A stretch of 64,000 nt of DNA from an uncultured Prevotella sp. (lineage in GTDB: Bacteria; Bacteroidota; Bacteroidia; Bacteroidales; Bacteroidaceae). A program made the translations under genes and the position numbers. This document shows, one piece after another, positions 1 to 64,000 of this stretch. The stretch lies in the NCBI GenBank assembly GCA_944320305.1, contig CALUGW010000002.1, positions 124,001 to 188,000 of the forward strand, given 5' to 3'. Under the pieces are notes generated by a model. The model was not told the origin of the DNA, did not search any database, and saw nothing but the letters and a program-made list of their open reading frames with translations. How positions within the stretch are numbered: the stretch's first letter is position 1; every line of letters starts with the position of its first letter.

Positions 1-112
1 CTTCCGCACGACCCTCCGCACGACCCTCAGCACGACCCTCAGCACGACCCTCAGCACGACCCTCAGCACGACCCTCAATGCGCCCCTCGGCACGACCTTC
101 AGCATAGCCCTC
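1..112. repeat. 12 bp tandem repeats encoding RAEG
   Basis: Successive 12 bp units (AGCACGACCCTC on the plus strand, with a few substituted units) encode R-A-E-G on the minus strand inside the Rpn-like gene. At least eight units are visible and the array continues off the window. Because each unit is four codons, copy number changes would lengthen or shorten the protein tail without shifting frame. Confidence 0.85.
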
Positions 113-853
113 GGTGTGGCCGTCGTCCCAGCCTGTCTTTATCACGCTGCGCTGGTAGCGCAGAGCCTCCATATCGCGAATGTAGGCGCGGCGCTCGGCT
201 GCCGGAAGCGCATCCACGCGCAGGCGCTCACGGGCCTCGGGCAGTCCTTTGGCCTTGGCCGTGCTGTCAATCTCGCCCGTCTTCAGAAAACTTATCCACT
301 CGTCGAGCGGCGTGCGCGCCACCTTGTCAAAGTCGTTGACGCGCAGCACATAATATTCGGGGAAGATGTCGCCGGCTTCCTTGCCGATGAACAGTTCCTG
401 CTGGCGGGCCGACAGCTGGAGCACGTCGGCCGGGTCGTGCAGCCCGCGGAACTCCGTCTTGCCTCGGTAAACGTAGTCGCGGCCCTGCCCCAGACCGAAG
501 TAAACAATGTTTATCGAGTAGACCTTGCGCACCTTGTCGTAGTCGTCGCCCAGGTTTATGTATTCCGATATGGTCTTCGACACGCCGTAGAGCATGCGGT
601 GGAAGTAGTCAAGCTCGCGGTTGTTCTGCACCTCGACTATGAGAAGCCGCCCCCGGCTGTCCTCCACCAGCATGTCGGCCCTGTTGAACTTGTCCCCGGC
701 GTCGGTCTGGTTAGACTCGCTCTCAAGGAAGCGGCGGATGTGCAGGTCCTCGTCGAGCAGCGTCGACAGAAAGCCCTCCAACACCACGTAATTGCTCTTG
801 TCGCGCAGCAGCCGCTTCATAGCCCAGTCAAAGTGAATGTATCTGTCCATCAT
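1..853 (-). CDS. Rpn/YhgA-like PD-(D/E)XK nuclease family protein (C-terminus cut by window edge)
   Basis: About 284 residues are visible, reading from ATG at 853 (a second ATG follows at 850) off the left edge. The N-terminal part resembles the Rpn (recombination-promoting nuclease) / PDDEXK_2 family often annotated as putative transposase. The nuclease core can be read as ADMLVED followed by LLIVEVQN, giving the D and E-x-Q of this family near residues 64 and 76. The visible C-terminal part is a run of RAEG tetrapeptides encoded by 12 bp tandem repeats. Members are thought to cut DNA and favour RecA-independent recombination, often as multicopy accessory genes. A TATCTTTG promoter box lies 23 bp upstream. 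Family assignment is fairly secure; the activity of this copy is inferred. Confidence 0.8.
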   Translation of the reverse strand, partial: MMDRYIHFDWAMKRLLRDKSNYVVLEGFLSTLLDEDLHIRRFLESESNQTDAGDKFNRADMLVEDSRGRLLIVEVQNNRELDYFHRMLYGVSKTISEYINLGDDYDKVRKVYSINIVYFGLGQGRDYVYRGKTEFRGLHDPADVLQLSARQQELFIGKEAGDIFPEYYVLRVNDFDKVARTPLDEWISFLKTGEIDSTAKAKGLPEARERLRVDALPAAERRAYIRDMEALRYQRSVIKTGWDDGHTEGYAEGRAEGRIEGRAEGRAEGRAEGRAEGRAEGRAE

Positions 854-875
854 CTTTTGTTTTTGGTTCCTTATG

Positions 876-883
876 CAAAGATA
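876..883 (-). promoter_or_regulatory. Bacteroidetes -7 box for the Rpn-like gene
   Basis: TATCTTTG on the minus strand matches the Bacteroidetes TAnnTTTG element and sits 22 bp before the ATG at 853. Confidence 0.6.
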
Positions 884-1002
884 AGCATTTATTCTCTAAC
901 GGCAACACCAACTTGAGGTTTATTGACTCTGAAGAACACTTAAATAAAGGAAATGCCGACAGCCACAGACCAAACTAAGATGCCGCGACAGCCGCGCCAG
1001 AT

Positions 1003-1389
1003 GCAAAAAAAACGTTTAAGTGTGTTAATCCAGGGTACTGACACGGCCTCCATTTTGCGCGTATTTGAAAACAATTTGCCCGTGGTCGCAAATTCGCGCG
1101 GCACAAGTGTGCAATCGTAACTTATTGATTTTATACGACTTATAAGCCTCATAAGACCTATTGTGCAATAAAACAAGCCCCCGAAACAGTGCTTCTCTGC
1201 CACAAAACGGCATTTTTCAGGCTGCAAAAGCACCCTTCCCGGCTTCCAATATGGCCTATATCGCTGCGCGATACGGGTCTTTTCGCACTGCGATATGGGT
1301 CTTTTTGCAAAACGAGACGCTTTTTACTGCTGTTTCAGAGGATAGAGACAGACTTCCCGATTCTATTCCGCCGCCCATGGTCGTGTTAA
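1003..1389 (-). repeat. 388 bp intergenic element, full copy 1
   Basis: This fills most of the 544 bp gap between the Rpn-like gene and the MATE gene. Read on the minus strand it starts TTAACAC at 1389, then carries GGCC-centred palindromic units (about 1240-1320), a TTTCGGGGGCTTG block, a TTGCACAATAGGTC block followed by direct TTATAAG-type repeats, and an AT-rich tail. The same blocks occur in the same order and spacing at 16979-17367 and 58653-59041. No protein gene is credible here, although two reading frames stay open on the plus strand in all copies. Function unknown. Confidence 0.85.
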
Positions 1390-1407
1390 ATCAGACGGCA
1401 CGGAATG

Positions 1408-2715
1408 TTAAACTTTGTTGTGACGAAGCCGGTAAATTACGGTCTGTGCCAGTCCGCGCATGACCATATATACGGTCATGGCGAGCCACAGCGCGTGGTT
1501 GCCCAGCTGCGCGTAAAAGGCCGCGCAGACGCTGAAGAAAGACGCCGCAGCCACCACAAGCGAGAGGAGCATGGCCCGCGTTGCGGTCATGCCGATGAAC
1601 ACTCCGTCCCACACGAAGGCGGCCACTCCCGCCGCCGGGATGGCCACGGCCCAGGGAAAGTATTCCGACGCGGCTCTGATCACGGCCTCGTCGGTGGTGA
1701 GCAGGCGCAGAAACGGCGTGCCGCCAACGGCATAGACGGCCGTGAACAGCGCGGCCATAGCCCAGCCCCACATGAACAGCCTGCGCAGGGTGGCGGCGAA
1801 CGCGCCGCGGTTACGCGCACCGTAATACCGACCGCACACGGCCTCGCCGGCGTAGGCGAAACCGTCCATCACGTAGGAGAAGAGCAGATAGAGCTGAAGC
1901 AGAAGCGTGTTGACGGCCAGGATGACAGCACCCTGCCGCGCTCCGGCGGAGGTGAAATACAGGTTTACGGCCACAAGGCAGAGCGTGCGCAGGAATATGT
2001 CGCGGTTGACGGTGAAGAAGCGTGCCACGGAGCGGCGGTCGGGAACGTCGGCCGCACGGAAGTACTTGCGCAGCCGGCCGTAGTGGCGGACAAGCAGCGA
2101 CAGGCCGATAAGGAAGCCGGCATACTGCGCTATGACCGTTCCGGCGGCCACACCCTCCAGCCGCAGCCCGCCAAAGACGACAAGAGCAAGGCTCGCCGCT
2201 ATGTTCACAACGTTCTGCATGATGGAGATGAGCATCGGGGCGCGCGTGTTCTGCATGCCTATGAACCACCCCATAAGCCCGTAAAGGCCCAGCACGGCCG
2301 GCGCTCCCCACACGCAGATGTGGAAATAGCGGGCCGCCAGCGGCGCCACATCGGGCGTGGGCTTTATCAGCAGGAGCATCAGCGCGAGCAGCGGCTTACT
2401 GAAAAGCAGCAACAGCAGGGCCACCCCCCCGGCCACGGCGAGCGAGCGGGCGAGCAGGAGCGTCACCTCGGGCAGGTCGCGGCGGCCCAGAGCCTGCGAC
2501 GTCATGCCGCTGGTGCCCATGCGCAGGAAGCCGAAAATCCAGTAGACAAGGTTGAAAATCATCGACCCCACGGCAATGGCGCCGATGTAGACGGCATCGC
2601 CCACGTGGCCCATGATGGCCACATCGACCAGTCCGAGCAGCGGCACGGTGATGTTCGACACTATCGAGGGCAGGGCAATGGCCAGTATCTGGCGGTCGCG
2701 TTGGTTCAGTTTCAT
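1408..2715 (-). CDS. MATE family efflux transporter
   Basis: A 435-residue, very hydrophobic protein with about 12 predicted membrane segments and the internal duplication of MATE (DinF/NorM-like) exporters. The first segment contains LAIALPSIVSNITVPLLGLV, the usual opening of this family, and the two halves each have a long polar loop. It would export a cationic drug or metabolite in exchange for Na+ or H+ across the inner membrane; substrate unknown. It is divergent from the peroxiredoxin gene. The -7 box ends only 4 bp before the ATG, so the mRNA may be nearly leaderless. Confidence 0.88.
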   Translation of the reverse strand: MKLNQRDRQILAIALPSIVSNITVPLLGLVDVAIMGHVGDAVYIGAIAVGSMIFNLVYWIFGFLRMGTSGMTSQALGRRDLPEVTLLLARSLAVAGGVALLLLLFSKPLLALMLLLIKPTPDVAPLAARYFHICVWGAPAVLGLYGLMGWFIGMQNTRAPMLISIMQNVVNIAASLALVVFGGLRLEGVAAGTVIAQYAGFLIGLSLLVRHYGRLRKYFRAADVPDRRSVARFFTVNRDIFLRTLCLVAVNLYFTSAGARQGAVILAVNTLLLQLYLLFSYVMDGFAYAGEAVCGRYYGARNRGAFAATLRRLFMWGWAMAALFTAVYAVGGTPFLRLLTTDEAVIRAASEYFPWAVAIPAAGVAAFVWDGVFIGMTATRAMLLSLVVAAASFFSVCAAFYAQLGNHALWLAMTVYMVMRGLAQTVIYRLRHNKV

Positions 2716-2719
2716 GCCG

Positions 2720-2727
2720 CAAAGTTA
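2720..2727 (-). promoter_or_regulatory. -7 box for the MATE gene, unusually close to the start
   Basis: TAACTTTG on the minus strand, with four bases between it and the ATG at 2715. If used, the transcript has almost no 5-prime leader. Confidence 0.5.
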
Positions 2728-2791
2728 CGCTTTTTCGCCCACAACGGCAAGAAAAAGCAGGCCCCGGCTTGCCCGTTTGCGGGGAATAATG

Positions 2792-2799
2792 TATATTTG
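2792..2799 (+). promoter_or_regulatory. -7 box for the peroxiredoxin gene
   Basis: TATATTTG matches TAnnTTTG, about 58 bp before the start at 2858. Confidence 0.55.
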
Positions 2800-2857
2800 C
2801 AGGAGGAAGAAAAGCCCGACGCCATCGGGCAAAACATTAAAACCAAAACCGCAAGAT

Positions 2858-3313
2858 ATGCAAACTGGAGACAAGGCCCCGGAGCTGCTGGGGCGCGACG
2901 AGAACGGAAACGAGGTGAGACTGAGCGACTTCGCCGGGCGCAAGCTGGCCCTTTACTTCTATCCGAAGGACATGACCTCGGGCTGCACGAGCCAGGCCTG
3001 CAACCTGCGCGACAACTACAAGGAGCTGAAGGCGGCAGGCTACGAGGTGGTAGGCGTAAGCGTTGACGACGAGAAGTCGCACCAGAAATTCATCGCCAAG
3101 AACGAGCTGCCATTCCCGCTCATTGCCGACACGGAGAAGAAATTAGTGGAGGAGTTCGGCGTGTGGGGCGAGAAGTCGATGTACGGGCGCAAGTATTTCG
3201 GAACGTTCCGCACCACGTTCATCATCGGCGAGGACGGAACGGTTGAGCGCATCATAGGCCCCAAGCAGATAAAGGTGAAGGACCACGCCGCACAGATACT
3301 CGCCGGCAAGTGA
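2858..3313 (+). CDS. bcp: Thioredoxin-dependent thiol peroxidase (BCP-type peroxiredoxin)
   Basis: A 151-residue peroxiredoxin of the usual Bcp/PrxQ length. The peroxidatic cysteine is C43 in DMTSGCTSQAC, with the resolving cysteine five residues later at C48, typical of atypical two-Cys BCP enzymes. It reduces hydrogen peroxide and organic hydroperoxides in the cytoplasm using thioredoxin. The start MQTGDKAPEL at 2858 is chosen because the family begins here; an in-frame extension upstream runs through the promoter. A strong terminator follows. Confidence 0.95.
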   Translation: MQTGDKAPELLGRDENGNEVRLSDFAGRKLALYFYPKDMTSGCTSQACNLRDNYKELKAAGYEVVGVSVDDEKSHQKFIAKNELPFPLIADTEKKLVEEFGVWGEKSMYGRKYFGTFRTTFIIGEDGTVERIIGPKQIKVKDHAAQILAGK

Positions 3314-3343
3314 CCGGCTGCCGTCCGCCGCAAGACAACACAG

Positions 3344-3396
3344 CAATCCGCATGAGGGTGGAAACAGCATTCCCACCGCTCATGCGGATTGTTTTT
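3344..3396 (+). terminator. Rho-independent terminator after bcp
   Basis: A 13 bp perfect stem (CAATCCGCATGAG with CTCATGCGGATTG), extended by GGTGG/CCACC, followed by five T residues. Confidence 0.85.
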
Positions 3397-3404
3397 CGTG
3401 CGGT

Positions 3405-4001
3405 TCAGTCGTCCAACGCCCTGCGCAACGCGCTTATGTAATCGTCAAAACCGTTTTTCCCCGCCATCTTCCACACCCCGCCGAGCATGGCCGCACCGCC
3501 GAAACGCCACCGGCGCAGCTGCGGGATGCAGTCAGGCGAGACGCCGCCCAGGGCAACCACCCTGCCGTCTATCACGCCTGCGGCGGCAGCCCGCTCCAGT
3601 TCTTCGGCTGAAAAGGCCGCCCTGTAGCCCTGCTTGGAAATGCTGTCGAACACGGGGCTGAGCGTGACATAGTTCAAACCAGACTTGCGCCGGGCCACCT
3701 CGGCCACCGAATGGCACGAGGCCGACACCGAACCGGGGCTGAAACCAGTCGGCGGCGCAGGGTTGCGTCTGTTCAGGTGTACGCCCATCAGGCCGTAGTC
3801 GCGGCAGAGGCGGAAGTGGTCGTGCACCACAATGCGCCCGCGCCACACCTCCGGCACTTCTTCCACGAGCCTCGCGCATTCCTCAGCCGAGGCACCGGGC
3901 TTGCGCAAGTGGAGCACGTCAAGCCCCAGTTCAAACAGCCGTCGTATGTAGAAAGCCTCATCGGGAATGAACGATGGGGAGGTGAATACAAGGAATTTCA
4001 T
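3405..4001 (-). CDS. Thiamine phosphate synthase-like protein (ThiE/TenI paralogue)
   Basis: A 198-residue TIM-barrel protein of the ThiE/TenI family, starting MKFLVFTSPS at 4001; an in-frame extension to 4043 comes from the adjoining repeat and is not credible. It is shorter on recognisable ThiE motifs than the second copy at 5937: LHLRKPG, VVHDHF, GVHLN, YVTLSPVF and VVALGGV can be seen, but the phosphate-binding and pyrimidine-binding residues look altered. It is the last gene of the thiamine group, separated from thiC by a foldback repeat. TenI proteins are thiazole tautomerases rather than synthases, and this paralogue could have that role. The family is secure, the exact reaction is not. 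Confidence 0.75.
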   Translation of the reverse strand: MKFLVFTSPSFIPDEAFYIRRLFELGLDVLHLRKPGASAEECARLVEEVPEVWRGRIVVHDHFRLCRDYGLMGVHLNRRNPAPPTGFSPGSVSASCHSVAEVARRKSGLNYVTLSPVFDSISKQGYRAAFSAEELERAAAAGVIDGRVVALGGVSPDCIPQLRRWRFGGAAMLGGVWKMAGKNGFDDYISALRRALDD

Positions 4002-4002
4002 G

Positions 4003-4169
4003 AATTTTGAGTTTTGAATTTCAAGTTTTGAATTGTCGCGCATAGCGCGATTGTGAATTAAGCATTTACTAATTGAGCGGCTGCTCCATCCTTCCCACCC
4101 AACTTAAAAATCCATAACTCATAATCGCGCATAGCGCGACAATTCAAAACTCAAAACTCCTAATTCCTA
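4003..4169. repeat. Foldback repeat family B, copy 1
   Basis: The left arm has TTTTGAGTTTTGAATT units then TTGTCGCGCATAGCGCGA; the right arm is its inverse, TCGCGCATAGCGCGACAA then TTCAAAACTCAAAACTCC. The arms could form a large hairpin in the spacer between thiC and the ThiE-like gene. Related copies lie at 7371-7557 and 50355-50545. Confidence 0.85.
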
Positions 4170-4172
4170 AAT

Positions 4173-5756
<1,584 letters not shown>

Positions 5757-5782
5757 TTACATTATTTGATTATTGCAAAAGG

Positions 5783-5817
5783 CGTTCAGAAGTTCAGGAG
5801 TTGCGGGAGTTCAGACA
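5783..5817. repeat. Short direct repeats of family D in the thiE-thiC spacer
   Basis: GTTCAGAAGTTCAGGAGTTGCGGGAGTTCAGAC is written here as overlapping 8-9 bp units of the GGAGTTCA type (GTTCAGAAG, TTCAGGAG, TTGCGGGAG, TTCAGAC). The same units build the large repeat at 40991-41238. The rest of the spacer shows nothing recognisable. Confidence 0.6.
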
Positions 5818-5936
5818 AATGCCTTGTGCGCTGCACGGCGACTGCTGCCATGGCAAGCAATTGCAAAAGCCATGCAAGCCACCCATGTGGCCTTTGCCAA
5901 AACTCCGGCAAGTCCCGGTCTCCGGCAAATTCGGTA

Positions 5937-6551
5937 TCACTCACCTATCATCCGGCGCATTTCGGCCACGGGGTCAGATGCGCCGAGCACCGCGCCGGAG
6001 ACGGCGATGCCGCGCACGCCGGTGCGCATGATGTCGGGAATGTCCTCAAAGCGGATGCCGCCGATGGCCACCACGGGCAGCATTATGCCCGCCGCACGCA
6101 TACGGTTGGTGATGGTGAAGTAGCCGTCGAGGCCCAGCACGGGCGCAAGGTTCTGCTTCGTCGTGGTGAAACGGAACGGCCCGCAGCCTATGTAGTCGGC
6201 TCCCTGGCGGTACAGAAGCTCTATGTCCTCAAACGTGTTTGCCGTTCCGCCGATGATGGCCTGCTCTCCGAGGATGAGCCTCGCCTCTCCGACGGGCATG
6301 TCGTTCTTGCCCAGATGCACGCCGTCGGCGCCCAGCTCCTTGGCCAAAGCGACGCGGTCGTCGATCACGAACACGGCCTCGTGCCGCTTGCAGAGCGGCT
6401 GGATGGCCTTGGCGGCGGCCCGCACCTCGTCGTCAGTCGCGCCTTTCATGCGCAGCTGAATCCACTTGCAGCCGCCCTCAAGGGCCATGCGCGCGCCGTC
6501 AACATAGCCGAAACGCTCGTTGCGATGGGTAATAAACTGTACAGGTATCAT
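5937..6551 (-). CDS. thiE: Thiamine phosphate synthase
   Basis: A 204-residue TIM-barrel enzyme that joins HMP pyrophosphate to the thiazole phosphate, giving thiamine monophosphate. Family motifs are clear: WIQLRMK near residue 31, VFVIDDR near 61, ADGVHLGKND near 74, and IGCGPFRFTTTK near 123. Its start codon overlaps the thiD stop by 4 bp (ATGA), so the two are translationally coupled. This is the better candidate for the true ThiE of the two paralogues in the window. Confidence 0.95.
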   Translation of the reverse strand: MIPVQFITHRNERFGYVDGARMALEGGCKWIQLRMKGATDDEVRAAAKAIQPLCKRHEAVFVIDDRVALAKELGADGVHLGKNDMPVGEARLILGEQAIIGGTANTFEDIELLYRQGADYIGCGPFRFTTTKQNLAPVLGLDGYFTITNRMRAAGIMLPVVAIGGIRFEDIPDIMRTGVRGIAVSGAVLGASDPVAEMRRMIGE

Positions 6552-7366
6552 ACTTTCAACATTTTTTCGGGATTGAAAAAGTGGTTCACCGGGCCGTGCC
6601 CCTGCCCTATCTCAACGCCTCTTCCTGCCTTAAGGGCCTCGGTTACGTAAGCCTTGGCCTGCCTTACGGCATCGGCGAGCGGTAGTCCGCGGGCGATGAA
6701 GCAGGCTATGGCAGACGACAGTGTGCAGCCCGTGCCGTGGGTGTTCGGCGTGTCAACGGCCTCAGAGGTGTATGTTCCGGCGAGGCTTCCGTCGGCGGCG
6801 TAGAGCCTGTCTGACTTTACCGTGCCGCCGAAGTGGCCGCCCTTGATGAGCACGGGGCAGCCGCAACCGCAGGCCAGTGCCCGCCCGGCCATGCCGCACG
6901 ACGCCTCGTCGCTGACGGTCAGCCCCGAAAGCACTTCGGCCTCCGGCACGTTTGGCGTGAGCAGCGTGGCCAGCGGCACAAGGTAGCGGCGGAAAGCGCC
7001 GATGGCGTCGGGCAACATGAGCGTGTGGCCGCTGGTGGACACCATTACGGGGTCCACCACCACGGCCTCAGGCCCATATGCCTTGAGAGCGCCGGCAATG
7101 GCGCACATCGTGGCGGCGTCGCCAGCCATACCTATCTTTACGGCCACGGGGCGTATGTCGTCCATCACCGCCCGTATCTGGGCGGCCACGGTTTCGGGCC
7201 TTACAAGGTCAACGCCGGAAACCCCGACGGTGTTCTGCACGGTGACGGCAGTGACCACCGAGGCGGCGTAACAGCCCAAGGCCGAGATTGTCTTGATGTC
7301 GGCCTGAATGCCGGCTCCGCCGCCGCAGTCGCTGCCGGCTATGGTAAGGACGGGAATGTAGCGCAT
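6548..7366 (-). CDS. thiD: Hydroxymethylpyrimidine/phosphomethylpyrimidine kinase
   Basis: A 272-residue ribokinase-fold enzyme that phosphorylates HMP and HMP phosphate to HMP pyrophosphate. It opens with VLTIAGSDCGGGAGIQADIK, the ThiD signature, and has the anion-hole motif NTHGTGCTLSSAIA near residue 208. I take MRYIPV at 7366 as the start; an in-frame extension to 7432 is repeat sequence (family B). It overlaps thiE by 4 bp. Confidence 0.96.
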   Translation of the reverse strand: MRYIPVLTIAGSDCGGGAGIQADIKTISALGCYAASVVTAVTVQNTVGVSGVDLVRPETVAAQIRAVMDDIRPVAVKIGMAGDAATMCAIAGALKAYGPEAVVVDPVMVSTSGHTLMLPDAIGAFRRYLVPLATLLTPNVPEAEVLSGLTVSDEASCGMAGRALACGCGCPVLIKGGHFGGTVKSDRLYAADGSLAGTYTSEAVDTPNTHGTGCTLSSAIACFIARGLPLADAVRQAKAYVTEALKAGRGVEIGQGHGPVNHFFNPEKMLKV

Positions 7367-7370
7367 ATTC

Positions 7371-7557
7371 TGAATTTTGAGTTTGGAGTTTTGAATTTTG
7401 AATTGTCGCTCACGCGATGATGAATCATTCATTTTAGAGTTGAGAGGAAAGTTGGATTGTCATGCCCAAGCAGCCAATCGGTTTTCCCACTCAATTCTAA
7501 AATCCATAATTCGCAATCGCGCTCTGCGCGACAATTCATAACTCGTAATTCCTAATT
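7371..7557. repeat. Foldback repeat family B, copy 2
   Basis: This fills the thiH-thiD spacer. The left side has TTTTGAATTTTGAATTGTCGC and the right side GCGCTCTGCGCGACAATTCA. The arms are more diverged than in copy 1. Its outer end (CCTAATTC) overlaps the last codons of thiH and provides the TAG stop. Confidence 0.75.
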
Positions 7558-8682
7558 CACCATTGATATGCGGTCGAAGCTTGCGTCCCAGTTCTTCCAG
7601 ACAGGCTCCATGCCGATGGCGCGGAGGTCGCGGTCCACCTCTACGGCGGTGCGCTCGTCGCTCACGTGGAACTGCTCCAGGGCGTTGGGGTAGCAGGCGT
7701 AGCCTCCCGGGTCGGTGTGGCTCTCGGCGCTCATGGTCGTCACGCCGAGCGTGGCCATGTGGTTGCGCACGTCGGGGTTCTCGCGCGTGGAGTACGATAT
7801 GTCCACATCGTGGTCGAAGATGCGCATGGCGAAGGTCACCTGGGCAAGCTCGCGGTCGGTCATTTCGACGTTGGGCTGGAAGCCGCCGTTCTCAGCGCGG
7901 CGCATACGGGGGAAGTTCACGCTGTACTGCGTGCGCCAGTAGGTCTTCTCGAGGTAGCGCAGGTGGTAGGCCATCATGGTCACCTCGGTGCGCCAGTCCT
8001 CCAGTCCGATGAGCGCGCCCATGCCGATCTTGTGTACGCCGGCCTGCCCCATGCGGTCGTATCCGTTGAGCCTCCACTCGTAGTTAGACTTCGGCCCGCG
8101 CGGGTGGTAGACCTTGTAGCGGGCCTCGTTATATGTTTCCTGGAAGCATATCACGCCGTTAAGCCCGTGGCGGCGCAGCTCGGCGTAGTCCTCCGAGCGC
8201 AGGGGCATCACCTCAATCTGCAGGTTGTTGAAGTAGGGCTTGGCCAGGTCGAGGGCGCGGGCGATGTATTTCACGCCCGCCACGGCCGGGTTCTCGCCCG
8301 TGAGCACGAGCAGGTTGTCGAACGGGCCGAGCTTCTTTATGGCCTCATACTCGCGCACTATCTCCTCCTCGGTGAGCACCGTGCGCGGCATCTTGTTCTG
8401 CACGTGGAAGCCGCAGTAGACGCACGAGTTGGAGCACGAGTTGGTGATGTAGATCGGTATGAACATATTGATGGTCTTGCCGAAACGCTCGCGCGTGTAC
8501 ATACGGCTCAGGCGGGCCATCTGCTCAAGGTATTTGTCGGCGGCGGGCGACACGAGCGCCATGAAGTCGTCCACCGACAGGTGGCTCTTCGAGAGGGCGC
8601 GGCGCACGTCGGCGTCGGTCTTCGACATGATTTTCTGGGTTGTCTCGTCCCAGCTTATCTTCTTTATTACGTCGTAAAACAT
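7552..8682 (-). CDS. thiH: 2-iminoacetate synthase (tyrosine lyase)
   Basis: A 376-residue radical SAM enzyme that cleaves tyrosine to give dehydroglycine for thiazole synthesis, the oxygen-independent alternative to glycine oxidase ThiO. The cluster motif CxxxCxxC is at C83, C87 and C90 (SCSNSCVYCGF). The start at 8682 is preferred over an in-frame ATG at 8697 because that upstream ATG overlaps a GGAGGATAAG ribosome-binding site and the end of thiS. The gap to thiS is 4 bp. Its last codons are supplied by a repeat element. Confidence 0.96.
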   Translation of the reverse strand: MFYDVIKKISWDETTQKIMSKTDADVRRALSKSHLSVDDFMALVSPAADKYLEQMARLSRMYTRERFGKTINMFIPIYITNSCSNSCVYCGFHVQNKMPRTVLTEEEIVREYEAIKKLGPFDNLLVLTGENPAVAGVKYIARALDLAKPYFNNLQIEVMPLRSEDYAELRRHGLNGVICFQETYNEARYKVYHPRGPKSNYEWRLNGYDRMGQAGVHKIGMGALIGLEDWRTEVTMMAYHLRYLEKTYWRTQYSVNFPRMRRAENGGFQPNVEMTDRELAQVTFAMRIFDHDVDISYSTRENPDVRNHMATLGVTTMSAESHTDPGGYACYPNALEQFHVSDERTAVEVDRDLRAIGMEPVWKNWDASFDRISMVN

Positions 8683-8686
8683 AGTC

Positions 8687-8887
8687 TTATCCTCCACAAA
8701 ATGCTTTCAATATCACGATGTCGTCGCCCTCGGCGAGTGTGCGCGTGGCCCACTCCTCGCGCGGCACCATGGCGTTGTTGACGGCCACGGCCACGCCCTT
8801 GTCGGGCAGCTGGAGCATCATTGCTACCGAAGCCAGCTTGATTCCCTCGGGTACTATGGCTGTCTTGTTGTTTATCTTGATGTTCAT
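8687..8887 (-). CDS. thiS: Sulfur carrier protein
   Basis: A 66-residue ubiquitin-fold protein ending in CGG, the Gly-Gly tail that is adenylylated and then thiocarboxylated to carry sulfur to the thiazole synthase. It lies 4 bp before thiH and 235 bp after thiG. The usual activating enzyme ThiF is not in the window, so this ThiS must be charged by a protein encoded elsewhere. Confidence 0.93.
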   Translation of the reverse strand: MNIKINNKTAIVPEGIKLASVAMMLQLPDKGVAVAVNNAMVPREEWATRTLAEGDDIVILKAFCGG

Positions 8888-8979
8888 CAGACACTACTTT
8901 TATCCTTGTTCTTATAAGATTATTTAACTCTTGGCAACCCACACAGCCTGTTTCACATAACCACCTGATTCACAACAAG

Positions 8980-9080
8980 TTGCAAGACAGGCCGTTTTAG
9001 TCTGCAATATAGGCCATATTGGAGCGCGATATAGGCCATTTCGCAATGCGATATAGGCCATTTCGCAAACCAATACGGCA
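8980..9080 (-). repeat. Short copy of the GGCC-palindrome element in the thiG-thiS spacer
   Basis: Three or four successive units of the form GCGATATAGGCCATTTCGCA lie between thiG and thiS. Each is an imperfect palindrome centred on GGCC. The flanking blocks of the 388 bp element are absent or very diverged. Confidence 0.75.
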
Positions 9081-9122
9081 GGTGGCGCATTCAGGCATGG
9101 CTGCGGGCGTGCGGCTTTAACG

Positions 9123-9896
9123 TCAGTTAAGAAATGCCGTCAGCGGCGAGCTGGCCTCCGCCGTCATGTCCATCGACTGGTTGCCAAGCCCGGCCTCGAA
9201 AGCCTCGCGGCCTGCCTCAACGGCCTTCTTGAAGGCGCGTGCCATGGCCACGGGGTCGCCCGCCACGGAGATGGCCGTGTTAACGAGCACCGCGTCGGCG
9301 CCTATCTCCATTGCCTTTGCAGCGTCGCTCGGTGCGCCAATGCCGGCATCTACCACGACAGGCACCGAAGCTTCGTCAATGATGATGTTGAGGAAGTCGA
9401 GCGTGCGCAGCCCCATGTTGGTGCCTATGGGCGCGGCGAGCGGCATCACGGTGGCCGCGCCGGCCTCGGCCAGCCGCTTGCATATCACGGGGTCGGCCTG
9501 GCAGTAGGGCAATACCACGAAGCCCTCTTTGACGAGCTGCTCCGTTGCCCGCAGCGTCTCCACGGGGTCGGGCAGCAGGTAGCGCGGGTCGGGGTGAATC
9601 TCCAGCTTGAGCCAGTTGGTGCCGAAAGCCTCGCGGGCCATCTTGGCGGCAAACACGGCCTCCTCGGCGTTGCGCGTGCCGGAGGTGTTGGGCAGCAGCT
9701 GTATGCCGGGGCGTGCGATGTGGGCGAGCATGTCGTCGCCCTTGTCGGCCAGGTCGATGCGCTTCATGGCCATGGTCACCATCTCCGTGGCCGAGGCTTC
9801 TATGGCCTGGGCCATCACTTCGTTGGAACTGAACTTGCCGGTTCCCAGGAACAGGCGCGATGAGAACTCCTTGCCTGCAATCACTAACTTTTCCAT
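9123..9896 (-). CDS. thiG: Thiazole synthase
   Basis: A 257-residue TIM-barrel enzyme that builds thiazole phosphate from deoxyxylulose phosphate, dehydroglycine and ThiS thiocarboxylate. [27 protein letters not shown] (with the Schiff-base lysine) and [14 protein letters not shown] are family signatures. The start MEKLVIAGK at 9896 gives the normal length; an in-frame extension upstream runs through the riboswitch. It is the first gene behind the TPP riboswitch. Confidence 0.97.
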
Positions 9897-9984
9897 TTTC
9901 TCCTTATTTAATATATACGGCGCAAATAAGGGGTGCTGCCTGCGATATAGGCCGCGTGCCTTCCGGACTTGCAAAAAGCAACAT

Positions 9985-10075
9985 TGGCATTGTCGGTTCC
10001 CTCCGTCGGCATTATCCGAATCAGGTCTTACGGGTATGATCTCAGCCCGGGCAACAGCCCGAGCACCCCTGCCGG
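9985..10075 (-). ncRNA. TPP riboswitch (thi-box)
   Basis: Read on the minus strand, the conserved core is complete: GGGGTGC, then CTGAGA, ACCC, GACCTGATTCGGATAATGCC and GGAGGGAA. This is the thiamine pyrophosphate aptamer, which shuts off thi gene expression when TPP binds. It lies about 90 bp before thiG, inside the leader that starts at the promoter box at 10116-10123. No clear terminator follows, so control may be at translation of thiG; that part is inference. Confidence 0.95.
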
Positions 10076-10115
10076 CCCCGAGGGCCGGACTGTGCGCACT
10101 TTTGTTTTGCAACTG

Positions 10116-10123
10116 CAAACTTA
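10116..10123 (-). promoter_or_regulatory. -7 box for the thiamine operon
   Basis: TAAGTTTG on the minus strand, about 40 bp upstream of the TPP aptamer. Confidence 0.65.
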
Positions 10124-10251
10124 GCATTTTTTTCTGAGACGGCGGGCATTTGGCCGAAAAAAAGCATCGGCAGCCACAAACTTTTGCGCATAACGCTTCG
10201 ACTCGGCATAAACGTTGCGCACAAACCATTGCAGAAACGAATTATTTTTTG

Positions 10252-10259
10252 TACATTTG
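10252..10259 (+). promoter_or_regulatory. -7 box for the DUF4160/DUF2442 pair
   Basis: TACATTTG, with TTG about 20 bp upstream, lies 22 bp before the start at 10282 and is divergent from the thi promoter. Confidence 0.6.
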
Positions 10260-10281
10260 CAAAGAAACAACAAGAAGCAGT

Positions 10282-10539
10282 ATGCCCGAAATTTGCAGAT
10301 TCTACGGTATAATTATCAGCCTGTTCTGGAAAGACCATAATCCTCCGCACATTCACTTCACATACGGGGATTATAAATGCTCCATGAGCATATTGGACAG
10401 AATCGTGGACGGCCAAGCCCCGGCAAAGGTAATTGCTAAAGTAAACGAGTGGATAAACCAGCACGAGCCAGAGCTGCTTGAACTATGGGGGAAAGCCCAA
10501 AGAGGAGAAAAATTGAACAAAATAGAACCTTTAAAATAA
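10282..10539 (+). CDS. DUF4160 domain protein
   Basis: An 85-residue protein recognised by the opening MPEICRFYGIIISLF followed by DHNPPHIHF, the DUF4160 hallmark. The start at 10282 is chosen because an extension to 10150 would run through the promoter. It is followed after 7 bp by a DUF2442 gene; the two families are common neighbours and have been discussed as a toxin-antitoxin-like pair, but I know of no firm mechanism. The histidine-rich HNPPHIH motif could bind metal. Function is unproven. Confidence 0.8.
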   Translation: MPEICRFYGIIISLFWKDHNPPHIHFTYGDYKCSMSILDRIVDGQAPAKVIAKVNEWINQHEPELLELWGKAQRGEKLNKIEPLK

Positions 10540-10546
10540 TATTGCC

Positions 10547-10780
10547 ATGCTAAAAATCGTTGACGTTGACTACATAAAAGACTACGAGCTGCTCATCGCT
10601 TTCAGCGACGGAAGCAAGAAGAGAGTAGACCTGAAGCCCTACCTCAAAGGCGAAGTGTTCGGCGATTTGCTCGACAAGGACAAGTTCATACAGTATGGCT
10701 TGACCAACTCGACAATAGAATGGGCCAACGGGGCAGACCTCGCCCCGGAGTTCCTGCACGAGATAGGCATTGCGTGCTGA
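10547..10780 (+). CDS. DUF2442 domain protein
   Basis: A 77-residue acidic protein with the DUF2442 pattern: YELLIAFSDGSKKRVDL, then LKGEVFGDLLD, then ATIEWANGADLAPEFL-like ending (here STIEWANGADLAPEFL). It lies 7 bp after the DUF4160 gene, so they are almost certainly cotranscribed. It is the likely partner, perhaps antitoxin, of its neighbour; this is inference from genome context. Confidence 0.8.
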   Translation: MLKIVDVDYIKDYELLIAFSDGSKKRVDLKPYLKGEVFGDLLDKDKFIQYGLTNSTIEWANGADLAPEFLHEIGIAC

Positions 10781-11476
10781 ACAGGAAGCACCTTAATTAC
10801 AAGACGGCAAATGTCAAGCAACGCTTTCAAACGCCAGCTGTGGCTCCTCAACACGCTGCTAAGGCACAAGCGGCTTACGTTCGAGGAGATTAGAAGATTG
10901 TGGGAGTACGCCTCCATCAACGATGAGCGCAAGTCTCTTAGCCTGCGGACATTCCACAACCACAAGGACGCATTGTGCTCCATGTTCGGCATTTCCATTG
11001 CGTGCTCTGCCGCAGACGGCTACAAATATCGCATCTGCAATGAGGCTCCGTTGGACAATGCCCCATACCTGCAATGGCTTGTGAACACATTCAACACTGT
11101 GGAGACTATACGCCAAAGCGCAGACCTGCACGAAAGAATCATCCTGGAAGAAATGTCGGACGGGGCGCAATTCCTGCAAACGGTGATTCGCGCCATGAGA
11201 GAATGCAGGGTGCTGAATGTGAAATACCAGTCGTATTACAAGACCGAGCCACGTGAACTGCATTTCAGGCCGTACTGCATCAAGGTGCTTAGGCAGCGGT
11301 GGTATGTTGTCGGCACGGTAGAAGAAGACCGCGACATCAAGACAATCTCGCTCGACAGGGCATGGAACATGGAAGCCACCGGCAAGCATTTTGAATATCC
11401 GAAAGACTTCAGCCCGAAAGAATATTTCCGCAACAGCGTCGGCATCTACGTCAACGAAGGACTCAAACCGGAGAAC

Positions 11477-11482
11477 ATCGTT
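11477..11482. repeat. Target-site duplication, left copy (ATCGTT)
   Basis: ATCGTT directly precedes the left inverted repeat of the IS and recurs directly after the right one at 12527-12532. Confidence 0.9.
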
Positions 11483-12526
11483 ACGCGAGTTCGGGATAAG
11501 AAACGTTAGAAAAGCTCCAGTTGCCTTGTCCTTTCGATGTGTACGGGCAATGCCTCCGGCTTGTTGTCGAAGAAGCAATATGCCGTCAATGCGGAACAGA
11601 TGTTCATGATGAAGTTGTGTACGGAGCGATGCCTTGAATGCACAAGGTTGGCCTTGTTCTTGAGCAGCTCGTTGACGCACTCGATGACATACCTCTTGCG
11701 GAGCATGATTTTGTCCCACATGCGCATGAGCTTGTTCTTCATGTTCGCCTTAAGCCCATGCACGAGATGTATGCCCCGGTCGAAAAGCGTCTCGAAGAGT
11801 TCTTTCTTGATGTACCCCCTGTCCGCAAACACTTTCCCGTAAAGCTCCCTTGTGAACACGTTCCACACACGCTCGTCCCTGTCATCCACGTTAGCCCCTG
11901 TGACACAGAACGTTATGATGTCACCGCAGTCGTTGCACATGAGGTGTAGCTTGAAGCCGTGGCACCAGCCCATGGTACCCTTGCCGTCCTTGGCCAAGCC
12001 GTCGAAAACCTTGTTGAAATACCTCCTGACGTTGTGGCAAACGGGAATCATCGTGCTGTCAACAAATGTTATCCCCGTGCATTTGCCGAAGGCATACAAC
12101 TTCATGAACAGCATCATTTCGACAAACGTTCTCGGCATGAGCTCTACGAAACGGTTGTAGGACACGGCATCGGGGAACTCACGCCTCAGGCAGCCCTTGA
12201 CAAAGTCCAGGTAATACTCCTTGAAACTGCGGTAGGTGCCGAAATGGTAACAGACGAGGATGGTCATTATCTCGCTTTGCGACAGCCTGCCTTTGCGGTT
12301 CCTGCGTCTTTTGCCGTCCTTGCCGGCGGAGGGCAGGCGGAGGTTTTTTCGCATTTCAGATGTTAAATTCTTGTCGAACTCGTCGATAATACAGAAAATC
12401 TCCGTAACTTTGTCCTTGGTAATCATCGCTTATATCTTTTGTAACTGTTTGATTTTCATCTATAAAGGTACAAAATATTTGCGAGATTACCAACTTTTTT
12501 CTTGTTTTCTTATCCCGAACTCGCGT
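11483..12526 (-). mobile_element. IS982 family insertion sequence (1044 bp)
   Basis: The element is bounded by 21 bp perfect inverted repeats (outer end ACGCGAGTTCGGGATAAG) at 11483-11503 and 12506-12526, and carries a single transposase gene. It is flanked by a 6 bp ATCGTT direct duplication. Length, end structure and transposase fit the IS982 family. Perfect ends and an exact duplication suggest a recent, possibly still active insertion. Confidence 0.95.
11506..12426 (-). CDS. IS982 family transposase
   Basis: A 306-residue DDE transposase with the acidic triad at D123 (FVDSTMIPVC), D202 (VFADRGYI) and E249 (RYVIECVNELLKN). The motif GWCHGFKLHL and the opening MITKDKVTEIFCIIDEF are typical of IS982 enzymes in Bacteroidetes. 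The N-terminal third is basic (KDGKRRRNRKGR) and probably binds the terminal repeats. No frameshift or stop was seen, so the gene appears intact. It is transcribed against the interrupted WYL gene. Confidence 0.95.
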   Translation of the reverse strand: MITKDKVTEIFCIIDEFDKNLTSEMRKNLRLPSAGKDGKRRRNRKGRLSQSEIMTILVCYHFGTYRSFKEYYLDFVKGCLRREFPDAVSYNRFVELMPRTFVEMMLFMKLYAFGKCTGITFVDSTMIPVCHNVRRYFNKVFDGLAKDGKGTMGWCHGFKLHLMCNDCGDIITFCVTGANVDDRDERVWNVFTRELYGKVFADRGYIKKELFETLFDRGIHLVHGLKANMKNKLMRMWDKIMLRKRYVIECVNELLKNKANLVHSRHRSVHNFIMNICSALTAYCFFDNKPEALPVHIERTRQLELF

Positions 12527-12532
12527 ATCGTT
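12527..12532. repeat. Target-site duplication, right copy (ATCGTT)
   Basis: This is the second ATCGTT flanking the IS; the WYL reading frame resumes immediately after it. Confidence 0.9.
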
Positions 12533-12852
12533 GTCAGGGTTCATGGCGTAATGGCGGCACATCTGCGCTCCGTGCCTCTCCACGAATCGCAAGAGGAGCT
12601 GCAAAGCACCTCAACCCACACAGACTTCAGGTACAGAATGGCACCCAGCCACGAACTTGTACTGAGGCTTATCGGCTTGGGAAAGTCCGTTGAGGTGATA
12701 GAGCCGGAATGCCTCAGAGGCATGATGAGAGACGAACTTAGCAATATGGTGGAAGCATACAAGCATGAATCTGCCAGCGAAAAAAGCGACGACTAACGAC
12801 ATTTCACATAAATTTCCACTCGCCTATGAAAGTTTTTTGCACACCGCCATAC

Positions 12853-12860
12853 TATCTTTG
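12853..12860 (+). promoter_or_regulatory. -7 box for the 12888 gene
   Basis: TATCTTTG lies 27 bp before the ATG at 12888. It gives the following pair its own promoter, independent of the disrupted WYL gene. Confidence 0.6.
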
Positions 12861-12887
12861 CCCTCGAAACCAAACCACGCCAAAGCA

Positions 12888-13442
12888 ATGAAGACAACCA
12901 GAGACAAACGAAGAAAGGCTGAACTCAAAAGAAGGCAAGAGGAAGAGTCGTTCAGATTTCAAGTCATGTACGGCCTGAAAAACCGGCCGGGCTGCGGCAT
13001 CCCAGCCGACAACATAGTGCTGAACGGCGAGCTTGAATCAATATTCCACCACGGACTGACGAAAGGAATGCTGCAGTTGCGCGACATGATAAACGCGGTC
13101 AAAGACGGGTTAGGCATCAGCCCCGTTGATGAAATGTGCTCGCTCAACGGCAACGCCACTCCTTATCTGCTGGGAATAACAAGCGCAAACCCGCTGGAAA
13201 TGGCCGACATCGACCTCGACAGAGTGTGCCGCCTGGCGGACAAACGGCTGACGGAAGTGCCTCTGAAAGTGGAAATATATTACAACGATGACGTGCGCAA
13301 CAAAGTGTTCAACTGGCTGACGGAACACGGCTACCGCACTGCAGTGATGTACTACCAAACAATCGTAAGGCTGGAAAATGTCTTCGTGACAATCAAAAGG
13401 ACAACAAACAACGTACAACCCCATAAAACACAAAACACATGA
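12888..13442 (+). CDS. Unrecognised 184-residue protein
   Basis: I do not recognise this gene. The start at 12888 follows a clear promoter; an in-frame extension to 12765 would overlap the WYL gene end. The first 20 residues are strongly basic and helical (KTTRDKRRKAELKRRQ), suggesting nucleic-acid or protein binding. The middle has an AVKDGLGISPVDE stretch and the end is rich in aromatic and beta residues. Its stop overlaps the start of the following PD-(D/E)XK-like gene by 4 bp (ATGA), so the two proteins are probably made together. It could be an immunity, adaptor or regulatory partner; nothing in the sequence decides this. Confidence 0.7.
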   Translation: MKTTRDKRRKAELKRRQEEESFRFQVMYGLKNRPGCGIPADNIVLNGELESIFHHGLTKGMLQLRDMINAVKDGLGISPVDEMCSLNGNATPYLLGITSANPLEMADIDLDRVCRLADKRLTEVPLKVEIYYNDDVRNKVFNWLTEHGYRTAVMYYQTIVRLENVFVTIKRTTNNVQPHKTQNT

Positions 13443-14146
13443 ACATAAGATTCGAGAAAAAGGGAAAGGCTATCGACAGCCTCGAAGCATGGAAAGAACT
13501 TGGCAACCCCAAAAAGGATAACCAATGGAAAGAAGGCCACAGCGCACGGCTGATGGCCGAGCTGGCGATTGAGAGAAAGCCAGAGTTCGCAAAACGTGTA
13601 TCAGACCTGCTGGCCGAATGCGGCATTGCAGAGCAGGATTTCGTCTGCGAGCCGGAAGCGGCAGCCGGTCTTGGCGAAGGAATGTACTCAGGAGGGCCAC
13701 GCAACCACGACCTGCTCATGCTTGGGAAAGACTGCGTAATTGGCATAGAAGCCAAGGTTTCTGAATATTTTGATGAAGAAATCGGCAAGCATCTGAAAAG
13801 CCCAAAAGGCAATGAGAGCACGAGGGCGGAACGTCTAATCAAGTGCTTGACGCCTAAAAAAAGCCAAGACGAGGTAAGCGGGATTGGCTACCAGCTCTTC
13901 ACTGCGGCCAGAGGCATAATGTGCGCAGCCTTGAAACATGGGATGGATAAATGCATAATGCTCGTCATCACGTTCAAAGGCAATGTGGAAAAAGAAAAGA
14001 ATTACGATGCAAATTGCGCAAAAAACGCGAAAGACTTTGACGACTTCCTAAAAGCTACAGGAGCGGACGGCAACGGACAGATTGTCAGAGACATCTCCGG
14101 CAAAGCCATTTCCTGTTGGATAAAGCATATCGACGTGACTGTATAA
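13439..14146 (+). CDS. PD-(D/E)XK-like nuclease domain protein
   Basis: A 235-residue protein not assigned to a named family with confidence. It contains GPRNHDLLMLG followed by VIGIEAKVSE, giving D91, E104 and K106 in the spacing and hydrophobic setting of a PD-(D/E)XK nuclease core. GHSARLMAELA near residue 33 supplies a helix with a possible additional acidic residue. The C-terminal half (GYQLFTAARG and LVITFKG) is consistent with the rest of such a fold. It overlaps the upstream unknown gene by 4 bp and precedes a phosphoesterase by 9 bp. It may be a restriction-like or defence enzyme; this is inferred from the motif and context only. Confidence 0.7.
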   Translation: MNIRFEKKGKAIDSLEAWKELGNPKKDNQWKEGHSARLMAELAIERKPEFAKRVSDLLAECGIAEQDFVCEPEAAAGLGEGMYSGGPRNHDLLMLGKDCVIGIEAKVSEYFDEEIGKHLKSPKGNESTRAERLIKCLTPKKSQDEVSGIGYQLFTAARGIMCAALKHGMDKCIMLVITFKGNVEKEKNYDANCAKNAKDFDDFLKATGADGNGQIVRDISGKAISCWIKHIDVTV

Positions 14147-14155
14147 TCCGCCGAA

Positions 14156-14761
14156 ATGAGGATACTGCACATTTCAGACACGCACGGACTGCACCGTAAG
14201 CCAATCCTGCCAGAGGCCGATGTGCTGGTGCATTCGGGCGACTTCACCTTTGCCGGAGCCGAGAGCGAGGCTTACGACTTCATGGAGTGGCTCATCAGTC
14301 TGCCCTATAATAACAAGGTATTCATCGCCGGAAACCACGATGATTGTATGTTCGGTGCCGTCTCCATAAGCGGCCTGCCTGCCAACGTACACTACCTTTG
14401 CAACTCTGGGGTGACGCTCTGCGGCATCAGCTTCTACGGCGTTCCGCTGCTGATGGGCGACATTCTGAGCGGAGATTACGATGCCATGATTGGCAAAATC
14501 CCCGACAAGACTGACGTTCTGATTACGCACCAGCCACCGTTCGGCATCCTCGACGGCAGCGACCGCGACAAATCGGCGCATTACGGCGACCGGCTGCTGC
14601 TCGAAAGGGTGGGAACGGTGCGCCCCAAGCTCCATCTTTTCGGCCACAACCACAACAGCTACGGCACTGTTTCCGCCGGCGGCACCATTTTCTCCAACGC
14701 CGCCGTGCTCGACAACGGCTACAACATGAAGCCTGTCCGCCCCACCCTGCTCGACGTCTGA
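14156..14761 (+). CDS. Calcineurin-like metallophosphoesterase
   Basis: A 201-residue protein with the full metallophosphoesterase motif set: ISDTHG (D8, H10), HSGDF (D29), AGNHDD (N60, H61), THQPP and FGHNHN. It would hydrolyse phosphomonoesters or diesters with two bound metals; the substrate cannot be read from the sequence. It starts 9 bp after the PD-(D/E)XK-like gene and is probably cotranscribed with it. No signal peptide, so cytoplasmic. Confidence 0.92.
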   Translation: MRILHISDTHGLHRKPILPEADVLVHSGDFTFAGAESEAYDFMEWLISLPYNNKVFIAGNHDDCMFGAVSISGLPANVHYLCNSGVTLCGISFYGVPLLMGDILSGDYDAMIGKIPDKTDVLITHQPPFGILDGSDRDKSAHYGDRLLLERVGTVRPKLHLFGHNHNSYGTVSAGGTIFSNAAVLDNGYNMKPVRPTLLDV

Positions 14762-14905
14762 CAGCCGCACAGACCGCCTACCGCACCATAGTTCCCAATG
14801 AAAAATGTAAGATTCGGCCAAAAGTTCGCCGAGAAAAGTGTGGTGCTTGCGCTGAAGTTCGCAAAGAAAAGTGCAAAACCGCGATGCAATGTCACAGAAA
14901 AAACG

Positions 14906-14913
14906 TATTTTTG
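14906..14913 (+). promoter_or_regulatory. -7 box for the two-component operon
   Basis: TATTTTTG, about 90 bp before the response regulator start at 15003. Confidence 0.5.
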
Positions 14914-15002
14914 CACACATACAACAACGGCGAGCCTATCCGGGCGGCAAGCCTATGCGGCCTGGCAACTGATTGGGCCACACGTTACCAACAGACAGAA
15001 AC

Positions 15003-15680
15003 ATGAAGATACTGATAGTGGAAGACAACGACGACCTGCGCGAAGTGATAGCCCGGTCGCTCGAAAAGGAACGCTACGTGGCCGAGACCGCCGCCACCTA
15101 TGCCGAGGCGCGCACCAAGGCGTTCGTCTACGAGTACGACTGCATACTGCTCGACATCATGCTGCCCGACGGCAGCGGGCTGGACCTGCTGCGCGAACTG
15201 CACAAGGCGGGGCGGAGGGTAAACGTCATCATACTCTCGGCCAAGGACTCGATAGACGACAAGGTGAACGGACTGGAGCTTGGGGCCGACGACTACCTGC
15301 CCAAGCCCTTCCACCTGGCTGAGCTTCACGCCAGGATAAGGAGCGTGCTAAGGCGGCAGACACGCGGCGGCGAACAGACGATAAGGGTGGCCAACGTGAC
15401 GATACACCCCGACACATTCCGCGTTGAGGTGGACGGCGCGCCCGTGGAGCTGAACCGCAAGGAGTACGACATACTGCTCTATCTCGTGAACCGCCGGGGC
15501 CGCCTCATAGAGAAACAGGCGCTGGCCGAGGCCGTGTGGGGCGACGACATCGACCAGGCCGACAACTTCGACTTCATCTACGCGCAGATGAAAAACCTGC
15601 GCAAGCGGCTCAAGGCGGCCGGAGCCGGCATAGAGATAAAGACCGTCTACGGCTTCGGCTACAAGCTCACAGAGCCATGA
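15003..15680 (+). CDS. OmpR-family response regulator
   Basis: A 225-residue regulator. The receiver domain (residues 1-115) has the acidic pocket EDND at 7-10, phospho-accepting D51 (CILLDIMLPDGSG), the conserved T/S position in ILSAKDS, and K101 in LPKPF. A winged-helix DNA-binding domain spans about 127-225 and ends in KTVYGFGYKL, typical of the OmpR class. It overlaps the histidine kinase by 4 bp (ATGA). Target genes are unknown; no obvious regulon lies next to it. Confidence 0.95.
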   Translation: MKILIVEDNDDLREVIARSLEKERYVAETAATYAEARTKAFVYEYDCILLDIMLPDGSGLDLLRELHKAGRRVNVIILSAKDSIDDKVNGLELGADDYLPKPFHLAELHARIRSVLRRQTRGGEQTIRVANVTIHPDTFRVEVDGAPVELNRKEYDILLYLVNRRGRLIEKQALAEAVWGDDIDQADNFDFIYAQMKNLRKRLKAAGAGIEIKTVYGFGYKLTEP

Positions 15681-16966
15681 AACTGCTCCACGTGCTCTCG
15701 CTGCGCCTCTCGGTCATCAAGGTGGTGGTGTTCGCCTTCTGGGCCGCGCTGTTCTATTTCGCCGTCATTGACGAGATAAACGACGAGGTGGACGACTCGC
15801 TCGAGGACCACGCCGAGACGCTCATACGCCGCCACCTGGCCGGCGAGCGGCTGCCCTCGGCGTCGAACGACACCAACAACCAGTACTACCTGCACGAGGT
15901 GCCGGCCGCCTACGCCGACAGCCGCTCCCACATACGCTACGAGGACAGCGAGGTGTACATCAGGCAGAAGAACGAGTTCGAACCCGCCCGCACCATCTCC
16001 TACATCTTCAGCGACGACGACGGGCGCTTCTTCGAGCTGATGGTCTACACCCCCACCATCGACAAGGACGACCTGAAGGCCGCCGTGGCCTGGTGGATAC
16101 TGGCCCTCTACGCGGCCATGGTGCTCTGCACCGTGGCGGTGAACATCGTCACCCTGCGCCGCTTCATGCGCCCGCTACAGGCTCTGCTGGCCTGGCTCGG
16201 AGCCTACCGGATAGGAGGCCGCAACCGCCCCATGCCCCCGCAGACCGACATCGACGAGTTCCGCCAATTGGGCGAGGCCATGGAGCGCAGCTTCAGGCGC
16301 AGCGAGCAGGCGTACGAGCAGCAGAAGCTCTTCACCGCAAACGCCTCGCACGAGATGCAGACGCCGCTGGCCGTCATTCAGAGCCGACTGGAGATGCTGC
16401 TCGACGACGGCGGACTGACCGAGCGCCAGATGGGCGACGTGGTCAAGACGCTGCACACGCTGCAGGCCATGGCGCGCACGAACCGCTCGCTGCTGCTGCT
16501 CTGCAAGATTGACAACGGGCAGTTCACCAACGCCCGCCCCGTGAGCATGGAGGCCGTCATCGGCCGCCTGCTGGCCGACATACAGGCCGTCTACGCCCAC
16601 AAGCGCATAGCCGTGACAACCAGCGCCGACGGCGACATGACGCTGACAATGGACCCCTCACTGGCCTCAACGCTGGCCTCAAACCTGCTGAAGAACGCCT
16701 TCGTCCACACCTGCAGCGGCGGCTCGATAGCCATCGGCATCACGCCCGGAGCCGTCACCATAGCCAACACCGGGCATGACGGGCCGCTCGACGCGCGGCG
16801 CATATTCGAGCGCTTCTACCACTCGCCGCAGAAAGCCTCGTCGACAGGCCTGGGCCTGGCCATCGTCAAGGCCATCTGCCGCCTCTACGGTCTGGGCATC
16901 GCCTACAGCTTCGAGGACGGCCGCCACGTGTTCACACTCACCCCGACAGACGGCCAAAAGGCTTAG
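15677..16966 (+). CDS. Sensor histidine kinase
   Basis: A 429-residue membrane kinase. Segment 1 is about residues 10-31 and segment 2 about 138-160, enclosing a roughly 105-residue sensing domain. The H box is FTANASHEMQTPLAVIQ with H225. The ATPase domain has LLKNAFVH (N box), IANTGHDGP (G1) and STGLGLAIVKAIC (G2). A HAMP linker is short or degenerate. It phosphorylates the overlapping upstream regulator. The start at 15677 is chosen because it overlaps the regulator stop and begins just before segment 1; a longer in-frame reading upstream lies inside the regulator gene. Confidence 0.94.
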   Translation: MKLLHVLSLRLSVIKVVVFAFWAALFYFAVIDEINDEVDDSLEDHAETLIRRHLAGERLPSASNDTNNQYYLHEVPAAYADSRSHIRYEDSEVYIRQKNEFEPARTISYIFSDDDGRFFELMVYTPTIDKDDLKAAVAWWILALYAAMVLCTVAVNIVTLRRFMRPLQALLAWLGAYRIGGRNRPMPPQTDIDEFRQLGEAMERSFRRSEQAYEQQKLFTANASHEMQTPLAVIQSRLEMLLDDGGLTERQMGDVVKTLHTLQAMARTNRSLLLLCKIDNGQFTNARPVSMEAVIGRLLADIQAVYAHKRIAVTTSADGDMTLTMDPSLASTLASNLLKNAFVHTCSGGSIAIGITPGAVTIANTGHDGPLDARRIFERFYHSPQKASSTGLGLAIVKAICRLYGLGIAYSFEDGRHVFTLTPTDGQKA

Positions 16967-16978
16967 CCATTCCGATTT

Positions 16979-17367
16979 TTAACACTTCCGGACCGCGCGA
17001 AATAGAATCCAGAAAGCGTCTAAGCCCGCCTTCGGCGGTCCGAAAAGCCGTCCGATTTTGCAAAACCACCCATATCGCAACGCGAAATGACCCATATCGC
17101 AACGCGATATAGGCCATATCGGAAGCCAAGAAGGGTGGTCTCGCAGCCCCAAAACCGCCGTTTTGGGACTGAAAAAGGACGTTTCGGGGGCTGGTTTCAT
17201 TGCACAATAGGTCTTATGAGGCTTATAAGTCCTATAAGGCCAAACAGTTACGATTGCACACCCGTGCCGCGCGTATTTGCCGCCAGATGCTTTTTATTTT
17301 CAAATTCGCGAAATTTGAGAGGGCAAAGAGCACCGTTTTTTAACTTTTGCAAATAAACACTAACATG
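16979..17367 (+). repeat. 388 bp intergenic element, full copy 2
   Basis: This fills most of the 604 bp gap between the kinase and the flippase. Blocks in order: TTAACAC, CGAAATAGAA, two to three GGCC/GACC-centred units (CCCATATCGCAACGCGA, GCGATATAGGCCATATCG), GTTTCGGGGGCTGG, TTGCACAATAGGTC, TTATGAGGCTTATAAGTCC, GTTACGATTGCACAC, and an AT-rich end. Same order as copies 1 and 3. The rest of the gap holds the flippase promoter. Confidence 0.88.
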
Positions 17368-17472
17368 ACACAGGACACGAAATACCGGCTGAAGAATTGG
17401 AATTTGTGCTGTTTGTCAGCCAGCAAACAGCAATTACCGGGCAACGTTTTCGCGTGAAATGCGTTTTTTCGC

Positions 17473-17480
17473 TATCTTTG
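17473..17480 (+). promoter_or_regulatory. -7 box for the polysaccharide locus (flippase)
   Basis: TATCTTTG, 90 bp before the flippase start at 17571. Confidence 0.6.
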
Positions 17481-17570
17481 CAAGCACAAACACAGGCACA
17501 GACTTTGGCACGCGCGCCACCAAGCGACAGCCGCCCGGGCCTGTTTAAACGAAACGAGAACAAACCGTCA

Positions 17571-19127
17571 ATGCACATACAGACAAGTTCCAACGCACGC
17601 ATAGCAAAGAACACCCTGCTGCTCTACTTCCGGATGCTGTTCATGATGGCGGTGTCTCTTTACACCAGCCGAGTTGTGCTTAACACGCTCGGCGTGACAG
17701 ACTTCGGCATCAACAACGTGGTGGGCGGCGTGATAACGCTGCTCGGCTTCCTGACGGGGTCGCTCGGCGCGGCCTCGTCGCGCTACATCACTTACGACCT
17801 GGGCAAAGGCGACATGGCCGTGCTGAAGCGCACCTTCGGCAACATACTGAGCATACACCTGCTGCTGGCCGTGCTGGTGGTGGTGTTCGGCGAGACCGCC
17901 GGGCTGTGGTTCATGTCTACCCAGCTGCAGATACCGCCGGAGAGAGCCTCCGCCGCAATGTGGGTCTACCAGTTCTCCGTCTTCTCGTCAGCCATGGCCG
18001 TAGTGAGCGTTCCCTACAACGCCACCATAATAGCCCACGAGCGTATGTCGGCCTTTGCCTACATCAGCATAGCCGACGCCGTGCTGAAGCTGCTCATCGT
18101 CTATCTGCTTGTGGTGATACCCTATGACAAGCTCATAGTCTACTCCATATTGTTCTTCTGCATACAGACGCTCGACAACGTTCTTTACGCCGTCTATTGC
18201 TCGAAACATTTTGAAGAAACCCGCACCCGGCCAGAATACGACGGCAAGCAGTTCCGCGAGATCTTCGCCTTCGCGGGCTGGACGATGAACGGCAACCTTG
18301 CCGCCATAGGCTACACGCAGGGTCTCAACATCCTGCTGAACATGTTCTTCGGCCCGGCTGTCAACGCGGCGCGCGGCATTGCCGTGCAGGTGCAGACGGT
18401 GTGCCAGCGGTTCTGCGTCAACTTCCAGATGGCCCTCAACCCGCAGCTCACCAAGAGCTACGCCCAGGGAGACCTTGCCACCATGCACAGCCTGCTGGCC
18501 CGCAGCTCCAAGTTCTCGTTCTTCATACTGCTGTTCATTGCCATGCCGCTTATGCTCGAAGCCGAATTTGCGCTGAAGCTGTGGCTGGGCATCGTGCCGG
18601 AACACACAGTGGCATTCCTGCGGCTGGTGCTCATCACCGGGCTGCTCTACACACTTTCTAACCCCATAATCGTATCAGTGCACGCCACCGGGCGGCTCAA
18701 GAAATTCCAGATAGTGGAGGGCACAATGCTGCTTTCGATAGTTCCGATAGCCTACATTCTGCTGAAGTTCTTCGGCATAAGGCCGGAATATGTCTTTGTG
18801 GTGCACATTGTCGTGGAGCTTTTCACACAATACGCCCGGCTGCGCATAGTCCTGCCGATGGTCGGACTGAGGCTCGGCGACTACTGCCGCCAGGTGGCCG
18901 CCCCCCTGGCGGCAGTGGCGGCACTTTCACCCATCGTGCCGCTTGTGGCTTATAATGCAATGCCCGGCAGCGGCCTTGCGCCGTTTCTCGCTGTCTGCAC
19001 TGTATGCGCCATGAGCGTGGCGGCGGCCGTCATCACCATAGGCTGCACAAAAGCTGAGCGCGGCTTCATATTCGCAAAGGCGGGAGCCGCGCTCGAACGG
19101 ATCGCAAAGACATTCAGACGCGACTGA
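17571..19127 (+). CDS. Polysaccharide flippase (Wzx-like)
   Basis: A 518-residue membrane protein of the MOP superfamily with about 12-14 membrane segments. It would move lipid-linked repeat units across the inner membrane for capsule or O-antigen assembly. The start MHIQTSSNAR at 17571 is preferred; an in-frame reading from 17397 would cover the promoter. YTSRVVLNTLGVTDFGINN in the first segment is typical of Bacteroidales oligosaccharide flippases. It heads a cluster of glycosyltransferases, a Wzz-like protein and an EpsG-like polymerase, which supports the role. It differs from the MATE exporter at 1408 in length and neighbours. Confidence 0.9.
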   Translation: MHIQTSSNARIAKNTLLLYFRMLFMMAVSLYTSRVVLNTLGVTDFGINNVVGGVITLLGFLTGSLGAASSRYITYDLGKGDMAVLKRTFGNILSIHLLLAVLVVVFGETAGLWFMSTQLQIPPERASAAMWVYQFSVFSSAMAVVSVPYNATIIAHERMSAFAYISIADAVLKLLIVYLLVVIPYDKLIVYSILFFCIQTLDNVLYAVYCSKHFEETRTRPEYDGKQFREIFAFAGWTMNGNLAAIGYTQGLNILLNMFFGPAVNAARGIAVQVQTVCQRFCVNFQMALNPQLTKSYAQGDLATMHSLLARSSKFSFFILLFIAMPLMLEAEFALKLWLGIVPEHTVAFLRLVLITGLLYTLSNPIIVSVHATGRLKKFQIVEGTMLLSIVPIAYILLKFFGIRPEYVFVVHIVVELFTQYARLRIVLPMVGLRLGDYCRQVAAPLAAVAALSPIVPLVAYNAMPGSGLAPFLAVCTVCAMSVAAAVITIGCTKAERGFIFAKAGAALERIAKTFRRD

Positions 19128-19163
19128 ACTTATACCCCAACCCGCATAACACAAAGCACAGAC

Positions 19164-20195
19164 ATGAACGACAACAATCCTAAAATTTCGGTCATTGTTC
19201 CTGTTTACAAAGCCGAACAATATGTCGGACGCTGCATCCAGTCGATAATGGGCCAGACCATGGCAGACGGGGTGGAGTGCCTCATCATTGACGACAAGAC
19301 GCCCGACAAGAGCATGGAAATTGTCGGCAGGGCAATAAAAGAATACGGCGGAGGCATGAGGTTCCGCATCATTTCCAACGGGCAGAACATCGGCATTGCC
19401 AGGACGAGGAACAGGGCGCTCGACCTTGCGGCGGGAGAATACGTCTACTTCGTTGACAGCGACGACTATATCGAGCCTTGCGCCCTTGAGAAGCTGTATG
19501 CCCTGGCCACAGAAAGCGGAGCCGACGTGGTGGTGGCCGACCACATAGTGACGTTCCAGACGCATGAAATATACAAAGAGCAGCACGTCGGCGCCACCAG
19601 GGAAGAGTGCATAAACGCCCTGTTCAACTACCAGATAATGGGGTCGATGTGGAACAAGCTCATAAGAAGCAAGACCGTCAAAGACCACCACATCAGGTGC
19701 TTTGAGAACATACAGTACAAAGAGGACGTGTCGTTCATGGTGCAGCTGTTTCACCACGCAGACAGAATATGCCACCTGAACGAGGCCACCTACCACTTCA
19801 ACCTGTGCAACACAGACTCTCTCACCCACGTGGCAAAAGAAGAGCAGCTGAGGGACTGGGTTGTGTTCTACGACTCCATGAAAGAGTATCTCACAAGAGA
19901 GGGGGTGTTCGACATTTACCGTGTGGCCTTTTACCGCGACAAGGCGTTCCCGCTCTTTATGACGCTCACAAACACACGGGGCAGGAACAGGAGGCTTTTT
20001 TTCGAGAGATACAAGGACTGCCTGCCCTACATATTCAAGATTCAGATTCCCAACGTATGGCGCGCGCTGTTCGTGGCGGCCCGCCTGAGAATGTTCTTCG
20101 TGGCCGACTTTTATTCATTCTTGAAGCGGGCCGCCGGAAAACTCAAGCCCGCGCACGAGAAGAAAAGCGACACATACTCCACCACGTGGACATGA
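19164..20195 (+). CDS. Family 2 glycosyltransferase
   Basis: A 343-residue GT-A fold enzyme. The nucleotide-sugar region opens with ISVIVPVYKAEQYVGRCI and the metal-binding DxD-like motif is YFVDSDDYIEP at about residues 95-104. It would add one sugar of the polysaccharide repeat unit at the cytoplasmic face. It lies 36 bp after the flippase in the same direction. Donor and acceptor cannot be told from sequence. The basic C-terminus (FLKRAAGKLKPAHEKK) may touch the membrane. Confidence 0.92.
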   Translation: MNDNNPKISVIVPVYKAEQYVGRCIQSIMGQTMADGVECLIIDDKTPDKSMEIVGRAIKEYGGGMRFRIISNGQNIGIARTRNRALDLAAGEYVYFVDSDDYIEPCALEKLYALATESGADVVVADHIVTFQTHEIYKEQHVGATREECINALFNYQIMGSMWNKLIRSKTVKDHHIRCFENIQYKEDVSFMVQLFHHADRICHLNEATYHFNLCNTDSLTHVAKEEQLRDWVVFYDSMKEYLTREGVFDIYRVAFYRDKAFPLFMTLTNTRGRNRRLFFERYKDCLPYIFKIQIPNVWRALFVAARLRMFFVADFYSFLKRAAGKLKPAHEKKSDTYSTTWT

Positions 20196-20283
20196 GCAAA
20201 TGGCGCCTGGCACGGCAAACAGAAGCATGAACGTGCCACAGACCCATGCGACGGAAAAGTTTTGCAGAACGGAATAATAATGT

Positions 20284-20291
20284 TACCTTTG
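20284..20291 (+). promoter_or_regulatory. -7 box before the first acyltransferase gene
   Basis: TACCTTTG, 94 bp upstream of 20386, in the 190 bp gap after the glycosyltransferase. Confidence 0.5.
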
Positions 20292-20385
20292 CAGGCCGCA
20301 GCGGCAAAACGGCACACGGCCGTGCCCCGCAAGGCACAATTCGGCAATGCCGCCACAACAACAAAGTGACAAACAAACAGCAACA

Positions 20386-21096
20386 ATGAGCATAAAAGAC
20401 CTATTACACACCGCGTGGGCGCACAGGCGCGACCTGCGCAGCCTGCCTTACAGCATATACTTCAACCTGCACTACCTGCCGTTCAGAACAGCCATAAGAC
20501 TGCCCATACTGCTCTACAAGCCCCGGCTGCTGTCGCTCAAAGGGCAGGTCAAGATAGAGGGGCGGCTGAAATACGGACTGGTGCGCCTGGGCTTCCCCAC
20601 CGTGTCGATTTATCCCAACACCGGCATAACGTTCGAGAACCACGGCGGAACGGTGGTCTTCAAGGGCAGCTGCATCATCGGCAACGCCTCGGCGCTGTCT
20701 GTCGGACAGAAAGGACGGGTGGAAATAGGCGACAACTTCGTGTCGACCACATCGCTGCGGCTGGTGGCCTACGACAGCATAACCATCGGCAACCGCGTGC
20801 GCATGGGCTGGGACACACTGGTGATGGACACCGACTTCCACAAGCTCACCAAGCTCTCCGGCGGCTACAGCCGCGGGCACGCGCCGATAAAAATAGGTTC
20901 AAACAACTGGTTCGGCAACGGATGCAGGATTATGAAGCGGACACAGACGCCCGACTACTGCATCACAGGAGCCGGCACAACGCTCAGCGGCCCGGTGGAC
21001 GTGCCGCCGTACAGCATTGTGGGCTTCAAGCAGGAGCTTGTGGTAAAGGCGTCGGGCATATGGCGAAACGTTGACGACGACGTGATAGAATACTGA
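20386..21096 (+). CDS. Hexapeptide-repeat acyltransferase
   Basis: A 236-residue protein with left-handed beta-helix hexapeptide repeats from about residue 70 onward (IYPNTGITFENHGG, GQKGRVEIGDNF, YDSITIGNRVRMG) and a typical late motif IVGFKQELVVKASG. It would acetylate or otherwise acylate a sugar. The start MSIKDLL at 20386 is chosen over an in-frame ATG at 20347 because it fits the family better. A second acyltransferase follows 64 bp later. The substrate is probably the surface polysaccharide, inferred from neighbours. Confidence 0.82.
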   Translation: MSIKDLLHTAWAHRRDLRSLPYSIYFNLHYLPFRTAIRLPILLYKPRLLSLKGQVKIEGRLKYGLVRLGFPTVSIYPNTGITFENHGGTVVFKGSCIIGNASALSVGQKGRVEIGDNFVSTTSLRLVAYDSITIGNRVRMGWDTLVMDTDFHKLTKLSGGYSRGHAPIKIGSNNWFGNGCRIMKRTQTPDYCITGAGTTLSGPVDVPPYSIVGFKQELVVKASGIWRNVDDDVIEY

Positions 21097-21160
21097 CACG
21101 GAAACGCGCCAGCCGCGAGACACACCCGGAACCGGACACTAACAAACAAAAAAGACCACA

Positions 21161-21871
21161 ATGACAATGACAGAAAGGATATTGATTCTGGCCGTAGCCC
21201 TGCTCTATGCAAAATGGATATTGTGCGCACTGCTGTATCCGCCGCTCGCGCTCTGGGGGCTGTATCAGAACAACCGCCGGAGCAAACTGCTCAAGGCGCT
21301 GGCCGTTCCGGCGTGGTGCGTGGAGCGGCTGCTCAGGTTCGGCGGCGGGAGATTCCTGCTCTTCAACATATCCGCGCTGCCGTCTGTCAGGCTCAGACGC
21401 CTGCTCTACAAAGGGCTTGGGGCGCACATCGGCAGCGAGGCGGTGTTCCACTTCCGCACTGAGATACGCGCCCCGTGGGCACTGCGCGTGGGGCGCGGCT
21501 CCATCATCGGCGACAACGCCATACTCGACGCGCGCTGCGGACTGACAATCGGCAAGAACGTCAACCTGTCGAGCAACGTTTCCATATACACTCTGCAGCA
21601 CGACCACCGCGACCCCTACTTCCGCTGCCCTTTCAACGGGCCGAGAAAAATGTCGGTGGAGATTGGCGACAGGGTGTGGCTCGGCTCAAACGTTATCGTG
21701 CTGCCTGGCGTGAGCATCGGCGAGGGGGCCGTTTGCTGCGCCGGCTGCGTGGTGACAAAAGACGTGGAACCATACGCTGTGGTGGCCGGAATACCGGCAC
21801 ACAAGGTGGGCGACAGGCCGCGCGACCTGAGATACGAGTTCAAGGCAGACAGGAGTTGCAGGCTGTATTAA
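21161..21871 (+). CDS. Hexapeptide-repeat acyltransferase (WcaF/maltose acetyltransferase-like)
   Basis: A 236-residue protein: one or two N-terminal membrane segments (about residues 5-40), then hexapeptide repeats with the active-site style LQHDHRDP and the closing VWLGSNVIVLPGVSIGEGAV, VVAGIPAHKVG, typical of CoA-dependent sugar O-acetyltransferases. It would acetylate the polysaccharide or a precursor near the membrane. The start could be 21161 or the second ATG at 21167. It converges with the next gene, leaving 15 bp. Confidence 0.86.
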   Translation: MTMTERILILAVALLYAKWILCALLYPPLALWGLYQNNRRSKLLKALAVPAWCVERLLRFGGGRFLLFNISALPSVRLRRLLYKGLGAHIGSEAVFHFRTEIRAPWALRVGRGSIIGDNAILDARCGLTIGKNVNLSSNVSIYTLQHDHRDPYFRCPFNGPRKMSVEIGDRVWLGSNVIVLPGVSIGEGAVCCAGCVVTKDVEPYAVVAGIPAHKVGDRPRDLRYEFKADRSCRLY

Positions 21872-21886
21872 CCCAAAGGCAGGCTG

Positions 21887-22816
21887 TCAACGCCGCTTTT
21901 CCTGCCGTCTCAGCTCACGGAACACACGCTGCCGGCAGTCGTAATAGCGCCACAGGTCGCGCCCCGCAAGGCGGAACGCTGCCTTGGACAGCGCGAGCGA
22001 CAGGCCGTAGGCGATGTTGGCGAGGCGCGTCTCCGTCCGCCCCACATTCCTTTTATAATAAACAAGGCGGCTCTCCTCGGCCATTCTGATTTTCCGCTCG
22101 TTCACAACGGCGCGGCCTCGGCCAAAGCTCTTGCCCTCAAGATGCTGAATCTCGGCCTGAGGCACACTTACAATCTTGTAACCGGCACGCCTGATGCGGC
22201 AGCAGAGGTCGGTCTCCTCGTAATACATGAAGAAGTCGGGCGAGAAGCCGCCGACCTCGTCAATCACGCCGCGCTTCACCATCAAGTCGGCCCCGGTGAT
22301 GTAGCCCACGTCAATGGGGCGGCCGGTGTGGTTGAACATCACGCTGCCCCGGTAGACCAGCCGCTCCACCTTTCGGAACGTGAGCAGGCTCAAGTCCCAC
22401 GCGAGCGATGGCAGATTGCGGAAGAAGCTCTGCGCCGGACGCATATGCTCGTCGTAGAGATTGCCGCCGCAGGCGCCCACGCCGGCATGGCTGTCGAGAA
22501 AGTCCGACAGAATCCTCACGGCGTTGTTGAGCAGCAAGGTGTCGGGATTGAGGCAGAGCAGGTTGCGCCCCGCGGCCACGCGGAAGCCCTCGTTGTTGGC
22601 CATGCCGAAGCCCAGATTGCTGTCGAGCTGCACGAACCTGATGTTGCCCGCGCCCGGAAACTCGCGCCGGAGCGTGTCGCCGCAGCCGTCGCCCGAGGCG
22701 TTGTCAACCACAATCACCTCGTAAGAGAGCCCCTCGGTAAACTTGAAGACAGACCTTATGCACTCTGCCACAAGGTCTGCCGTGTTGTAGTTTACAATTA
22801 TTATCGATGCGTCCAT
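21887..22816 (-). CDS. Family 2 glycosyltransferase (rhamnosyltransferase-like)
   Basis: A 309-residue enzyme of the WbbL type: ASIIIVNYNTADLVAECIRS at the start, NLGFGMANNEGF and LCLNPDTLL (DxD-like) in the middle, and the catalytic YYEETDLCCRIRRAGY near residue 200. It is the only gene in this locus on the minus strand and has its own -7 box 17 bp upstream, so it is expressed separately from its neighbours. It probably adds rhamnose or a related sugar; the donor is inferred from family resemblance. Confidence 0.9.
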   Translation of the reverse strand: MDASIIIVNYNTADLVAECIRSVFKFTEGLSYEVIVVDNASGDGCGDTLRREFPGAGNIRFVQLDSNLGFGMANNEGFRVAAGRNLLCLNPDTLLLNNAVRILSDFLDSHAGVGACGGNLYDEHMRPAQSFFRNLPSLAWDLSLLTFRKVERLVYRGSVMFNHTGRPIDVGYITGADLMVKRGVIDEVGGFSPDFFMYYEETDLCCRIRRAGYKIVSVPQAEIQHLEGKSFGRGRAVVNERKIRMAEESRLVYYKRNVGRTETRLANIAYGLSLALSKAAFRLAGRDLWRYYDCRQRVFRELRRQEKRR

Positions 22817-22832
22817 GCCTGTTTTTGAAAGG

Positions 22833-22840
22833 CAAAGTTA
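22833..22840 (-). promoter_or_regulatory. -7 box for the minus-strand glycosyltransferase
   Basis: TAACTTTG on the minus strand, 16 bp before the ATG at 22816, giving a very short leader. Confidence 0.6.
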
Positions 22841-22892
22841 GACATTATGCCATAATTTACAAAATTATTTACTTTATATTTGGAAAAAATGT

Positions 22893-22900
22893 TACCTTTG
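22893..22900 (+). promoter_or_regulatory. -7 box for the Wzz-EpsG-glycosyltransferase operon
   Basis: TACCTTTG, 95 bp before the start at 22996, divergent from the box at 22833. Confidence 0.6.
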
Positions 22901-22995
22901 CAGAATGCTAACGGCACCGGATTCGGCACTGACGGACACCTGTTTCAGCCACCGGCCTGAGCCTCAAAACATCACAAAGGAAATCATAACGACAC

Positions 22996-24069
22996 ATGGC
23001 AGAAAAAAGACTGACAAAAGAAATAGACATCATAGGGCTTCTGAAAAGGATTCTCGCCGAGTGGAAGCTGCTGGGCGCGTTCGTCGGCGTGTTTGCCGTC
23101 ATAGGCGTGGTAGTGGCCCTCAACACCCCCAAACGCTACACGGCGAACGTCATTCTCGCGCCGGAGCTGTCGAGCGGAAGTTCTCTGAGCGGCGGACTGT
23201 CCAACATCGCGTCGATGATGGGCGTCAACTTGGGTTCTATGCAGGGCGGCATGGACGCCATCTACCCCCAGATTTACCCCGACGTGCTCACCTCGTCGGA
23301 CTTCATCCTGCAGCTCTTCGACGTCAAGGTGCGCCAGCAAGAAGACACAACGGAGAAGACATACTACAGCCACCTGATTGAAGACGGCAAGGCGCCGTTC
23401 TGGGCTTATCCCGGAATATGGCTGTCGCAGCTGCTCAAAAGCGACGATGAGGAAGGCAAGGGCGGCGGCGGGCTGAACCCGTTCAACCTGTCAAGACAGC
23501 AGGACGGAGTGCTCAACGCCATCAGAGGAAGCATCTCGTGCATAGTGGACAAGAACACAAGCGTCATCAGCATCTCCGTAAGCGACATGGACCCGAACGT
23601 GTGCGCCATAATGGCCGACACCATACAGAAGCAGCTCCAGAAGTACATCATAGTCTACCGTACGAAGAAAGCCCGCAACGACCTTGCCTACGCCGAGAAG
23701 CTCTGCAAGGAGGCGAAGGCCGAATATCAGGCGGCGCAGAAAGAATACAGCGCTTATGCCGACGCCAACACCGGCCTGATGCTTGAGTCATACAAGGCCA
23801 GGCTCAACGACCTTGAGAACGAGATGCAGCTGAAATACAACGTCTACAACCAGGTGTCGCAGCAGCTCCAGATAGCGAAAGCCAAAGTGCAGGAGCAGAC
23901 TCCGGCCTTCTCGGTGATACAGAGCGCGAGCGTTCCGCTGCGGGCGTCGAGCTTCCCGCGGTCGTTCATGGTCATCCTTTATATGTTCTTCGGCTTTGTC
24001 CTTGACGCCCTGTGGATTCTCTACATCAGGGATTTTGTAAAGAGAAGAAGAGAAAAGGGCGGTAAATGA
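22996..24069 (+). CDS. Polysaccharide chain-length determinant (Wzz-like)
   Basis: A 357-residue protein with the Wzz layout: membrane segment at about residues 28-48, a long periplasmic domain with coiled-coil character (about 225-300), then a second membrane segment near 325-345 before a basic tail (KRRREKGGK). SIPR-like PxxP features appear just before the last segment (PLRASSFPRSF). It would set polymer length with the polymerase encoded immediately after, which it overlaps by 4 bp. There is no fused tyrosine kinase domain. Confidence 0.9.
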   Translation: MAEKRLTKEIDIIGLLKRILAEWKLLGAFVGVFAVIGVVVALNTPKRYTANVILAPELSSGSSLSGGLSNIASMMGVNLGSMQGGMDAIYPQIYPDVLTSSDFILQLFDVKVRQQEDTTEKTYYSHLIEDGKAPFWAYPGIWLSQLLKSDDEEGKGGGGLNPFNLSRQQDGVLNAIRGSISCIVDKNTSVISISVSDMDPNVCAIMADTIQKQLQKYIIVYRTKKARNDLAYAEKLCKEAKAEYQAAQKEYSAYADANTGLMLESYKARLNDLENEMQLKYNVYNQVSQQLQIAKAKVQEQTPAFSVIQSASVPLRASSFPRSFMVILYMFFGFVLDALWILYIRDFVKRRREKGGK

Positions 24070-25223
24070 TCTACAGCATCCCATACGTACTCCTTCTTTT
24101 GCTTTATGGTTTCCTCGCCGTCTACAGCTACAACAACCGCGACGACGAAACCGTCAAGCACAAAATAGGTGTATGGTGTGTCATCATCTTCATATTTTTC
24201 TATGGGCTCAGGGGGTTTATCTATGACGACTGGATAAACTATCTGCCGGCTTTCCAGCTGTGCGATTTCAGCTATATCAACTTCAACATATTTGAGAACA
24301 ACTACAATTGGACTTTTGAGCCGGGGTTCACTTTGCTGATGTGCCTGTGTAAGGCAATAGCCAACGACTACCAGTTCCTTGTTTTCGTAACGACAGCCAT
24401 CAACACGCTATTGCTTTATAATTTCCTGCGCAACAGAATTGACAACATTCCGGTGGGCTTCATCCTCTTTCTAAGCTTTGGAGGATTGGGAATGACCACC
24501 AACCTGATGCGCAATTCCATAGCGATAATGATATTCTTAAACGCCCTCACTTATCTGGAGAACCGCAAGCCGCTGCAATATTTCGGACTTTGCCTGCTGT
24601 CGCTTTCATTCCATGTGTCCGCACTCGCATACTTCCCGCTGTATTTCTTTTTCCATTACAAGTGCAACAAGTGGATATATCTGGGCCTTTTCATTATCGG
24701 GAATGTCGTTTTTGTATTACACATACCTGTCTTTCTCAATATCGTATCTGTTTTGTTAGGCGACTCGGAGGGGCGCATCCAAACAATGGTCAATGTTTAC
24801 ACAAGCGGGCAATTCGACGAGATGAAGACCATTTCAATCGGCTATCTCGAGCGTTTGCTCACCGGCGGACTTGTATTCTGCTATTACAACAAGCTGATAG
24901 AAATCCGCGAGGAGAACAAAACTTTCATAAACATCTTCATCTGCTATTTCCTCACCACTTTCATGCTGAGCGAGTTCGGAACAATAAGCCTGCGAATGTC
25001 TTACCTCTTCATGTTTGCATACTGGATTCTCTGGTATGACCTGGTGAAGTGCTTCTCCATTGAAAACAACAGAAAACTATTCCTCGGATTCATGTTCGTT
25101 TATCTTTTGCTGAAGACAGTGGGGCAGACAAACCTCATAACCGCAGACTACGACAATGTGCTGTTCGGAATCAAGACATACGAGGAGCGCCTTTACATCC
25201 ACAACAGATACGCCCCCGATTGA
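24066..25223 (+). CDS. EpsG/Wzy-like polysaccharide polymerase
   Basis: A 385-residue membrane protein with about 10-11 segments, beginning MIYSIPYVLLLLLYGFLAVY. The EpsG family pattern RGFIYDDWINYLPAF-like region (GLRGFIYDDWINY near residue 45) and FSFGGLGMTTNLMRNSIA-like motif (GGLGMTTNLMRNS) support polymerase assignment. It would join repeat units in the periplasm. The start overlaps the Wzz-like stop by 4 bp. Its base composition is lower in GC than its neighbours, as is common for polymerase genes in exchanged surface loci. Confidence 0.88.
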   Translation: MIYSIPYVLLLLLYGFLAVYSYNNRDDETVKHKIGVWCVIIFIFFYGLRGFIYDDWINYLPAFQLCDFSYINFNIFENNYNWTFEPGFTLLMCLCKAIANDYQFLVFVTTAINTLLLYNFLRNRIDNIPVGFILFLSFGGLGMTTNLMRNSIAIMIFLNALTYLENRKPLQYFGLCLLSLSFHVSALAYFPLYFFFHYKCNKWIYLGLFIIGNVVFVLHIPVFLNIVSVLLGDSEGRIQTMVNVYTSGQFDEMKTISIGYLERLLTGGLVFCYYNKLIEIREENKTFINIFICYFLTTFMLSEFGTISLRMSYLFMFAYWILWYDLVKCFSIENNRKLFLGFMFVYLLLKTVGQTNLITADYDNVLFGIKTYEERLYIHNRYAPD

Positions 25224-25263
25224 ACAAAGGAACAAACTGAATGCCTAACAAAAAGAGCCGCTT

Positions 25264-26337
25264 ATGTCTTCAACTTGCTTATACATCAACTTCGACCTTG
25301 ACGGTAATTACGGTGGAGGAAAATACAACAGGACCATTCTGGACATTCTGAAAGAGCTTTTCAGCGTGGTTGACACAATGTCTTTCACCGCGGACGGGGG
25401 GAGATTGGGCCTGCTGCGCAACACGCTGAAAGGCTACCTTAACGGCATGGATGCGGATTTCGCGCGCGCCGTGGCCACACGGCTTGACAAGAGGCGGTAT
25501 GACTTAGTGTTTCTGGCAAGCTCTAATTTCGGCAAGCTGGCAAAGGCCATAAAGGGCCGCCACCCTGAAACAAGAATCTGCACGCTGTTCAACAACATAG
25601 AGCTTAACTTCATCAAGTCACAGCTGAGCGTCAGCACAAAGCCCCAGCTGCTTCTCACGCTGGCCGCCACATACTGCAGCGAGCGCAACATCGCGAGACA
25701 CAGTGACAGAACAATAGTGCTGAGCGAGAGGGAGGCAAGAGAGCTGAAAAGGCTCTACGGACGGCAGGCTGACGCCATAATACCAATCACACTGAAAGAC
25801 GAGTTTGACGAATCGTGCAAGCCCACGAGTCCGCCGGCAGCAAAGAACGGCATGCAGACCGGCCTTTTCGTGGGCAGCAGCTTCTACGCCAATGTCCACG
25901 CGGTGGAATGGTTCGCCAAAAACGTCGCCCCACAGCTAAAGGACACAAAAATAATTGTCGTGGGCAAGGGCTTTGAGCGCGAGCGGCGGCTGCAGACAGA
26001 CGTCATGCGGATTGTCGGCACTGTCGATTCTGTTGCGGAATATTACAAAGAAGCCGACTTCGTCATCGCCCCCATCTTCAAGGGGGCAGGCATGAAGGTG
26101 AAGACTGCCGAGGCCATGATGTACGGCAAGACGATAATCGGCACGCCCGAAGCCTTTGAGGGCTACAGCGAGGTCGGGAAATACGGCGTCATATGCCGCA
26201 GCGCCGAAGACTTTGCGTCCGCCATAAACGGCCGTGCATTCCATGCCGGATTCAATGCCGCCGCGCGCGGATGTTTCCTGCGGCACTACAGTTATGAAAG
26301 CGTGAAAGGACAGATTGCAGAACTCTTAAACTTTTGA
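25264..26337 (+). CDS. Family 4 glycosyltransferase
   Basis: A 357-residue GT-B enzyme. The N-terminal half has NYGGGKYNRTILD, a glycine-rich acceptor-side loop; the C-terminal half has LFVGSSFYANVHAVEWF, APIFKGAGMKVKTAEAMMYGKTIIGTPEAFEG, typical of family 4 enzymes, though the central lysine/glutamate motif is spaced differently from the classic one. It likely adds a sugar to the repeat unit. It lies 40 bp after the polymerase and 2 bp before the next transferase. Confidence 0.87.
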   Translation: MSSTCLYINFDLDGNYGGGKYNRTILDILKELFSVVDTMSFTADGGRLGLLRNTLKGYLNGMDADFARAVATRLDKRRYDLVFLASSNFGKLAKAIKGRHPETRICTLFNNIELNFIKSQLSVSTKPQLLLTLAATYCSERNIARHSDRTIVLSEREARELKRLYGRQADAIIPITLKDEFDESCKPTSPPAAKNGMQTGLFVGSSFYANVHAVEWFAKNVAPQLKDTKIIVVGKGFERERRLQTDVMRIVGTVDSVAEYYKEADFVIAPIFKGAGMKVKTAEAMMYGKTIIGTPEAFEGYSEVGKYGVICRSAEDFASAINGRAFHAGFNAAARGCFLRHYSYESVKGQIAELLNF

Positions 26338-26339
26338 CC

Positions 26340-27359
26340 ATGGGAAAGAAAGACGTGCTGTTTTTCTCAAGTGTGAAGACAAAAAAGATGTTTTCCATAC
26401 AAAGCTACTACAGGAACGACATAAAGATTCTGAAGGAGCTGGGGTACAACGTGCACCTGAGCAAATCCTACTGGGACTACCTCTGCTTCTGGAGATACTC
26501 CGTGGCGTTCATCTACTTCTACCGCTACGGGCTGTTCGCGGCCCTGTTTGCAAAGCTGTTCCGCAGGCGCGTTTATTTCACGGGGGGCATCGACTATCTC
26601 GAGCCGTCGTTCGCCACGCCCCGCCAGCGCCGCCTGCAGGCCGTGCTGTTCAGGCTGTGCAACATGCTTTCCGACAGGTCTATACTCGTGTCGTCGAGCG
26701 ACTGCCGCAACGTGGCCGGTCTTTACGGCGGCAGGCTACCGGAAAACTGCACTCTGTCGTTCCATGCCATAGACGTAGCCCGCTTCCTTTACACCCCTGA
26801 CGTGCCCAAGAAGAACGGCCAGTTCCTGCTCGTGGCATGGATGCAGAACATAGACAATGTGTTCCGCAAGGGCATCGACAAGGCTGTAAGGGTGTTCAAA
26901 ATCATACATGACAGTCACCCCGAGAGCCGCTTCATACTTGCCGGCCCGTCTGGCGAGGGCAGCGCATACGTGCTCAGACTCGTTGATGGGCTTGGCCTTG
27001 TCGACTGCGTGGAATATCTCGGCCCCATCACCGAGGAGCACAAAATCAGGCTGATGAAGGAGTCAAGGTTCTACTTCATGCTGTCCACCTACGAGGGCTT
27101 CGGCATAGCCGCGGCAGAGTCGCTGGCCGCCGGGTGCTGCCTCATCCACAGCGGGCGCGGCGGACTCACCGACGCCGCCGCCTCGCATGGCGTCAAGGTG
27201 GACCCGGCAGACATCGGCGGCATCGCCGACACCTGCCTCCGCCTTTACGGACAGCCTACAGACAGCGCGGAAACACGCGCCGCCATGGAGTTTGTGTCGA
27301 AACGCTTCTGCCATGAGTCGCGGCTTGAGGCGTTCAGAAGCATCATCGGGCCGGCCTGA
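26340..27359 (+). CDS. Family 4 glycosyltransferase
   Basis: A 339-residue GT-B enzyme starting MGKKDVLFF at 26340, 2 bp after the previous stop. The C-terminal nucleotide-sugar domain has FILAGPSGEGS, VEYLGPITEEHK and the E-x7-E motif in YEGFGIAAAESLAAG. It would act on the same surface glycan. Tight packing with the preceding gene indicates one operon. Confidence 0.9.
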   Translation: MGKKDVLFFSSVKTKKMFSIQSYYRNDIKILKELGYNVHLSKSYWDYLCFWRYSVAFIYFYRYGLFAALFAKLFRRRVYFTGGIDYLEPSFATPRQRRLQAVLFRLCNMLSDRSILVSSSDCRNVAGLYGGRLPENCTLSFHAIDVARFLYTPDVPKKNGQFLLVAWMQNIDNVFRKGIDKAVRVFKIIHDSHPESRFILAGPSGEGSAYVLRLVDGLGLVDCVEYLGPITEEHKIRLMKESRFYFMLSTYEGFGIAAAESLAAGCCLIHSGRGGLTDAAASHGVKVDPADIGGIADTCLRLYGQPTDSAETRAAMEFVSKRFCHESRLEAFRSIIGPA

Positions 27360-27441
27360 GCGCCGGTGACGCCGTGCCGGCCATGCGGCGGCCCGGCGCC
27401 GGACTTTCACTTTCAACCAAACAGGAAACTCTGAACAATAA

Positions 27442-28257
27442 ATGAAAATCTCAATCATAACAGTAGCATACAACAGCGCCGAAAGCATCGGCGAGACCAT
27501 CCGCTCCGTTCTCGCACAGACATACCGCGACATAGAATACCTTGTCATCGACGGCCGGTCCACCGACAACACACTCGACATAATAAAGGAGTTCGAGCCC
27601 CTCTTCGGCGGACGGCTGCGCTATGTGTCTGAACGCGACAACGGCATATACGACGCCATGAACAAGGGCATAAGGCTGTGCACCGGCGACGTGGTGGGCA
27701 TTCTCAACTCCGACGACTATTTCACAGACGACAACGTTGTCAGCCGGATTGCAGACGCCTTCGCCTCCGACGGCACTATCGACGCCGTTTACGGCGACGT
27801 GCATTTCATCCATGCCGACGAGCCGGACAAGATTGTGCGCTACTACTCCTCCGCCATGTTCCATCCGTTCTGGCTCCGCTTCGGCTTCATGCCCGCCCAC
27901 CCGTCGTTTTATGTCCGCCGGGAGGTCTACGAGTCATACGGCGGCTACTCACTCGACTATAAAATCGCCGCAGACTACGACATGATGGTGCGCCTGTTCC
28001 ACAAAGGCCGCATCAAGGCGAAATACCTGAAACACGACTTTGTGACCATGCGCACAGGAGGCATAAGCACAAAGAACGTGAGGAACCGCCTGCTCATAAC
28101 TAAAGAGGACGTGCTCGCCTGCCGCCGCTACGGCCTGTACACCAACGTTCTGCTAATCTCGGTGAAATACTTGTACAAAGTGTTTGAGTTCAAGCGGTTT
28201 CCGAAAAACAGGCTGAAAAAGGCCGCCGGGAAACAGAAAGCGGACACGGAGCAATAA
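27442..28257 (+). CDS. Family 2 glycosyltransferase
   Basis: A 271-residue GT-A enzyme. It opens MKISIITVAYNSAESIGETI, has YLVIDGRSTDNTLDII, the signature RDNGIYDAMNKGI, and a DxD-type motif LNSDDYF near residue 95. Close relatives are often in colanic-acid-like or capsule loci. It lies 82 bp after the previous transferase and ends the locus. No initiating sugar-phosphate transferase was found in the window. Confidence 0.92.
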   Translation: MKISIITVAYNSAESIGETIRSVLAQTYRDIEYLVIDGRSTDNTLDIIKEFEPLFGGRLRYVSERDNGIYDAMNKGIRLCTGDVVGILNSDDYFTDDNVVSRIADAFASDGTIDAVYGDVHFIHADEPDKIVRYYSSAMFHPFWLRFGFMPAHPSFYVRREVYESYGGYSLDYKIAADYDMMVRLFHKGRIKAKYLKHDFVTMRTGGISTKNVRNRLLITKEDVLACRRYGLYTNVLLISVKYLYKVFEFKRFPKNRLKKAAGKQKADTEQ

Positions 28258-28431
28258 AAACGCCGGCCAATATACCGCCGGCCAGACTCACAAAAAACGT
28301 TAACGCGCGGATTCCGCGCCGCTTTTTCAGAATCTTTTCAGAATGGCCCGGCATCTTTGCAACAGGAAAAGCCCAAGAAGCTTACCACCCGGAAAGAAAG
28401 TATTAACAACAAAAGCAAAGGAGACAAAGTT

Positions 28432-28878
28432 ATGAAAAAGCTCATCAAGAAGACCGCAATGGCAATCGCCTGCCTCGTGGCGTTCCAAGCACCGGCCATG
28501 GCCGACAACGACAAGCCCATCACCGTGAACCAGCTGCCGGCTCCGGCACAGCAGCTCATCAAGAGCAACTTCGGCGGAAAGAAGGTGGCGCTGGCAAAGA
28601 TGGAGACAGGACTGCTCGACAAGAGCTACGATGTCATCTTCACCACCGGCGAGAAAGTGGAGTTCGACCGCAAGGGCAACTGGACCGAGATTGACTGCAA
28701 GCAGTCTGTGGTGCCCGCCAAGCTGGTGCCCGCGCAAATCCAGAAGTATGTCAGCGAGAACTACTCCGGCAACAAGATCCTCAAGATTGAGAAAGACAGA
28801 AACGAGTATGAGATCAACCTCACCAACGGAGTGGAGATAAAGTTCAACGCCGACTTCATGGTGATCGACATCGACTGA
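28432..28878 (+). CDS. Exported PepSY-like protein
   Basis: A 148-residue protein with a signal peptide (about residues 1-23, ending APAMA). Two repeats of the PepSY-like / DUF2874 fold follow, recognisable by LPAPAQQLIKSNFGG with YDVIFTTGEKVEFDRKGNW and by VPAQIQKYVSENYSG with YEINLTNGVEIKFN. Such proteins resemble beta-lactamase-inhibitor folds and are common in Bacteroidetes periplasm; their role is not known to me. A good ribosome-binding site (AAAGGAG) precedes the ATG. A near-consensus CATCTTTG lies about 73 bp upstream. Confidence 0.86.
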   Translation: MKKLIKKTAMAIACLVAFQAPAMADNDKPITVNQLPAPAQQLIKSNFGGKKVALAKMETGLLDKSYDVIFTTGEKVEFDRKGNWTEIDCKQSVVPAKLVPAQIQKYVSENYSGNKILKIEKDRNEYEINLTNGVEIKFNADFMVIDID

Positions 28879-29020
28879 CGGCGGAAGCCATAACCAAGCG
28901 ACACGAAAACGAGGGCGGAGCAATCCGCCCTTTTTCCATTTGATACGCGAGTCCGGGATAAGGATTTTCGTTTGTCCGGCAAGAAATGTAATACTCCGGC
29001 CTGCTGTCTGCCACGTGTGG

Positions 29021-29040
29021 AGACGCAAAATTTTGCGTCT
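29021..29040. repeat. Perfect 20 bp palindrome, left copy
   Basis: AGACGCAAAATTTTGCGTCT reads the same on both strands and recurs exactly at 29328-29347. Confidence 0.95.
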
Positions 29041-29067
29041 CGGAGGGGCAATGCATTAAACAAATGA

Positions 29068-29295
29068 GAATATCCGCAAGTTGCCAAATGTTCCATTGTC
29101 AGCAGGGCGTGTCTCGCAAGTCACCCCACACTGCGATGCGGAGGGGGGCATTCCGCGCCAACGCGGAATCCAGCAAGCAATTGGGTATTCTGCCCCGCAT
29201 CGCAGTGCGGGGTGACTCCCGCGTCGGCGCACGGAATGACGGTATGCGAGACACGCCCCTTATAGAGCACACAACTTGGCAACTTGCGGATATTC
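29068..29295. repeat. Family C foldback (inverted pair)
   Basis: GAATATCCGCAAGTTGCCAA on the left is matched by TTGGCAACTTGCGGATATTC on the right. Nested inside are GCGTGTCTCGCA/TGCGAGACACGC, a CACTGCGATGCGG/CCGCATCGCAGTG pair, and CATTCCGCG/CGCGGAAT. The whole could fold into one long branched hairpin. Confidence 0.85.
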
Positions 29296-29327
29296 ATATT
29301 AAACAAACGGATGCAAATGACAATGTC

Positions 29328-29347
29328 AGACGCAAAATTTTGCGTCT
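29328..29347. repeat. Perfect 20 bp palindrome, right copy
   Basis: Same 20 bases as at 29021-29040. Confidence 0.95.
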
Positions 29348-29454
29348 CTACATGAGAACTCCCCACTGCTTAATCCCGATGCTTGCTTGGCCCGGACTCG
29401 CGTACAAAGATCTCTCAGCCGCCATGGCGCGCCCCATGCGAGGCGGCCTTGAAA

Positions 29455-29632
29455 TTAACATTTTTAAGTTAAAAAGAACCGGCGAGGCCGTCCGGCGCAA
29501 CACTCTGACTGTCAGCACGTTGCAACATGGGTCTTTTTGCCGTGCGAAACAGGCCATATTGCAGCGCAAAACCACCCTTTTTGCATTGCAATATGGCCCT
29601 TTTCGCAAACCGTTTCGGCAGGTGTGTTAAAA
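29455..29632 (+). repeat. Short copy of the GGCC-palindrome element
   Basis: It begins TTAACA like the full copies and carries units such as AACAGGCCATATTGCAGCGC and TTGCAATATGGCCCTTTTCGCA. The later blocks of the full element are missing. With the foldback at 28945-29403 it accounts for most of the 919 bp gap before the YitT gene. Confidence 0.7.
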
Positions 29633-29761
29633 CGGCCTTGCTCCGCCGCCGCTTTAGTTGCGTATTTTCAAGTAACGGAGCCTGCGGCATTTCATATTAT
29701 TAATTAGCCGCCGTGCGCACTCATTTTCGCGTCTTTCTTTTGTCCATATAAAAAAAAAGGA

Positions 29762-29769
29762 TAACTTTG
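29762..29769 (+). promoter_or_regulatory. -7 box for the YitT gene
   Basis: TAACTTTG, 28 bp before the start at 29798. Confidence 0.6.
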
Positions 29770-29797
29770 CAGACATAAAGACAAGAGTGAAAGAATA

Positions 29798-30688
29798 ATG
29801 AATAAAATTTCAGACGCAATAAGGCTGAGGAAGAAGAGGCAGTGGTTCAAGGACATGTTCTTCATCTTTCTGGGCACGCTCACCTACTCGTTCGGCTACA
29901 CGGCGTTCGTCCTGCCGGAGAAGGTGGTGATGGGAGGCGTGGCCGGAATATCGGCCCTGCTCTACTATGCGTTCGGGCTGCTGCCGGGAATCTCCATCTG
30001 GGTGCTCAACATAACGCTGCTCCTTGTGGCCATGAAGGCTCTCTCGCGCCAGTTCATCGTGCGCACCGTCATCGGCGTGACCATGCTCTCGGCGCTCATC
30101 GGCGCCCTGCAGCCTGTGTTCCAGATGTTCCCGATGATAACGGCGGGCGAGGACAAGTTCATGCACGTGCTCATCGGCGGAGCGCTGGGCGGCGCGGGCC
30201 TGGGCCTGGTGTTCTCGCACAACGGCTCGACGGGCGGCACCGACATCATCATAGCCCTGCTCAACAAGAAGTTCAGCATGAGCTTCGGCCGGGCCATGCA
30301 GTTCATCGACATCACCATCATCAGCTCCTCCTACCTGCTCTTCCGCAGCATGGAGACCATCGTCTACGGCATAGCCTTCACGCTGGCGGCCAGCTTCGTG
30401 TGCGACTACGTGATAAACGGCACGCGCCAGACGGTGCAGTTCATCATCATATCGAAGGAATACGAGCGCATAGCCGACATGGTGAACCACCGGCTCAACC
30501 GAGGGGTGACGCTCATCGAGGGCAAGGGGTGGTACTCAAAGCGCGAGGTGGACATACTGATTGTGATGTGCCGCCGCTACGAGGCGCAGGGGCTGATGTC
30601 GTTCATCAAGGCCATCGACCCCCACGCCCTTGTGTCGCAGACGTTCTGCCACGGTGTGTTCGGCGAGGGCTTCGACAAGATGAAATAG
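29798..30688 (+). CDS. YitT family membrane protein
   Basis: A 296-residue protein with five or six membrane segments in the first 200 residues (DUF161-type) and a soluble C-terminal DUF2179 domain from about residue 215. Signatures are FGYTAFVLPEKVVMGGVAGI, GLGLVFSHNGSTGGTDIIIALLNK and the C-terminal GKGWYSKREVDILIVMCRR. The family is widespread; transport of an unknown solute is assumed. It has its own promoter and is followed by a terminator, so it is monocistronic. Confidence 0.92.
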   Translation: MNKISDAIRLRKKRQWFKDMFFIFLGTLTYSFGYTAFVLPEKVVMGGVAGISALLYYAFGLLPGISIWVLNITLLLVAMKALSRQFIVRTVIGVTMLSALIGALQPVFQMFPMITAGEDKFMHVLIGGALGGAGLGLVFSHNGSTGGTDIIIALLNKKFSMSFGRAMQFIDITIISSSYLLFRSMETIVYGIAFTLAASFVCDYVINGTRQTVQFIIISKEYERIADMVNHRLNRGVTLIEGKGWYSKREVDILIVMCRRYEAQGLMSFIKAIDPHALVSQTFCHGVFGEGFDKMK

Positions 30689-30702
30689 CCGCCGGAGCGG
30701 CT

Positions 30703-30737
30703 CTCCGGGCGCAAGTATTGCCGCCCGGAGGACTTTT
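30703..30737 (+). terminator. Rho-independent terminator after the YitT gene
   Basis: Stem CTCCGGGCG / CGCCCGGAG with a ten-base loop, followed by GACTTTT. Confidence 0.75.
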
Positions 30738-30795
30738 CGCGCCGCGCGAGAAGAAAAAAAACGGCGTTTTTCTTGCCCATGCCGCAATTATTTAT

Positions 30796-30803
30796 TACTT
30801 TTG
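30796..30803 (+). promoter_or_regulatory. -7 box for tRNA-Val
   Basis: TACTTTTG, 16 bp before the tRNA, with a TTG about 21 bp upstream. Confidence 0.6.
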
Positions 30804-30819
30804 CATCGCAAAATCAAGG

Positions 30820-30894
30820 AGGGGCGTAGCCCAGTTGGTTTAGAGCGCCGCAGTCACATTGCGGAGGTCATCGGTTCGAGCCCGATCGTCCCTA
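30820..30894 (+). tRNA. tRNA-Val (anticodon CAC)
   Basis: A cloverleaf can be drawn: acceptor AGGGGCG/CGTCCCT, anticodon stem CCGCA/TGCGG with loop GTCACAT (T33, then CAC), variable AGGTC, T-arm ATCGG TTCGAGC CCGAT, discriminator A. CCA is not encoded. The anticodon is read by position; position 32 is an unusual G, so identity is a little less certain than the presence of the tRNA. Confidence 0.85.
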
Positions 30895-31110
30895 CTCTTC
30901 CTGATATGCGGAATGCCGGCGGCACAGGTTTCTGCCGATGGCGGCCATTCTGCCAGAATCCACAGACAAGAATCACATCAGCATATATGCGCACGCGCGG
31001 GCGCACTGCCACACGTCTGCCAAAATGGCACACCGCGCGGCCGGGCACACTCTTTGTCTCACTTTCTTGCGGATAACCATAACAGAAAAACAAAAGAAAG
31101 GAGAACAGAT

Positions 31111-33699
31111 ATGACATTCGACAAATTCACAATCAAGGCGCAGGAGGCCGTCCAGGCTGCCGTCAACGCGGCCACTGCGGGCGGACAGCAGGCCATCGAG
31201 CCTGTACACCTGCTAAAGGGTGTGCTTGAAAAAGCCAAGGACGTGACCAACTTCATTTTCCAGAAGCTGGGCGTCAACGCCGCACAGGTGGCCGTGGTGG
31301 CCGACCAGGAGACAAAGCGGCTGCCCCGCGTGCAGGGCGGCGAGCCCTATCTGAGCGGCGACTCCAACCGCGTGCTGCAGCAGGCCGCCGACCTGTCGGC
31401 CAAGATGGGCGACGAGTTCGTAAGCGTGGAGCCGCTGCTGCTGGCCCTGCTCACCGTCAGCTCCACGGCCAGCCGCATACTGAAAGACGCCGGGTGCACC
31501 GAAAAGGAAATGCGCGCCGCCATCAGCGAGCTGCGCCAGGGGCAGAGCGTCAAGTCGCAGTCGGCCGACGACAACTACCAGAGCCTGGAGAAATACGCCA
31601 AGAACCTGGTGGAGGAGGCGCGCAACGGCAAGCTCGACCCCGTGATAGGGCGCGACGAGGAGATACGCCGCGTGCTGCAGATCCTCTCGCGCCGCACCAA
31701 GAACAACCCCATCCTGATTGGCGAGCCGGGCACCGGCAAGACGGCAATCGTGGAGGGGCTGGCCCAGCGCATAGTACGCGGCGACGTGCCCGAGAACCTC
31801 AAGGACAAGCAGATCTACTCGCTCGACATGGGCGCGCTGCTCGCCGGAGCCAAGTACAAGGGCGAGTTCGAGGAGCGGCTTAAGAGCGTCATCAACGAAG
31901 TTACCAAGAGCGAGGGCCGCATAATACTCTTCATCGACGAGATTCACACCCTCGTGGGGGCCGGAAGCGGCGAGGGAGCCATGGACGCCGCCAACATTCT
32001 GAAGCCGGCACTGGCCCGCGGCGAGCTGCGCAGCATCGGCGCCACCACGCTCAACGAGTATCAGAAGTACTTCGAGAAGGACAAGGCCCTGGAGCGGCGT
32101 TTCCAGACCGTCATGGTCGACGAGCCTGACGAGCTGAGCGCCATCAGTATTCTGCGCGGCCTGAAGGAGCGCTATGAGAACCACCACAAGGTGCGCATAC
32201 AGGACGACGCCTGCATTGCCGCCGTCAAGCTCTCCGAGCGATACATCTCAGACCGCTTCCTGCCCGACAAGGCCATCGACCTGATGGACGAGGCCGCGGC
32301 CAAGCTGCGCATGGAGCGCGACTCCGTGCCCGAGGAGCTTGACGAGATAACGCGCCGCCTCAAGCAGCTCGAGATTGAGCGCGAGGCCATAAAGCGCGAG
32401 AACGACCAGCCCAAGATAGCACAGCTCGACAAGGAGATTGCCGAGCTGCGCGACCAGGAAAAGCAGTTCCGCGCCAAGTGGGAGGGCGAGCGCGCCCTGG
32501 TCAACAAGATTCAGGAGGACAAGCAGCAGATGGAGAACCTGCGCATAGAGGCCGAGCGCGCCGAGCGCGAGGGCAACTACGAGCGCGTGGCCGAGATACG
32601 CTACGGACGGCTGAAGGCGCTTGAGAACGACATCGCCCGCATACAGGAGCAGCTGCACAGCACGCAGGGCGGCGACGCGATGGTGCGCGAGGAGGTCACC
32701 GCCGACGACATAGCCGAGGTGGTGAGCCGCTGGACGGGCATCCCCGTGACGCGCATGATGCAGAGCGAGCGCGAGAAGCTGCTCCACCTTGAGGAGGAGC
32801 TGCACAAGCGCGTCATAGGCCAGGACGAGGCAATCACCGCCGTGAGCGACGCCGTGCGCCGCAGCCGCGCCGGACTTCAGGACCCGAAGAGACCCATCGC
32901 CTCGTTCATCTTCCTCGGAACCACCGGCGTGGGCAAGACGGAGCTGGCCAAGGCGCTGGCCGAGTACCTCTTCAATGACGACTCGATGATGACCCGCATC
33001 GACATGAGCGAGTATCAGGAGAAGTTCAGCGTGACACGCCTCATCGGCGCGCCTCCGGGCTACGTTGGCTACGACGAGGGCGGACAGCTCACCGAGGCCG
33101 TGCGCCGCAAGCCCTACTCCGTGGTGCTGTTCGACGAGATTGAGAAGGCCCACCCCGACGTATTCAACATCCTCCTGCAGGTGCTCGACGACGGACGGCT
33201 CACCGACAACAAGGGCCGCACGGTGAACTTCAAGAACACCATCATCATCATGACGTCGAACCTGGGCAGCCAGTACATCCAGCAGCAGTTTGAAAACATC
33301 AACGCCACAAACCGCGCTGCCGTGGTGGAGGAGACGAAAAAGCAGGTGATGGAGATGCTCAAGAAGACCATCCGCCCGGAGTTTCTCAACAGGATTGACG
33401 AGATCATCATGTTCCAGCCGCTCACCAAGGCCGAGATAGCCGACGTGGTGCGCCTGCAGATGAACGCCGTGGCCAAGATGCTCGAGCCGCAGGGCTTCAC
33501 GCTCCGCGTAACCGACGCCGCCATCGGCTGGCTGGCCGACGCGGGCTTCGACCCCGAGTTCGGCGCGCGCCCTGTAAAACGGGCCATCCAGCGCTATGTG
33601 CTCAACGATATGTCGAAGCGGATTCTGGCCGAGGAGGTGAGCCGCGACAAGCCCATAACCATCGACGCCAACGGCGCCGGCCTGCAGTTCAGAAACTGA
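31111..33699 (+). CDS. clpB: ATP-dependent disaggregase ClpB
   Basis: An 862-residue AAA+ chaperone that pulls proteins out of aggregates with DnaK. Domains in order: Clp N domain (about 1-145), first ATPase with [16 protein letters not shown] and [14 protein letters not shown], the coiled-coil middle domain (about 400-530, very rich in K/E/R), second ATPase with [18 protein letters not shown] and [14 protein letters not shown], then the C-terminal domain. The middle domain separates it from ClpA/ClpC. The start at 31111 has a good AAAGGAG site. The 216 bp before it show no recognised promoter or CIRCE element. Confidence 0.98.
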
Positions 33700-33726
33700 C
33701 GCGGGCTTTTCAGGCCTGCAAGCCCA

Positions 33727-33768
33727 ACGCCGCAGATATGCACCGAAAGCATGTCTGCGGCGTTTTTT
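33727..33768 (+). terminator. Rho-independent terminator after clpB
   Basis: Stem ACGCCGCAGA / TCTGCGGCGT, extended across the loop by ATGC/GCAT, followed by TTTTT. Confidence 0.88.
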
Positions 33769-33836
33769 CTTCAACCTCAAACCAGTCTTTTATTCAATCC
33801 GTGCGCTGCCAGGCAGCCATTACGGATATTTTTTTG

Positions 33837-33844
33837 TAAGTTTG
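33837..33844 (+). promoter_or_regulatory. -7 box for the flavoprotein gene
   Basis: TAAGTTTG, 28 bp before the start at 33873. Confidence 0.6.
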
Positions 33845-33872
33845 CACCATAAACACAAACCATCCTGAACAC

Positions 33873-35126
33873 ATGAACATTGCCATAATAGGCGCCGGAG
33901 CCGCCGGATGCTTCGCCGCCATAAACCTGAAGCGGCTCTGCCCGCAGGCCGCCGTCACCATATATGAGAGCGGACGGAGACCGCTGGCCAAGGTGAGCGT
34001 GACCGGCGGAGGCCGCTGCAACCTGACGAACACCTTCGAGGGAGTGAAAAGCGCCGACGAGGCGTACCCGCGCGGGGCGCGGCTGATGAGGCGGCTGCTG
34101 CGCCACTTCAGCCAGGACGACGCCATGCGGTGGTTCGAGAGCGAGGGCGTGCGCCTGACGGTGCAGAGCGACCACTGCGTGTTTCCGGCCTCGCAGGACG
34201 CGATGGAGATTGTGGGCACGCTGCTGCGGCTTGTCCGCCGGCTGGGCATAAGCCTCATCACAGAGCGCCGCGTGGCAAGAATAAGCCGCTGCGACGGCAC
34301 CGGCGGCGGAGCGTTCCGCATAGAGTTTGCCGGCGGCGGAGCGGCTGCCGCCCGCGCCGACATGGTGCTCGTGGCCACGGGCGGCACCAAGGCCTCCACG
34401 CTGAGAGAGATGCTGGCAGGCAGCGGCGCCGAGATTGAGGACACCGTGCCGTCGCTCTTCAGCCTCTGTCTGGCCGACGCGGGGCTGAGGGAGCTTGCGG
34501 GAACGGTGGTGAAAGACGCCACGGCGGCCATCAGCGGCACAAAGCACAAGGCCGCCGGGCCGCTGCTCGTAACCCACTGGGGCGTGAGCGGACCCGCCAT
34601 TCTGAAGCTTTCGGCCCGGGCGGCGCGCCATCTGCACGGCTGCGGCTACCAGGCCACGCTGTCTGTCAACTGGAACGGAGGGCGTGGCGAGGCCGAGACG
34701 ATGGAGACTCTGGCCGCCATAGCCGCCGACTGCCCCAAGAGGCAGCTGGCCTCGGCGCACCCGCCGCAGATAGGCGCCCGCCTCTGGCAGCACCTGCTGG
34801 CAAAAAGCGGCTTGCGCCCCGACTGCCGCTGGGGCGAGACGGGGCGCAAGAGCCTCAACAAATTGGTGAGCACGCTGACCAACGACACCTACGCCGTCAG
34901 CGGGAAATGCCGCTTCAAGGAGGAGTTCGTCACCTGCGGGGGCGTCAGTCTGGCGTCTGTCAGCGCCAGCACCATGGAGTGCAAGACCTGCCCGGGGCTG
35001 TTCTTCGCGGGCGAGGCCACCGACATTGACGGCATCACCGGCGGATTCAACCTGCAGGCGGCATGGACGACAGCCCGCGTGGCGGCCGAGGCCATGGCAG
35101 CGCGGTGCGCCGCCGGGCGTGGCTGA
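33873..35126 (+). CDS. HI0933-family FAD-dependent oxidoreductase
   Basis: A 417-residue flavoprotein. The FAD-binding Rossmann motif IIGAGAAGCFAA is at the N-terminus, followed by GRRPLAKVSVTGGGRCNLTN, the HI0933/YhiN/BaiN hallmark. A late motif FFAGEATDIDGITGGFNLQAAW closes the FAD site. Relatives reduce unsaturated substrates or act on unknown compounds; the substrate here is unknown. It converges with the next gene with 2 bp between stops. Confidence 0.93.
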   Translation: MNIAIIGAGAAGCFAAINLKRLCPQAAVTIYESGRRPLAKVSVTGGGRCNLTNTFEGVKSADEAYPRGARLMRRLLRHFSQDDAMRWFESEGVRLTVQSDHCVFPASQDAMEIVGTLLRLVRRLGISLITERRVARISRCDGTGGGAFRIEFAGGGAAAARADMVLVATGGTKASTLREMLAGSGAEIEDTVPSLFSLCLADAGLRELAGTVVKDATAAISGTKHKAAGPLLVTHWGVSGPAILKLSARAARHLHGCGYQATLSVNWNGGRGEAETMETLAAIAADCPKRQLASAHPPQIGARLWQHLLAKSGLRPDCRWGETGRKSLNKLVSTLTNDTYAVSGKCRFKEEFVTCGGVSLASVSASTMECKTCPGLFFAGEATDIDGITGGFNLQAAWTTARVAAEAMAARCAAGRG

Positions 35127-35128
35127 GG

Positions 35129-36427
35129 TCAGTCTTCGGCCGTCTTCTCCGGCTCGTCCACACGCTTGACGAGCAGTTTGTCGATGCGCGCGCCGTCCAT
35201 ATCGACCACCTCAAACTTGAACTTCTCCCACACAAAGGTCTCGCCGCTGCCCGGCACATGGTCGAGCTGGTAGAGGCAGAGGCCGCCCACGGTGTTGTAG
35301 TCCTCGTCGTCGAGCAGATTCTCCTCGCCGAAGTAGCTCAGGAAGTCGTACATAGGGCACTGCCCGTCAACGAACCATCCCTCGCCGTCCTTGCGCTCGA
35401 TGATATACGGCTCCTCCTCCACCGGCTCGGGCACATTGCCCACGATGCTCTCGAGAATGTCCGTCAGTGTGATTATTCCGATGCACGAGCCGTACTCGTC
35501 GCACACCAGCCCGCTGCTGATGTGGGCCGACTTCATGTTTTCCAGCACCTTGTAGACGTCGGTGTTCTCATAGAAATATGTAGGCTCCTGCATTATCTTG
35601 CGCAGGTCGAAATCCTTGTCGCCGAGCGAGAGGAAGAGGTCCTTGATGGTCACGACGCCCTTGACGTGGTCCAGGTCGCCCTCGGCCACGGGGTAAACGC
35701 CGTACATATTCTCCTTGATGATGTTTCTCACCTCGTCGGCGGTCATCGAGATGTCGAGCCAGGTCAGCTCGCTGCGGTGCGTCATGATGGCGTCCACCTC
35801 GAGGTCGCCCACAAGGAACACGCGCTGCATGATGTCCTGCTCCACGGGCTGCACCTCTCCGTCCTCGGCGCCCTCGCGTATGATGGACTTTATCTCCTCC
35901 TCCGTCACCTTGCTGCCCTTGTCCTTCAGCCCCGTGAGACTGAAGATAAAGGCGGTGCTCTTCGACAGGAACCACACGAAAGGATAGGCGATCATTGAGA
36001 GCGCGTACATGGGCATGGCCACGCCCTTGGCGGCTTTCTCGGCCACGGTCAGGCCGATGCGCTTGGGCACCAGCTCGCCGAAGATGAGCGTAAGATATGT
36101 CACCACGATCACGATGATGGCCTGCGAGAGCACGGCGGCATAGTGTGTGGCAATGCCGAAGCCCGCGAGCCAGTCTGTAAAGATGACGGCGATCTTGTTG
36201 CCGGAATAGATACCGGTGAGGATTCCGATCAGAGTGATGCCAATCTGCACCGTAGAGAGAAAGCGGTCTGGCTCGTTGGCCAGTTTCAGGGCATAGCGCG
36301 CGGAGCGCAGCCCGCTGTCGGCATCGGTCGAGAGGCTCGACTTGCGGGCCGAAATCAGCGCGATTTCCGACATTGAGAACACTCCGTTGAGCAATATCAG
36401 ACAGATTATTATAAGAATTTCTTCCAT
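35129..36427 (-). CDS. CNNM/CorC-type hemolysin family protein
   Basis: A 432-residue membrane protein. Residues about 1-190 form the CNNM (DUF21) domain with three or four membrane segments (LILLNGVFSMSEIALISAR). A CBS pair follows at about 205-325, and a CorC/HlyC C-terminal domain (VGGLCLYQLDHVPGSGE) ends the protein. Relatives handle Mg2+ or Co2+ efflux; in Bacteroidetes a related protein, GldE, supports gliding and type IX secretion. Which role applies is not clear. No promoter recognised immediately upstream. Confidence 0.9.
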   Translation of the reverse strand: MEEILIIICLILLNGVFSMSEIALISARKSSLSTDADSGLRSARYALKLANEPDRFLSTVQIGITLIGILTGIYSGNKIAVIFTDWLAGFGIATHYAAVLSQAIIVIVVTYLTLIFGELVPKRIGLTVAEKAAKGVAMPMYALSMIAYPFVWFLSKSTAFIFSLTGLKDKGSKVTEEEIKSIIREGAEDGEVQPVEQDIMQRVFLVGDLEVDAIMTHRSELTWLDISMTADEVRNIIKENMYGVYPVAEGDLDHVKGVVTIKDLFLSLGDKDFDLRKIMQEPTYFYENTDVYKVLENMKSAHISSGLVCDEYGSCIGIITLTDILESIVGNVPEPVEEEPYIIERKDGEGWFVDGQCPMYDFLSYFGEENLLDDEDYNTVGGLCLYQLDHVPGSGETFVWEKFKFEVVDMDGARIDKLLVKRVDEPEKTAED

Positions 36428-36500
36428 TTATTATTTTGAGAATGTTTGTTTCTTTTCGCTGTGTCCGGGGGCAGTCGCCTCTACGGCGGCCCGCCGGAGG

Positions 36501-38291
36501 CTATCGCGTGGTTATTTTTCTTGTTGTTCCGTTGTTTTCCTTTATGATGTAAATGCCCGCCGGCAGACTTCCGTCGGGGCGGCCTTCAGCACCGGCGCGG
36601 CCCACAAGGCGGCCCGAGAGGTCGTAGACAGCCGCTCCGGCAGGGGCTTCGCCCGTTTCCGGGCGGAGCGCGCCGATGCCCGTCGGGTTCAGGCCCGGCG
36701 TGCCGCCCTTGAAGCAGAACGACACCGTTCCGGCGGCGTCATCGCGCGTGATGGCGGTGATGGGCTGGCTCATGAAGAAGCGCCCGTCCTTGTTGCGGTT
36801 GTAGACGGTGGCGGCGGGCACCGAGTTGTCTGTCAGCGAGTCGTTGCCGAGGCACGGGTAAGCCACGCTGGCGTCGGGCGTGTAGACTCCGCTGGCCGGT
36901 ATGATGGCCACTCCCGGATGCGCGGGGTCGTCGTTCACGGTGTTGTACCACCACTTTTCCTCGTCAAAGTCAACGTGGGTGACGATGAGCCCGCTGCCGG
37001 GCACGTATGTGTCCCAGCCTGTTTGCCGGCGGTTCTCGAGCAGATAGTACTCAGAGGCGGTGGAATCGGCGGCATCGTTGTACACCAGATAAGACGCCCC
37101 GCCCTGGCTCATCGGCAGCAGGCCACCCACAGTCGTGTCGGCGGCGAGCGTCAGCGGCTGGCTCCATCCGCAGGCGGCTTTCTCGTAGGCCGAATATCCC
37201 GCCGGGCACCAGCTGTCGTTGTTGTAGTTTCCGTTGGCCATCAGGTCCCAGTTGCCGAGCATGTCCATACCGGAGTAAGAGTAGAGGTCGGGCAGTCCGA
37301 GGCAGTGGGAGAACTCGTGGCAGAACGTGCCCAGGCCGCTGAGGCCATGCCTGGGGTCGCTCTCGAGCCACCCCAGCTCGCTGCTGCAGGCATACATGTC
37401 AACGCGGACTCCGCCTATCTCGTAGCCCTCAGGCCACCTGCTGTAGCCCGAGACGTAGAACTCGTGGGGCCAGATGAGGTTGGGGTCGGCTCCAGAGACG
37501 TGCTCGCCGCCGCCGGCATAGAGCACGTAGACCATGTCGGCATAGCCGTCGCCGTCCCAGTCGTAGTCGCGGAAGTCCACACTGTCGGCCACGGCCCGGC
37601 AGGCCTCCACCACAAGCTCGTCAACGCGCTTGTCCATGTTGCTCCACGAGGCGTCGTTCTCGCCATAATAGCTGCGCCCGCGCGACACGGTGACGGGTCC
37701 GACGAGGTCGAATGTAATGTTGAAGAGTCCGCCGCTCTGGTCGCGGAAGTAGTCGCCCACGCAGCCCATGGCCCCATTCTCCGAATATCCCGTCTCGTTG
37801 AGAATGGCGTTCCACTGGCTGTGGGAGTCGGCGGAGATGAAGCGGCGGTCGGGGAACTCAGCCATGATGACCAGCCCGCGGCGCTCGCCGGTGTAGGCGG
37901 CGCGGCCCGCGGCGGCGCGGCGCATGGCGCGGCGGCGCGTCACCGCCGCCCTGCGCGGCGACCTGACCTGGCTCACGGCGCGGCGCGCCGCCGCCGCGTA
38001 TTCGTCTTCGGCCGCAGTGCGCCGGCCCTGCTCGTGGGCGGCGACGCCGCTGGAGACAAAGGCAAAGCCGGCCTGCACGGCATAGCAGAAGTCGCCGCCG
38101 GCATCCCTCACAAGGGGCACGCCGTCGGCGGTCTCATACCAGTGGGCGTTCTCGTCGCCGCAGAGGCTCACTGTCAATGTTGTGCCGTCAGACTGCGTGA
38201 CGGTCATGCGCGACGGTCTTGCGGGCACAGCATGGAGCCGCACCTGGAATGCCAACAAGACCGACAGAAGCAGAAACAGATGTTTTCCCAT
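36501..38291 (-). CDS. M6 family metalloprotease with C-terminal sorting-like tail
   Basis: A 596-residue exported protease. A signal peptide spans about residues 1-21 (FLLLSVLLAF). Zinc is bound by HEFSHCLGLPD at 325-335 (HExxHxxxxxD), typical of M6 / immune-inhibitor-A-like enzymes. An Arg/Ala-rich propeptide (about 105-135) precedes the catalytic domain. The last 60 residues (AAVYDLSGRLVGR, LPAGIYIIK) resemble a type IX secretion sorting domain, so surface or extracellular location is likely. Host or dietary protein breakdown is the probable role. Confidence 0.88.
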   Translation of the reverse strand: MGKHLFLLLSVLLAFQVRLHAVPARPSRMTVTQSDGTTLTVSLCGDENAHWYETADGVPLVRDAGGDFCYAVQAGFAFVSSGVAAHEQGRRTAAEDEYAAAARRAVSQVRSPRRAAVTRRRAMRRAAAGRAAYTGERRGLVIMAEFPDRRFISADSHSQWNAILNETGYSENGAMGCVGDYFRDQSGGLFNITFDLVGPVTVSRGRSYYGENDASWSNMDKRVDELVVEACRAVADSVDFRDYDWDGDGYADMVYVLYAGGGEHVSGADPNLIWPHEFYVSGYSRWPEGYEIGGVRVDMYACSSELGWLESDPRHGLSGLGTFCHEFSHCLGLPDLYSYSGMDMLGNWDLMANGNYNNDSWCPAGYSAYEKAACGWSQPLTLAADTTVGGLLPMSQGGASYLVYNDAADSTASEYYLLENRRQTGWDTYVPGSGLIVTHVDFDEEKWWYNTVNDDPAHPGVAIIPASGVYTPDASVAYPCLGNDSLTDNSVPAATVYNRNKDGRFFMSQPITAITRDDAAGTVSFCFKGGTPGLNPTGIGALRPETGEAPAGAAVYDLSGRLVGRAGAEGRPDGSLPAGIYIIKENNGTTRKITTR

Positions 38292-38303
38292 TTGTCCTTA
38301 ACA

Positions 38304-38336
38304 AAAAAGCGAAAGCCCCCACCCCATTGCGGGGCG
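38304..38336 (-). terminator. Possible terminator between fumarase and the M6 protease
   Basis: On the minus strand CCCCGCAATGGGG forms a short stem, followed after a G-run by GCTTTTTT. The stem is only 4-5 bp, so the call is tentative. Confidence 0.4.
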
Positions 38337-38354
38337 AGGACTGCCGCGCGGCTC

Positions 38355-40004
38355 TTACTTGCCGCACGATGGCGACCAGGGCTTCAGCTGCTTGAAGAAG
38401 TCGTTGCCCTTGTCGTCTACGAGTATGAACGCCGGGAAGTCTCTCACGTCTATCTTCCATATGGCCTCCATGCCCAGCTCCGGATACTCCACGCACTCTA
38501 TGCTCTTGATGCTGTTCATCGAGAGCACGGCCGCCGGGCCGCCTATGCTGCCGAGGTAGAATCCGCCGTGCTTGCGGCAGGCGTCGGTGACCACCTGCGT
38601 GCGGTTGCCCTTGGCTATCATCACCATGGAGCCGCCGTGGTCCTGGAACTCGTCCACGTAGGGGTCCATGCGGTTGGCCGTTGTGGGGCCCATCGAGCCG
38701 CAGGGCATGCCCTCGGGCGTCTTGGCCGGGCCGGCGTAGAGCACGGGGTGGTCCTTGAAGTACTGCGGCAGGTCCTCGCCGGCGTCGAGGCGGGCCTTGA
38801 GCTTGGCGTGGGCTATGTCGCGCGCCACGATGATGGTGCCGTTGAGGCTCACGCGGGTGGCCACGGGATACTGCGAGAGAATCTTGCAGATCTCGCTCAT
38901 GGGCTGGTTGAGGTCAATGCGCACGGCGTCGCCCTCGCCCGCGTTGCGCAGCTCTGCGGGTATCAGCTCGCCGGGATTGTCGTCGAGCTTCTCAATCCAG
39001 ATGCCGTCCTTGTTGATCTTTGCCTTGATGTTGCGGTCGGCCGAGCAGCTCACGCCCAGACCGATGGGGCAGCTGGCGCCGTGGCGCGGCAGGCGGACGA
39101 CGCGGATGTCGTGGGCGAAATACTTGCCGCCGAACTGCGCTCCCAGGCCGATGCGGTGGGCCTCGTCGAGCAGCTGGCGCTCCAGCTCCACGTCGCGGAA
39201 GGCGCGCCCGGTCTCGTCGCCGGTGGTGGGCAGGTTGTCATAGTAGTGTGTGGAGGCCAGCTTGACGGTCAGCAGGTTCTTCTCTGCCGACGTGCCGCCT
39301 ATGACGAAGGCTATGTGGTAGGGCGGGCAGGCCGCCGTGCCGAGCGTCTTCATCTTCTCTACGAGGAAGGGCACGAGCGTTCCGGGGTTCTGGATGCGCG
39401 CCTTGGTCTCCTGATAGAAGTAGGTCTTGTTGGCCGAGCCTCCGCCCTTGACCACGCAGAGGAAGCGGTACTCCATGCCCTCGGTGGCCTCGAGGTCTAT
39501 CTGCGCAGGCAGGTTGCAGCGCGTGTTCACCTCCTCATACATGGTGAGCGGGGCGTTCTGCGAGTAGCGCAGGTTCTCCTCGGTGTATGTCTTGTAGACG
39601 CCGCGCGACAGCGCCTCCTCGTCGCAGAAGCCCGTCCACACCTGCTGGCCCTTCTCGCCGTGGATGATGGCCGTGCCCGTGTCCTGGCAGAATGGGAGCT
39701 TGCCCTTGCAGGCCACCTCGGCGTTGCGCAGGAAGGTCAGCGCCACATACTTGTCGTTGTCGCTGGCCTCGGGGTCGGAAAGGATGGCGGCCACCTGCTC
39801 GTTGTGCGAGCGGCGCAGCAGGAAGTTAACGTCGCGGAAGGCCGCGTTGGCCAGCATGGTCAGCGCCTCGGGCGACACCTTGAGGATGGGCTTGCCCTCA
39901 AACTCGCCCATTGAAACTCCGTCCTTGCTCAGGAGGTAATATTCTGTCTCGTCCTTGCCCGTCTGGAACATCGGGGCATACTTGAATTCAGGTGCTTTTG
40001 CCAT
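38355..40004 (-). CDS. Class I fumarate hydratase (iron-sulfur type)
   Basis: A 549-residue enzyme combining the alpha and beta domains of class I fumarases, interconverting fumarate and malate. In many Bacteroidales this works in the reductive direction towards succinate. Likely cluster cysteines are in [18 protein letters not shown] and the [16 protein letters not shown] region. [24 protein letters not shown] is the beta-domain signature (quoted in parts: [16 protein letters not shown]). The start MAKAPEFK at 40004 is chosen over an in-frame ATG at 40037. Oxygen-sensitive cluster use fits an anaerobe. Confidence 0.95.
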
Positions 40005-40108
40005 AATAGTATATTTGTTCGTTTTATGCAGTCGCAAAGCGGCGCAACGCGCCCCTCCCGCCCGGAATATATTTGCGGCAGGACGGCGCGCGCCCGGAAT
40101 AGACTCTG

Positions 40109-40116
40109 CAAAGATA
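40109..40116 (-). promoter_or_regulatory. -7 box for fumarase
   Basis: TATCTTTG on the minus strand, about 105 bp before the fumarase start. Confidence 0.55.
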
Positions 40117-40204
40117 TAACTTTTTTCCGAATCAGCACGCTACGGAGCGGTTAAAATAGCCTTTCGCCCATGCGGCGGCGACCCCAGAAAAGCCGCCCGA
40201 ATCT

Positions 40205-40390
40205 TTAACAAATGCTAAAAAGAGCCGTCCTCAAGACACCACCTGCCGTTTTGTATTGCGAAACAGGCCATATTGGAGCGCAAAAAGGCCTGTTTCGGCC
40301 TGCGAAAAGGGTCATTTCGCAAGCCAAAACAGGCCATATCGCAAACCGCTGGGAATCAGACCGTTATGCAAGCAGTCCAAATTCCGCGCG
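40205..40390 (+). repeat. Short copy of the GGCC-palindrome element
   Basis: It begins TTAACA and carries GCGAAACAGGCCATATTGGA, GCAAAAAGGCCTGTTTCG and AAAACAGGCCATATCGCA units. It occupies much of the 397 bp gap between fumarase and the flavodoxin-like gene. Confidence 0.75.
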
Positions 40391-40401
40391 TTTAACCATG
40401 T

Positions 40402-40983
40402 TTAACCCTTCAGGAGCCGCGCCGCAAGCCGCGCCAGCCGCTTCCCGCAGCGGCCGTCGATGCCCCGGCGCGTCTTCGTGCCGCCCCGCTGCACAGTGCC
40501 CACGATGCGGAACCCGCTCCAGCGGAGTATCTCGCGCAGGGCGCGAACGGTGCCGGCAGACTGGCGGAAGATGATGTTGAAAGGCCACGGCGTGGTGCAG
40601 GCCACGACCACCAGGGCACGCTTGCCACGGTGGAGCGGGCGCGGCAGGCCGCCCCGGCTCTCGCCCATCATGCCGTAGACAATGCGGTCGAAGAGCACCT
40701 TGAGCTGCCCGGGCATGTTGCCCCAGTAGCAGGGCGCGCCCACGACAATGGCGTCGGCACGGCGCATCAGGCTGAGCACGCGCTGAGCGTCGTCTGCAGG
40801 CAGCACACATTCGCCCCGCGTGCGGCACGCCATGCAGCCCCGGCACGGCGCCACACTAAGTCCGCCCGCGTCGGCCCATGCCGTCTCCGCGCCGCGCGAC
40901 TCGGCCTCGCGGCGCACCACTTCGAGCATTCCGGCCACTGTGCCGCTGCGCCGCGGACTGCCGTTAATAAACAAAACAAGCAT
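40402..40983 (-). CDS. Flavodoxin-like NAD(P)H-dependent FMN reductase
   Basis: A 193-residue protein of the iron-sulfur flavoprotein / NADPH-dependent FMN reductase group. GSPRRSGTVAGML forms the FMN phosphate loop, and VGAPCYWGNMPGQLK is the second flavin-binding segment. The cysteine motif CRGCMACRTRGEC (four cysteines) is typical of family members with a redox or cluster site. Likely a cytoplasmic electron carrier or quinone reductase. The basic C-terminus is unusual. A foldback repeat of family D lies directly upstream. Confidence 0.85.
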   Translation of the reverse strand: MLVLFINGSPRRSGTVAGMLEVVRREAESRGAETAWADAGGLSVAPCRGCMACRTRGECVLPADDAQRVLSLMRRADAIVVGAPCYWGNMPGQLKVLFDRIVYGMMGESRGGLPRPLHRGKRALVVVACTTPWPFNIIFRQSAGTVRALREILRWSGFRIVGTVQRGGTKTRRGIDGRCGKRLARLAARLLKG

Positions 40984-40990
40984 GATTTTG

Positions 40991-41238
40991 TTGGTTTCAG
41001 TAGTTCAGACGTTTTTCGGGAGTACTGGAGTACAGGCGTTTTTCGGGAGTTGCAGGAGTTCAGGAGTTGCAGGATCTCAGACGTTTTGTCAGGAGTTCAA
41101 GAGTACAGGAGTTTCAGGAGTTCAGACGTTTGCTATTAAGGATGCGCCTTTGCTATTGTCTGTACTCCTGCAACTCCTGTACTCCTGAGCTCCTGACAAA
41201 CGTGTTTGTACTCCCGGAAAACTCCTGAGCACCTGAAA
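40991..41238. repeat. Foldback repeat family D
   Basis: The left half has many 8-9 bp units (GGAGTTCA, GGAGTTGCA, GGAGTACA) with interspersed CAGACGTTT; the right half is their inverse (TGTACTCCTGCAACTCC, GAGCTCCTGACAAACG). It lies between glmM and the flavodoxin-like gene and directly follows the glmM stop, so it would form a large hairpin at the end of the glmM message. Confidence 0.85.
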
Positions 41239-41239
41239 A

Positions 41240-42619
41240 TCAGATCCTGCGGACCACCTCCATTATCTCCTTCCCGAGCGCGTCAGCCTCTTCGGGGGTC
41301 TGCGCCTCGGTGTAGACGCGGATTATCGGCTCGGTGTTAGACTTGCGCAGGTGCGCCCACTTGTCGGGGAAGTCAATCTTGACGCCGTCGGTGTCGTTTA
41401 TCTTCTGGTCCTTGTATATCTGCTTCACACGCCGCAGTATGGCGTCGATGTCGGTGTCGGGCGTCAGGTCTATGCGGTTTTTGGCCATGAAATAGTTGGG
41501 GAGCGAGGCGCGCAGCTCGCCCGCCGTGCAGCCCTTACGGGCCAGAGCCGACAGGAAGAGGGCGATGCCCACAAGGGCGTCGCGCCCGTAGTGGCATTCG
41601 GGATAGATCACTCCGCCGTTGCCCTCGCCGCCAATCACGGCACCGGTCTCCTTCATCTTGGCCACCACGTTGACCTCGCCAACGGCCGCCGCGGCATAGC
41701 TGCCGCCGTGGGCGGCCGTGACGTCGCTCAGGGCGCGGGTGGAGCTGAGGTTGCTCACGGTGTTGCCGGGCGTGCGGCTGAGCACATAGTCGGCCACGGA
41801 GACGAGCGTGTACTCCTCGCCGAACATCCGTCCGTCCTCGCAGATGAAGGCCAGGCGGTCCACGTCGGGGTCTACCACGATGCCCAGGTCATAGCCTCCG
41901 CCGGCCACTTCGGCCATAATGCCGCCGAGATTCTTCTCAAGCGGCTCCGGGTTGTGGGCGAAGTCGCCCGTAGGCTCGCCGTTGAGCACGGTGCAGCCCA
42001 CGCCAAGGCGGTCGAGCAGCTCGGGCAGGATGAGCCCGCCGACACTATTTATCGCATCCACGCACACGCGGAATCCGGCCTTGCGCACGGCGTCGGCATC
42101 GACCAGCGGCAGCGCCATCACCGCATCGACATGGCGCCGCTGGAAGCTGTCGTCGGAGCGGTAGCGGCCCAGACTGTCAACGCCGGCATAGCAGAAGCCG
42201 GCGGCCTCGGCGATGGCGAGCACCTCGTTGCCCTCGGCCTTGTCGAGAAACTCGCCATCGCTGTTGAGCAGCTTCAGCGCGTTCCACTGCCTGGGGTTGT
42301 GGCTCGCGGTGATTATTATGCCGCCGTCGGCCCCGGCCATGCGCACGGCCAGCTCGGTGGTGGGCGTGGAGGCAAGGCCGATGTCGGTGACGTCGAAGCC
42401 CATTCCGAGCAGCGTTCCGCAGACCACGTGGCGCACCATGTCGCCAGAGATGCGGCCGTCGCGCCCCACGACAATCATCCCGCGGCCCTCACCGCGCCTG
42501 CGGCGGATGAAAGTGGCGTAGGCCGATACGAACTTCACTATGTCATATGGATTGAGCGTGTCGCCGGTGGGGCCTCCGATGGTGCCCCGGATGCCCGAAA
42601 TGGATTTTATTAGTGTCAT
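41240..42619 (-). CDS. glmM: Phosphoglucosamine mutase
   Basis: A 459-residue alpha-D-phosphohexomutase that turns glucosamine 6-phosphate into the 1-phosphate for cell-wall precursors. The phospho-serine is S106 in TASHNPRQWNALK. The Mg2+ loop is DPDVDRLAF, the sugar loop GGEGNGGV, and the phosphate-binding C-terminal motif RKSNTEPIIRVYTEA. The start abuts the stop of the upstream lipoprotein gene with no gap. A PgM/ManB role is possible, but length and sequence best fit Bacteroidales GlmM. Confidence 0.9.
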   Translation of the reverse strand: MTLIKSISGIRGTIGGPTGDTLNPYDIVKFVSAYATFIRRRRGEGRGMIVVGRDGRISGDMVRHVVCGTLLGMGFDVTDIGLASTPTTELAVRMAGADGGIIITASHNPRQWNALKLLNSDGEFLDKAEGNEVLAIAEAAGFCYAGVDSLGRYRSDDSFQRRHVDAVMALPLVDADAVRKAGFRVCVDAINSVGGLILPELLDRLGVGCTVLNGEPTGDFAHNPEPLEKNLGGIMAEVAGGGYDLGIVVDPDVDRLAFICEDGRMFGEEYTLVSVADYVLSRTPGNTVSNLSSTRALSDVTAAHGGSYAAAAVGEVNVVAKMKETGAVIGGEGNGGVIYPECHYGRDALVGIALFLSALARKGCTAGELRASLPNYFMAKNRIDLTPDTDIDAILRRVKQIYKDQKINDTDGVKIDFPDKWAHLRKSNTEPIIRVYTEAQTPEEADALGKEIMEVVRRI

Positions 42620-43243
42620 TTATCTTTCTCGTTGATAGGTTATGTCGTAAAAGCAAGGATACACGTTCTGCGAGGCATACGACTGGCCCTGCGAGTGGGG
42701 CACGATGAGCTTGACGCGCGCTATCTCCTCGTCGGGCCTGCTCTGGCGCCCCACGTTGATGTAGGACAGCGGCACAAGCCATCCCGAGGGCACCGAAGTG
42801 CCGTAGGTGGAGTACATGGCGCCGCTGACAAAGGTGGCGGTATAGGTAGCGCCGGTGCGCACGACGGTCATCTTGTCGAGCGTGCGCGAGTCGTAGTCGT
42901 TGCGCAGCTGCATGGCGTTGTCGAGAATGTTGAACTCCGTGAAGCGGCAGAGCACGTTGACCTGCTTGTCTTCCTCGAGCGGCGAGCCGCACCCGCGGCG
43001 CACGATCTGCATGTAGACGCCGCTGTTGTTGAGATAGACAAACTCGTTCTTCTCCACGCTGGTGGAGTCTCCCTGGCGGTGGAACTGGTCCTCGCCGATC
43101 ACGTTTATGCCCTCGGTGGCAATGAAAGCGCTGATGGCGTCTTGCTCTCTCTCCTTGCGCTCGCCGTAGGTCTCGTAGTCGTCGCAGGAAGCGAAGGACA
43201 ACATGGCGACCAGAGCCAGCATTGCGTAAACAGTTTTTCTCAT
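42620..43243 (-). CDS. DUF4827 family lipoprotein
   Basis: A 207-residue lipoprotein. A signal peptide ends in the lipobox LSFASC with lipidated C20. The rest matches the DUF4827 pattern, distantly like FKBP-type folds (FVYLNNSGVYMQIVRRG, YTATFVSGAMYSTYG). The start MRKTVYAML at 43243 is chosen over an in-frame ATG at 43348, which would bury the signal sequence. It is directly upstream of glmM and shares its promoter. Function unknown. Confidence 0.85.
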   Translation of the reverse strand: MRKTVYAMLALVAMLSFASCDDYETYGERKEREQDAISAFIATEGINVIGEDQFHRQGDSTSVEKNEFVYLNNSGVYMQIVRRGCGSPLEEDKQVNVLCRFTEFNILDNAMQLRNDYDSRTLDKMTVVRTGATYTATFVSGAMYSTYGTSVPSGWLVPLSYINVGRQSRPDEEIARVKLIVPHSQGQSYASQNVYPCFYDITYQRER

Positions 43244-43345
43244 TATGTTTTCAAGCGTTTTAATGTTTCGCCGGAGGCTTCCCGCGCTCCGGCAGAGCCG
43301 CCGTCTGCGGCACCGGCAGCCGGAGCCGCTGTGCGGTCGGCGCGG

Positions 43346-43353
43346 CAAAGTTA
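43346..43353 (-). promoter_or_regulatory. -7 box for the DUF4827-glmM operon
   Basis: TAACTTTG on the minus strand, about 103 bp before the DUF4827 start. Confidence 0.55.
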
Positions 43354-43385
43354 ATAATTTCCGCAGAACAACGGGCGTTATTAGA

Positions 43386-44423
43386 CTACTTTAACTTGTC
43401 GGCGAAGTGCTCGATGGCGCGCCGCGTGACGCGCACCGCCTCGCCGATGCTGCAGTAAAGGCGCCCGCCGGAGGCGTTGAGATGGCCCCCGCCGTTGAAG
43501 AACATCTCGGCGACCTTGTTGCACGGGAAGTCGTCAACCGACCTGAGGCTCACCCACACGAGGTTGTCCTTGTAGAGATCCTCGCGCAGCGAGATGGAGA
43601 GCTTCATGCCCTTGATCTGCAGCGGCATGTTGACAAGGCCCTCGGCGTCGCCCTTTATGAAGTGGAAGTCGTGCAGGTCGCGCTTGGTCAGCGTGAAATA
43701 GGAGGCGTGGCGGGCGCTGTCTACGACGAGCTTGCGCCAGAGCACGTAGCCCACGAGCCTCATGCGGTTCTCGCTGTAATTGTTGTAGACGTTGCGGTAG
43801 ATTTTGTCTTTGTCGATGCCTTTGGTCAGCAGCTGGCTGATTATGAAGTAGACCTCGGGGCGGGTGCTGTTGTAAGTGAAGCCGCCGGTGTCTGTCATCA
43901 TGCCGCAATAAATCGGGGCGGCGAACGTTTTGTCCGTCTCGCTGAAGCCGCCGAGCTGCCACACCACGCGGAATACTATCTCGCACGTGGAGCACATCGA
44001 CGTGTCTGACACGGTGACGGCGCAGCCGGGAACATCCGGCGAGAGGTGATGGTCGAAGAGGACTCGCGGCGCCGGCGATGCCTCGAGGGCCGGAGCCATG
44101 GCGTCTGTGCGCGACGTCTGATTGAAGTCGAGGCAGAACAGCAGGTCGGCCGAGGCCAGCAGGCCGTCGGCCTCGTCCTTGTGCTTGTCGTAGCGGATGA
44201 TGTTCTGCGTGCCTGGCATCCACTGGAGGAAGTCCGGATACTGGTCGGGGATGATTATCTTCGGGTCCTTGCCTCTGCTGCGCAGATAGCCTGCCCACCC
44301 CAGGCAGGAGCCAATGGCGTCGCCGTCGGGGTTGACGTGGCAGCAGAGCACTATGCTGCCGGCCCCGTCTATAAGTGAAAGCAGCCTGTCGCGGTCGGCA
44401 GGCGATAAGATGTCGTTAAGCAT
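43386..44423 (-). CDS. DHH-family phosphoesterase (NrnA-like)
   Basis: A 345-residue enzyme with the DHH and DHHA1 domains. Metal ligands are in CCHVNPDGDAIGS (H29, D33, D35), LFCLDFN and the DHH triad in VLFDHHLSP; the C-terminal DHHA1 motif GGHLNASGG is intact. NrnA-type proteins degrade nanoRNA or cyclic dinucleotide products and dephosphorylate PAP. The start MLNDILSP at 44423 follows the -7 box by only 8 bp. A longer in-frame reading exists but would cover the promoter. Confidence 0.92.
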   Translation of the reverse strand: MLNDILSPADRDRLLSLIDGAGSIVLCCHVNPDGDAIGSCLGWAGYLRSRGKDPKIIIPDQYPDFLQWMPGTQNIIRYDKHKDEADGLLASADLLFCLDFNQTSRTDAMAPALEASPAPRVLFDHHLSPDVPGCAVTVSDTSMCSTCEIVFRVVWQLGGFSETDKTFAAPIYCGMMTDTGGFTYNSTRPEVYFIISQLLTKGIDKDKIYRNVYNNYSENRMRLVGYVLWRKLVVDSARHASYFTLTKRDLHDFHFIKGDAEGLVNMPLQIKGMKLSISLREDLYKDNLVWVSLRSVDDFPCNKVAEMFFNGGGHLNASGGRLYCSIGEAVRVTRRAIEHFADKLK

Positions 44424-44431
44424 AATGGCTG

Positions 44432-44439
44432 CAAAGATA
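44432..44439 (-). promoter_or_regulatory. -7 box for the DHH gene, very close to the start
   Basis: TATCTTTG on the minus strand, 8 bp before the ATG at 44423, implying a leader of a few bases at most. Confidence 0.55.
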
Positions 44440-44530
44440 ACATTATTTATTAAGAATAACGACCAAACGCGCGCCAAACTGAGAGTTCATTCAAACATTT
44501 TCCGAAACGGCAAGAACGGGCTGTATCGAC

Positions 44531-44577
44531 AAAAAAGTCCCGGCAGCCCGCCCGCTGTTGCGGCGGGGGCTGCCGGG
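44531..44577 (-). terminator. Rho-independent terminator after the nucleotidyltransferase
   Basis: On the minus strand, stem CCCGGCAGCC / GGCTGCCGGG is followed by ACTTTTTT. Confidence 0.85.
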
Positions 44578-44622
44578 ATGGACAGGCGCTATGCTGTTCC
44601 GGCGCATCGGCCGGAGCACGTC

Positions 44623-45534
44623 TCAGAACAGGCGGGCGGGATAAACGCCGGCGTCGATAAGACTCTGGATTTTGTCCACAACCGACTGGCGGTCGGCCGA
44701 ATAGGTCACTCCGAACCACTTGCTGGTGGTGTCGAGCACCTTGACGGTGGCCGTGCGCTCGCCGATCAGCTTGTTGACCATCAGCGGGATGAAGAACTCG
44801 GCCTTGGGATTCTCCATGTTCTTCGGGTCGGAGAGGAACTCCTTGAAGTACTCCTCGCTGTGCTCGAAGTAGTCGGGGGTGAAGCCCCACATATTCATCG
44901 ACACCGGGGTGTTGTCGTCCACGGGTACCCAGCGGTCCTCCTCGTCTTTGTAGCACACGGGGCCATCAACGCGCATAATCTCGGTGCGCTCCACGACGGT
45001 GGTCAGATTGCCGCTGTCGTCGGTGGAGCAGATGCCGCGGGCCACCGTTCCGTTCTCCGACAGGGTGTTGCCCACGCGGAATCCCACCATGGCATAGGCG
45101 TTCTTGCTGCCCTCGGGAAGCTCCGACAGGAACTTGCCCATCACCATGTAGGCGTCGCGGTTGTAGAAGTCGTCGCAGTTGATCACGCAGAACGGCTCCT
45201 TTATAACGTCCTTGGCCATGAGCACGGCGTGGTTGGTGCCCCACGGCTTCACGCGCCCCTCAGGGCAGCTGAAGCCCTCTGGCAGCGCGTCGAGGCTCTG
45301 GAAGCAAAGCTCGGCGGGCACGTGGCCCTCGTATTTGCTCAGAATCTTCTCGCGGAAGTCCTGTTCGAAGTCCTTGCGGATCACAAAAACAATCTTGCCG
45401 AAGCCTGCCTTTATGGCATCGTAAATGGAATAGTCCATGATGGTCTCGCCGTTGGGGCCGAGGCCGTCGAGCTGTTTCAGCCCGCCGTAACGGCTGCCCA
45501 TGCCGGCGGCCAGAAGTAACAATGTTGGTTTCAT
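44623..45534 (-). CDS. Sugar-phosphate nucleotidyltransferase-like protein
   Basis: A 303-residue protein with the nucleotidyltransferase signature LLLLAAGMGSRYGGLKQL at the N-terminus and an acidic metal site CVINCDDFYN. It would activate a sugar phosphate with a nucleoside triphosphate; the substrate cannot be told. The start MKPTLLLL at 45534 places the signature at the correct distance; an ATG at 45570 is in frame but unlikely. It has its own promoter and terminator. Confidence 0.88.
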   Translation of the reverse strand: MKPTLLLLAAGMGSRYGGLKQLDGLGPNGETIMDYSIYDAIKAGFGKIVFVIRKDFEQDFREKILSKYEGHVPAELCFQSLDALPEGFSCPEGRVKPWGTNHAVLMAKDVIKEPFCVINCDDFYNRDAYMVMGKFLSELPEGSKNAYAMVGFRVGNTLSENGTVARGICSTDDSGNLTTVVERTEIMRVDGPVCYKDEEDRWVPVDDNTPVSMNMWGFTPDYFEHSEEYFKEFLSDPKNMENPKAEFFIPLMVNKLIGERTATVKVLDTTSKWFGVTYSADRQSVVDKIQSLIDAGVYPARLF

Positions 45535-45618
45535 ATGTCTTTTAAGTTTTATGGTTTTAGTCTGTGCCACGTCCTTAAAGGCCGCAAGAGCCTCACGCGG
45601 AAAGCCGTTTGATTAATG

Positions 45619-45626
45619 CAAAGATA
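45619..45626 (-). promoter_or_regulatory. -7 box for the nucleotidyltransferase
   Basis: TATCTTTG on the minus strand, about 85 bp before the start at 45534. Confidence 0.55.
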
Positions 45627-45771
45627 ACGAATAATGTTGAAAGAGCGCTGCCGCGCTGCCATATTAACATTATTTAGGGCACTCGGCAAAGCCAATGCCG
45701 TGTGCCGACGACAAAAGCAAAGCCCTGAAACTCCACGCCGCCGGCATAGCGGAGCCGCCGGAACACGAAAG

Positions 45772-45829
45772 AAAAAGCGGAGGCTCACCCAGCCGCCACC
45801 TGTAGTGTGGACGCCGAATGAGCCTCCGC
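45772..45829 (-). terminator. Rho-independent terminator after fabG
   Basis: On the minus strand GCGGAGGCTCA pairs with TGAGCCTCCGC across a 31-base loop and is followed by TTTTTC. Confidence 0.78.
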
Positions 45830-45864
45830 CGCTTTAAATTCCGAATCTCTGAAGCCGCGCGGAA

Positions 45865-46620
45865 TTACATATTCATTCCGCCGTCAACCTGTATCACCTG
45901 GCCAGAGATGTAGCTCGACATGTCTGAGGCCAGGAATGTGGCGCAGGCGGCAATATCCTCAACGGTGCCTCCGCGGCGCAGCGGAATCTTGCTGATCCAC
46001 TCCTTGCGGATGTCGTCGGGCAGGGCCTGCGTCATGGCCGTGTCGATGAAGCCCGGCGCGATGGCGTTGGCGCGTATTCCCTTGGGCCCCATCTCCTGGC
46101 CGATGCTCTTTGCCAGAGCTATCAGTCCGGCCTTCGAGGCGGCATAGTTGGCCTGTCCGGCATTGCCGTGGACGCCCACCACCGAGGCCATGTTGATGAT
46201 AGAGCCTTTGCGCTGGCGCATCATCACAGGCACACAGGCATGGATGAAGTTGAAGGCGCTCTTCAGGTTAACGGCAATCACAGCGTCCCACTGGGCCTCG
46301 GTCATGCGCAACATCAGACCGTCCTTGGTTATTCCGGCGTTGTTGACGAGGATGTCTATCGAGCCGAACTCCTCCTTAACCTGCTTCACCACCTCTTCCG
46401 TCTGCGCGAAGTCGGCCGCGTTGCTGGCATATCCTTTTGCTTTCACACCCTTGGCGGCAATCTCTGCCTCTGTGGCCTTTCCGTTCTCGTCGATGACGAG
46501 GTCTGTGAATGCGATGTTAGCGCCCTCTTCGGCAAACTTAAGCGCAATGGCCTTGCCTATTCCGCGTGCGGCCCCGGTGATCAGAGCCGTCTTGCCTGTA
46601 AGTAATCCTGTACTGTTCAT
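45865..46620 (-). CDS. fabG: 3-oxoacyl-ACP reductase
   Basis: A 251-residue short-chain dehydrogenase that reduces 3-oxoacyl-ACP in fatty-acid elongation. Cofactor motif TGAARGIG at 16-23, NNAG in the middle, and catalytic S-Y-K in NMASVVGVHGNAGQANYAASK. The C-terminal VIQVDGGMNM is the classic FabG ending. The start MNSTGLLTG at 46620 gives the usual length. It is followed by a terminator and lies downstream of two tiny membrane genes and a TetR regulator on the same strand. Confidence 0.95.
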   Translation of the reverse strand: MNSTGLLTGKTALITGAARGIGKAIALKFAEEGANIAFTDLVIDENGKATEAEIAAKGVKAKGYASNAADFAQTEEVVKQVKEEFGSIDILVNNAGITKDGLMLRMTEAQWDAVIAVNLKSAFNFIHACVPVMMRQRKGSIINMASVVGVHGNAGQANYAASKAGLIALAKSIGQEMGPKGIRANAIAPGFIDTAMTQALPDDIRKEWISKIPLRRGGTVEDIAACATFLASDMSSYISGQVIQVDGGMNM

Positions 46621-46758
46621 AACTGTTTTTTGAATCAATATTTTATAAGATTTTTAATTCCGTCGCTCACGAATCCTGGCGGAAGACGGGCGCTCACGCC
46701 GCCCTTCCGCCTCTCGCACCGCCGCAACCGCCCGGTGCGCGCCGCCCCTGGCGGCACG

Positions 46759-46872
46759 TCACAGCAGGTTGTTGCGCCTCATCCACTCCCTGCCTCCGGG
46801 AGTGAGACAGTAGAGCAGAAACACGGCGCAGGGGATGCCAACCATCGCAAGTATAACCAACGTTCCGTTCAT
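46759..46872 (-). CDS. 37-residue predicted membrane protein
   Basis: A very small gene: ATG at 46872, stop at 46759-46761. It has one hydrophobic segment (about residues 3-21, TLVILAMVGIPCAVFLLYC) and a polar basic tail (PGGREWMRRNN). Its start overlaps the stop of the upstream 62-residue gene by 4 bp (ATGA), the layout of translationally coupled genes, which is the main reason to believe it. Function unknown; a small partner of the preceding protein is plausible. Confidence 0.7.
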   Translation of the reverse strand: MNGTLVILAMVGIPCAVFLLYCLTPGGREWMRRNNLL

Positions 46873-47057
46873 TTATCGCTTTTTCTGTTTGTTAATATCA
46901 GACCCGCAACGAGCAACACCGCAGACACCGTGCCGCTCAGCGCATATATAAGCCACCTCATATCCTCCATATCCTTTATCAGAGACGCGACGAACACGCC
47001 CGTCAGAAAATACTTCGAGATGTCAATCAGGTAGTTGCCCAGTTTTTCTTTCCACAT
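46869..47057 (-). CDS. Small two-segment membrane protein (DUF6722-like)
   Basis: A 62-residue protein with two hydrophobic segments (about 13-27 and 35-55) separated by KDMEDMRW. It starts MWKEKLGNYLIDISKYFLTG and resembles small Bacteroidales membrane proteins that I recall as DUF6722; the name is unverified. A -7 box lies 24 bp upstream. It is probably cotranscribed with the overlapping 37-residue gene. Confidence 0.75.
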   Translation of the reverse strand: MWKEKLGNYLIDISKYFLTGVFVASLIKDMEDMRWLIYALSGTVSAVLLVAGLILTNRKSDK

Positions 47058-47081
47058 ATCTACTGCGCTGGATATTCATTG

Positions 47082-47089
47082 CAAAGTTA
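47082..47089 (-). promoter_or_regulatory. -7 box for the small membrane protein pair
   Basis: TAACTTTG on the minus strand, 24 bp before the ATG at 47057. Confidence 0.6.
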
Positions 47090-47202
47090 CTCACTTTAGC
47101 CGAGGAGCCAAAGCGCGAAGCGTTAAAGATGCTTACACGCCTTACGGCAGTGGGCGTGTGCCGACGCCTGGAACAAGCGCGCGCAGACCCGCCGCCCGGC
47201 AG

Positions 47203-47796
47203 TCACTTCACGATCCGTTTGCCCAGCGCTCCGTAGACCACCTTGGCCACCAGCGGCTTGCTCGTCTCCTCGGTCAGTCCGTGGCCCAGGCGCCCGTAGA
47301 TGTAGGGCACCTCAAGCCCCTTGATGCAGTAGTGGGTGATGTCGGCCACGAGGTCCACATTGTCAATGTCGAACTCGCCGTCGGCCTTGCCGTCGGCGTA
47401 GACCTTGCGGAAGAGGTCAATCTCGTCCTCGTCGAACTTCTTGCGCACCTTCTCCACCATCCATATGTTGCGGAAGAACTCGGCCCTGAGGTTGCCGTTG
47501 CGCACCACCGTCTCCTTGATCATGCTCAGGTGGGTGTATATCAGCTCGATAATCTTGTCCAGCGGCTTGGTCTTCTTGGCCGCCACCTCGTCGAGTTTGT
47601 CCGACAGGCGCTCCAGCTCGCCCTCTATCACAGCGTAGTAAAGCTCTTCCTTACTATTAAAATAGGTATAGAGCGTGCGCCGCCCCTTGCCCGAGGCCAC
47701 GGCGACATCGTTCATCGTCGTGCCCTCGATGCCTTTCTTGGCAAACAGCTGCCGGGCAATGTCCACAAGTTTCTGCCTCGTCTTCTGAATCGACAT
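47203..47796 (-). CDS. TetR/AcrR family regulator
   Basis: A 197-residue repressor-type protein. The N-terminal helix-turn-helix spans about residues 8-55 (IARQLFAKKGIEGTTMNDVA, GKGRRTLYTYFNSKEELY), and the remaining all-helical region would bind a ligand. The start MSIQKTRQ at 47796 fits the family. It lies upstream of the small membrane genes and fabG on the same strand, so a link to fatty-acid genes is possible but not shown. A -7 box is about 50 bp upstream. Confidence 0.93.
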   Translation of the reverse strand: MSIQKTRQKLVDIARQLFAKKGIEGTTMNDVAVASGKGRRTLYTYFNSKEELYYAVIEGELERLSDKLDEVAAKKTKPLDKIIELIYTHLSMIKETVVRNGNLRAEFFRNIWMVEKVRKKFDEDEIDLFRKVYADGKADGEFDIDNVDLVADITHYCIKGLEVPYIYGRLGHGLTEETSKPLVAKVVYGALGKRIVK

Positions 47797-47846
47797 AACG
47801 TTTTTATCTTTACCTCCGCCAATCTGCACACGGCCGATGGCGTGTG

Positions 47847-47854
47847 CAAAAGTA
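47847..47854 (-). promoter_or_regulatory. -7 box for the TetR gene
   Basis: TACTTTTG on the minus strand, 50 bp before the start at 47796. Confidence 0.5.
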
Positions 47855-48030
47855 TCAATTATATTTCAATTGAGCAAATTAAACCGCCGGAATTTAAGGG
47901 CCGGGCGAACCGTGATGCACACCCTGAGCGCATACTTGCGCCGATTTTTTGGCCGTTAAGGAAAAATAAATTAAATTTGCAGACACATATTTTAAAATTA
48001 CTGGCACACCGGAAACGCCGGAACACCCCC

Positions 48031-48124
48031 GCGGCGTGCCGCGCCCCGACGCGGCATCCAGCAAGCAACCGGATATTATGGATTCCGCGTCGGAGCGCAG
48101 AATGGCTGTATGCGAGACACACTC
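48031..48124 (+). repeat. Family C repeat, diverged copy
   Basis: GCGCCCCGACGCGGCATCCA, then TATGGATTCCGCGTCGG and TATGCGAGACACAC match parts of the foldback at 29068-29295. The rest of the 642 bp gap between the TetR gene and the tRNA holds the TetR promoter, the tRNA promoter and nothing else recognised. Confidence 0.65.
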
Positions 48125-48383
48125 TTCGAGTGTTTTAACATTATGGAAAATGCTGACTGGCAGTATATTCAATATCAAAAGGCCGGAAGCGCTCTTCGCT
48201 CCGGTCTTTTGGCTTCCACAAATTTGCCTCCCACCGCTTGTGACTGCACTGTGGCCATATACAAATCCGCCGAGACGGCACGAGGATTAATCTAAAAAGG
48301 CGCCCGTTTCTGCGGGCAAAAGCCCCTGCGGATGCCGCTTCACGCCCATTTTTGCGCTTTCACAGCAAAAAACCGCCGAAAAA

Positions 48384-48415
48384 TTTGCACAGTTCGCGGA
48401 AAAGCAGTACCTTTG
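48384..48415 (+). promoter_or_regulatory. Full consensus promoter of the initiator tRNA
   Basis: TTTG at 48384-48387, 20 bp spacer, TACCTTTG at 48408-48415: a complete Bacteroidetes -33/-7 promoter. Confidence 0.75.
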
Positions 48416-48438
48416 CACTCGCAAAACAGAAATAACAC

Positions 48439-48511
48439 CGCGGAGTGGAGCAGTTGGTAGCTCGCCAGGCTCATAACCTGGAGGTCGCACGTTCGAATCC
48501 TGCCTCCGCAA
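48439..48511 (+). tRNA. Initiator tRNA-fMet (anticodon CAT)
   Basis: Acceptor CGCGGAG/CTCCGCA has the C1-A72 mismatch of bacterial initiator tRNAs. Anticodon loop CTCATAA in stem CCAGG/CCTGG. Discriminator A; the CCA end is not fully encoded. The T-stem reads GCACG/CCTGC, with one C-C mismatch at 52-62. Confidence 0.92.
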
Positions 48512-48520
48512 CAACGAAGA

Positions 48521-48551
48521 ACGCCTTGCTCAACCGAGCGGGGCGTTTTTC
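48521..48551 (+). terminator. Terminator after the initiator tRNA
   Basis: Stem ACGCC / GGCGT with an inner CTC/GAG pair, followed by TTTTT. Confidence 0.75.
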
Positions 48552-48657
48552 TTTTTCACGCGCCACAGCCGACGCGCCGGGCAAGGCCGGAGCGGCGCAT
48601 GACTTGGACATACGCAATTTTTGAAAGCCAGACGGGGCGTCCGCGTTTTCACTGTTT

Positions 48658-48797
48658 TTAACACCGGCCAGCGGCCCACCCCGCCCCATACAGACCATAC
48701 CGCGCTGCAATATGGGTCATTTTGATTTGCGATATGGGCCGTTTCGGACTGCGGAACGACCTTTTTCAGGAGGCAAAACAGGCCGTTTTGATTCGTA
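48658..48797 (+). repeat. Short copy of the GGCC-palindrome element
   Basis: It starts TTAACAC and carries GCAATATGGGTCATTTTG, GCGATATGGGCCGTTTCGG and AAACAGGCCGTTTTG units. It occupies part of the 597 bp gap before hflX; the remainder shows only the hflX promoter. Confidence 0.72.
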
Positions 48798-49054
48798 GCA
48801 AAGGCATATGATTTGACAACAAAGTGTTATATCAACCCGCACTCCATTCGCAATCTGAAACAAAACACATCCGCTCCGCTTACGATTTTCGGCAAGTCTT
48901 TTCGCGGCAGAGACCCATGGCGGAGGCCGGACGAGTGCGCCGGAATGCAAATTTTCTTTAAAACGGCGGTAAGGTCAATGGCAGTCATATGGCGCGGCAG
49001 CCCACGCCCGGCATACGCCGCAGAGGCACGGGAGGCTCATTTTCCACGGCAGGA

Positions 49055-49086
49055 TTTGTGAAAACCAGACATTATCACTAAATTTG
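49055..49086 (+). promoter_or_regulatory. Full consensus promoter of hflX
   Basis: TTTG at 49055-49058, 20 bp spacer, TAAATTTG at 49079-49086, 22 bp before the start at 49109. Confidence 0.72.
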
Positions 49087-49108
49087 CAACTGTTTTAAAA
49101 GATAAAGG

Positions 49109-50359
49109 ATGAAAGAATTTGTAATATCCGAAGCCAAGGCGGAGACCGCCGTGCTCGTGGGCCTGGTGACCAAAGGGCAGGACGAGGCCAAGACCAAGGA
49201 ATATCTCGACGAGCTGGAGTTTCTCGCCGACACGGCGGGAGCCGTCACCGTGAGGCGGTTCACGCAGAAGATGGACGGCCCAAGCTCCGTGACCTACGTG
49301 GGCAGCGGCAAGCTGGGCGAGATACGCAAGTACATCGAGGACGAGGCCGAGGAGGGCCGCGAGGTGGGGATGGTAATCTTCGACGACGAGCTTTCGGCCA
49401 AGCAGATGCGCAACATAGAGAAGGAGCTGAAGGTGAAGATACTGGACCGCACGTCGCTCATACTCGACATATTCGCCATGCGCGCCCAGACGGCCGAGGC
49501 CAAGACGCAGGTGGAGCTGGCCCAGCACCGCTACATGCTGCCCCGCCTGCAGCGCCTGTGGACCCACCTTGAGCGCCAGGGCGGCGGCTCAGGCTCGGGC
49601 GGCGGCAAGGGCAGCGTGGGCCTGCGCGGCCCGGGCGAGACGCAGCTGGAGATGGACCGCCGCATAATCCTGCAGCGCATCACGCTGCTGAAGCAGCGGC
49701 TCGCCGACATCGAGAAGCAGAAGAACACGCAGCGCAAGAACCGCGGGCGGCTCATCCGCGTGGCGCTGGTGGGATATACCAACGTGGGCAAGTCAACGCT
49801 GATGAACCTGCTGGCCAAGAGCGACGTCTTCGCCGAGAACAAGCTCTTCGCCACGCTCGACACCACGGTGCGCAAGATGGTCATCGACAACCTGCCCTTC
49901 CTGCTGGCCGACACCGTGGGCTTCATCCGCAAGCTTCCCACCGACCTTGTTGACTCGTTCAAGTCGACGCTCGACGAGGTGCGCGAGGCCGACCTGCTGC
50001 TGCACGTCGTTGACATATCGCACCCCGACTTCGAGGAGCAGATAGCCGTCGTGGAGAACACGCTGAAGGACCTCGGCTGCGCCGACAAGCCCTCGATGAT
50101 CGTGTTCAACAAGATCGACGCCTACAGCTGGGTGGACAAGGAGCCTGACGACCTGACGCCGCCCACGCGCGAGAACGTCACGCTCGACGAGCTGAAGCGC
50201 ACGTGGATGGCCCGCATGGGCGACGACTGCATATTCATCTCCGCCCGCGAGCGGCAGAACATCGACGAGCTGCGCGACGCGATGTACCGCCGGGTGCGCG
50301 AGCTGCACGTGCAGAAATACCCCTACAACGACTTCCTGTATGAGAATTACGAATCTTGA
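49109..50359 (+). CDS. hflX: Ribosome-associated GTPase HflX
   Basis: A 416-residue GTPase that binds the large ribosomal subunit and rescues stalled or stressed ribosomes. The N-terminal HflX domain (about 1-190) includes LQRLWTHLERQGGG and GLRGPGETQLE. The G domain has GYTNVGKSTLMN (G1), DTVGFIRKLP (G3) and VFNKIDAY (G4). A foldback repeat begins at its stop codon, between it and the DUF4954 gene. Confidence 0.96.
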   Translation: MKEFVISEAKAETAVLVGLVTKGQDEAKTKEYLDELEFLADTAGAVTVRRFTQKMDGPSSVTYVGSGKLGEIRKYIEDEAEEGREVGMVIFDDELSAKQMRNIEKELKVKILDRTSLILDIFAMRAQTAEAKTQVELAQHRYMLPRLQRLWTHLERQGGGSGSGGGKGSVGLRGPGETQLEMDRRIILQRITLLKQRLADIEKQKNTQRKNRGRLIRVALVGYTNVGKSTLMNLLAKSDVFAENKLFATLDTTVRKMVIDNLPFLLADTVGFIRKLPTDLVDSFKSTLDEVREADLLLHVVDISHPDFEEQIAVVENTLKDLGCADKPSMIVFNKIDAYSWVDKEPDDLTPPTRENVTLDELKRTWMARMGDDCIFISARERQNIDELRDAMYRRVRELHVQKYPYNDFLYENYES

Positions 50360-50545
50360 GTTTTGAATTTTGAGTTGTAGCACAGAGTGCGGTTGCGAAT
50401 CAAACATTTTTGAATTGGCCGGCGCCACCCGTCACTTTCCGCCCAACAACCGAATGGCTGCCGCACAACTCTTGAATTAACAACTTGCAACCGCGCCCCG
50501 CGCGACAACTCAAAGCTCAAAGCTCAAAGTTCAAAACCAAAAACC
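50355..50545. repeat. Foldback repeat family B, copy 3
   Basis: Left side TTGAGTTTTGAATTTTGAG then TGTAGCACAGAGTGCGG; right side CGCGCGACAACTCAAAGCTC. The arms are diverged but share the TTTTGAATTTTGA and GCGCGACAA modules of the thi-operon copies. Confidence 0.72.
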
Positions 50546-50556
50546 ACCATACCATA

Positions 50557-52383
50557 ATGCGTTCACTGACGGTAGACGAGATAGAGACGCTCGAGCGGCA
50601 GGGCTGCTCGGCTGAGGACTGGACAAGGCTGAGTGTGGCCGAAGATTTCACGCCCGCGTATATTAACAATGTGACGTTCTGCGGCGACGTGAGCCTCGGC
50701 CTGTTCGACAAGATGATAGAGACCGACGGGGGCTTCATGCGCCACTCGGCCATACGCAACGCCGTGCTGTGCGACGTGGAGGTGGGCGACAACTGCCTGA
50801 TAGAAAACATCGGCACCCACATCCGCCGCTACACCATCGGCGACGAGTGCTACATTGCCAACGTGGGGCTTATGACCTGCACCGAGGGCGCCACCTTCGG
50901 CGAGGGCAACGTGATCTCGGTGCTCAACGAGGCGGGACCGGGCAACGTCACCGTCTACAGCGCGCTGACCTCGCAGATGGCCGCCTTCATGGTGGACCAC
51001 GCCGACGACGACGCCCTGACGGAGCGGCTGCGCCGGCTCGTGGCCGACTTTGTGGCGGAGCGGTGGACGGCCCGCGGCTCCGTGGGCTACGGCGTTAAGA
51101 TTGCCAACACGGGCGAGATTGTCAACACGCGCCTGTGCGACGAGTGCGAGATAAGCGGCGCGGCGCGCCTGTGCGACTGCACGCTCGCCGGCACGCCCGA
51201 GGCCGGCATCTTCATAGGCAGCGGCGTGGAGTGCGAGAACACCATCGTCCAGGCCGGCTCGTCGGTGGTGGGCGGGGCGCGGCTCTACGGCTGCTTCGTG
51301 GGCGAGGCGTGCCACATCGGGCGCGGCTTCAGCGCCGAGAGCAGCCTGTTCTTCGCCAACTCCCACATGGACAACGGCGAGGCCTGCGCCGCGTTCTGCG
51401 GCCCGTTCAGCGTGAGCCACCACAAATCGACGCTGCTCATAGGCTGCCGCACCTCGTTCTACAACGCCGGCTCGGCCACCAACTTCAGCAACCACGCCTA
51501 CAAGCTCGGCCCGCTGCACTACGGAACACTGGCCCGGGGCACAAAGACGGGCAGCGGGGCGCACCTGCTGCTGCCCGCCGACATAGGGGCGTTCTCGGTG
51601 TGCATGGGCAAGATAGAGACCCACCCCGACACGCGGCGGCTGCCGTTCTCCTACGTGATAGGGGACGGACGGACCACCTGGCTCGTGCCCGGCCGCAACC
51701 TGGCCACCGTGGGCACGGCGCGCGACGTGGCCAAATGGCCGCGGCGCGACGTGCGCCCCAGGAGCGGGCGTCAGTCGATTGTGAACTTCGACTGGCTCTC
51801 GCCGGCCGTGGCCGCAGCCGTGGCCGAGGGGCGGAAGCTGCTCATCGGGCTGCGCGACGGGCCTGACGCCGGCGCCGAGACCTGCTCCGCCTGCGGCTGC
51901 CTGATAAAGAGGCGGTGGACAGAACAGGGCATCGCTCTCTACGACATGGCCCTGCGCATCTATCTGGGACGCGCCGTCAGAGGGCACTACTGCGAGCTGC
52001 CGGAACGCCCGGCGGGCGCCGGAGGCTGGACGGACATGGCCGGGCTGGTGGCGCCCGAGGCCGAGGTGGAGCGGCTGGCCGACGACATACGCGACGGCTC
52101 GATAGACGAGCTGCAGCTCGTTGACGACCGCCTCATAGCCATGAACGCCGCCTACGACGACTTCAAGTGGAGCTTCACATACCGCCTCGCGCTCGACTAC
52201 TACGGGCTGGACACGCTCACCGAGGCCGACATGGAGCGCATCTGCCGCGACCACGACGCCGCGCTGGCCGAGTGGAAGGCCGCCGTCCGCCGCGACGCCG
52301 AGCGCGAGTTCGACCTCGGCGACGTCGGGAGCGGAGCGCTAACCTCGTTTCTCGACAGCCTCGACAAGGCCGACGGAGAATGA
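50557..52383 (+). CDS. DUF4954 family protein with hexapeptide-like repeats
   Basis: A 608-residue protein conserved in Bacteroidales under DUF4954. The middle (about 60-330) reads as an irregular left-handed beta-helix (LCDVEVGDNCLIENIG, YTIGDECYIANVG, GRGFSAESSLFF). The C-terminal third is helical (TEADMERICRDHDAALAEWK). Resemblance to sugar nucleotidyl- or acyltransferase repeats suggests carbohydrate metabolism, but no reaction is known to me. The start at 50557 is preferred to an extension to 50485 that runs into the repeat. Confidence 0.85.
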   Translation: MRSLTVDEIETLERQGCSAEDWTRLSVAEDFTPAYINNVTFCGDVSLGLFDKMIETDGGFMRHSAIRNAVLCDVEVGDNCLIENIGTHIRRYTIGDECYIANVGLMTCTEGATFGEGNVISVLNEAGPGNVTVYSALTSQMAAFMVDHADDDALTERLRRLVADFVAERWTARGSVGYGVKIANTGEIVNTRLCDECEISGAARLCDCTLAGTPEAGIFIGSGVECENTIVQAGSSVVGGARLYGCFVGEACHIGRGFSAESSLFFANSHMDNGEACAAFCGPFSVSHHKSTLLIGCRTSFYNAGSATNFSNHAYKLGPLHYGTLARGTKTGSGAHLLLPADIGAFSVCMGKIETHPDTRRLPFSYVIGDGRTTWLVPGRNLATVGTARDVAKWPRRDVRPRSGRQSIVNFDWLSPAVAAAVAEGRKLLIGLRDGPDAGAETCSACGCLIKRRWTEQGIALYDMALRIYLGRAVRGHYCELPERPAGAGGWTDMAGLVAPEAEVERLADDIRDGSIDELQLVDDRLIAMNAAYDDFKWSFTYRLALDYYGLDTLTEADMERICRDHDAALAEWKAAVRRDAEREFDLGDVGSGALTSFLDSLDKADGE

Positions 52384-52456
52384 CCGGCGCCCGCGCCGAC
52401 CACCACCGCCGGCGCCGCCCGCCAAACAGAAAACACAAAACAACCAAACAATAACA

Positions 52457-55366
52457 ATGTCAACCACAAAGACTTTAGCACTATCCTGCCTGCTGGCCGC
52501 CGCAACCGCCACGGCCGGCGCCAAGGACTACAACTACGAATCAGTGCCTGGCGACCCGCTGAAGGCCCGCGTCTACACGCTGGACAACGGCCTGAAGGTC
52601 TACATGACGGCCAACGGCGAGAAGCCGCGCATACAGGCCTACATAGCCGTGCGCACCGGAAGCCGCAACGACCCCGCCGAGACCACCGGCCTGGCACACT
52701 ATCTGGAGCACCTGATGTTCAAGGGAACACAGACCTTCGGCACCACAGACTATGCGGCGGAGAAGCCGCTGCTCGACGCCATCGAGGCCAGATACGAGCG
52801 CTACCGCACGCTGACCGACACGCTGGAGCGCCGCCTCTGCTACCGCGAGATAGACAGCCTGTCGCAGCTCGCCGCCCGCTACTTCATCCCCAACGAGTAT
52901 GACAAGCTCATGGCCGGCATCGGGGCGCAAGGCTCCAACGCCTACACAAGCAACGACGTGACCTGCTATCAGGAGGACATTCCGGCCAACGAGCTTGACA
53001 ACTGGCTCAAAATACAGGCCGACAGATTCGAGAACATGGTCATCAGGGGCTTCCACACCGAGCTGGAGGCCGTCTACGAGGAGAAGAACATGTCGCTGAC
53101 AAGAGACTTCGAGAAGGCATACAACGCGCTGAACGCGAAGCTCTACCCCACCCACCCCTACGGCACGCAGACCACAATAGGCACCCAGGAGCACCTGAAG
53201 AACCCCTCGATAACCAACATCAAGGACTACTTCAGGCGCTACTACGTGCCCAACAACGTGGCAATATGCCTCTCGGGCGACCTCAACCCCGACTCGGCCA
53301 TCGCGCTGATAGACCGCCACTTCGGCTCGTGGAAGGCCGACCCGGCGCTCTCGCGGCCTGAATACGCGGCCGTGAGACAGCTCACGGCGCCGGCCGACAC
53401 CACCGTCGTCGGACAGGAGGCAGAGAGCCTCATGCTCGGCTGGAAGTTCAGCGGGGCCGCCGACCTGCAGGCCGACACGCTGGAGGTGATGATAAACATG
53501 CTCACCAACGGCAAGGCCGGACTGCTGGAGACAGACCTCGAGCAGCAGATGCTCGTGCAGGGGGCCAGGGCCATGAGCGACGACATGGCAGACTACACGT
53601 CGCTCATCCTGTACTGCCAACCCAAGGAGGGGCAGACGCTCGGCCAGCTGCGGAAGGTGGTGCTGGACGAGCTTGACAAGCTGCGCGGCGGCGACTTCGA
53701 CGACGAGCTGCTCCCGGCGGTGATAAACAACATGAAGCTCGAGTACTACGAAAAGCTGCGCGAGAACTCGTCGAGGGCCGATATGTTTGTCTCGGCCTTC
53801 ATCAACGGACGCCCGTGGGCCACGGAGGCGGGCAAGCTCGACCGCATATCGAAGATAACAAAGCGGCAGATCGTTGACTTCGCCCGCCGCCACCTGAAAG
53901 ACAACTACGTGTGCGTGTACAAGCAGACGGGCAACGACACGACCATAAAGAAGATAGACAAGCCGCAGATAACGGCCATTCCGGCCAACCGCGACCTGCA
54001 GAGCGGCTTCCTCAAAGAGATGACCGAGGCCGAGGTGATGCCCATAGAGCCGCGCTTCCTCGACTTCGGCAGAGACATGGAGAGAGCCGAGACCAAGACA
54101 GGGGTGCCCGTGCTCTACATCAACAACACCGGCGACGGACTCTTCGACCTGGTCTACTACTACGAGTTCGGCGAGGAAGACGTGAGAGACCTGAGCCTCG
54201 CGCCCGACTATCTCGAATACATCGGCACCGACACAAAGAGCGCGGCGCAGGTAAGGCAGGACTTCTACAGCCTGGCCTGCAGCTACAGAATAAACGTGGG
54301 GCCTAACTCGCTGGCCGTCACCCTGAGCGGTCTGAGCGAGAACATGGAGCAGGCCGTGGCCATGCTCGACGACCTGCTGAACAACGCCAAGGGCGACACC
54401 GCCACGTTTGCCGACTATGTGGAGCAGCTCGCCAAGATGCGCCAGGACGCCAAGACGAGCCAGGAGATGAACGCCTCGCGGCTGTTCCAGTATGGCAAGT
54501 ACGGCCCCTACAACCCCATGCGCAACTCGCGCAGCGCCGGGGAGCTGCTGGCCGCAGGCCCGCAGCTGCTCACCGGCATGCTGAAGAGCCTCGCCTCCTA
54601 CAGCCACACCATAATGTACTACGGCCCGATGAGCCGGAGCGAGCTTGTGCGGGTGATGGACAGCGGGCGCCGTCTGGCCGCCACACCGGCGCCGGTGCCG
54701 CAGGGCAAGGAGTTCGCCATGGAGCAGACGCCCAGGAGCGAGGTGCTCATAGCCCCCTATGACGCGAAGAACATCTACATGATGCAATACAGCAACAGCG
54801 GCGAGCAGTGGCAGGCCGACGAGGCGGCCGTGGCCGAGCTGTTCAACACCTACTTCGGAATGGGCATGAACTCGGTGGTGTTCCAGGAGCTGCGCGAGGC
54901 CCGCGGCCTGGCCTACAGCGCCAGAGCCTTCTACCAGGGGCCGTGGAGGAAGGGGGCGCCAACGGCGTTCAACACGTTAGTAATAACCCAGAACGACAAG
55001 ATGGGCGACTGCATCAGCACCTTCGCGGCCATCTGCGACAGCATGCCGCAGTCTGAGGAGTCGCTCGAGATTGCCCGCCAGAGCATCATGAAGAGGCTGC
55101 AGAGCGAGCGCACCACGCGCTCCGACATATTCAGGGCCTACATCGCCGCCCGCCAGCTGGGCATAGACTACGACATCAACAGGCGCATCTATGCCGACCT
55201 GCCGGGCGTGACGCTCGACGACGTGACGCGCTTCGGCCGCAGACAGATGGCCGGCAAGCCTTTCCGCTACATCATACTCGGCAACGAGAAAGACCTCGAC
55301 ATGGAGTCGCTCGGCAAGCTGGGGCCGATAAAGCGGCTCACGACAGAAGAAATCTTCGGCTACTGA
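52457..55366 (+). CDS. M16 family metallopeptidase
   Basis: A 969-residue periplasmic peptidase with two M16 halves. A signal peptide covers about residues 1-22. The inverted zinc motif is HYLEH (H81, E84, H85), with the third ligand in LEAVYEEKN near residue 205. The second half is catalytically inactive, as usual. It would degrade peptides in the periplasm or at the surface. It lies 73 bp after DUF4954 on the same strand and may be cotranscribed. Confidence 0.94.
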   Translation: MSTTKTLALSCLLAAATATAGAKDYNYESVPGDPLKARVYTLDNGLKVYMTANGEKPRIQAYIAVRTGSRNDPAETTGLAHYLEHLMFKGTQTFGTTDYAAEKPLLDAIEARYERYRTLTDTLERRLCYREIDSLSQLAARYFIPNEYDKLMAGIGAQGSNAYTSNDVTCYQEDIPANELDNWLKIQADRFENMVIRGFHTELEAVYEEKNMSLTRDFEKAYNALNAKLYPTHPYGTQTTIGTQEHLKNPSITNIKDYFRRYYVPNNVAICLSGDLNPDSAIALIDRHFGSWKADPALSRPEYAAVRQLTAPADTTVVGQEAESLMLGWKFSGAADLQADTLEVMINMLTNGKAGLLETDLEQQMLVQGARAMSDDMADYTSLILYCQPKEGQTLGQLRKVVLDELDKLRGGDFDDELLPAVINNMKLEYYEKLRENSSRADMFVSAFINGRPWATEAGKLDRISKITKRQIVDFARRHLKDNYVCVYKQTGNDTTIKKIDKPQITAIPANRDLQSGFLKEMTEAEVMPIEPRFLDFGRDMERAETKTGVPVLYINNTGDGLFDLVYYYEFGEEDVRDLSLAPDYLEYIGTDTKSAAQVRQDFYSLACSYRINVGPNSLAVTLSGLSENMEQAVAMLDDLLNNAKGDTATFADYVEQLAKMRQDAKTSQEMNASRLFQYGKYGPYNPMRNSRSAGELLAAGPQLLTGMLKSLASYSHTIMYYGPMSRSELVRVMDSGRRLAATPAPVPQGKEFAMEQTPRSEVLIAPYDAKNIYMMQYSNSGEQWQADEAAVAELFNTYFGMGMNSVVFQELREARGLAYSARAFYQGPWRKGAPTAFNTLVITQNDKMGDCISTFAAICDSMPQSEESLEIARQSIMKRLQSERTTRSDIFRAYIAARQLGIDYDINRRIYADLPGVTLDDVTRFGRRQMAGKPFRYIILGNEKDLDMESLGKLGPIKRLTTEEIFGY

Positions 55367-55424
55367 CGCCGGCGGCGGGCTGTCAGGCACAATGTTTGCT
55401 GTCTGTCCTGCCGGAAACAATTAT

Positions 55425-55432
55425 TAATTTTG
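55425..55432 (+). promoter_or_regulatory. Possible -7 box directly before the Mrp start
   Basis: TAATTTTG ends 2 bp before the ATG at 55435. If used, the mRNA would be leaderless. Confidence 0.35.
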
Positions 55433-55434
55433 AT

Positions 55435-56538
55435 ATGACACTTTATCCGAAACTGATACTCGACGCGCTGGCCACTGTGACTTATGCCGGCACGAAGAAG
55501 AACCTCGTGGAGAGCGAGATGGTGGCCGACAATATGCGCATCGACGGAATGTCGGTGAGCTTCTCGCTGATATTCCCGCGCGACACCGACCCGTTTCTCA
55601 AGTCAACGGTCAAGGCGGCCGAGGCGGCCATCCACTATCATGTGGGCAAAGACGTGCAGGTGAGCATCTCCACCGAATTCAAGTCGAAGCCCCGTCCCGA
55701 GCCGGGCAAGCTGCTGCCGCAGGTCAAGAACATCATTGCCGTGAGTTCGGGCAAGGGCGGCGTGGGCAAGAGCACCGTGGCGGCCAACCTGGCCATAGCC
55801 CTGGCGCGCCTCGGCTACAGGGTGGGACTGCTCGACGCCGACATCTTCGGGCCGTCGGTGCCCAAGATGTTCCGCGTGGAGGATGCCCGCCCCTATGCCG
55901 TCGAGAAGGACGGCCGCCAGCTCATCGAGCCTATAGAGAAGTACGGCGTGAGGCTGCTCAGCATCGGCTTCTTCGTCAATCCCGACACGGCCACGCTCTG
56001 GCGCGGCGGCATGGCGTCCAACGCGCTCAAGCAGCTCATCGCCGACGCCGACTGGGGCGAGCTTGACTACTTCATTCTCGACACGCCGCCGGGCACGAGC
56101 GACATCCACCTGACGCTGCTGCAGACGCTCGCCATCACCGGCGCCGTGATTGTGAGCACGCCGCAGAAGGTGGCCCTGGCCGACGCCCGCAAGGGAATCG
56201 ATATGTACAGAAACGACAAGGTGAACGTGCCGATACTCGGTCTGGTGGAGAACATGGCGTGGTTCACGCCCGCCGAGCTGCCCCAGAACAAGTACTACAT
56301 CTTCGGACGCGAGGGCTGCAAGGCTCTGGCCGCCGAGATGGACTTGCCGCTGCTGGCCCAGATACCGCTCGTGCAGAGCATCTGCGAGAGCGGCGACGCC
56401 GGCGAGCCTGCCGCCTGCAGCTCGGAGACGGCCACGGGGCTGGCCTTCGTAAACCTGGCCCAGGCCGTGGTCACCGTCACCAACCGCCGCAACCGGGAGC
56501 AGGCACCCACGCGCGTTGTCGAGGTTACGCGGCAGTGA
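55435..56538 (+). CDS. Mrp/NBP35-like P-loop ATPase
   Basis: A 367-residue iron-sulfur carrier ATPase. An N-terminal DUF59-like domain (about 1-90) is followed by the deviant Walker A motif SSGKGGVGKSTVAANLA at 104-120 and the DTPPGTSDIHLTL switch region. The CxxC found in the C-terminal part of many relatives is absent; ENMAWFTPAELP stands in that place. It probably delivers Fe-S clusters to target proteins. The start MTLYPKL at 55435 fits the family; an in-frame ATG at 55396 does not. A terminator follows. Confidence 0.93.
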   Translation: MTLYPKLILDALATVTYAGTKKNLVESEMVADNMRIDGMSVSFSLIFPRDTDPFLKSTVKAAEAAIHYHVGKDVQVSISTEFKSKPRPEPGKLLPQVKNIIAVSSGKGGVGKSTVAANLAIALARLGYRVGLLDADIFGPSVPKMFRVEDARPYAVEKDGRQLIEPIEKYGVRLLSIGFFVNPDTATLWRGGMASNALKQLIADADWGELDYFILDTPPGTSDIHLTLLQTLAITGAVIVSTPQKVALADARKGIDMYRNDKVNVPILGLVENMAWFTPAELPQNKYYIFGREGCKALAAEMDLPLLAQIPLVQSICESGDAGEPAACSSETATGLAFVNLAQAVVTVTNRRNREQAPTRVVEVTRQ

Positions 56539-56566
56539 GGCGCGGCCCGGCACCCTCGATTACGGA

Positions 56567-56609
56567 AAGCCCGGCGCTGTGGAACATTCTCCACTGCGCC
56601 GGGCTTTTT
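56567..56609 (+). terminator. Rho-independent terminator after the Mrp gene
   Basis: Stem AAGCCCGGCGC / GCGCCGGGCTT, followed by a T-run. Confidence 0.88.
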
Positions 56610-56741
56610 GTGCTGCGGAATCCGGGCGTGAGCCCCTTGACCGCCGGAAGTGACAACGGAACGGGCTTCTTGTCTTTCAGACCATGGTTTCCGGGTGAAT
56701 GTGTTGATTAATTCCTGAAGCCATATCCCGCCACACGGATG

Positions 56742-57569
56742 TCAATTGGCATGCTCCTGCTTGATGACGCGCAGCGCCTTGATGGCGGCGGGAAAACCGA
56801 TGTAGGGCAGGCACTGGATGACGGCGGCGGTCAGCGTTTCGGGCGTGTTGCCCGCGCTGATGTTGCCGTGATAGTGCGAGTGGAGCTGGCTCTCGGCTTC
56901 CAGGGTGGCCAGCACGCAGTAGGCCAACAGCTCGCGTGTCTGCAAGTCGAGCGCGCCACGGCTCTGTATCTCACCGAACAAGTAGTCCGTGAGGAACCGC
57001 TCCACGTCCTTGCCCATGCCGCCGGGCACTCCGTCCATCACCGAGGCTATGCCGCCGGGATAGAGCTTGTCCTGAATGGCCTTGCCCGTCTCGTGGCGTG
57101 TCTCCTCCGTCACCGTGCCTTGCTTCCCCAAAGGCAGGCCGACGCCACGCTCCTTGAGCACCTCGTTCACCGTGGCCACGGCATTCAGCATCCTGGGGAA
57201 GCCAATGAACGGGGCGGTGAGATACATCACCTCGCGCAGCTCCTCGGGCGCGACGCCCACATTGAGCGCCGCCCCCGCGTGGGCTTTCAGCTGCGGGAGC
57301 GTCTGCATCGTGGCGAGGGTGACGCAGGTGATCATCTCGCGCTGTCTCAAACTCAGGCTGCCCGTCTGGAACACCTCGCCGAAGATGAACTTCTGGAGGA
57401 TGTCCATCATTTCCGGGTCCGTGCCCTGCCCGGTAAGTGCCTCACCGCCGAACAGGGTGCGGTAATTCTGCTTGCATGCTTCGATTCTGTCCATATTGTC
57501 TGTTGTTTGTGCCGTCGCCGGCAGGCTGCCTGCCAGCACGATGGCGACTGTTGCTATTATATTTTTCAT
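56742..57569 (-). CDS. Exported carboxymuconolactone decarboxylase family protein
   Basis: A 275-residue protein with two CMD domains (about 55-140 and 180-270) behind a clear signal peptide (residues 1-20, VAIVLAGSLPATAQ). Signatures are SLSLRQREMITCVTLATMQ with HAGAALNVG, and ALDLQTRELLAYCVLATLE with HYHGNISAG. There is no CxxC pair of the AhpD type. An exported CMD protein is unusual; redox or ring-cleaving activity is only inferred. It lies 147 bp after an exported cupin on the same strand. Confidence 0.88.
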   Translation of the reverse strand: MKNIIATVAIVLAGSLPATAQTTDNMDRIEACKQNYRTLFGGEALTGQGTDPEMMDILQKFIFGEVFQTGSLSLRQREMITCVTLATMQTLPQLKAHAGAALNVGVAPEELREVMYLTAPFIGFPRMLNAVATVNEVLKERGVGLPLGKQGTVTEETRHETGKAIQDKLYPGGIASVMDGVPGGMGKDVERFLTDYLFGEIQSRGALDLQTRELLAYCVLATLEAESQLHSHYHGNISAGNTPETLTAAVIQCLPYIGFPAAIKALRVIKQEHAN

Positions 57570-57716
57570 TTTCTTTTTTTTGATATAGAGTTGCCGCATC
57601 AATAAAGCACACTGCACATGCCCGACAATGAGCACGACATCCTCGCCCATCTGATGCGTCTGATCCGACACATCCGCATATTCGGAAGGCTCATCGTCCG
57701 GACAATGCGAGCGGCC

Positions 57717-58232
57717 TCATTTCCCCAATCGGTCATATTCTTCATCAGTCACGGACTCCAGCCATTCGTTGGACGTGTTTTCTCCGGGCACCTCGAAGGC
57801 GAGATGCGCAAACCAGCTGTCTGCCGCCGCCCCATGCCAGTGCTTCACGTTCGCCGGGATGTGGACGACATCGCCCGGGAGCATCCGCACGGCAGGCCTG
57901 CCCTCTTCCTGATACCAGCCCCTGCCCGCCACGCATACCAGCATCTGCCCGCCTCCTTTGGTGGCGTGGTGAATGTGCCAGTTGTTGCGGCAACGCGGCT
58001 CGAAAGTGACATTGCTGAACGGTATCTGCTCCTTGGATATCGGAGCCAGATAGCTGTTGCCGATGAAATACTTGGCGTAAGCGGTGTTAGGCTCGCCGAT
58101 GGGGAAAATCATTTCCCGCTGGAAAGCGGCCTTTCCGTCCGCTTCCGCCGTCTGTGTAATCTTTTCCTGTGCCATAATTCCTTGAATGTCAGTCATTGTT
58201 GCCATCAATAATAAAAACAGAATCTTTTTCAT
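57717..58232 (-). CDS. Exported cupin domain protein
   Basis: A 171-residue protein with a signal peptide (about residues 1-21) and one cupin barrel. Metal ligands are in WHIHHATKGGGQMLVCVAGRG (split as WHIHHATKGGGQ) and in HIPANVKHWHGA. CMD and cupin proteins are frequent neighbours and may act on the same small molecule; both being exported suggests periplasmic work. A -7 box lies far upstream at 58447, leaving a leader that contains a repeat. Confidence 0.88.
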   Translation of the reverse strand: MKKILFLLLMATMTDIQGIMAQEKITQTAEADGKAAFQREMIFPIGEPNTAYAKYFIGNSYLAPISKEQIPFSNVTFEPRCRNNWHIHHATKGGGQMLVCVAGRGWYQEEGRPAVRMLPGDVVHIPANVKHWHGAAADSWFAHLAFEVPGENTSNEWLESVTDEEYDRLGK

Positions 58233-58329
58233 GTGTCGAGTATGTTATTTTGTAAAATTGCCGGTTCCGCTGGCATATGACTGGGTCCGCCGTGCCGCAC
58301 GACAGCCGCCCGAACAGGAAGCGATGCGG

Positions 58330-58416
58330 TGGGCATTCCGCGCCCCGACGCGGAATGACGGTATGCGAGGCACGCCTCTCATGTAGCACACGACTTGTCA
58401 ACTTGCGGATATTCAT
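58330..58416 (+). repeat. Family C repeat copy
   Basis: GGCATTCCGCGCCCCGACGC, CGGAATGACGGTATGCGAG and CAACTTGCGGATATTCAT match the right half of the foldback at 29068-29295. Confidence 0.75.
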
Positions 58417-58446
58417 TTCTTTTCTTAGCAGACTTCTTTCACTTTG

Positions 58447-58454
58447 CAAAGATA
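58447..58454 (-). promoter_or_regulatory. -7 box that may serve the cupin/CMD operon
   Basis: TATCTTTG on the minus strand, 215 bp before the cupin start; the leader would include the family C repeat. Confidence 0.4.
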
Positions 58455-58529
58455 CAGCGATTCAAGGCAATGCCGGATAGACATATCCTCTGCGTTTGTA
58501 ACAATTTTACTGAAATCCATGTCCGCGCC

Positions 58530-58614
58530 GGAATGCCCCCGCATCGCAGCGCGGGGTGGCGTGCGAGACACGCCCTGCTGGCATTGGAACATTTGGCAAC
58601 TTGCGGATATTCAT
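58530..58614 (+). repeat. Family C repeat copy
   Basis: CCCCGCATCGCAGCGCGGGG, GTGCGAGACACGCCC and TTTGGCAACTTGCGGATATT match the same family as the copy at 58330. Confidence 0.75.
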
Positions 58615-58652
58615 CTTTCTTGTTCTTATTCTGGCTCCAGCACGCCCGGAAA

Positions 58653-59041
58653 TTAACACTTCAAAAAGTGGTGAAATAGAAAAGCGCAGGCCGCTTTTGC
58701 CCCGGTTTTTGGCCAAAAACAGCGCCCGATTCTGCAATATGGCCCATATCGCAAGGCGAAAAGGGCCTTTTCGCAAAGCAATATAGGCCATATCAGAAGG
58801 TGAAACGCCCCCTTTTGCAGGGCAAAAAAGGCCGTTTTCTGGCTGAAAACAGCCATTCCGGGGGCTGAAAAAGTTGCACACCCGGACTAATATGGCCAAT
58901 AAGTCTAAGTAGGCCAATCAGTTACGGTCGCACACTCAGGACCGGCGTATTTCCGGCAAAAGCGTTTTCATTTTCAAATACGCGGAAATTCAGCCTCAAA
59001 CCGATGTCTGTTTTTAACCATTGCAAAATATTCCTAACATC
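58653..59041 (+). repeat. 388 bp intergenic element, full copy 3
   Basis: Same block order as copies 1 and 2: TTAACAC, GAAATAGAA, GCAATATGGCCCATATCGCA and GCAATATAGGCCATATCAG units, CCGGGGGCTG, TTGCACACC, a shortened AATAAGTC region, GTTACGGTCGCACAC, CAAATACGCGGAAATT and an AT-rich end. Together with two family C copies it fills the 962 bp gap before the acyltransferase. Confidence 0.85.
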
Positions 59042-59194
59042 GCATGACGGCATTATGACTTCTCCAGACCGCCGCCGGCACTGCGGCAGACAAAAGTTTC
59101 CCGCCTGCGGGTTAAACCTTTATGCAAAAAGAAAGTCATACTGACAAAATCGCAAAACAACAAACAGCAAACACCAGAACGCGCATACAAAAAC

Positions 59195-60349
59195 ATGGAT
59201 AACCACGCAACAAGCACCATCCCACAGCAAGAAACACTCCTACAAGAGACTATCAGCTTTCTCAGATTCCCGCTCATTGTGGCCGTCGTGCTCATACACT
59301 GCAATTTCGGGGGCGTATCTGTCGGCGGCACAAGCATCGCCTCACCCGACAGCCACCCGGCATACACATTCATCAGAGCCTTGTTTGTTGAGGGGATAGC
59401 GGCAATGGCAGTGCCTGTGTTCTTCTTTATATCCGGCTTTCTGTTCTTCTACAAAACGGATTTTTCGCCCAATGCCTACAGGCACAAGCTGGCCCGGCGG
59501 TGCCGCTCGCTGCTCATACCTTATATATTCTGGAACATTGTTGTGATAATCCTTATCCTCCTGTCACAAACATTCATGAGCGGCATGACATCGGGCAACC
59601 AGAAACTGTTCGCCGACTACACGGCGGCTGACTGGCTGAACTGCTTCTGGTACTACGGCAACGACGTCAAGCCAATATGCTACCAGTTCTGGTTTCTGCG
59701 CAATCTGATTGTACTTGTGGTGTTCACACCGGTGGTATATTTCATCGTAAGGCGGTTCGGGGCAGCGTTCATCATTCTGTATGGCGTGGTGTGGATTGCC
59801 GACCTGTTGCCCGTGGCTGGCACCAGCGTGCTCGACCCCTGCGGCATCATCTTCTTCTGCTGGGGCGCGTGGTACAGCGCAAACGGCAAGAACTTTCTGG
59901 CGGAAATGGGGCGCGTGCCGCTGAGATTAGCCGCTGCTGCCTATATACTGCTGCTGGCCGCCCATATGTGTCTCAACACGCTCGATATGCAGAAGGCCGA
60001 CACCGCCGTGGTACGCGCCTCTGTATTCATCGGACTTGTGGCGGTTGTACTTTCTGCGGCGACACAGCTGAAAAGCGGAAGATGGCGTGCCAACCGCTTC
60101 CTCGGCTCAAGCACATTCTTCATCTACGCCTACCACGGAGCAGCGGCCACGCTGGCTTTGAAACTGTTCCCACGCATATTCCCCACTACCGACGCGGCCA
60201 TAACGGCGGGAATGTTCGCGCTCTGCGCGTTTCTGACAGCGCTCGGACTCGCGCTTTACAAGCTGCTGGACAGCCTCGCGCCCACCTTCACCAGCTTTAT
60301 ATGCGGCGGCCGCAAGGCCGCGAAAGCGCGGCAAAGCCCGAAAGCCTGA
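59195..60349 (+). CDS. Membrane acyltransferase (acyltransferase 3 family)
   Basis: A 384-residue protein with about 10 membrane segments. Motifs are LIVAVVLIHCNFGG (the family RxxAxxxVxxxH-like catalytic histidine near residue 32), AVPVFFFISGFLFF and FWFLRNLIVLVV. It would transfer an acetyl or other acyl group onto a glycan at the membrane. It has no polysaccharide neighbours here. The basic tail CGGRKAAKARQSPKA is cytoplasmic by prediction. Confidence 0.88.
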   Translation: MDNHATSTIPQQETLLQETISFLRFPLIVAVVLIHCNFGGVSVGGTSIASPDSHPAYTFIRALFVEGIAAMAVPVFFFISGFLFFYKTDFSPNAYRHKLARRCRSLLIPYIFWNIVVIILILLSQTFMSGMTSGNQKLFADYTAADWLNCFWYYGNDVKPICYQFWFLRNLIVLVVFTPVVYFIVRRFGAAFIILYGVVWIADLLPVAGTSVLDPCGIIFFCWGAWYSANGKNFLAEMGRVPLRLAAAAYILLLAAHMCLNTLDMQKADTAVVRASVFIGLVAVVLSAATQLKSGRWRANRFLGSSTFFIYAYHGAAATLALKLFPRIFPTTDAAITAGMFALCAFLTALGLALYKLLDSLAPTFTSFICGGRKAAKARQSPKA

Positions 60350-60449
60350 CTATTTTGCGCCGGAGGGTTAAACCTTTCCGTCCGGCAGACGTCATAGCAA
60401 ACGGTAACAGACGTTACGCAAACCGACATACCAATAACAACAAACAGAA

Positions 60450-62522
60450 ATGAAACACATTCTTATGACCGCCATCGCGGCAGCCCTGTGCGCAGCCGCT
60501 CCGGCGCAGCCGCGCTACGACATGGACAACATGCAGCGCGAGCGGCTCGACCGCGGCGTGGTGGCAATCAGGCAGGACGCCGGCCACGTGGTGGTGAGCT
60601 GGCGCACACTGCTCAGCGACAAGAAGGGCGAGCCCTTCGACATCTACCGCAACGGAGTGAAACTGAACGCCGAACCGCTAACGCAGGGCGGCACCTTCTT
60701 CATCGACGACAAGCCGCTCGGCACCGACGCCACCTACGAGATACGCGGCGGAGGCCGCGACGGCAAATTCACGCTGGCGACCGACGCCCCCGAGGGCTAC
60801 CTGCCCATCAGGCTGCAGCGGCCCGAGGGCGGCGAGACGCCCGACGGAAGCGAGTACACCTACACGCCGAACGACGCCAGCGTGGGCGACGTGGACGGCG
60901 ACGGGCAGTACGAGATTATACTGAAGTGGAGCCCATCGAACGAGCGCGACAACTCCCACAGCGGCTTCACCGGCAACACGCTCTTCGACTGCTACCGCCT
61001 CGACGGCACCCGCCTGTGGCGCATCGACATGGGGCCCAACATCAGGAGCGGGGCGCACTACGTGCCGTTCATCGTCTACGACTTTGACGGCGACGGCCGC
61101 GCCGAACTGATGGTGAAGACCGCCGACGGCACCATCGACGGCAAGGGCAAGCCCGTGGGCGACCCCGCCGCCGACTGGCGCGAGGGCGTGAAGGACGCCA
61201 TGGCCAACCGCGAGCGCTACCGCGAGGAGGCGCGCCGCGAGCGGGCCGAGATGGACAGCATACGCAAGAAGATAGACCAGATGCGCAGCGAGGGCCGCGC
61301 GCCGAGCCGCGACGAGATGAGAAAGATGTGGCGGAAGATGCGCCGGCGGCGCCCCGGCGGCGGTTATCTGGCCGGACGGATACTGAAAGGCCCTGAATAC
61401 ATCACCGTGTTCAACGGGCTGACGGGCGAGGCCATGGCCACAGAGCCTTACATACCCGAGCGCGGCGACGTGCAGGCATGGGGCGACGGCCACGGCAACC
61501 GCTCCGAGCGCTATCTGGCCGCGCTGGGATACTTCGACGGCAAGCGCGCCTCGGCGGTGTTCTGCCGCGGATACTACACGCGCACCGTCCTGGCCGCATG
61601 GGACTGGGACGGCCGGAAACTGACCAACCGCTGGACCTTCGACACCAACGACGAACGCTGGCGCGACTACGCCGGACAGGGCAACCACAACCTGCGCGTG
61701 GGCGATGTGGACGGCGACGGGTGCGACGAGATAATATACGGCTCGATGGCCGTTGACAACGACGGCACCGGACTCTACAACACACGCATGGGCCACGGCG
61801 ACGCGCTGCACATGACCGTGTTCGACCCCACGGGCGACAAGCTCCAGGTGTGGGCCTGCCACGAGAACCGCCGCGACGGCTCCACGCTGCGCGACGCCGC
61901 CACCGGCAAGGTGATATTCCAGATAAAGAGCAACACCGACGTGGGCCGCTGCATGGCTGCCGACATCGACCCCACCAACCCCGGACTGGAAATGTGGAGC
62001 AGCGACAGCCACGGCATACGCAACATAAAGGGCGAGCTGGTGTCGCCAAAGCCCACCAAGGAGGAGAGCGAGACCGACAGGAAAATGGCCGGCCAGGACG
62101 ACACGGCCCTCTTCATGCGCGGCATGAGGCTGCCCACGAACTTCGCTGTGTGGTGGGACGGCGACCTGCTGCGCGAGATGCTCGACCACAACCGCGTGAC
62201 CAAGTACGACTGGACCACCGGCCGCACAACCCTCCTGAAGGAGTTTGAGGGCTGCCAGTTCAACAACGGCACGAAGTCGAACCCCTGCCTGAGCGCCGAC
62301 ATACTGGGCGACTGGCGCGAGGAGGTGCTCGTGCGCACCGCAGACAACACCGAGCTGCGCCTCTACGTAAGCCCCCTGCCCACCGACTACCGCATCAACT
62401 GCCTGATGGAGGACATCCCTTACCGCCTCAGCGTGGCCACGGAGAACGTGGGCTACAACCAGCCGCCGGAGACAGGCTTCTATCTCGGCCCCGACAAGAC
62501 GGCGCACGAGTTCCTGAAATAA
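60450..62522 (+). CDS. Rhamnogalacturonan lyase, polysaccharide lyase family 11
   Basis: A 690-residue exported enzyme that cleaves the rhamnogalacturonan I backbone of pectin. A signal peptide covers about residues 1-19. The beta-propeller shows repeated Ca-binding DVDGDGQYEIILKW, DFDGDGRAELMVKT and DVDGDGCDEIIYG segments, the PL11 hallmark. Residues about 248-305 are a strongly charged, coiled-coil-like insertion (RERYREEARRERAEMDS, KMWRKMRRRRPGG) not expected in the family. No SusC/SusD genes are beside it, so it is not in a typical complete utilisation locus. Confidence 0.92.
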   Translation: MKHILMTAIAAALCAAAPAQPRYDMDNMQRERLDRGVVAIRQDAGHVVVSWRTLLSDKKGEPFDIYRNGVKLNAEPLTQGGTFFIDDKPLGTDATYEIRGGGRDGKFTLATDAPEGYLPIRLQRPEGGETPDGSEYTYTPNDASVGDVDGDGQYEIILKWSPSNERDNSHSGFTGNTLFDCYRLDGTRLWRIDMGPNIRSGAHYVPFIVYDFDGDGRAELMVKTADGTIDGKGKPVGDPAADWREGVKDAMANRERYREEARRERAEMDSIRKKIDQMRSEGRAPSRDEMRKMWRKMRRRRPGGGYLAGRILKGPEYITVFNGLTGEAMATEPYIPERGDVQAWGDGHGNRSERYLAALGYFDGKRASAVFCRGYYTRTVLAAWDWDGRKLTNRWTFDTNDERWRDYAGQGNHNLRVGDVDGDGCDEIIYGSMAVDNDGTGLYNTRMGHGDALHMTVFDPTGDKLQVWACHENRRDGSTLRDAATGKVIFQIKSNTDVGRCMAADIDPTNPGLEMWSSDSHGIRNIKGELVSPKPTKEESETDRKMAGQDDTALFMRGMRLPTNFAVWWDGDLLREMLDHNRVTKYDWTTGRTTLLKEFEGCQFNNGTKSNPCLSADILGDWREEVLVRTADNTELRLYVSPLPTDYRINCLMEDIPYRLSVATENVGYNQPPETGFYLGPDKTAHEFLK

Positions 62523-62565
62523 GCCGAACAAAAGAACCGTTCAACAACAAAACCACAACATAAAA

Positions 62566-62621
62566 AGGCGGCAATCCAAACTTCAGCGTAAGACATCGCA
62601 AAGCATTGGACTGCCGCCTTT
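62566..62621. terminator. Hairpin after the lyase gene
   Basis: AAAGGCGGCA-TCCAA pairs with TTGGA-TGCCGCCTTT around a 26-base loop. The T-run is short on the plus strand and longer on the minus strand. Between it and the next gene (322 bp gap) lies only a promoter. Confidence 0.6.
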
Positions 62622-62713
62622 GCCGTTTTCAACGGCACTTCTCCATCGCTTTGTCTTTGCAATTATTTCTACAAAAAACGCTTCCATAATCTAATTCTAC
62701 TGAAAAAAAGCAT

Positions 62714-62721
62714 TATCTTTG
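62714..62721 (+). promoter_or_regulatory. -7 box for the last gene
   Basis: TATCTTTG, 123 bp before the start at 62845. Confidence 0.55.
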
Positions 62722-62844
62722 CATATGCCTGACAACGCCGGAAAAGACATTGCGTCATAAATGCGGCACCCGGTTTCCATCTGAAAGAACATAATAAATA
62801 TAGAACACAGACCACCAGACAATTTTTAATAAAAACAACATATC

Positions 62845-64000
62845 ATGCGAAAAAACTTGTTTGCCCCAATAGTGCTATCCATTCTGGGGCTATTCTTTGC
62901 ACACACCGCAAAGGGCGACAGCCAGAACAATAAAGAAACGAAGCTTGACAAAAAAGAGCTTAAAGAAAAGTACGGGCTGAGTTCTGTAAAAAAACAATAT
63001 GGAGACAACGGCTTTTGGTACTACCTCGTCTCTAAAAATGAAGACGGCCAAAAGCTGTACGGTGTAATAGACCAAAACGACAGCCTTATTATAGGCTGCC
63101 ACTACGAGGACATTGTCTACATCAGCGGCATCCCTGAAAAAGGGTACTATTCTTACCCGATAACATCCATGGCTGGCGGAACAGATATGTTCAGAATATA
63201 CAACAACGCCATGCCGCATCATTTTATATTAGACAAAGCACAAAGTGACGATGCCATAATATGCTCATGCGACGGCAAAGCGATAAACACCATACGAGGT
63301 GAGGTCAAATACTTAGGCAGCTGGCTAATCATAAACCCCAAAAGCATTTACACAAGAAACCTTGACGGCTTCTTGAGACTGATGCTCATCAACAATGAGT
63401 CAAAAGACATGGGACTGATGACTTGGGACGGAAAGGAGATATTCAAAAACGAGAACTTCCTTATATACATAACATCAAAATTGCCAAACACATACAACAA
63501 CGTCTACGCATTCAACAACGCCAACCGCGCGGGCGGCGTGTTTCTGGAAGATCTGGGCACGCTCGTACCGACCGAATATGCCGAAATGCGCACAATCTAC
63601 AATGGCAAGAAGTTTGAAGTCAAGCTGAGTCCGACCGACAAGTTCCACGTCTACAACAAAGAAAACACAGAAAAGTTCATCCCGAAAAATCCCGGAGAAC
63701 AATTCTACTTAGACCACAAATACGATGAGTGCATCAAATACTATGCGGACGCCGGAGTTAATGACCCCGACTCAAAAATGTATTCAGCGGCAGCACTGTA
63801 TGCCATAGCAAACTTAAAGGTAATAGCTCTGAAGAACCACTTGGAGGCTCCATCGGCCAACAAGCTGAAAGACTACGACTACAAAGAGACAAAAACCATT
63901 CTTGACAACGCGAAAACAATACTGCAAACAGCCATATCGCAAGATTCCGCAAGAGCTGGAATGTACAATGAACTAATAAGCAACTGCGACAAGAAAACAG
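62845..64000 (+). CDS. Unrecognised exported protein (C-terminus cut by window edge)
   Basis: About 385 residues are visible, open to the right edge. A signal peptide spans about residues 1-24 (IVLSILGLFFAHTAKG). Residues about 25-260 contain beta-rich segments such as LYGVIDQNDSLIIGCHYEDI that recall WG-type repeats. From about 280 the sequence becomes helical and repeat-like (YDECIKYYADAGVNDPDSK, AALYAIANLK), suggesting TPR or Sel1-like helices. Base composition is more AT-rich than its neighbours. I cannot assign a function. Confidence 0.75.
   Translation, partial: MRKNLFAPIVLSILGLFFAHTAKGDSQNNKETKLDKKELKEKYGLSSVKKQYGDNGFWYYLVSKNEDGQKLYGVIDQNDSLIIGCHYEDIVYISGIPEKGYYSYPITSMAGGTDMFRIYNNAMPHHFILDKAQSDDAIICSCDGKAINTIRGEVKYLGSWLIINPKSIYTRNLDGFLRLMLINNESKDMGLMTWDGKEIFKNENFLIYITSKLPNTYNNVYAFNNANRAGGVFLEDLGTLVPTEYAEMRTIYNGKKFEVKLSPTDKFHVYNKENTEKFIPKNPGEQFYLDHKYDECIKYYADAGVNDPDSKMYSAAALYAIANLKVIALKNHLEAPSANKLKDYDYKETKTILDNAKTILQTAISQDSARAGMYNELISNCDKKT

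Follow-up and report, generated by a model that had tools for sequence, protein, structure and literature searches.

REP/BIME sequences and REPINs are abundant extragenic palindromes that occur partly in regular arrays, and REPINs accompany a Y1 (RAYT) transposase. The repeat closest to the element studied here, PINSR of Prevotella intermedia, is presented in the available part of its account as a 188-bp dispersed intergenic repeat that is held to be non-coding and numbers 177 copies in one strain and 184 in another (PMC4755523). According to the same part, PINSR lacks terminal inverted repeats, the two strains share roughly three quarters of its regions, copies lie at some inversion and translocation ends, and the repeat is reported to be confined to one clade, P. 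intermedia/nigrescens; its function was left open by the authors in 2015 (PMC4755523). BrickBuilt of Porphyromonas gingivalis is described, in the accessible portion of its publication, as an intergenic MITE found in few species and composed of a leader, 23-nt tandem repeats and a tail, its 19 copies being 84 to 991 nt long depending on repeat number and having terminal inverted repeats like those of the IS5 family (PMC4596501).

The present element was found in a window, the whole stretch of 64,000 nucleotides that was analysed, from the genome of an uncultured Prevotella sp. (G000). Like PINSR, as far as the available part of that account goes, it is high-copy, intergenic and non-coding, but it is about 389 bp long and has head and tail modules where PINSR measures 188 bp; a shorter sister family is nearer in size. 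Unlike the clade-confined PINSR of that account, it has relatives beyond one clade: the profile R1 (sequence-only, 389 positions, built from 30 copies of the window genome including the three in the window) had matches, with an E-value limit of 0.001, in 70 of the 150 genus members scanned, its own genome among them, many of these matches being to the array alone and at most nine candidates being scored per genome. Even spacing, described below, has no mention in the part of the PINSR account available, and it is not significant in the third genome studied, which is P. intermedia-like (G108). The short repeat of that genome, whose 2.7 Mb lie on two contigs, shares the 22-bp period of the window element and is probably PINSR, judging from genome layout and rough density rather than from comparison of letters. 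The window element looks like a longer, composite relative of PINSR, the latter again compared by description and not by letters. The original prediction, which had been made from the letters of the window, stated that the element matches no nameable feature class; going by the accessible part of the account, it is of the PINSR kind (PMC4755523), and the literature search found nothing nearer. With BrickBuilt, as described in the portion available, it shares the intergenic position and the layout of leader, repeats and tail, but differs in its period of 22 nt, its nearly fixed length and the absence of visible IS5-like ends. From REPINs it is distinguished by the 22-bp tandem array units and by a Y1 transposase search without matches in four genomes.

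Copies and modules of the long element

All three copies in the window were recovered by R1 with E-values of 2.2e-79 or better. They align almost without gaps over 389 columns, the mean column identity being 81%, and chance similarity as their source is ruled out by the scores of 261 to 294 bits. The three full copies of the original prediction are thus real, their coordinates were correct to within 6 bases, and the block order was also right; that they might be chance partial similarities is further contradicted by the presence of at least 87 distinct copies in the same genome.

The BLAST search of the genome (2.72 Mb, 41 contigs) listed 78 matches, all of at least 71% identity (40 of 158 candidates scored), and in the scan with R1 150 of 901 candidates were scored. 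The figure of 87 copies of the approximately 390-base (389-column) element is a lower bound, as the copy rule demanded more than 70 bits and more than 200 model positions spanned, so that fragments under 200 positions are excluded by definition; four likely copies that were fetched (L116, L117, L118 and L120) fell below it. Shared flanks were found in none of the pairs. Both ends are reached by 79 of the 87 copies, while eight fall short. Among the 79 full-length copies, 35 are exactly as long as the model and 71 deviate from its length by at most 1 nt, even though their mean pairwise identity is 0.66 (approximately 34% divergence), the closest pair being 0.93 identical and the median for the nearest neighbour 0.74. 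The copies are diverged, yet contain few insertions or deletions, with a possible bias from the training of R1 on the best-scoring copies and the omission of short fragments. Length kept despite divergence had been noted already from the three copies in the window, whereas the number of copies, the array with its 22-bp units, the existence of a shorter family and the regularity of spacing had not.

The copies are intergenic with a single exception. When the surrounding genes were called by codon usage, one of the 87 copies overlapped a weak ORF of 43 codons, and two reached 6 or 7 nt into the end of a neighbour. The strands of the two neighbours were (+,+) in 26 cases, (-,+) in 26, (+,-) in 15 and (-,-) in 15, the remaining five copies having a single neighbour. 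This mixture rules out a leader of genes on one side. A strand-specific replication signal is likewise ruled out by the orientation relative to GC skew, positive in 42 of 87 copies and thus without preference. The Pfam domains in the neighbours of the window copies were PDDEXK_2, MatE, HisKA/HATPase_c, Cupin_2 and Acyl_transf_3, one of the six proteins having no match.

The head (TTTAACACTTC...GAAATAGAA) is followed by an array whose palindromic units measure 22 bp, then by a linker with GTTACGATTGCACAC as its end and by a tail with a CGCG palindrome (Table 1). The start of the element at TTTAACACTTC is sharp; its end comes after TTTTTAAC, and 3' ends of at least two kinds exist. By inspection, a TTAAC word at both ends was the only candidate for terminal inverted repeats. 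Self-match within the array, averaged over the copies of the window genome, was 0.57 for a lag of 22 and 0.53 for a lag of 44, compared with 0.26 overall. The linker block is either TTATAAG or TAATTAG, with two-sided changes at two of its eight pairs (helix 2), and the tail palindrome has the form CGCG(T/A)ATTTG...CAAAT(T/A)CGCG. In the three hairpins, which were chosen after inspection of the alignment, 85.6% of the cells are paired. Cells changed on both sides numbered 57 against 33.6 in shuffled alignments (0 of 500 as high), a count that kinship among the copies can inflate, while the number of pairs with two-sided changes, nine, was below the shuffled mean of 11.5.

Table 1. Positions in the window of the long copies, of the modules of the copy described and of the short array sites.
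Feature	Position	Strand	Support
Full-length element, described copy	16978..17361	+	293.6 bits to R1, model 2-385 of 389
Head module TTTAACACTTC...GAAATAGAA	16978..17007	+	conservation begins sharply in 79 copies; its 20 letters, split by a 10-nt gap, recur in other Prevotella-group genomes
Array, palindromic 22-bp units of the GCGAAAnGGCCnTTTCGC type	17056..17193	+	lag-22 self-match; pairing in 85.3% of the cells of hairpin 1
Linker: TTGCACA, TTATAAG-type block, GTTACGATTGCACAC	17200..17261	+	conserved alignment columns
Tail palindrome CGCGTATTTG ... CAAATTCGCG	17270..17310	+	helix 3, 84.0% of cells paired
3' end block TTTTTTAAC	17336..17344	+	seen in aligned copies
Full-length element	58652..59036	+	280.4 bits to R1
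Full-length element	1008..1390	-	260.9 bits to R1
Short array site	8933..9101		64.3 bits, model 49-216
Short array site	29456..29662		50.3 and 44.8 bits on two strands
Short array site	40185..40381		47.0 and 27.2 bits
Short array site	48675..48811		57.5 and 45.4 bits

Two minor features of the ends were also seen. An extended tail palindrome (CGCGTATTTGC...GCAAATACGCGATTCTCGC) is present in copies L102 and L107, and the consensus tail in a second, related species (G082) is alike. At the other end, at least three CTCC-type words (heptamer-like GTCTCCY repeats) lie within the 45 nt directly 5' of 25 of the 79 full-length copies, for example L010, L019 and L025, compared with 6 of 1580 random windows.

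The shorter family and spacing along the chromosome

The shorter sister family consists of sites, roughly 100 to 150 bp long, that match R1 in the array alone, without head and tail and mostly on both strands. Four such sites, missed by the original prediction, raise the total in the window to seven, separated by intervals of 7.9 to 12.5 kb. In most of eight short sites inspected in the second species a linker of the form GCAAC..TGA..GTTA comes after the array, and at locus L305 of the MAG HAN021 a single element combines the head, the repeats, a linker like this one and the CGCG tail. Read by inspection of these sequences, the long form would be the head plus the short form plus the tail. A TPP riboswitch (Rfam RF00059, 61.3 bits) lies at 9981-10080 on the minus strand of the window, approximately 0.9 kb from the short site at 8933-9101.

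Spacing was tested on contiguous or fetched sequence, since the genome-wide search drops near neighbours (in G108, sites at about 92.7, 106.3 and 182.7 kb were missed). For the window genome the sample was a contiguous 434 kb, or 16% of the genome, composed of positions 1-210 kb of contig C1 and of contig C2, to which the window belongs. It contains 32 sites, 12 long and 20 short, each of them in a predicted gap; two that were counted as short (C1 24.6 kb and C2 64.9 kb) match more of R1 and may be diverged long copies. With both families pooled, neighbours are on average 12.4 kb and at minimum 6.4 kb apart. The coefficient of variation (CV) of the spacing was 0.33, compared with 0.93 when sites were placed at random (0 of 3000), and none of the 30 intervals was under 4 kb where 7.8 were expected. 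Random choice among the intergenic gaps did not reproduce this evenness either, with 0 of 2000 draws for either of two gap limits. The 1.5-kb flanks of 86 copies of the same genome (249 kb in total) contained no further site above 20 bits, the expectation at one site per 12.4 kb being about 20. CTCC arrays, sought by pattern in C1 and C2 as a control repeat from the same genome, were not found with that pattern, so that the spacing was judged against random placements alone.

The sample of the second species was 1.145 Mb, under half of its genome, with 44 long and 120 short sites, six of the 164 outside predicted gaps. Mean spacing was 6.9 kb with a CV of 0.44 against 0.95 for random placement, and 15 of 151 intervals were under 4 kb compared with 67 expected. 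In the P. intermedia-like genome, of which 400 kb (15%) with 40 sites was tested, spacing was not significantly even (CV 0.81 compared with 0.97, p-value 0.11; nine of 39 intervals under 4 kb compared with 12.9 expected, p-value 0.08), and comparison with choice limited to gaps gave p-values of 0.20 and 0.04. The distance between sites thus differs by species, being 12.4, 6.9 and 10.0 kb in G000, G082 and G108, respectively, and the spacing is even in the stretches from two of the three species examined.

Long and short sites also avoid each other. None of the 12 long copies in the sample from the window genome has a short site within 4 kb, compared with 4.5 expected (p-value 0.006), and in the second species this is the case for six of 44 long copies compared with 27 expected (0 of 3000). 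As the two forms keep apart, the array that they share is the probable spaced unit.

The reading preferred here, with a probability of roughly 0.4, is that the element is one form of a family of intergenic palindromic-array repeats and works as a row of sites to which a dimeric DNA-binding protein would bind, and which would mark or anchor chromosome segments of about 7 to 12 kb. A unit period of 22 bp is close to two helical turns, so that successive units would face the same way, and a dimeric DNA-binding protein would read the array. Selection would keep one site per segment, and exchange among the copies would keep them alike within a species while the species drift apart. A role in organising the chromosome may be inferred. 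In its favour are the even spacing, the kept length, the two-sided changes in hairpin cells and the sites retained at gene pairs shared with the second species; the spacing in G108, the differing densities, the turnover of sites between species and the lack of orientation preference with GC skew speak against it. More doubtful is the wider generalisation that Prevotella has a lattice of 22-bp-array sites every 7 to 12 kb, with long and short forms interchangeable, which would constitute a new type of punctuation, organising the chromosome and recognised by a protein.

Dispersed intergenic repeats are usually regarded as random debris. Mutual avoidance over kilobases, together with kept length and the exclusion between long and short forms, would make this a rare case where spacing points to function or to insertion immunity, and selection or long-term mobility, the two options named at the outset in the original prediction, remain the right pair. 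If functional, the sites would form a ready list for testing chromosome organisation in a common gut and oral genus, and the element offers a testable purpose for PINSR.

Mobility, gene order and RNA as alternative explanations

The main rival, a distinct possibility, is a selfish, non-autonomous repeat of the PINSR kind whose mobilising enzyme would avoid existing copies (target immunity); the sites would then be evenly spaced although the host gains nothing from them, and such immunity accounts for the spacing almost as well as the preferred reading does. The high copy number, the lack of a fixed orientation to genes and the precedent of PINSR, as given in the available part of its account (PMC4755523), all agree with it. 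So do the species-specific sequence and the turnover of sites between species. Only two of 30 copies in the second species have both flanking genes in common with one of the 87 copies of the window genome, and of the 94 kept gene pairs that lack a site in the window genome nine have a short array in the second species, which together indicate that sites come and go between species. When eight of these nine filled and empty pairs were inspected, however, a clean insertion was seen in none, which counts against a selfish repeat.

The traces of transposition point in the same direction. The 79 copies did not show an overall excess of target-site duplications (longest shared flank word 4.51 compared with 4.31-4.50 in shuffled flanks), only small excesses at single offsets among the many tested, for example four 5-mers against 0.9. 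Target duplication being not clear, the selfish repeat loses support, and a MITE with target duplication is ruled out. The Y1 transposase PF01797 was matched in none of four genomes (G000, G082 at 80% complete, G108 and G157) while five of 14 control genomes were positive, which also stands against a selfish repeat and excludes a REPIN driven by a RAYT. The exact head pattern had zero matches in viral contigs, where nothing else was scanned for, and BLAST zero matches in plasmids and phages at E up to 0.01; a phage or plasmid passenger is thereby ruled out, and the selfish explanation is again disfavoured. A recent burst of copies is not seen either, as a single pair exceeds 90% identity and the nearest neighbours are at the median of 0.74 given above. 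Truncation is likewise scarce for a selfish repeat, with the eight of 87 copies that do not reach both ends, although fragments under 200 positions do not enter this count by definition.

A recombination-prone repeat, at whose copies gene order breaks and whose even spacing would come from the sizes of the surviving segments, is improbable, although gene order gives it some support. Of the 79 gaps with long copies in the window genome, both flanking genes could be mapped in the 1.145 Mb of the second species for 16, four pairs being kept and 12 broken, and one gene for 27. Element-free gaps of 150-300 bp had 13 pairs kept and one broken (ten with one gene mapped), and the difference is significant (Fisher p-value 0.0002). 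Up to 150 bp, 80 element-free gaps were kept, two broken and 18 had one gene mapped. Over 300 bp, one was kept, two were broken and ten had one gene mapped, so gap size confounds the effect, the larger element-free gaps being poorly kept as well. Seen from the second species, the effect is absent for short arrays, with nine kept, one broken and ten with one gene mapped; for long copies the corresponding numbers were one, zero and two. The mapping was based on best hits in a partial genome, which may be paralogues. Moreover, the relative orientation of the genes was retained in eight of nine breaks within one contig, unlike in simple inversions. All four kept gene pairs that span a long copy in the window genome have a site also in the second species, three of them long and one short.

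Exchange between copies is nevertheless indicated, and it agrees with recombination as does the report, in the accessible part of the PINSR account, of copies at some rearrangement ends (PMC4755523). Distances between copies calculated from the 5' halves and from the 3' halves correlate at 0.47, compared with 0.74 for random splits, as expected if copies exchange parts. Mean identity of copies was 0.65 within the window genome, 0.61 within the second species and 0.51 between them, and two cross-species pairs at shared sites, with 0.53 and 0.52, were hardly closer than other pairs. Likeness within species together with low identity at shared sites suggests that copies are homogenised within species or replaced.

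A structured non-coding or cis-regulatory RNA is very improbable: the window copy folds better than shuffled sequences as RNA on both strands (z -3.8 and -5.1), but palindromic arrays do so anyway and this one folds also as DNA (z -2.9), the consensus fold is weak (RNAalifold -6.4 kcal/mol over 397 columns), and orientation to genes is not fixed. Rfam searches gave no family at the gathering score at the window copies and none inside the element of L001 at E up to 5, which rules out a known Rfam RNA and contradicts the possibility, allowed for originally, that the element is an annotated RNA.

Relatives in other genomes

The search of related genomes proposed in the original prediction found relatives in other Prevotella genomes. 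In 151 genomes drawn from the family, R1 matched six, namely its own genome, three others belonging to that genus and two from a different one, the last with weak matches. The exact head pattern was present in 26 stretches of named genomes, in a collection from which the records of the window genome itself are possibly absent: eight in MAG E24_bin252, six in MAG BRZ_QA bin92, four in MAG HAN021, three each in Prevotella sp. MGM1 and Segatella maculosa, and one each in Hoylesella pleuritidis and an uncultured bacterium. Profiles matched all the head stretches of E24_bin252 (8/8) and BRZ_QA bin92 (6/6), and weakly or partially those of Prevotella sp. MGM1 (3/3) and Segatella maculosa (3/3). No profile matches were obtained to the head stretches of HAN021 (0/4), the uncultured bacterium CASDPF (0/1) and Hoylesella pleuritidis (0/1), where the exact head pattern occurs; in HAN021 the layout of the element is visible by eye in two stretches.

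With the DNA query, matches of about 30 bp were found in four of 59 other genomes, nine of the ten in the TATAAG block and several of them simple repeats. In the second species, 30 copies extrapolated to the ends of the model were 398-400 nt long in 23 cases and 421-423 nt, or approximately one extra unit, in four, the remaining ones being 411 nt (one copy) and 389 nt (two copies). Two long copies in the P. intermedia-like genome, L137 and L189, are nearly identical together with their flanks, apart from small indels, and lie near the two ends of a 1.97-Mb contig; they are perhaps an uncollapsed overlap of the contig ends. In other genomes of the genus (L036, L037, L039 and L040), arrays of TCTTATAGG-type repeats of 9-10 bp are present near gene ends and resemble the TTATAAG block of the element.
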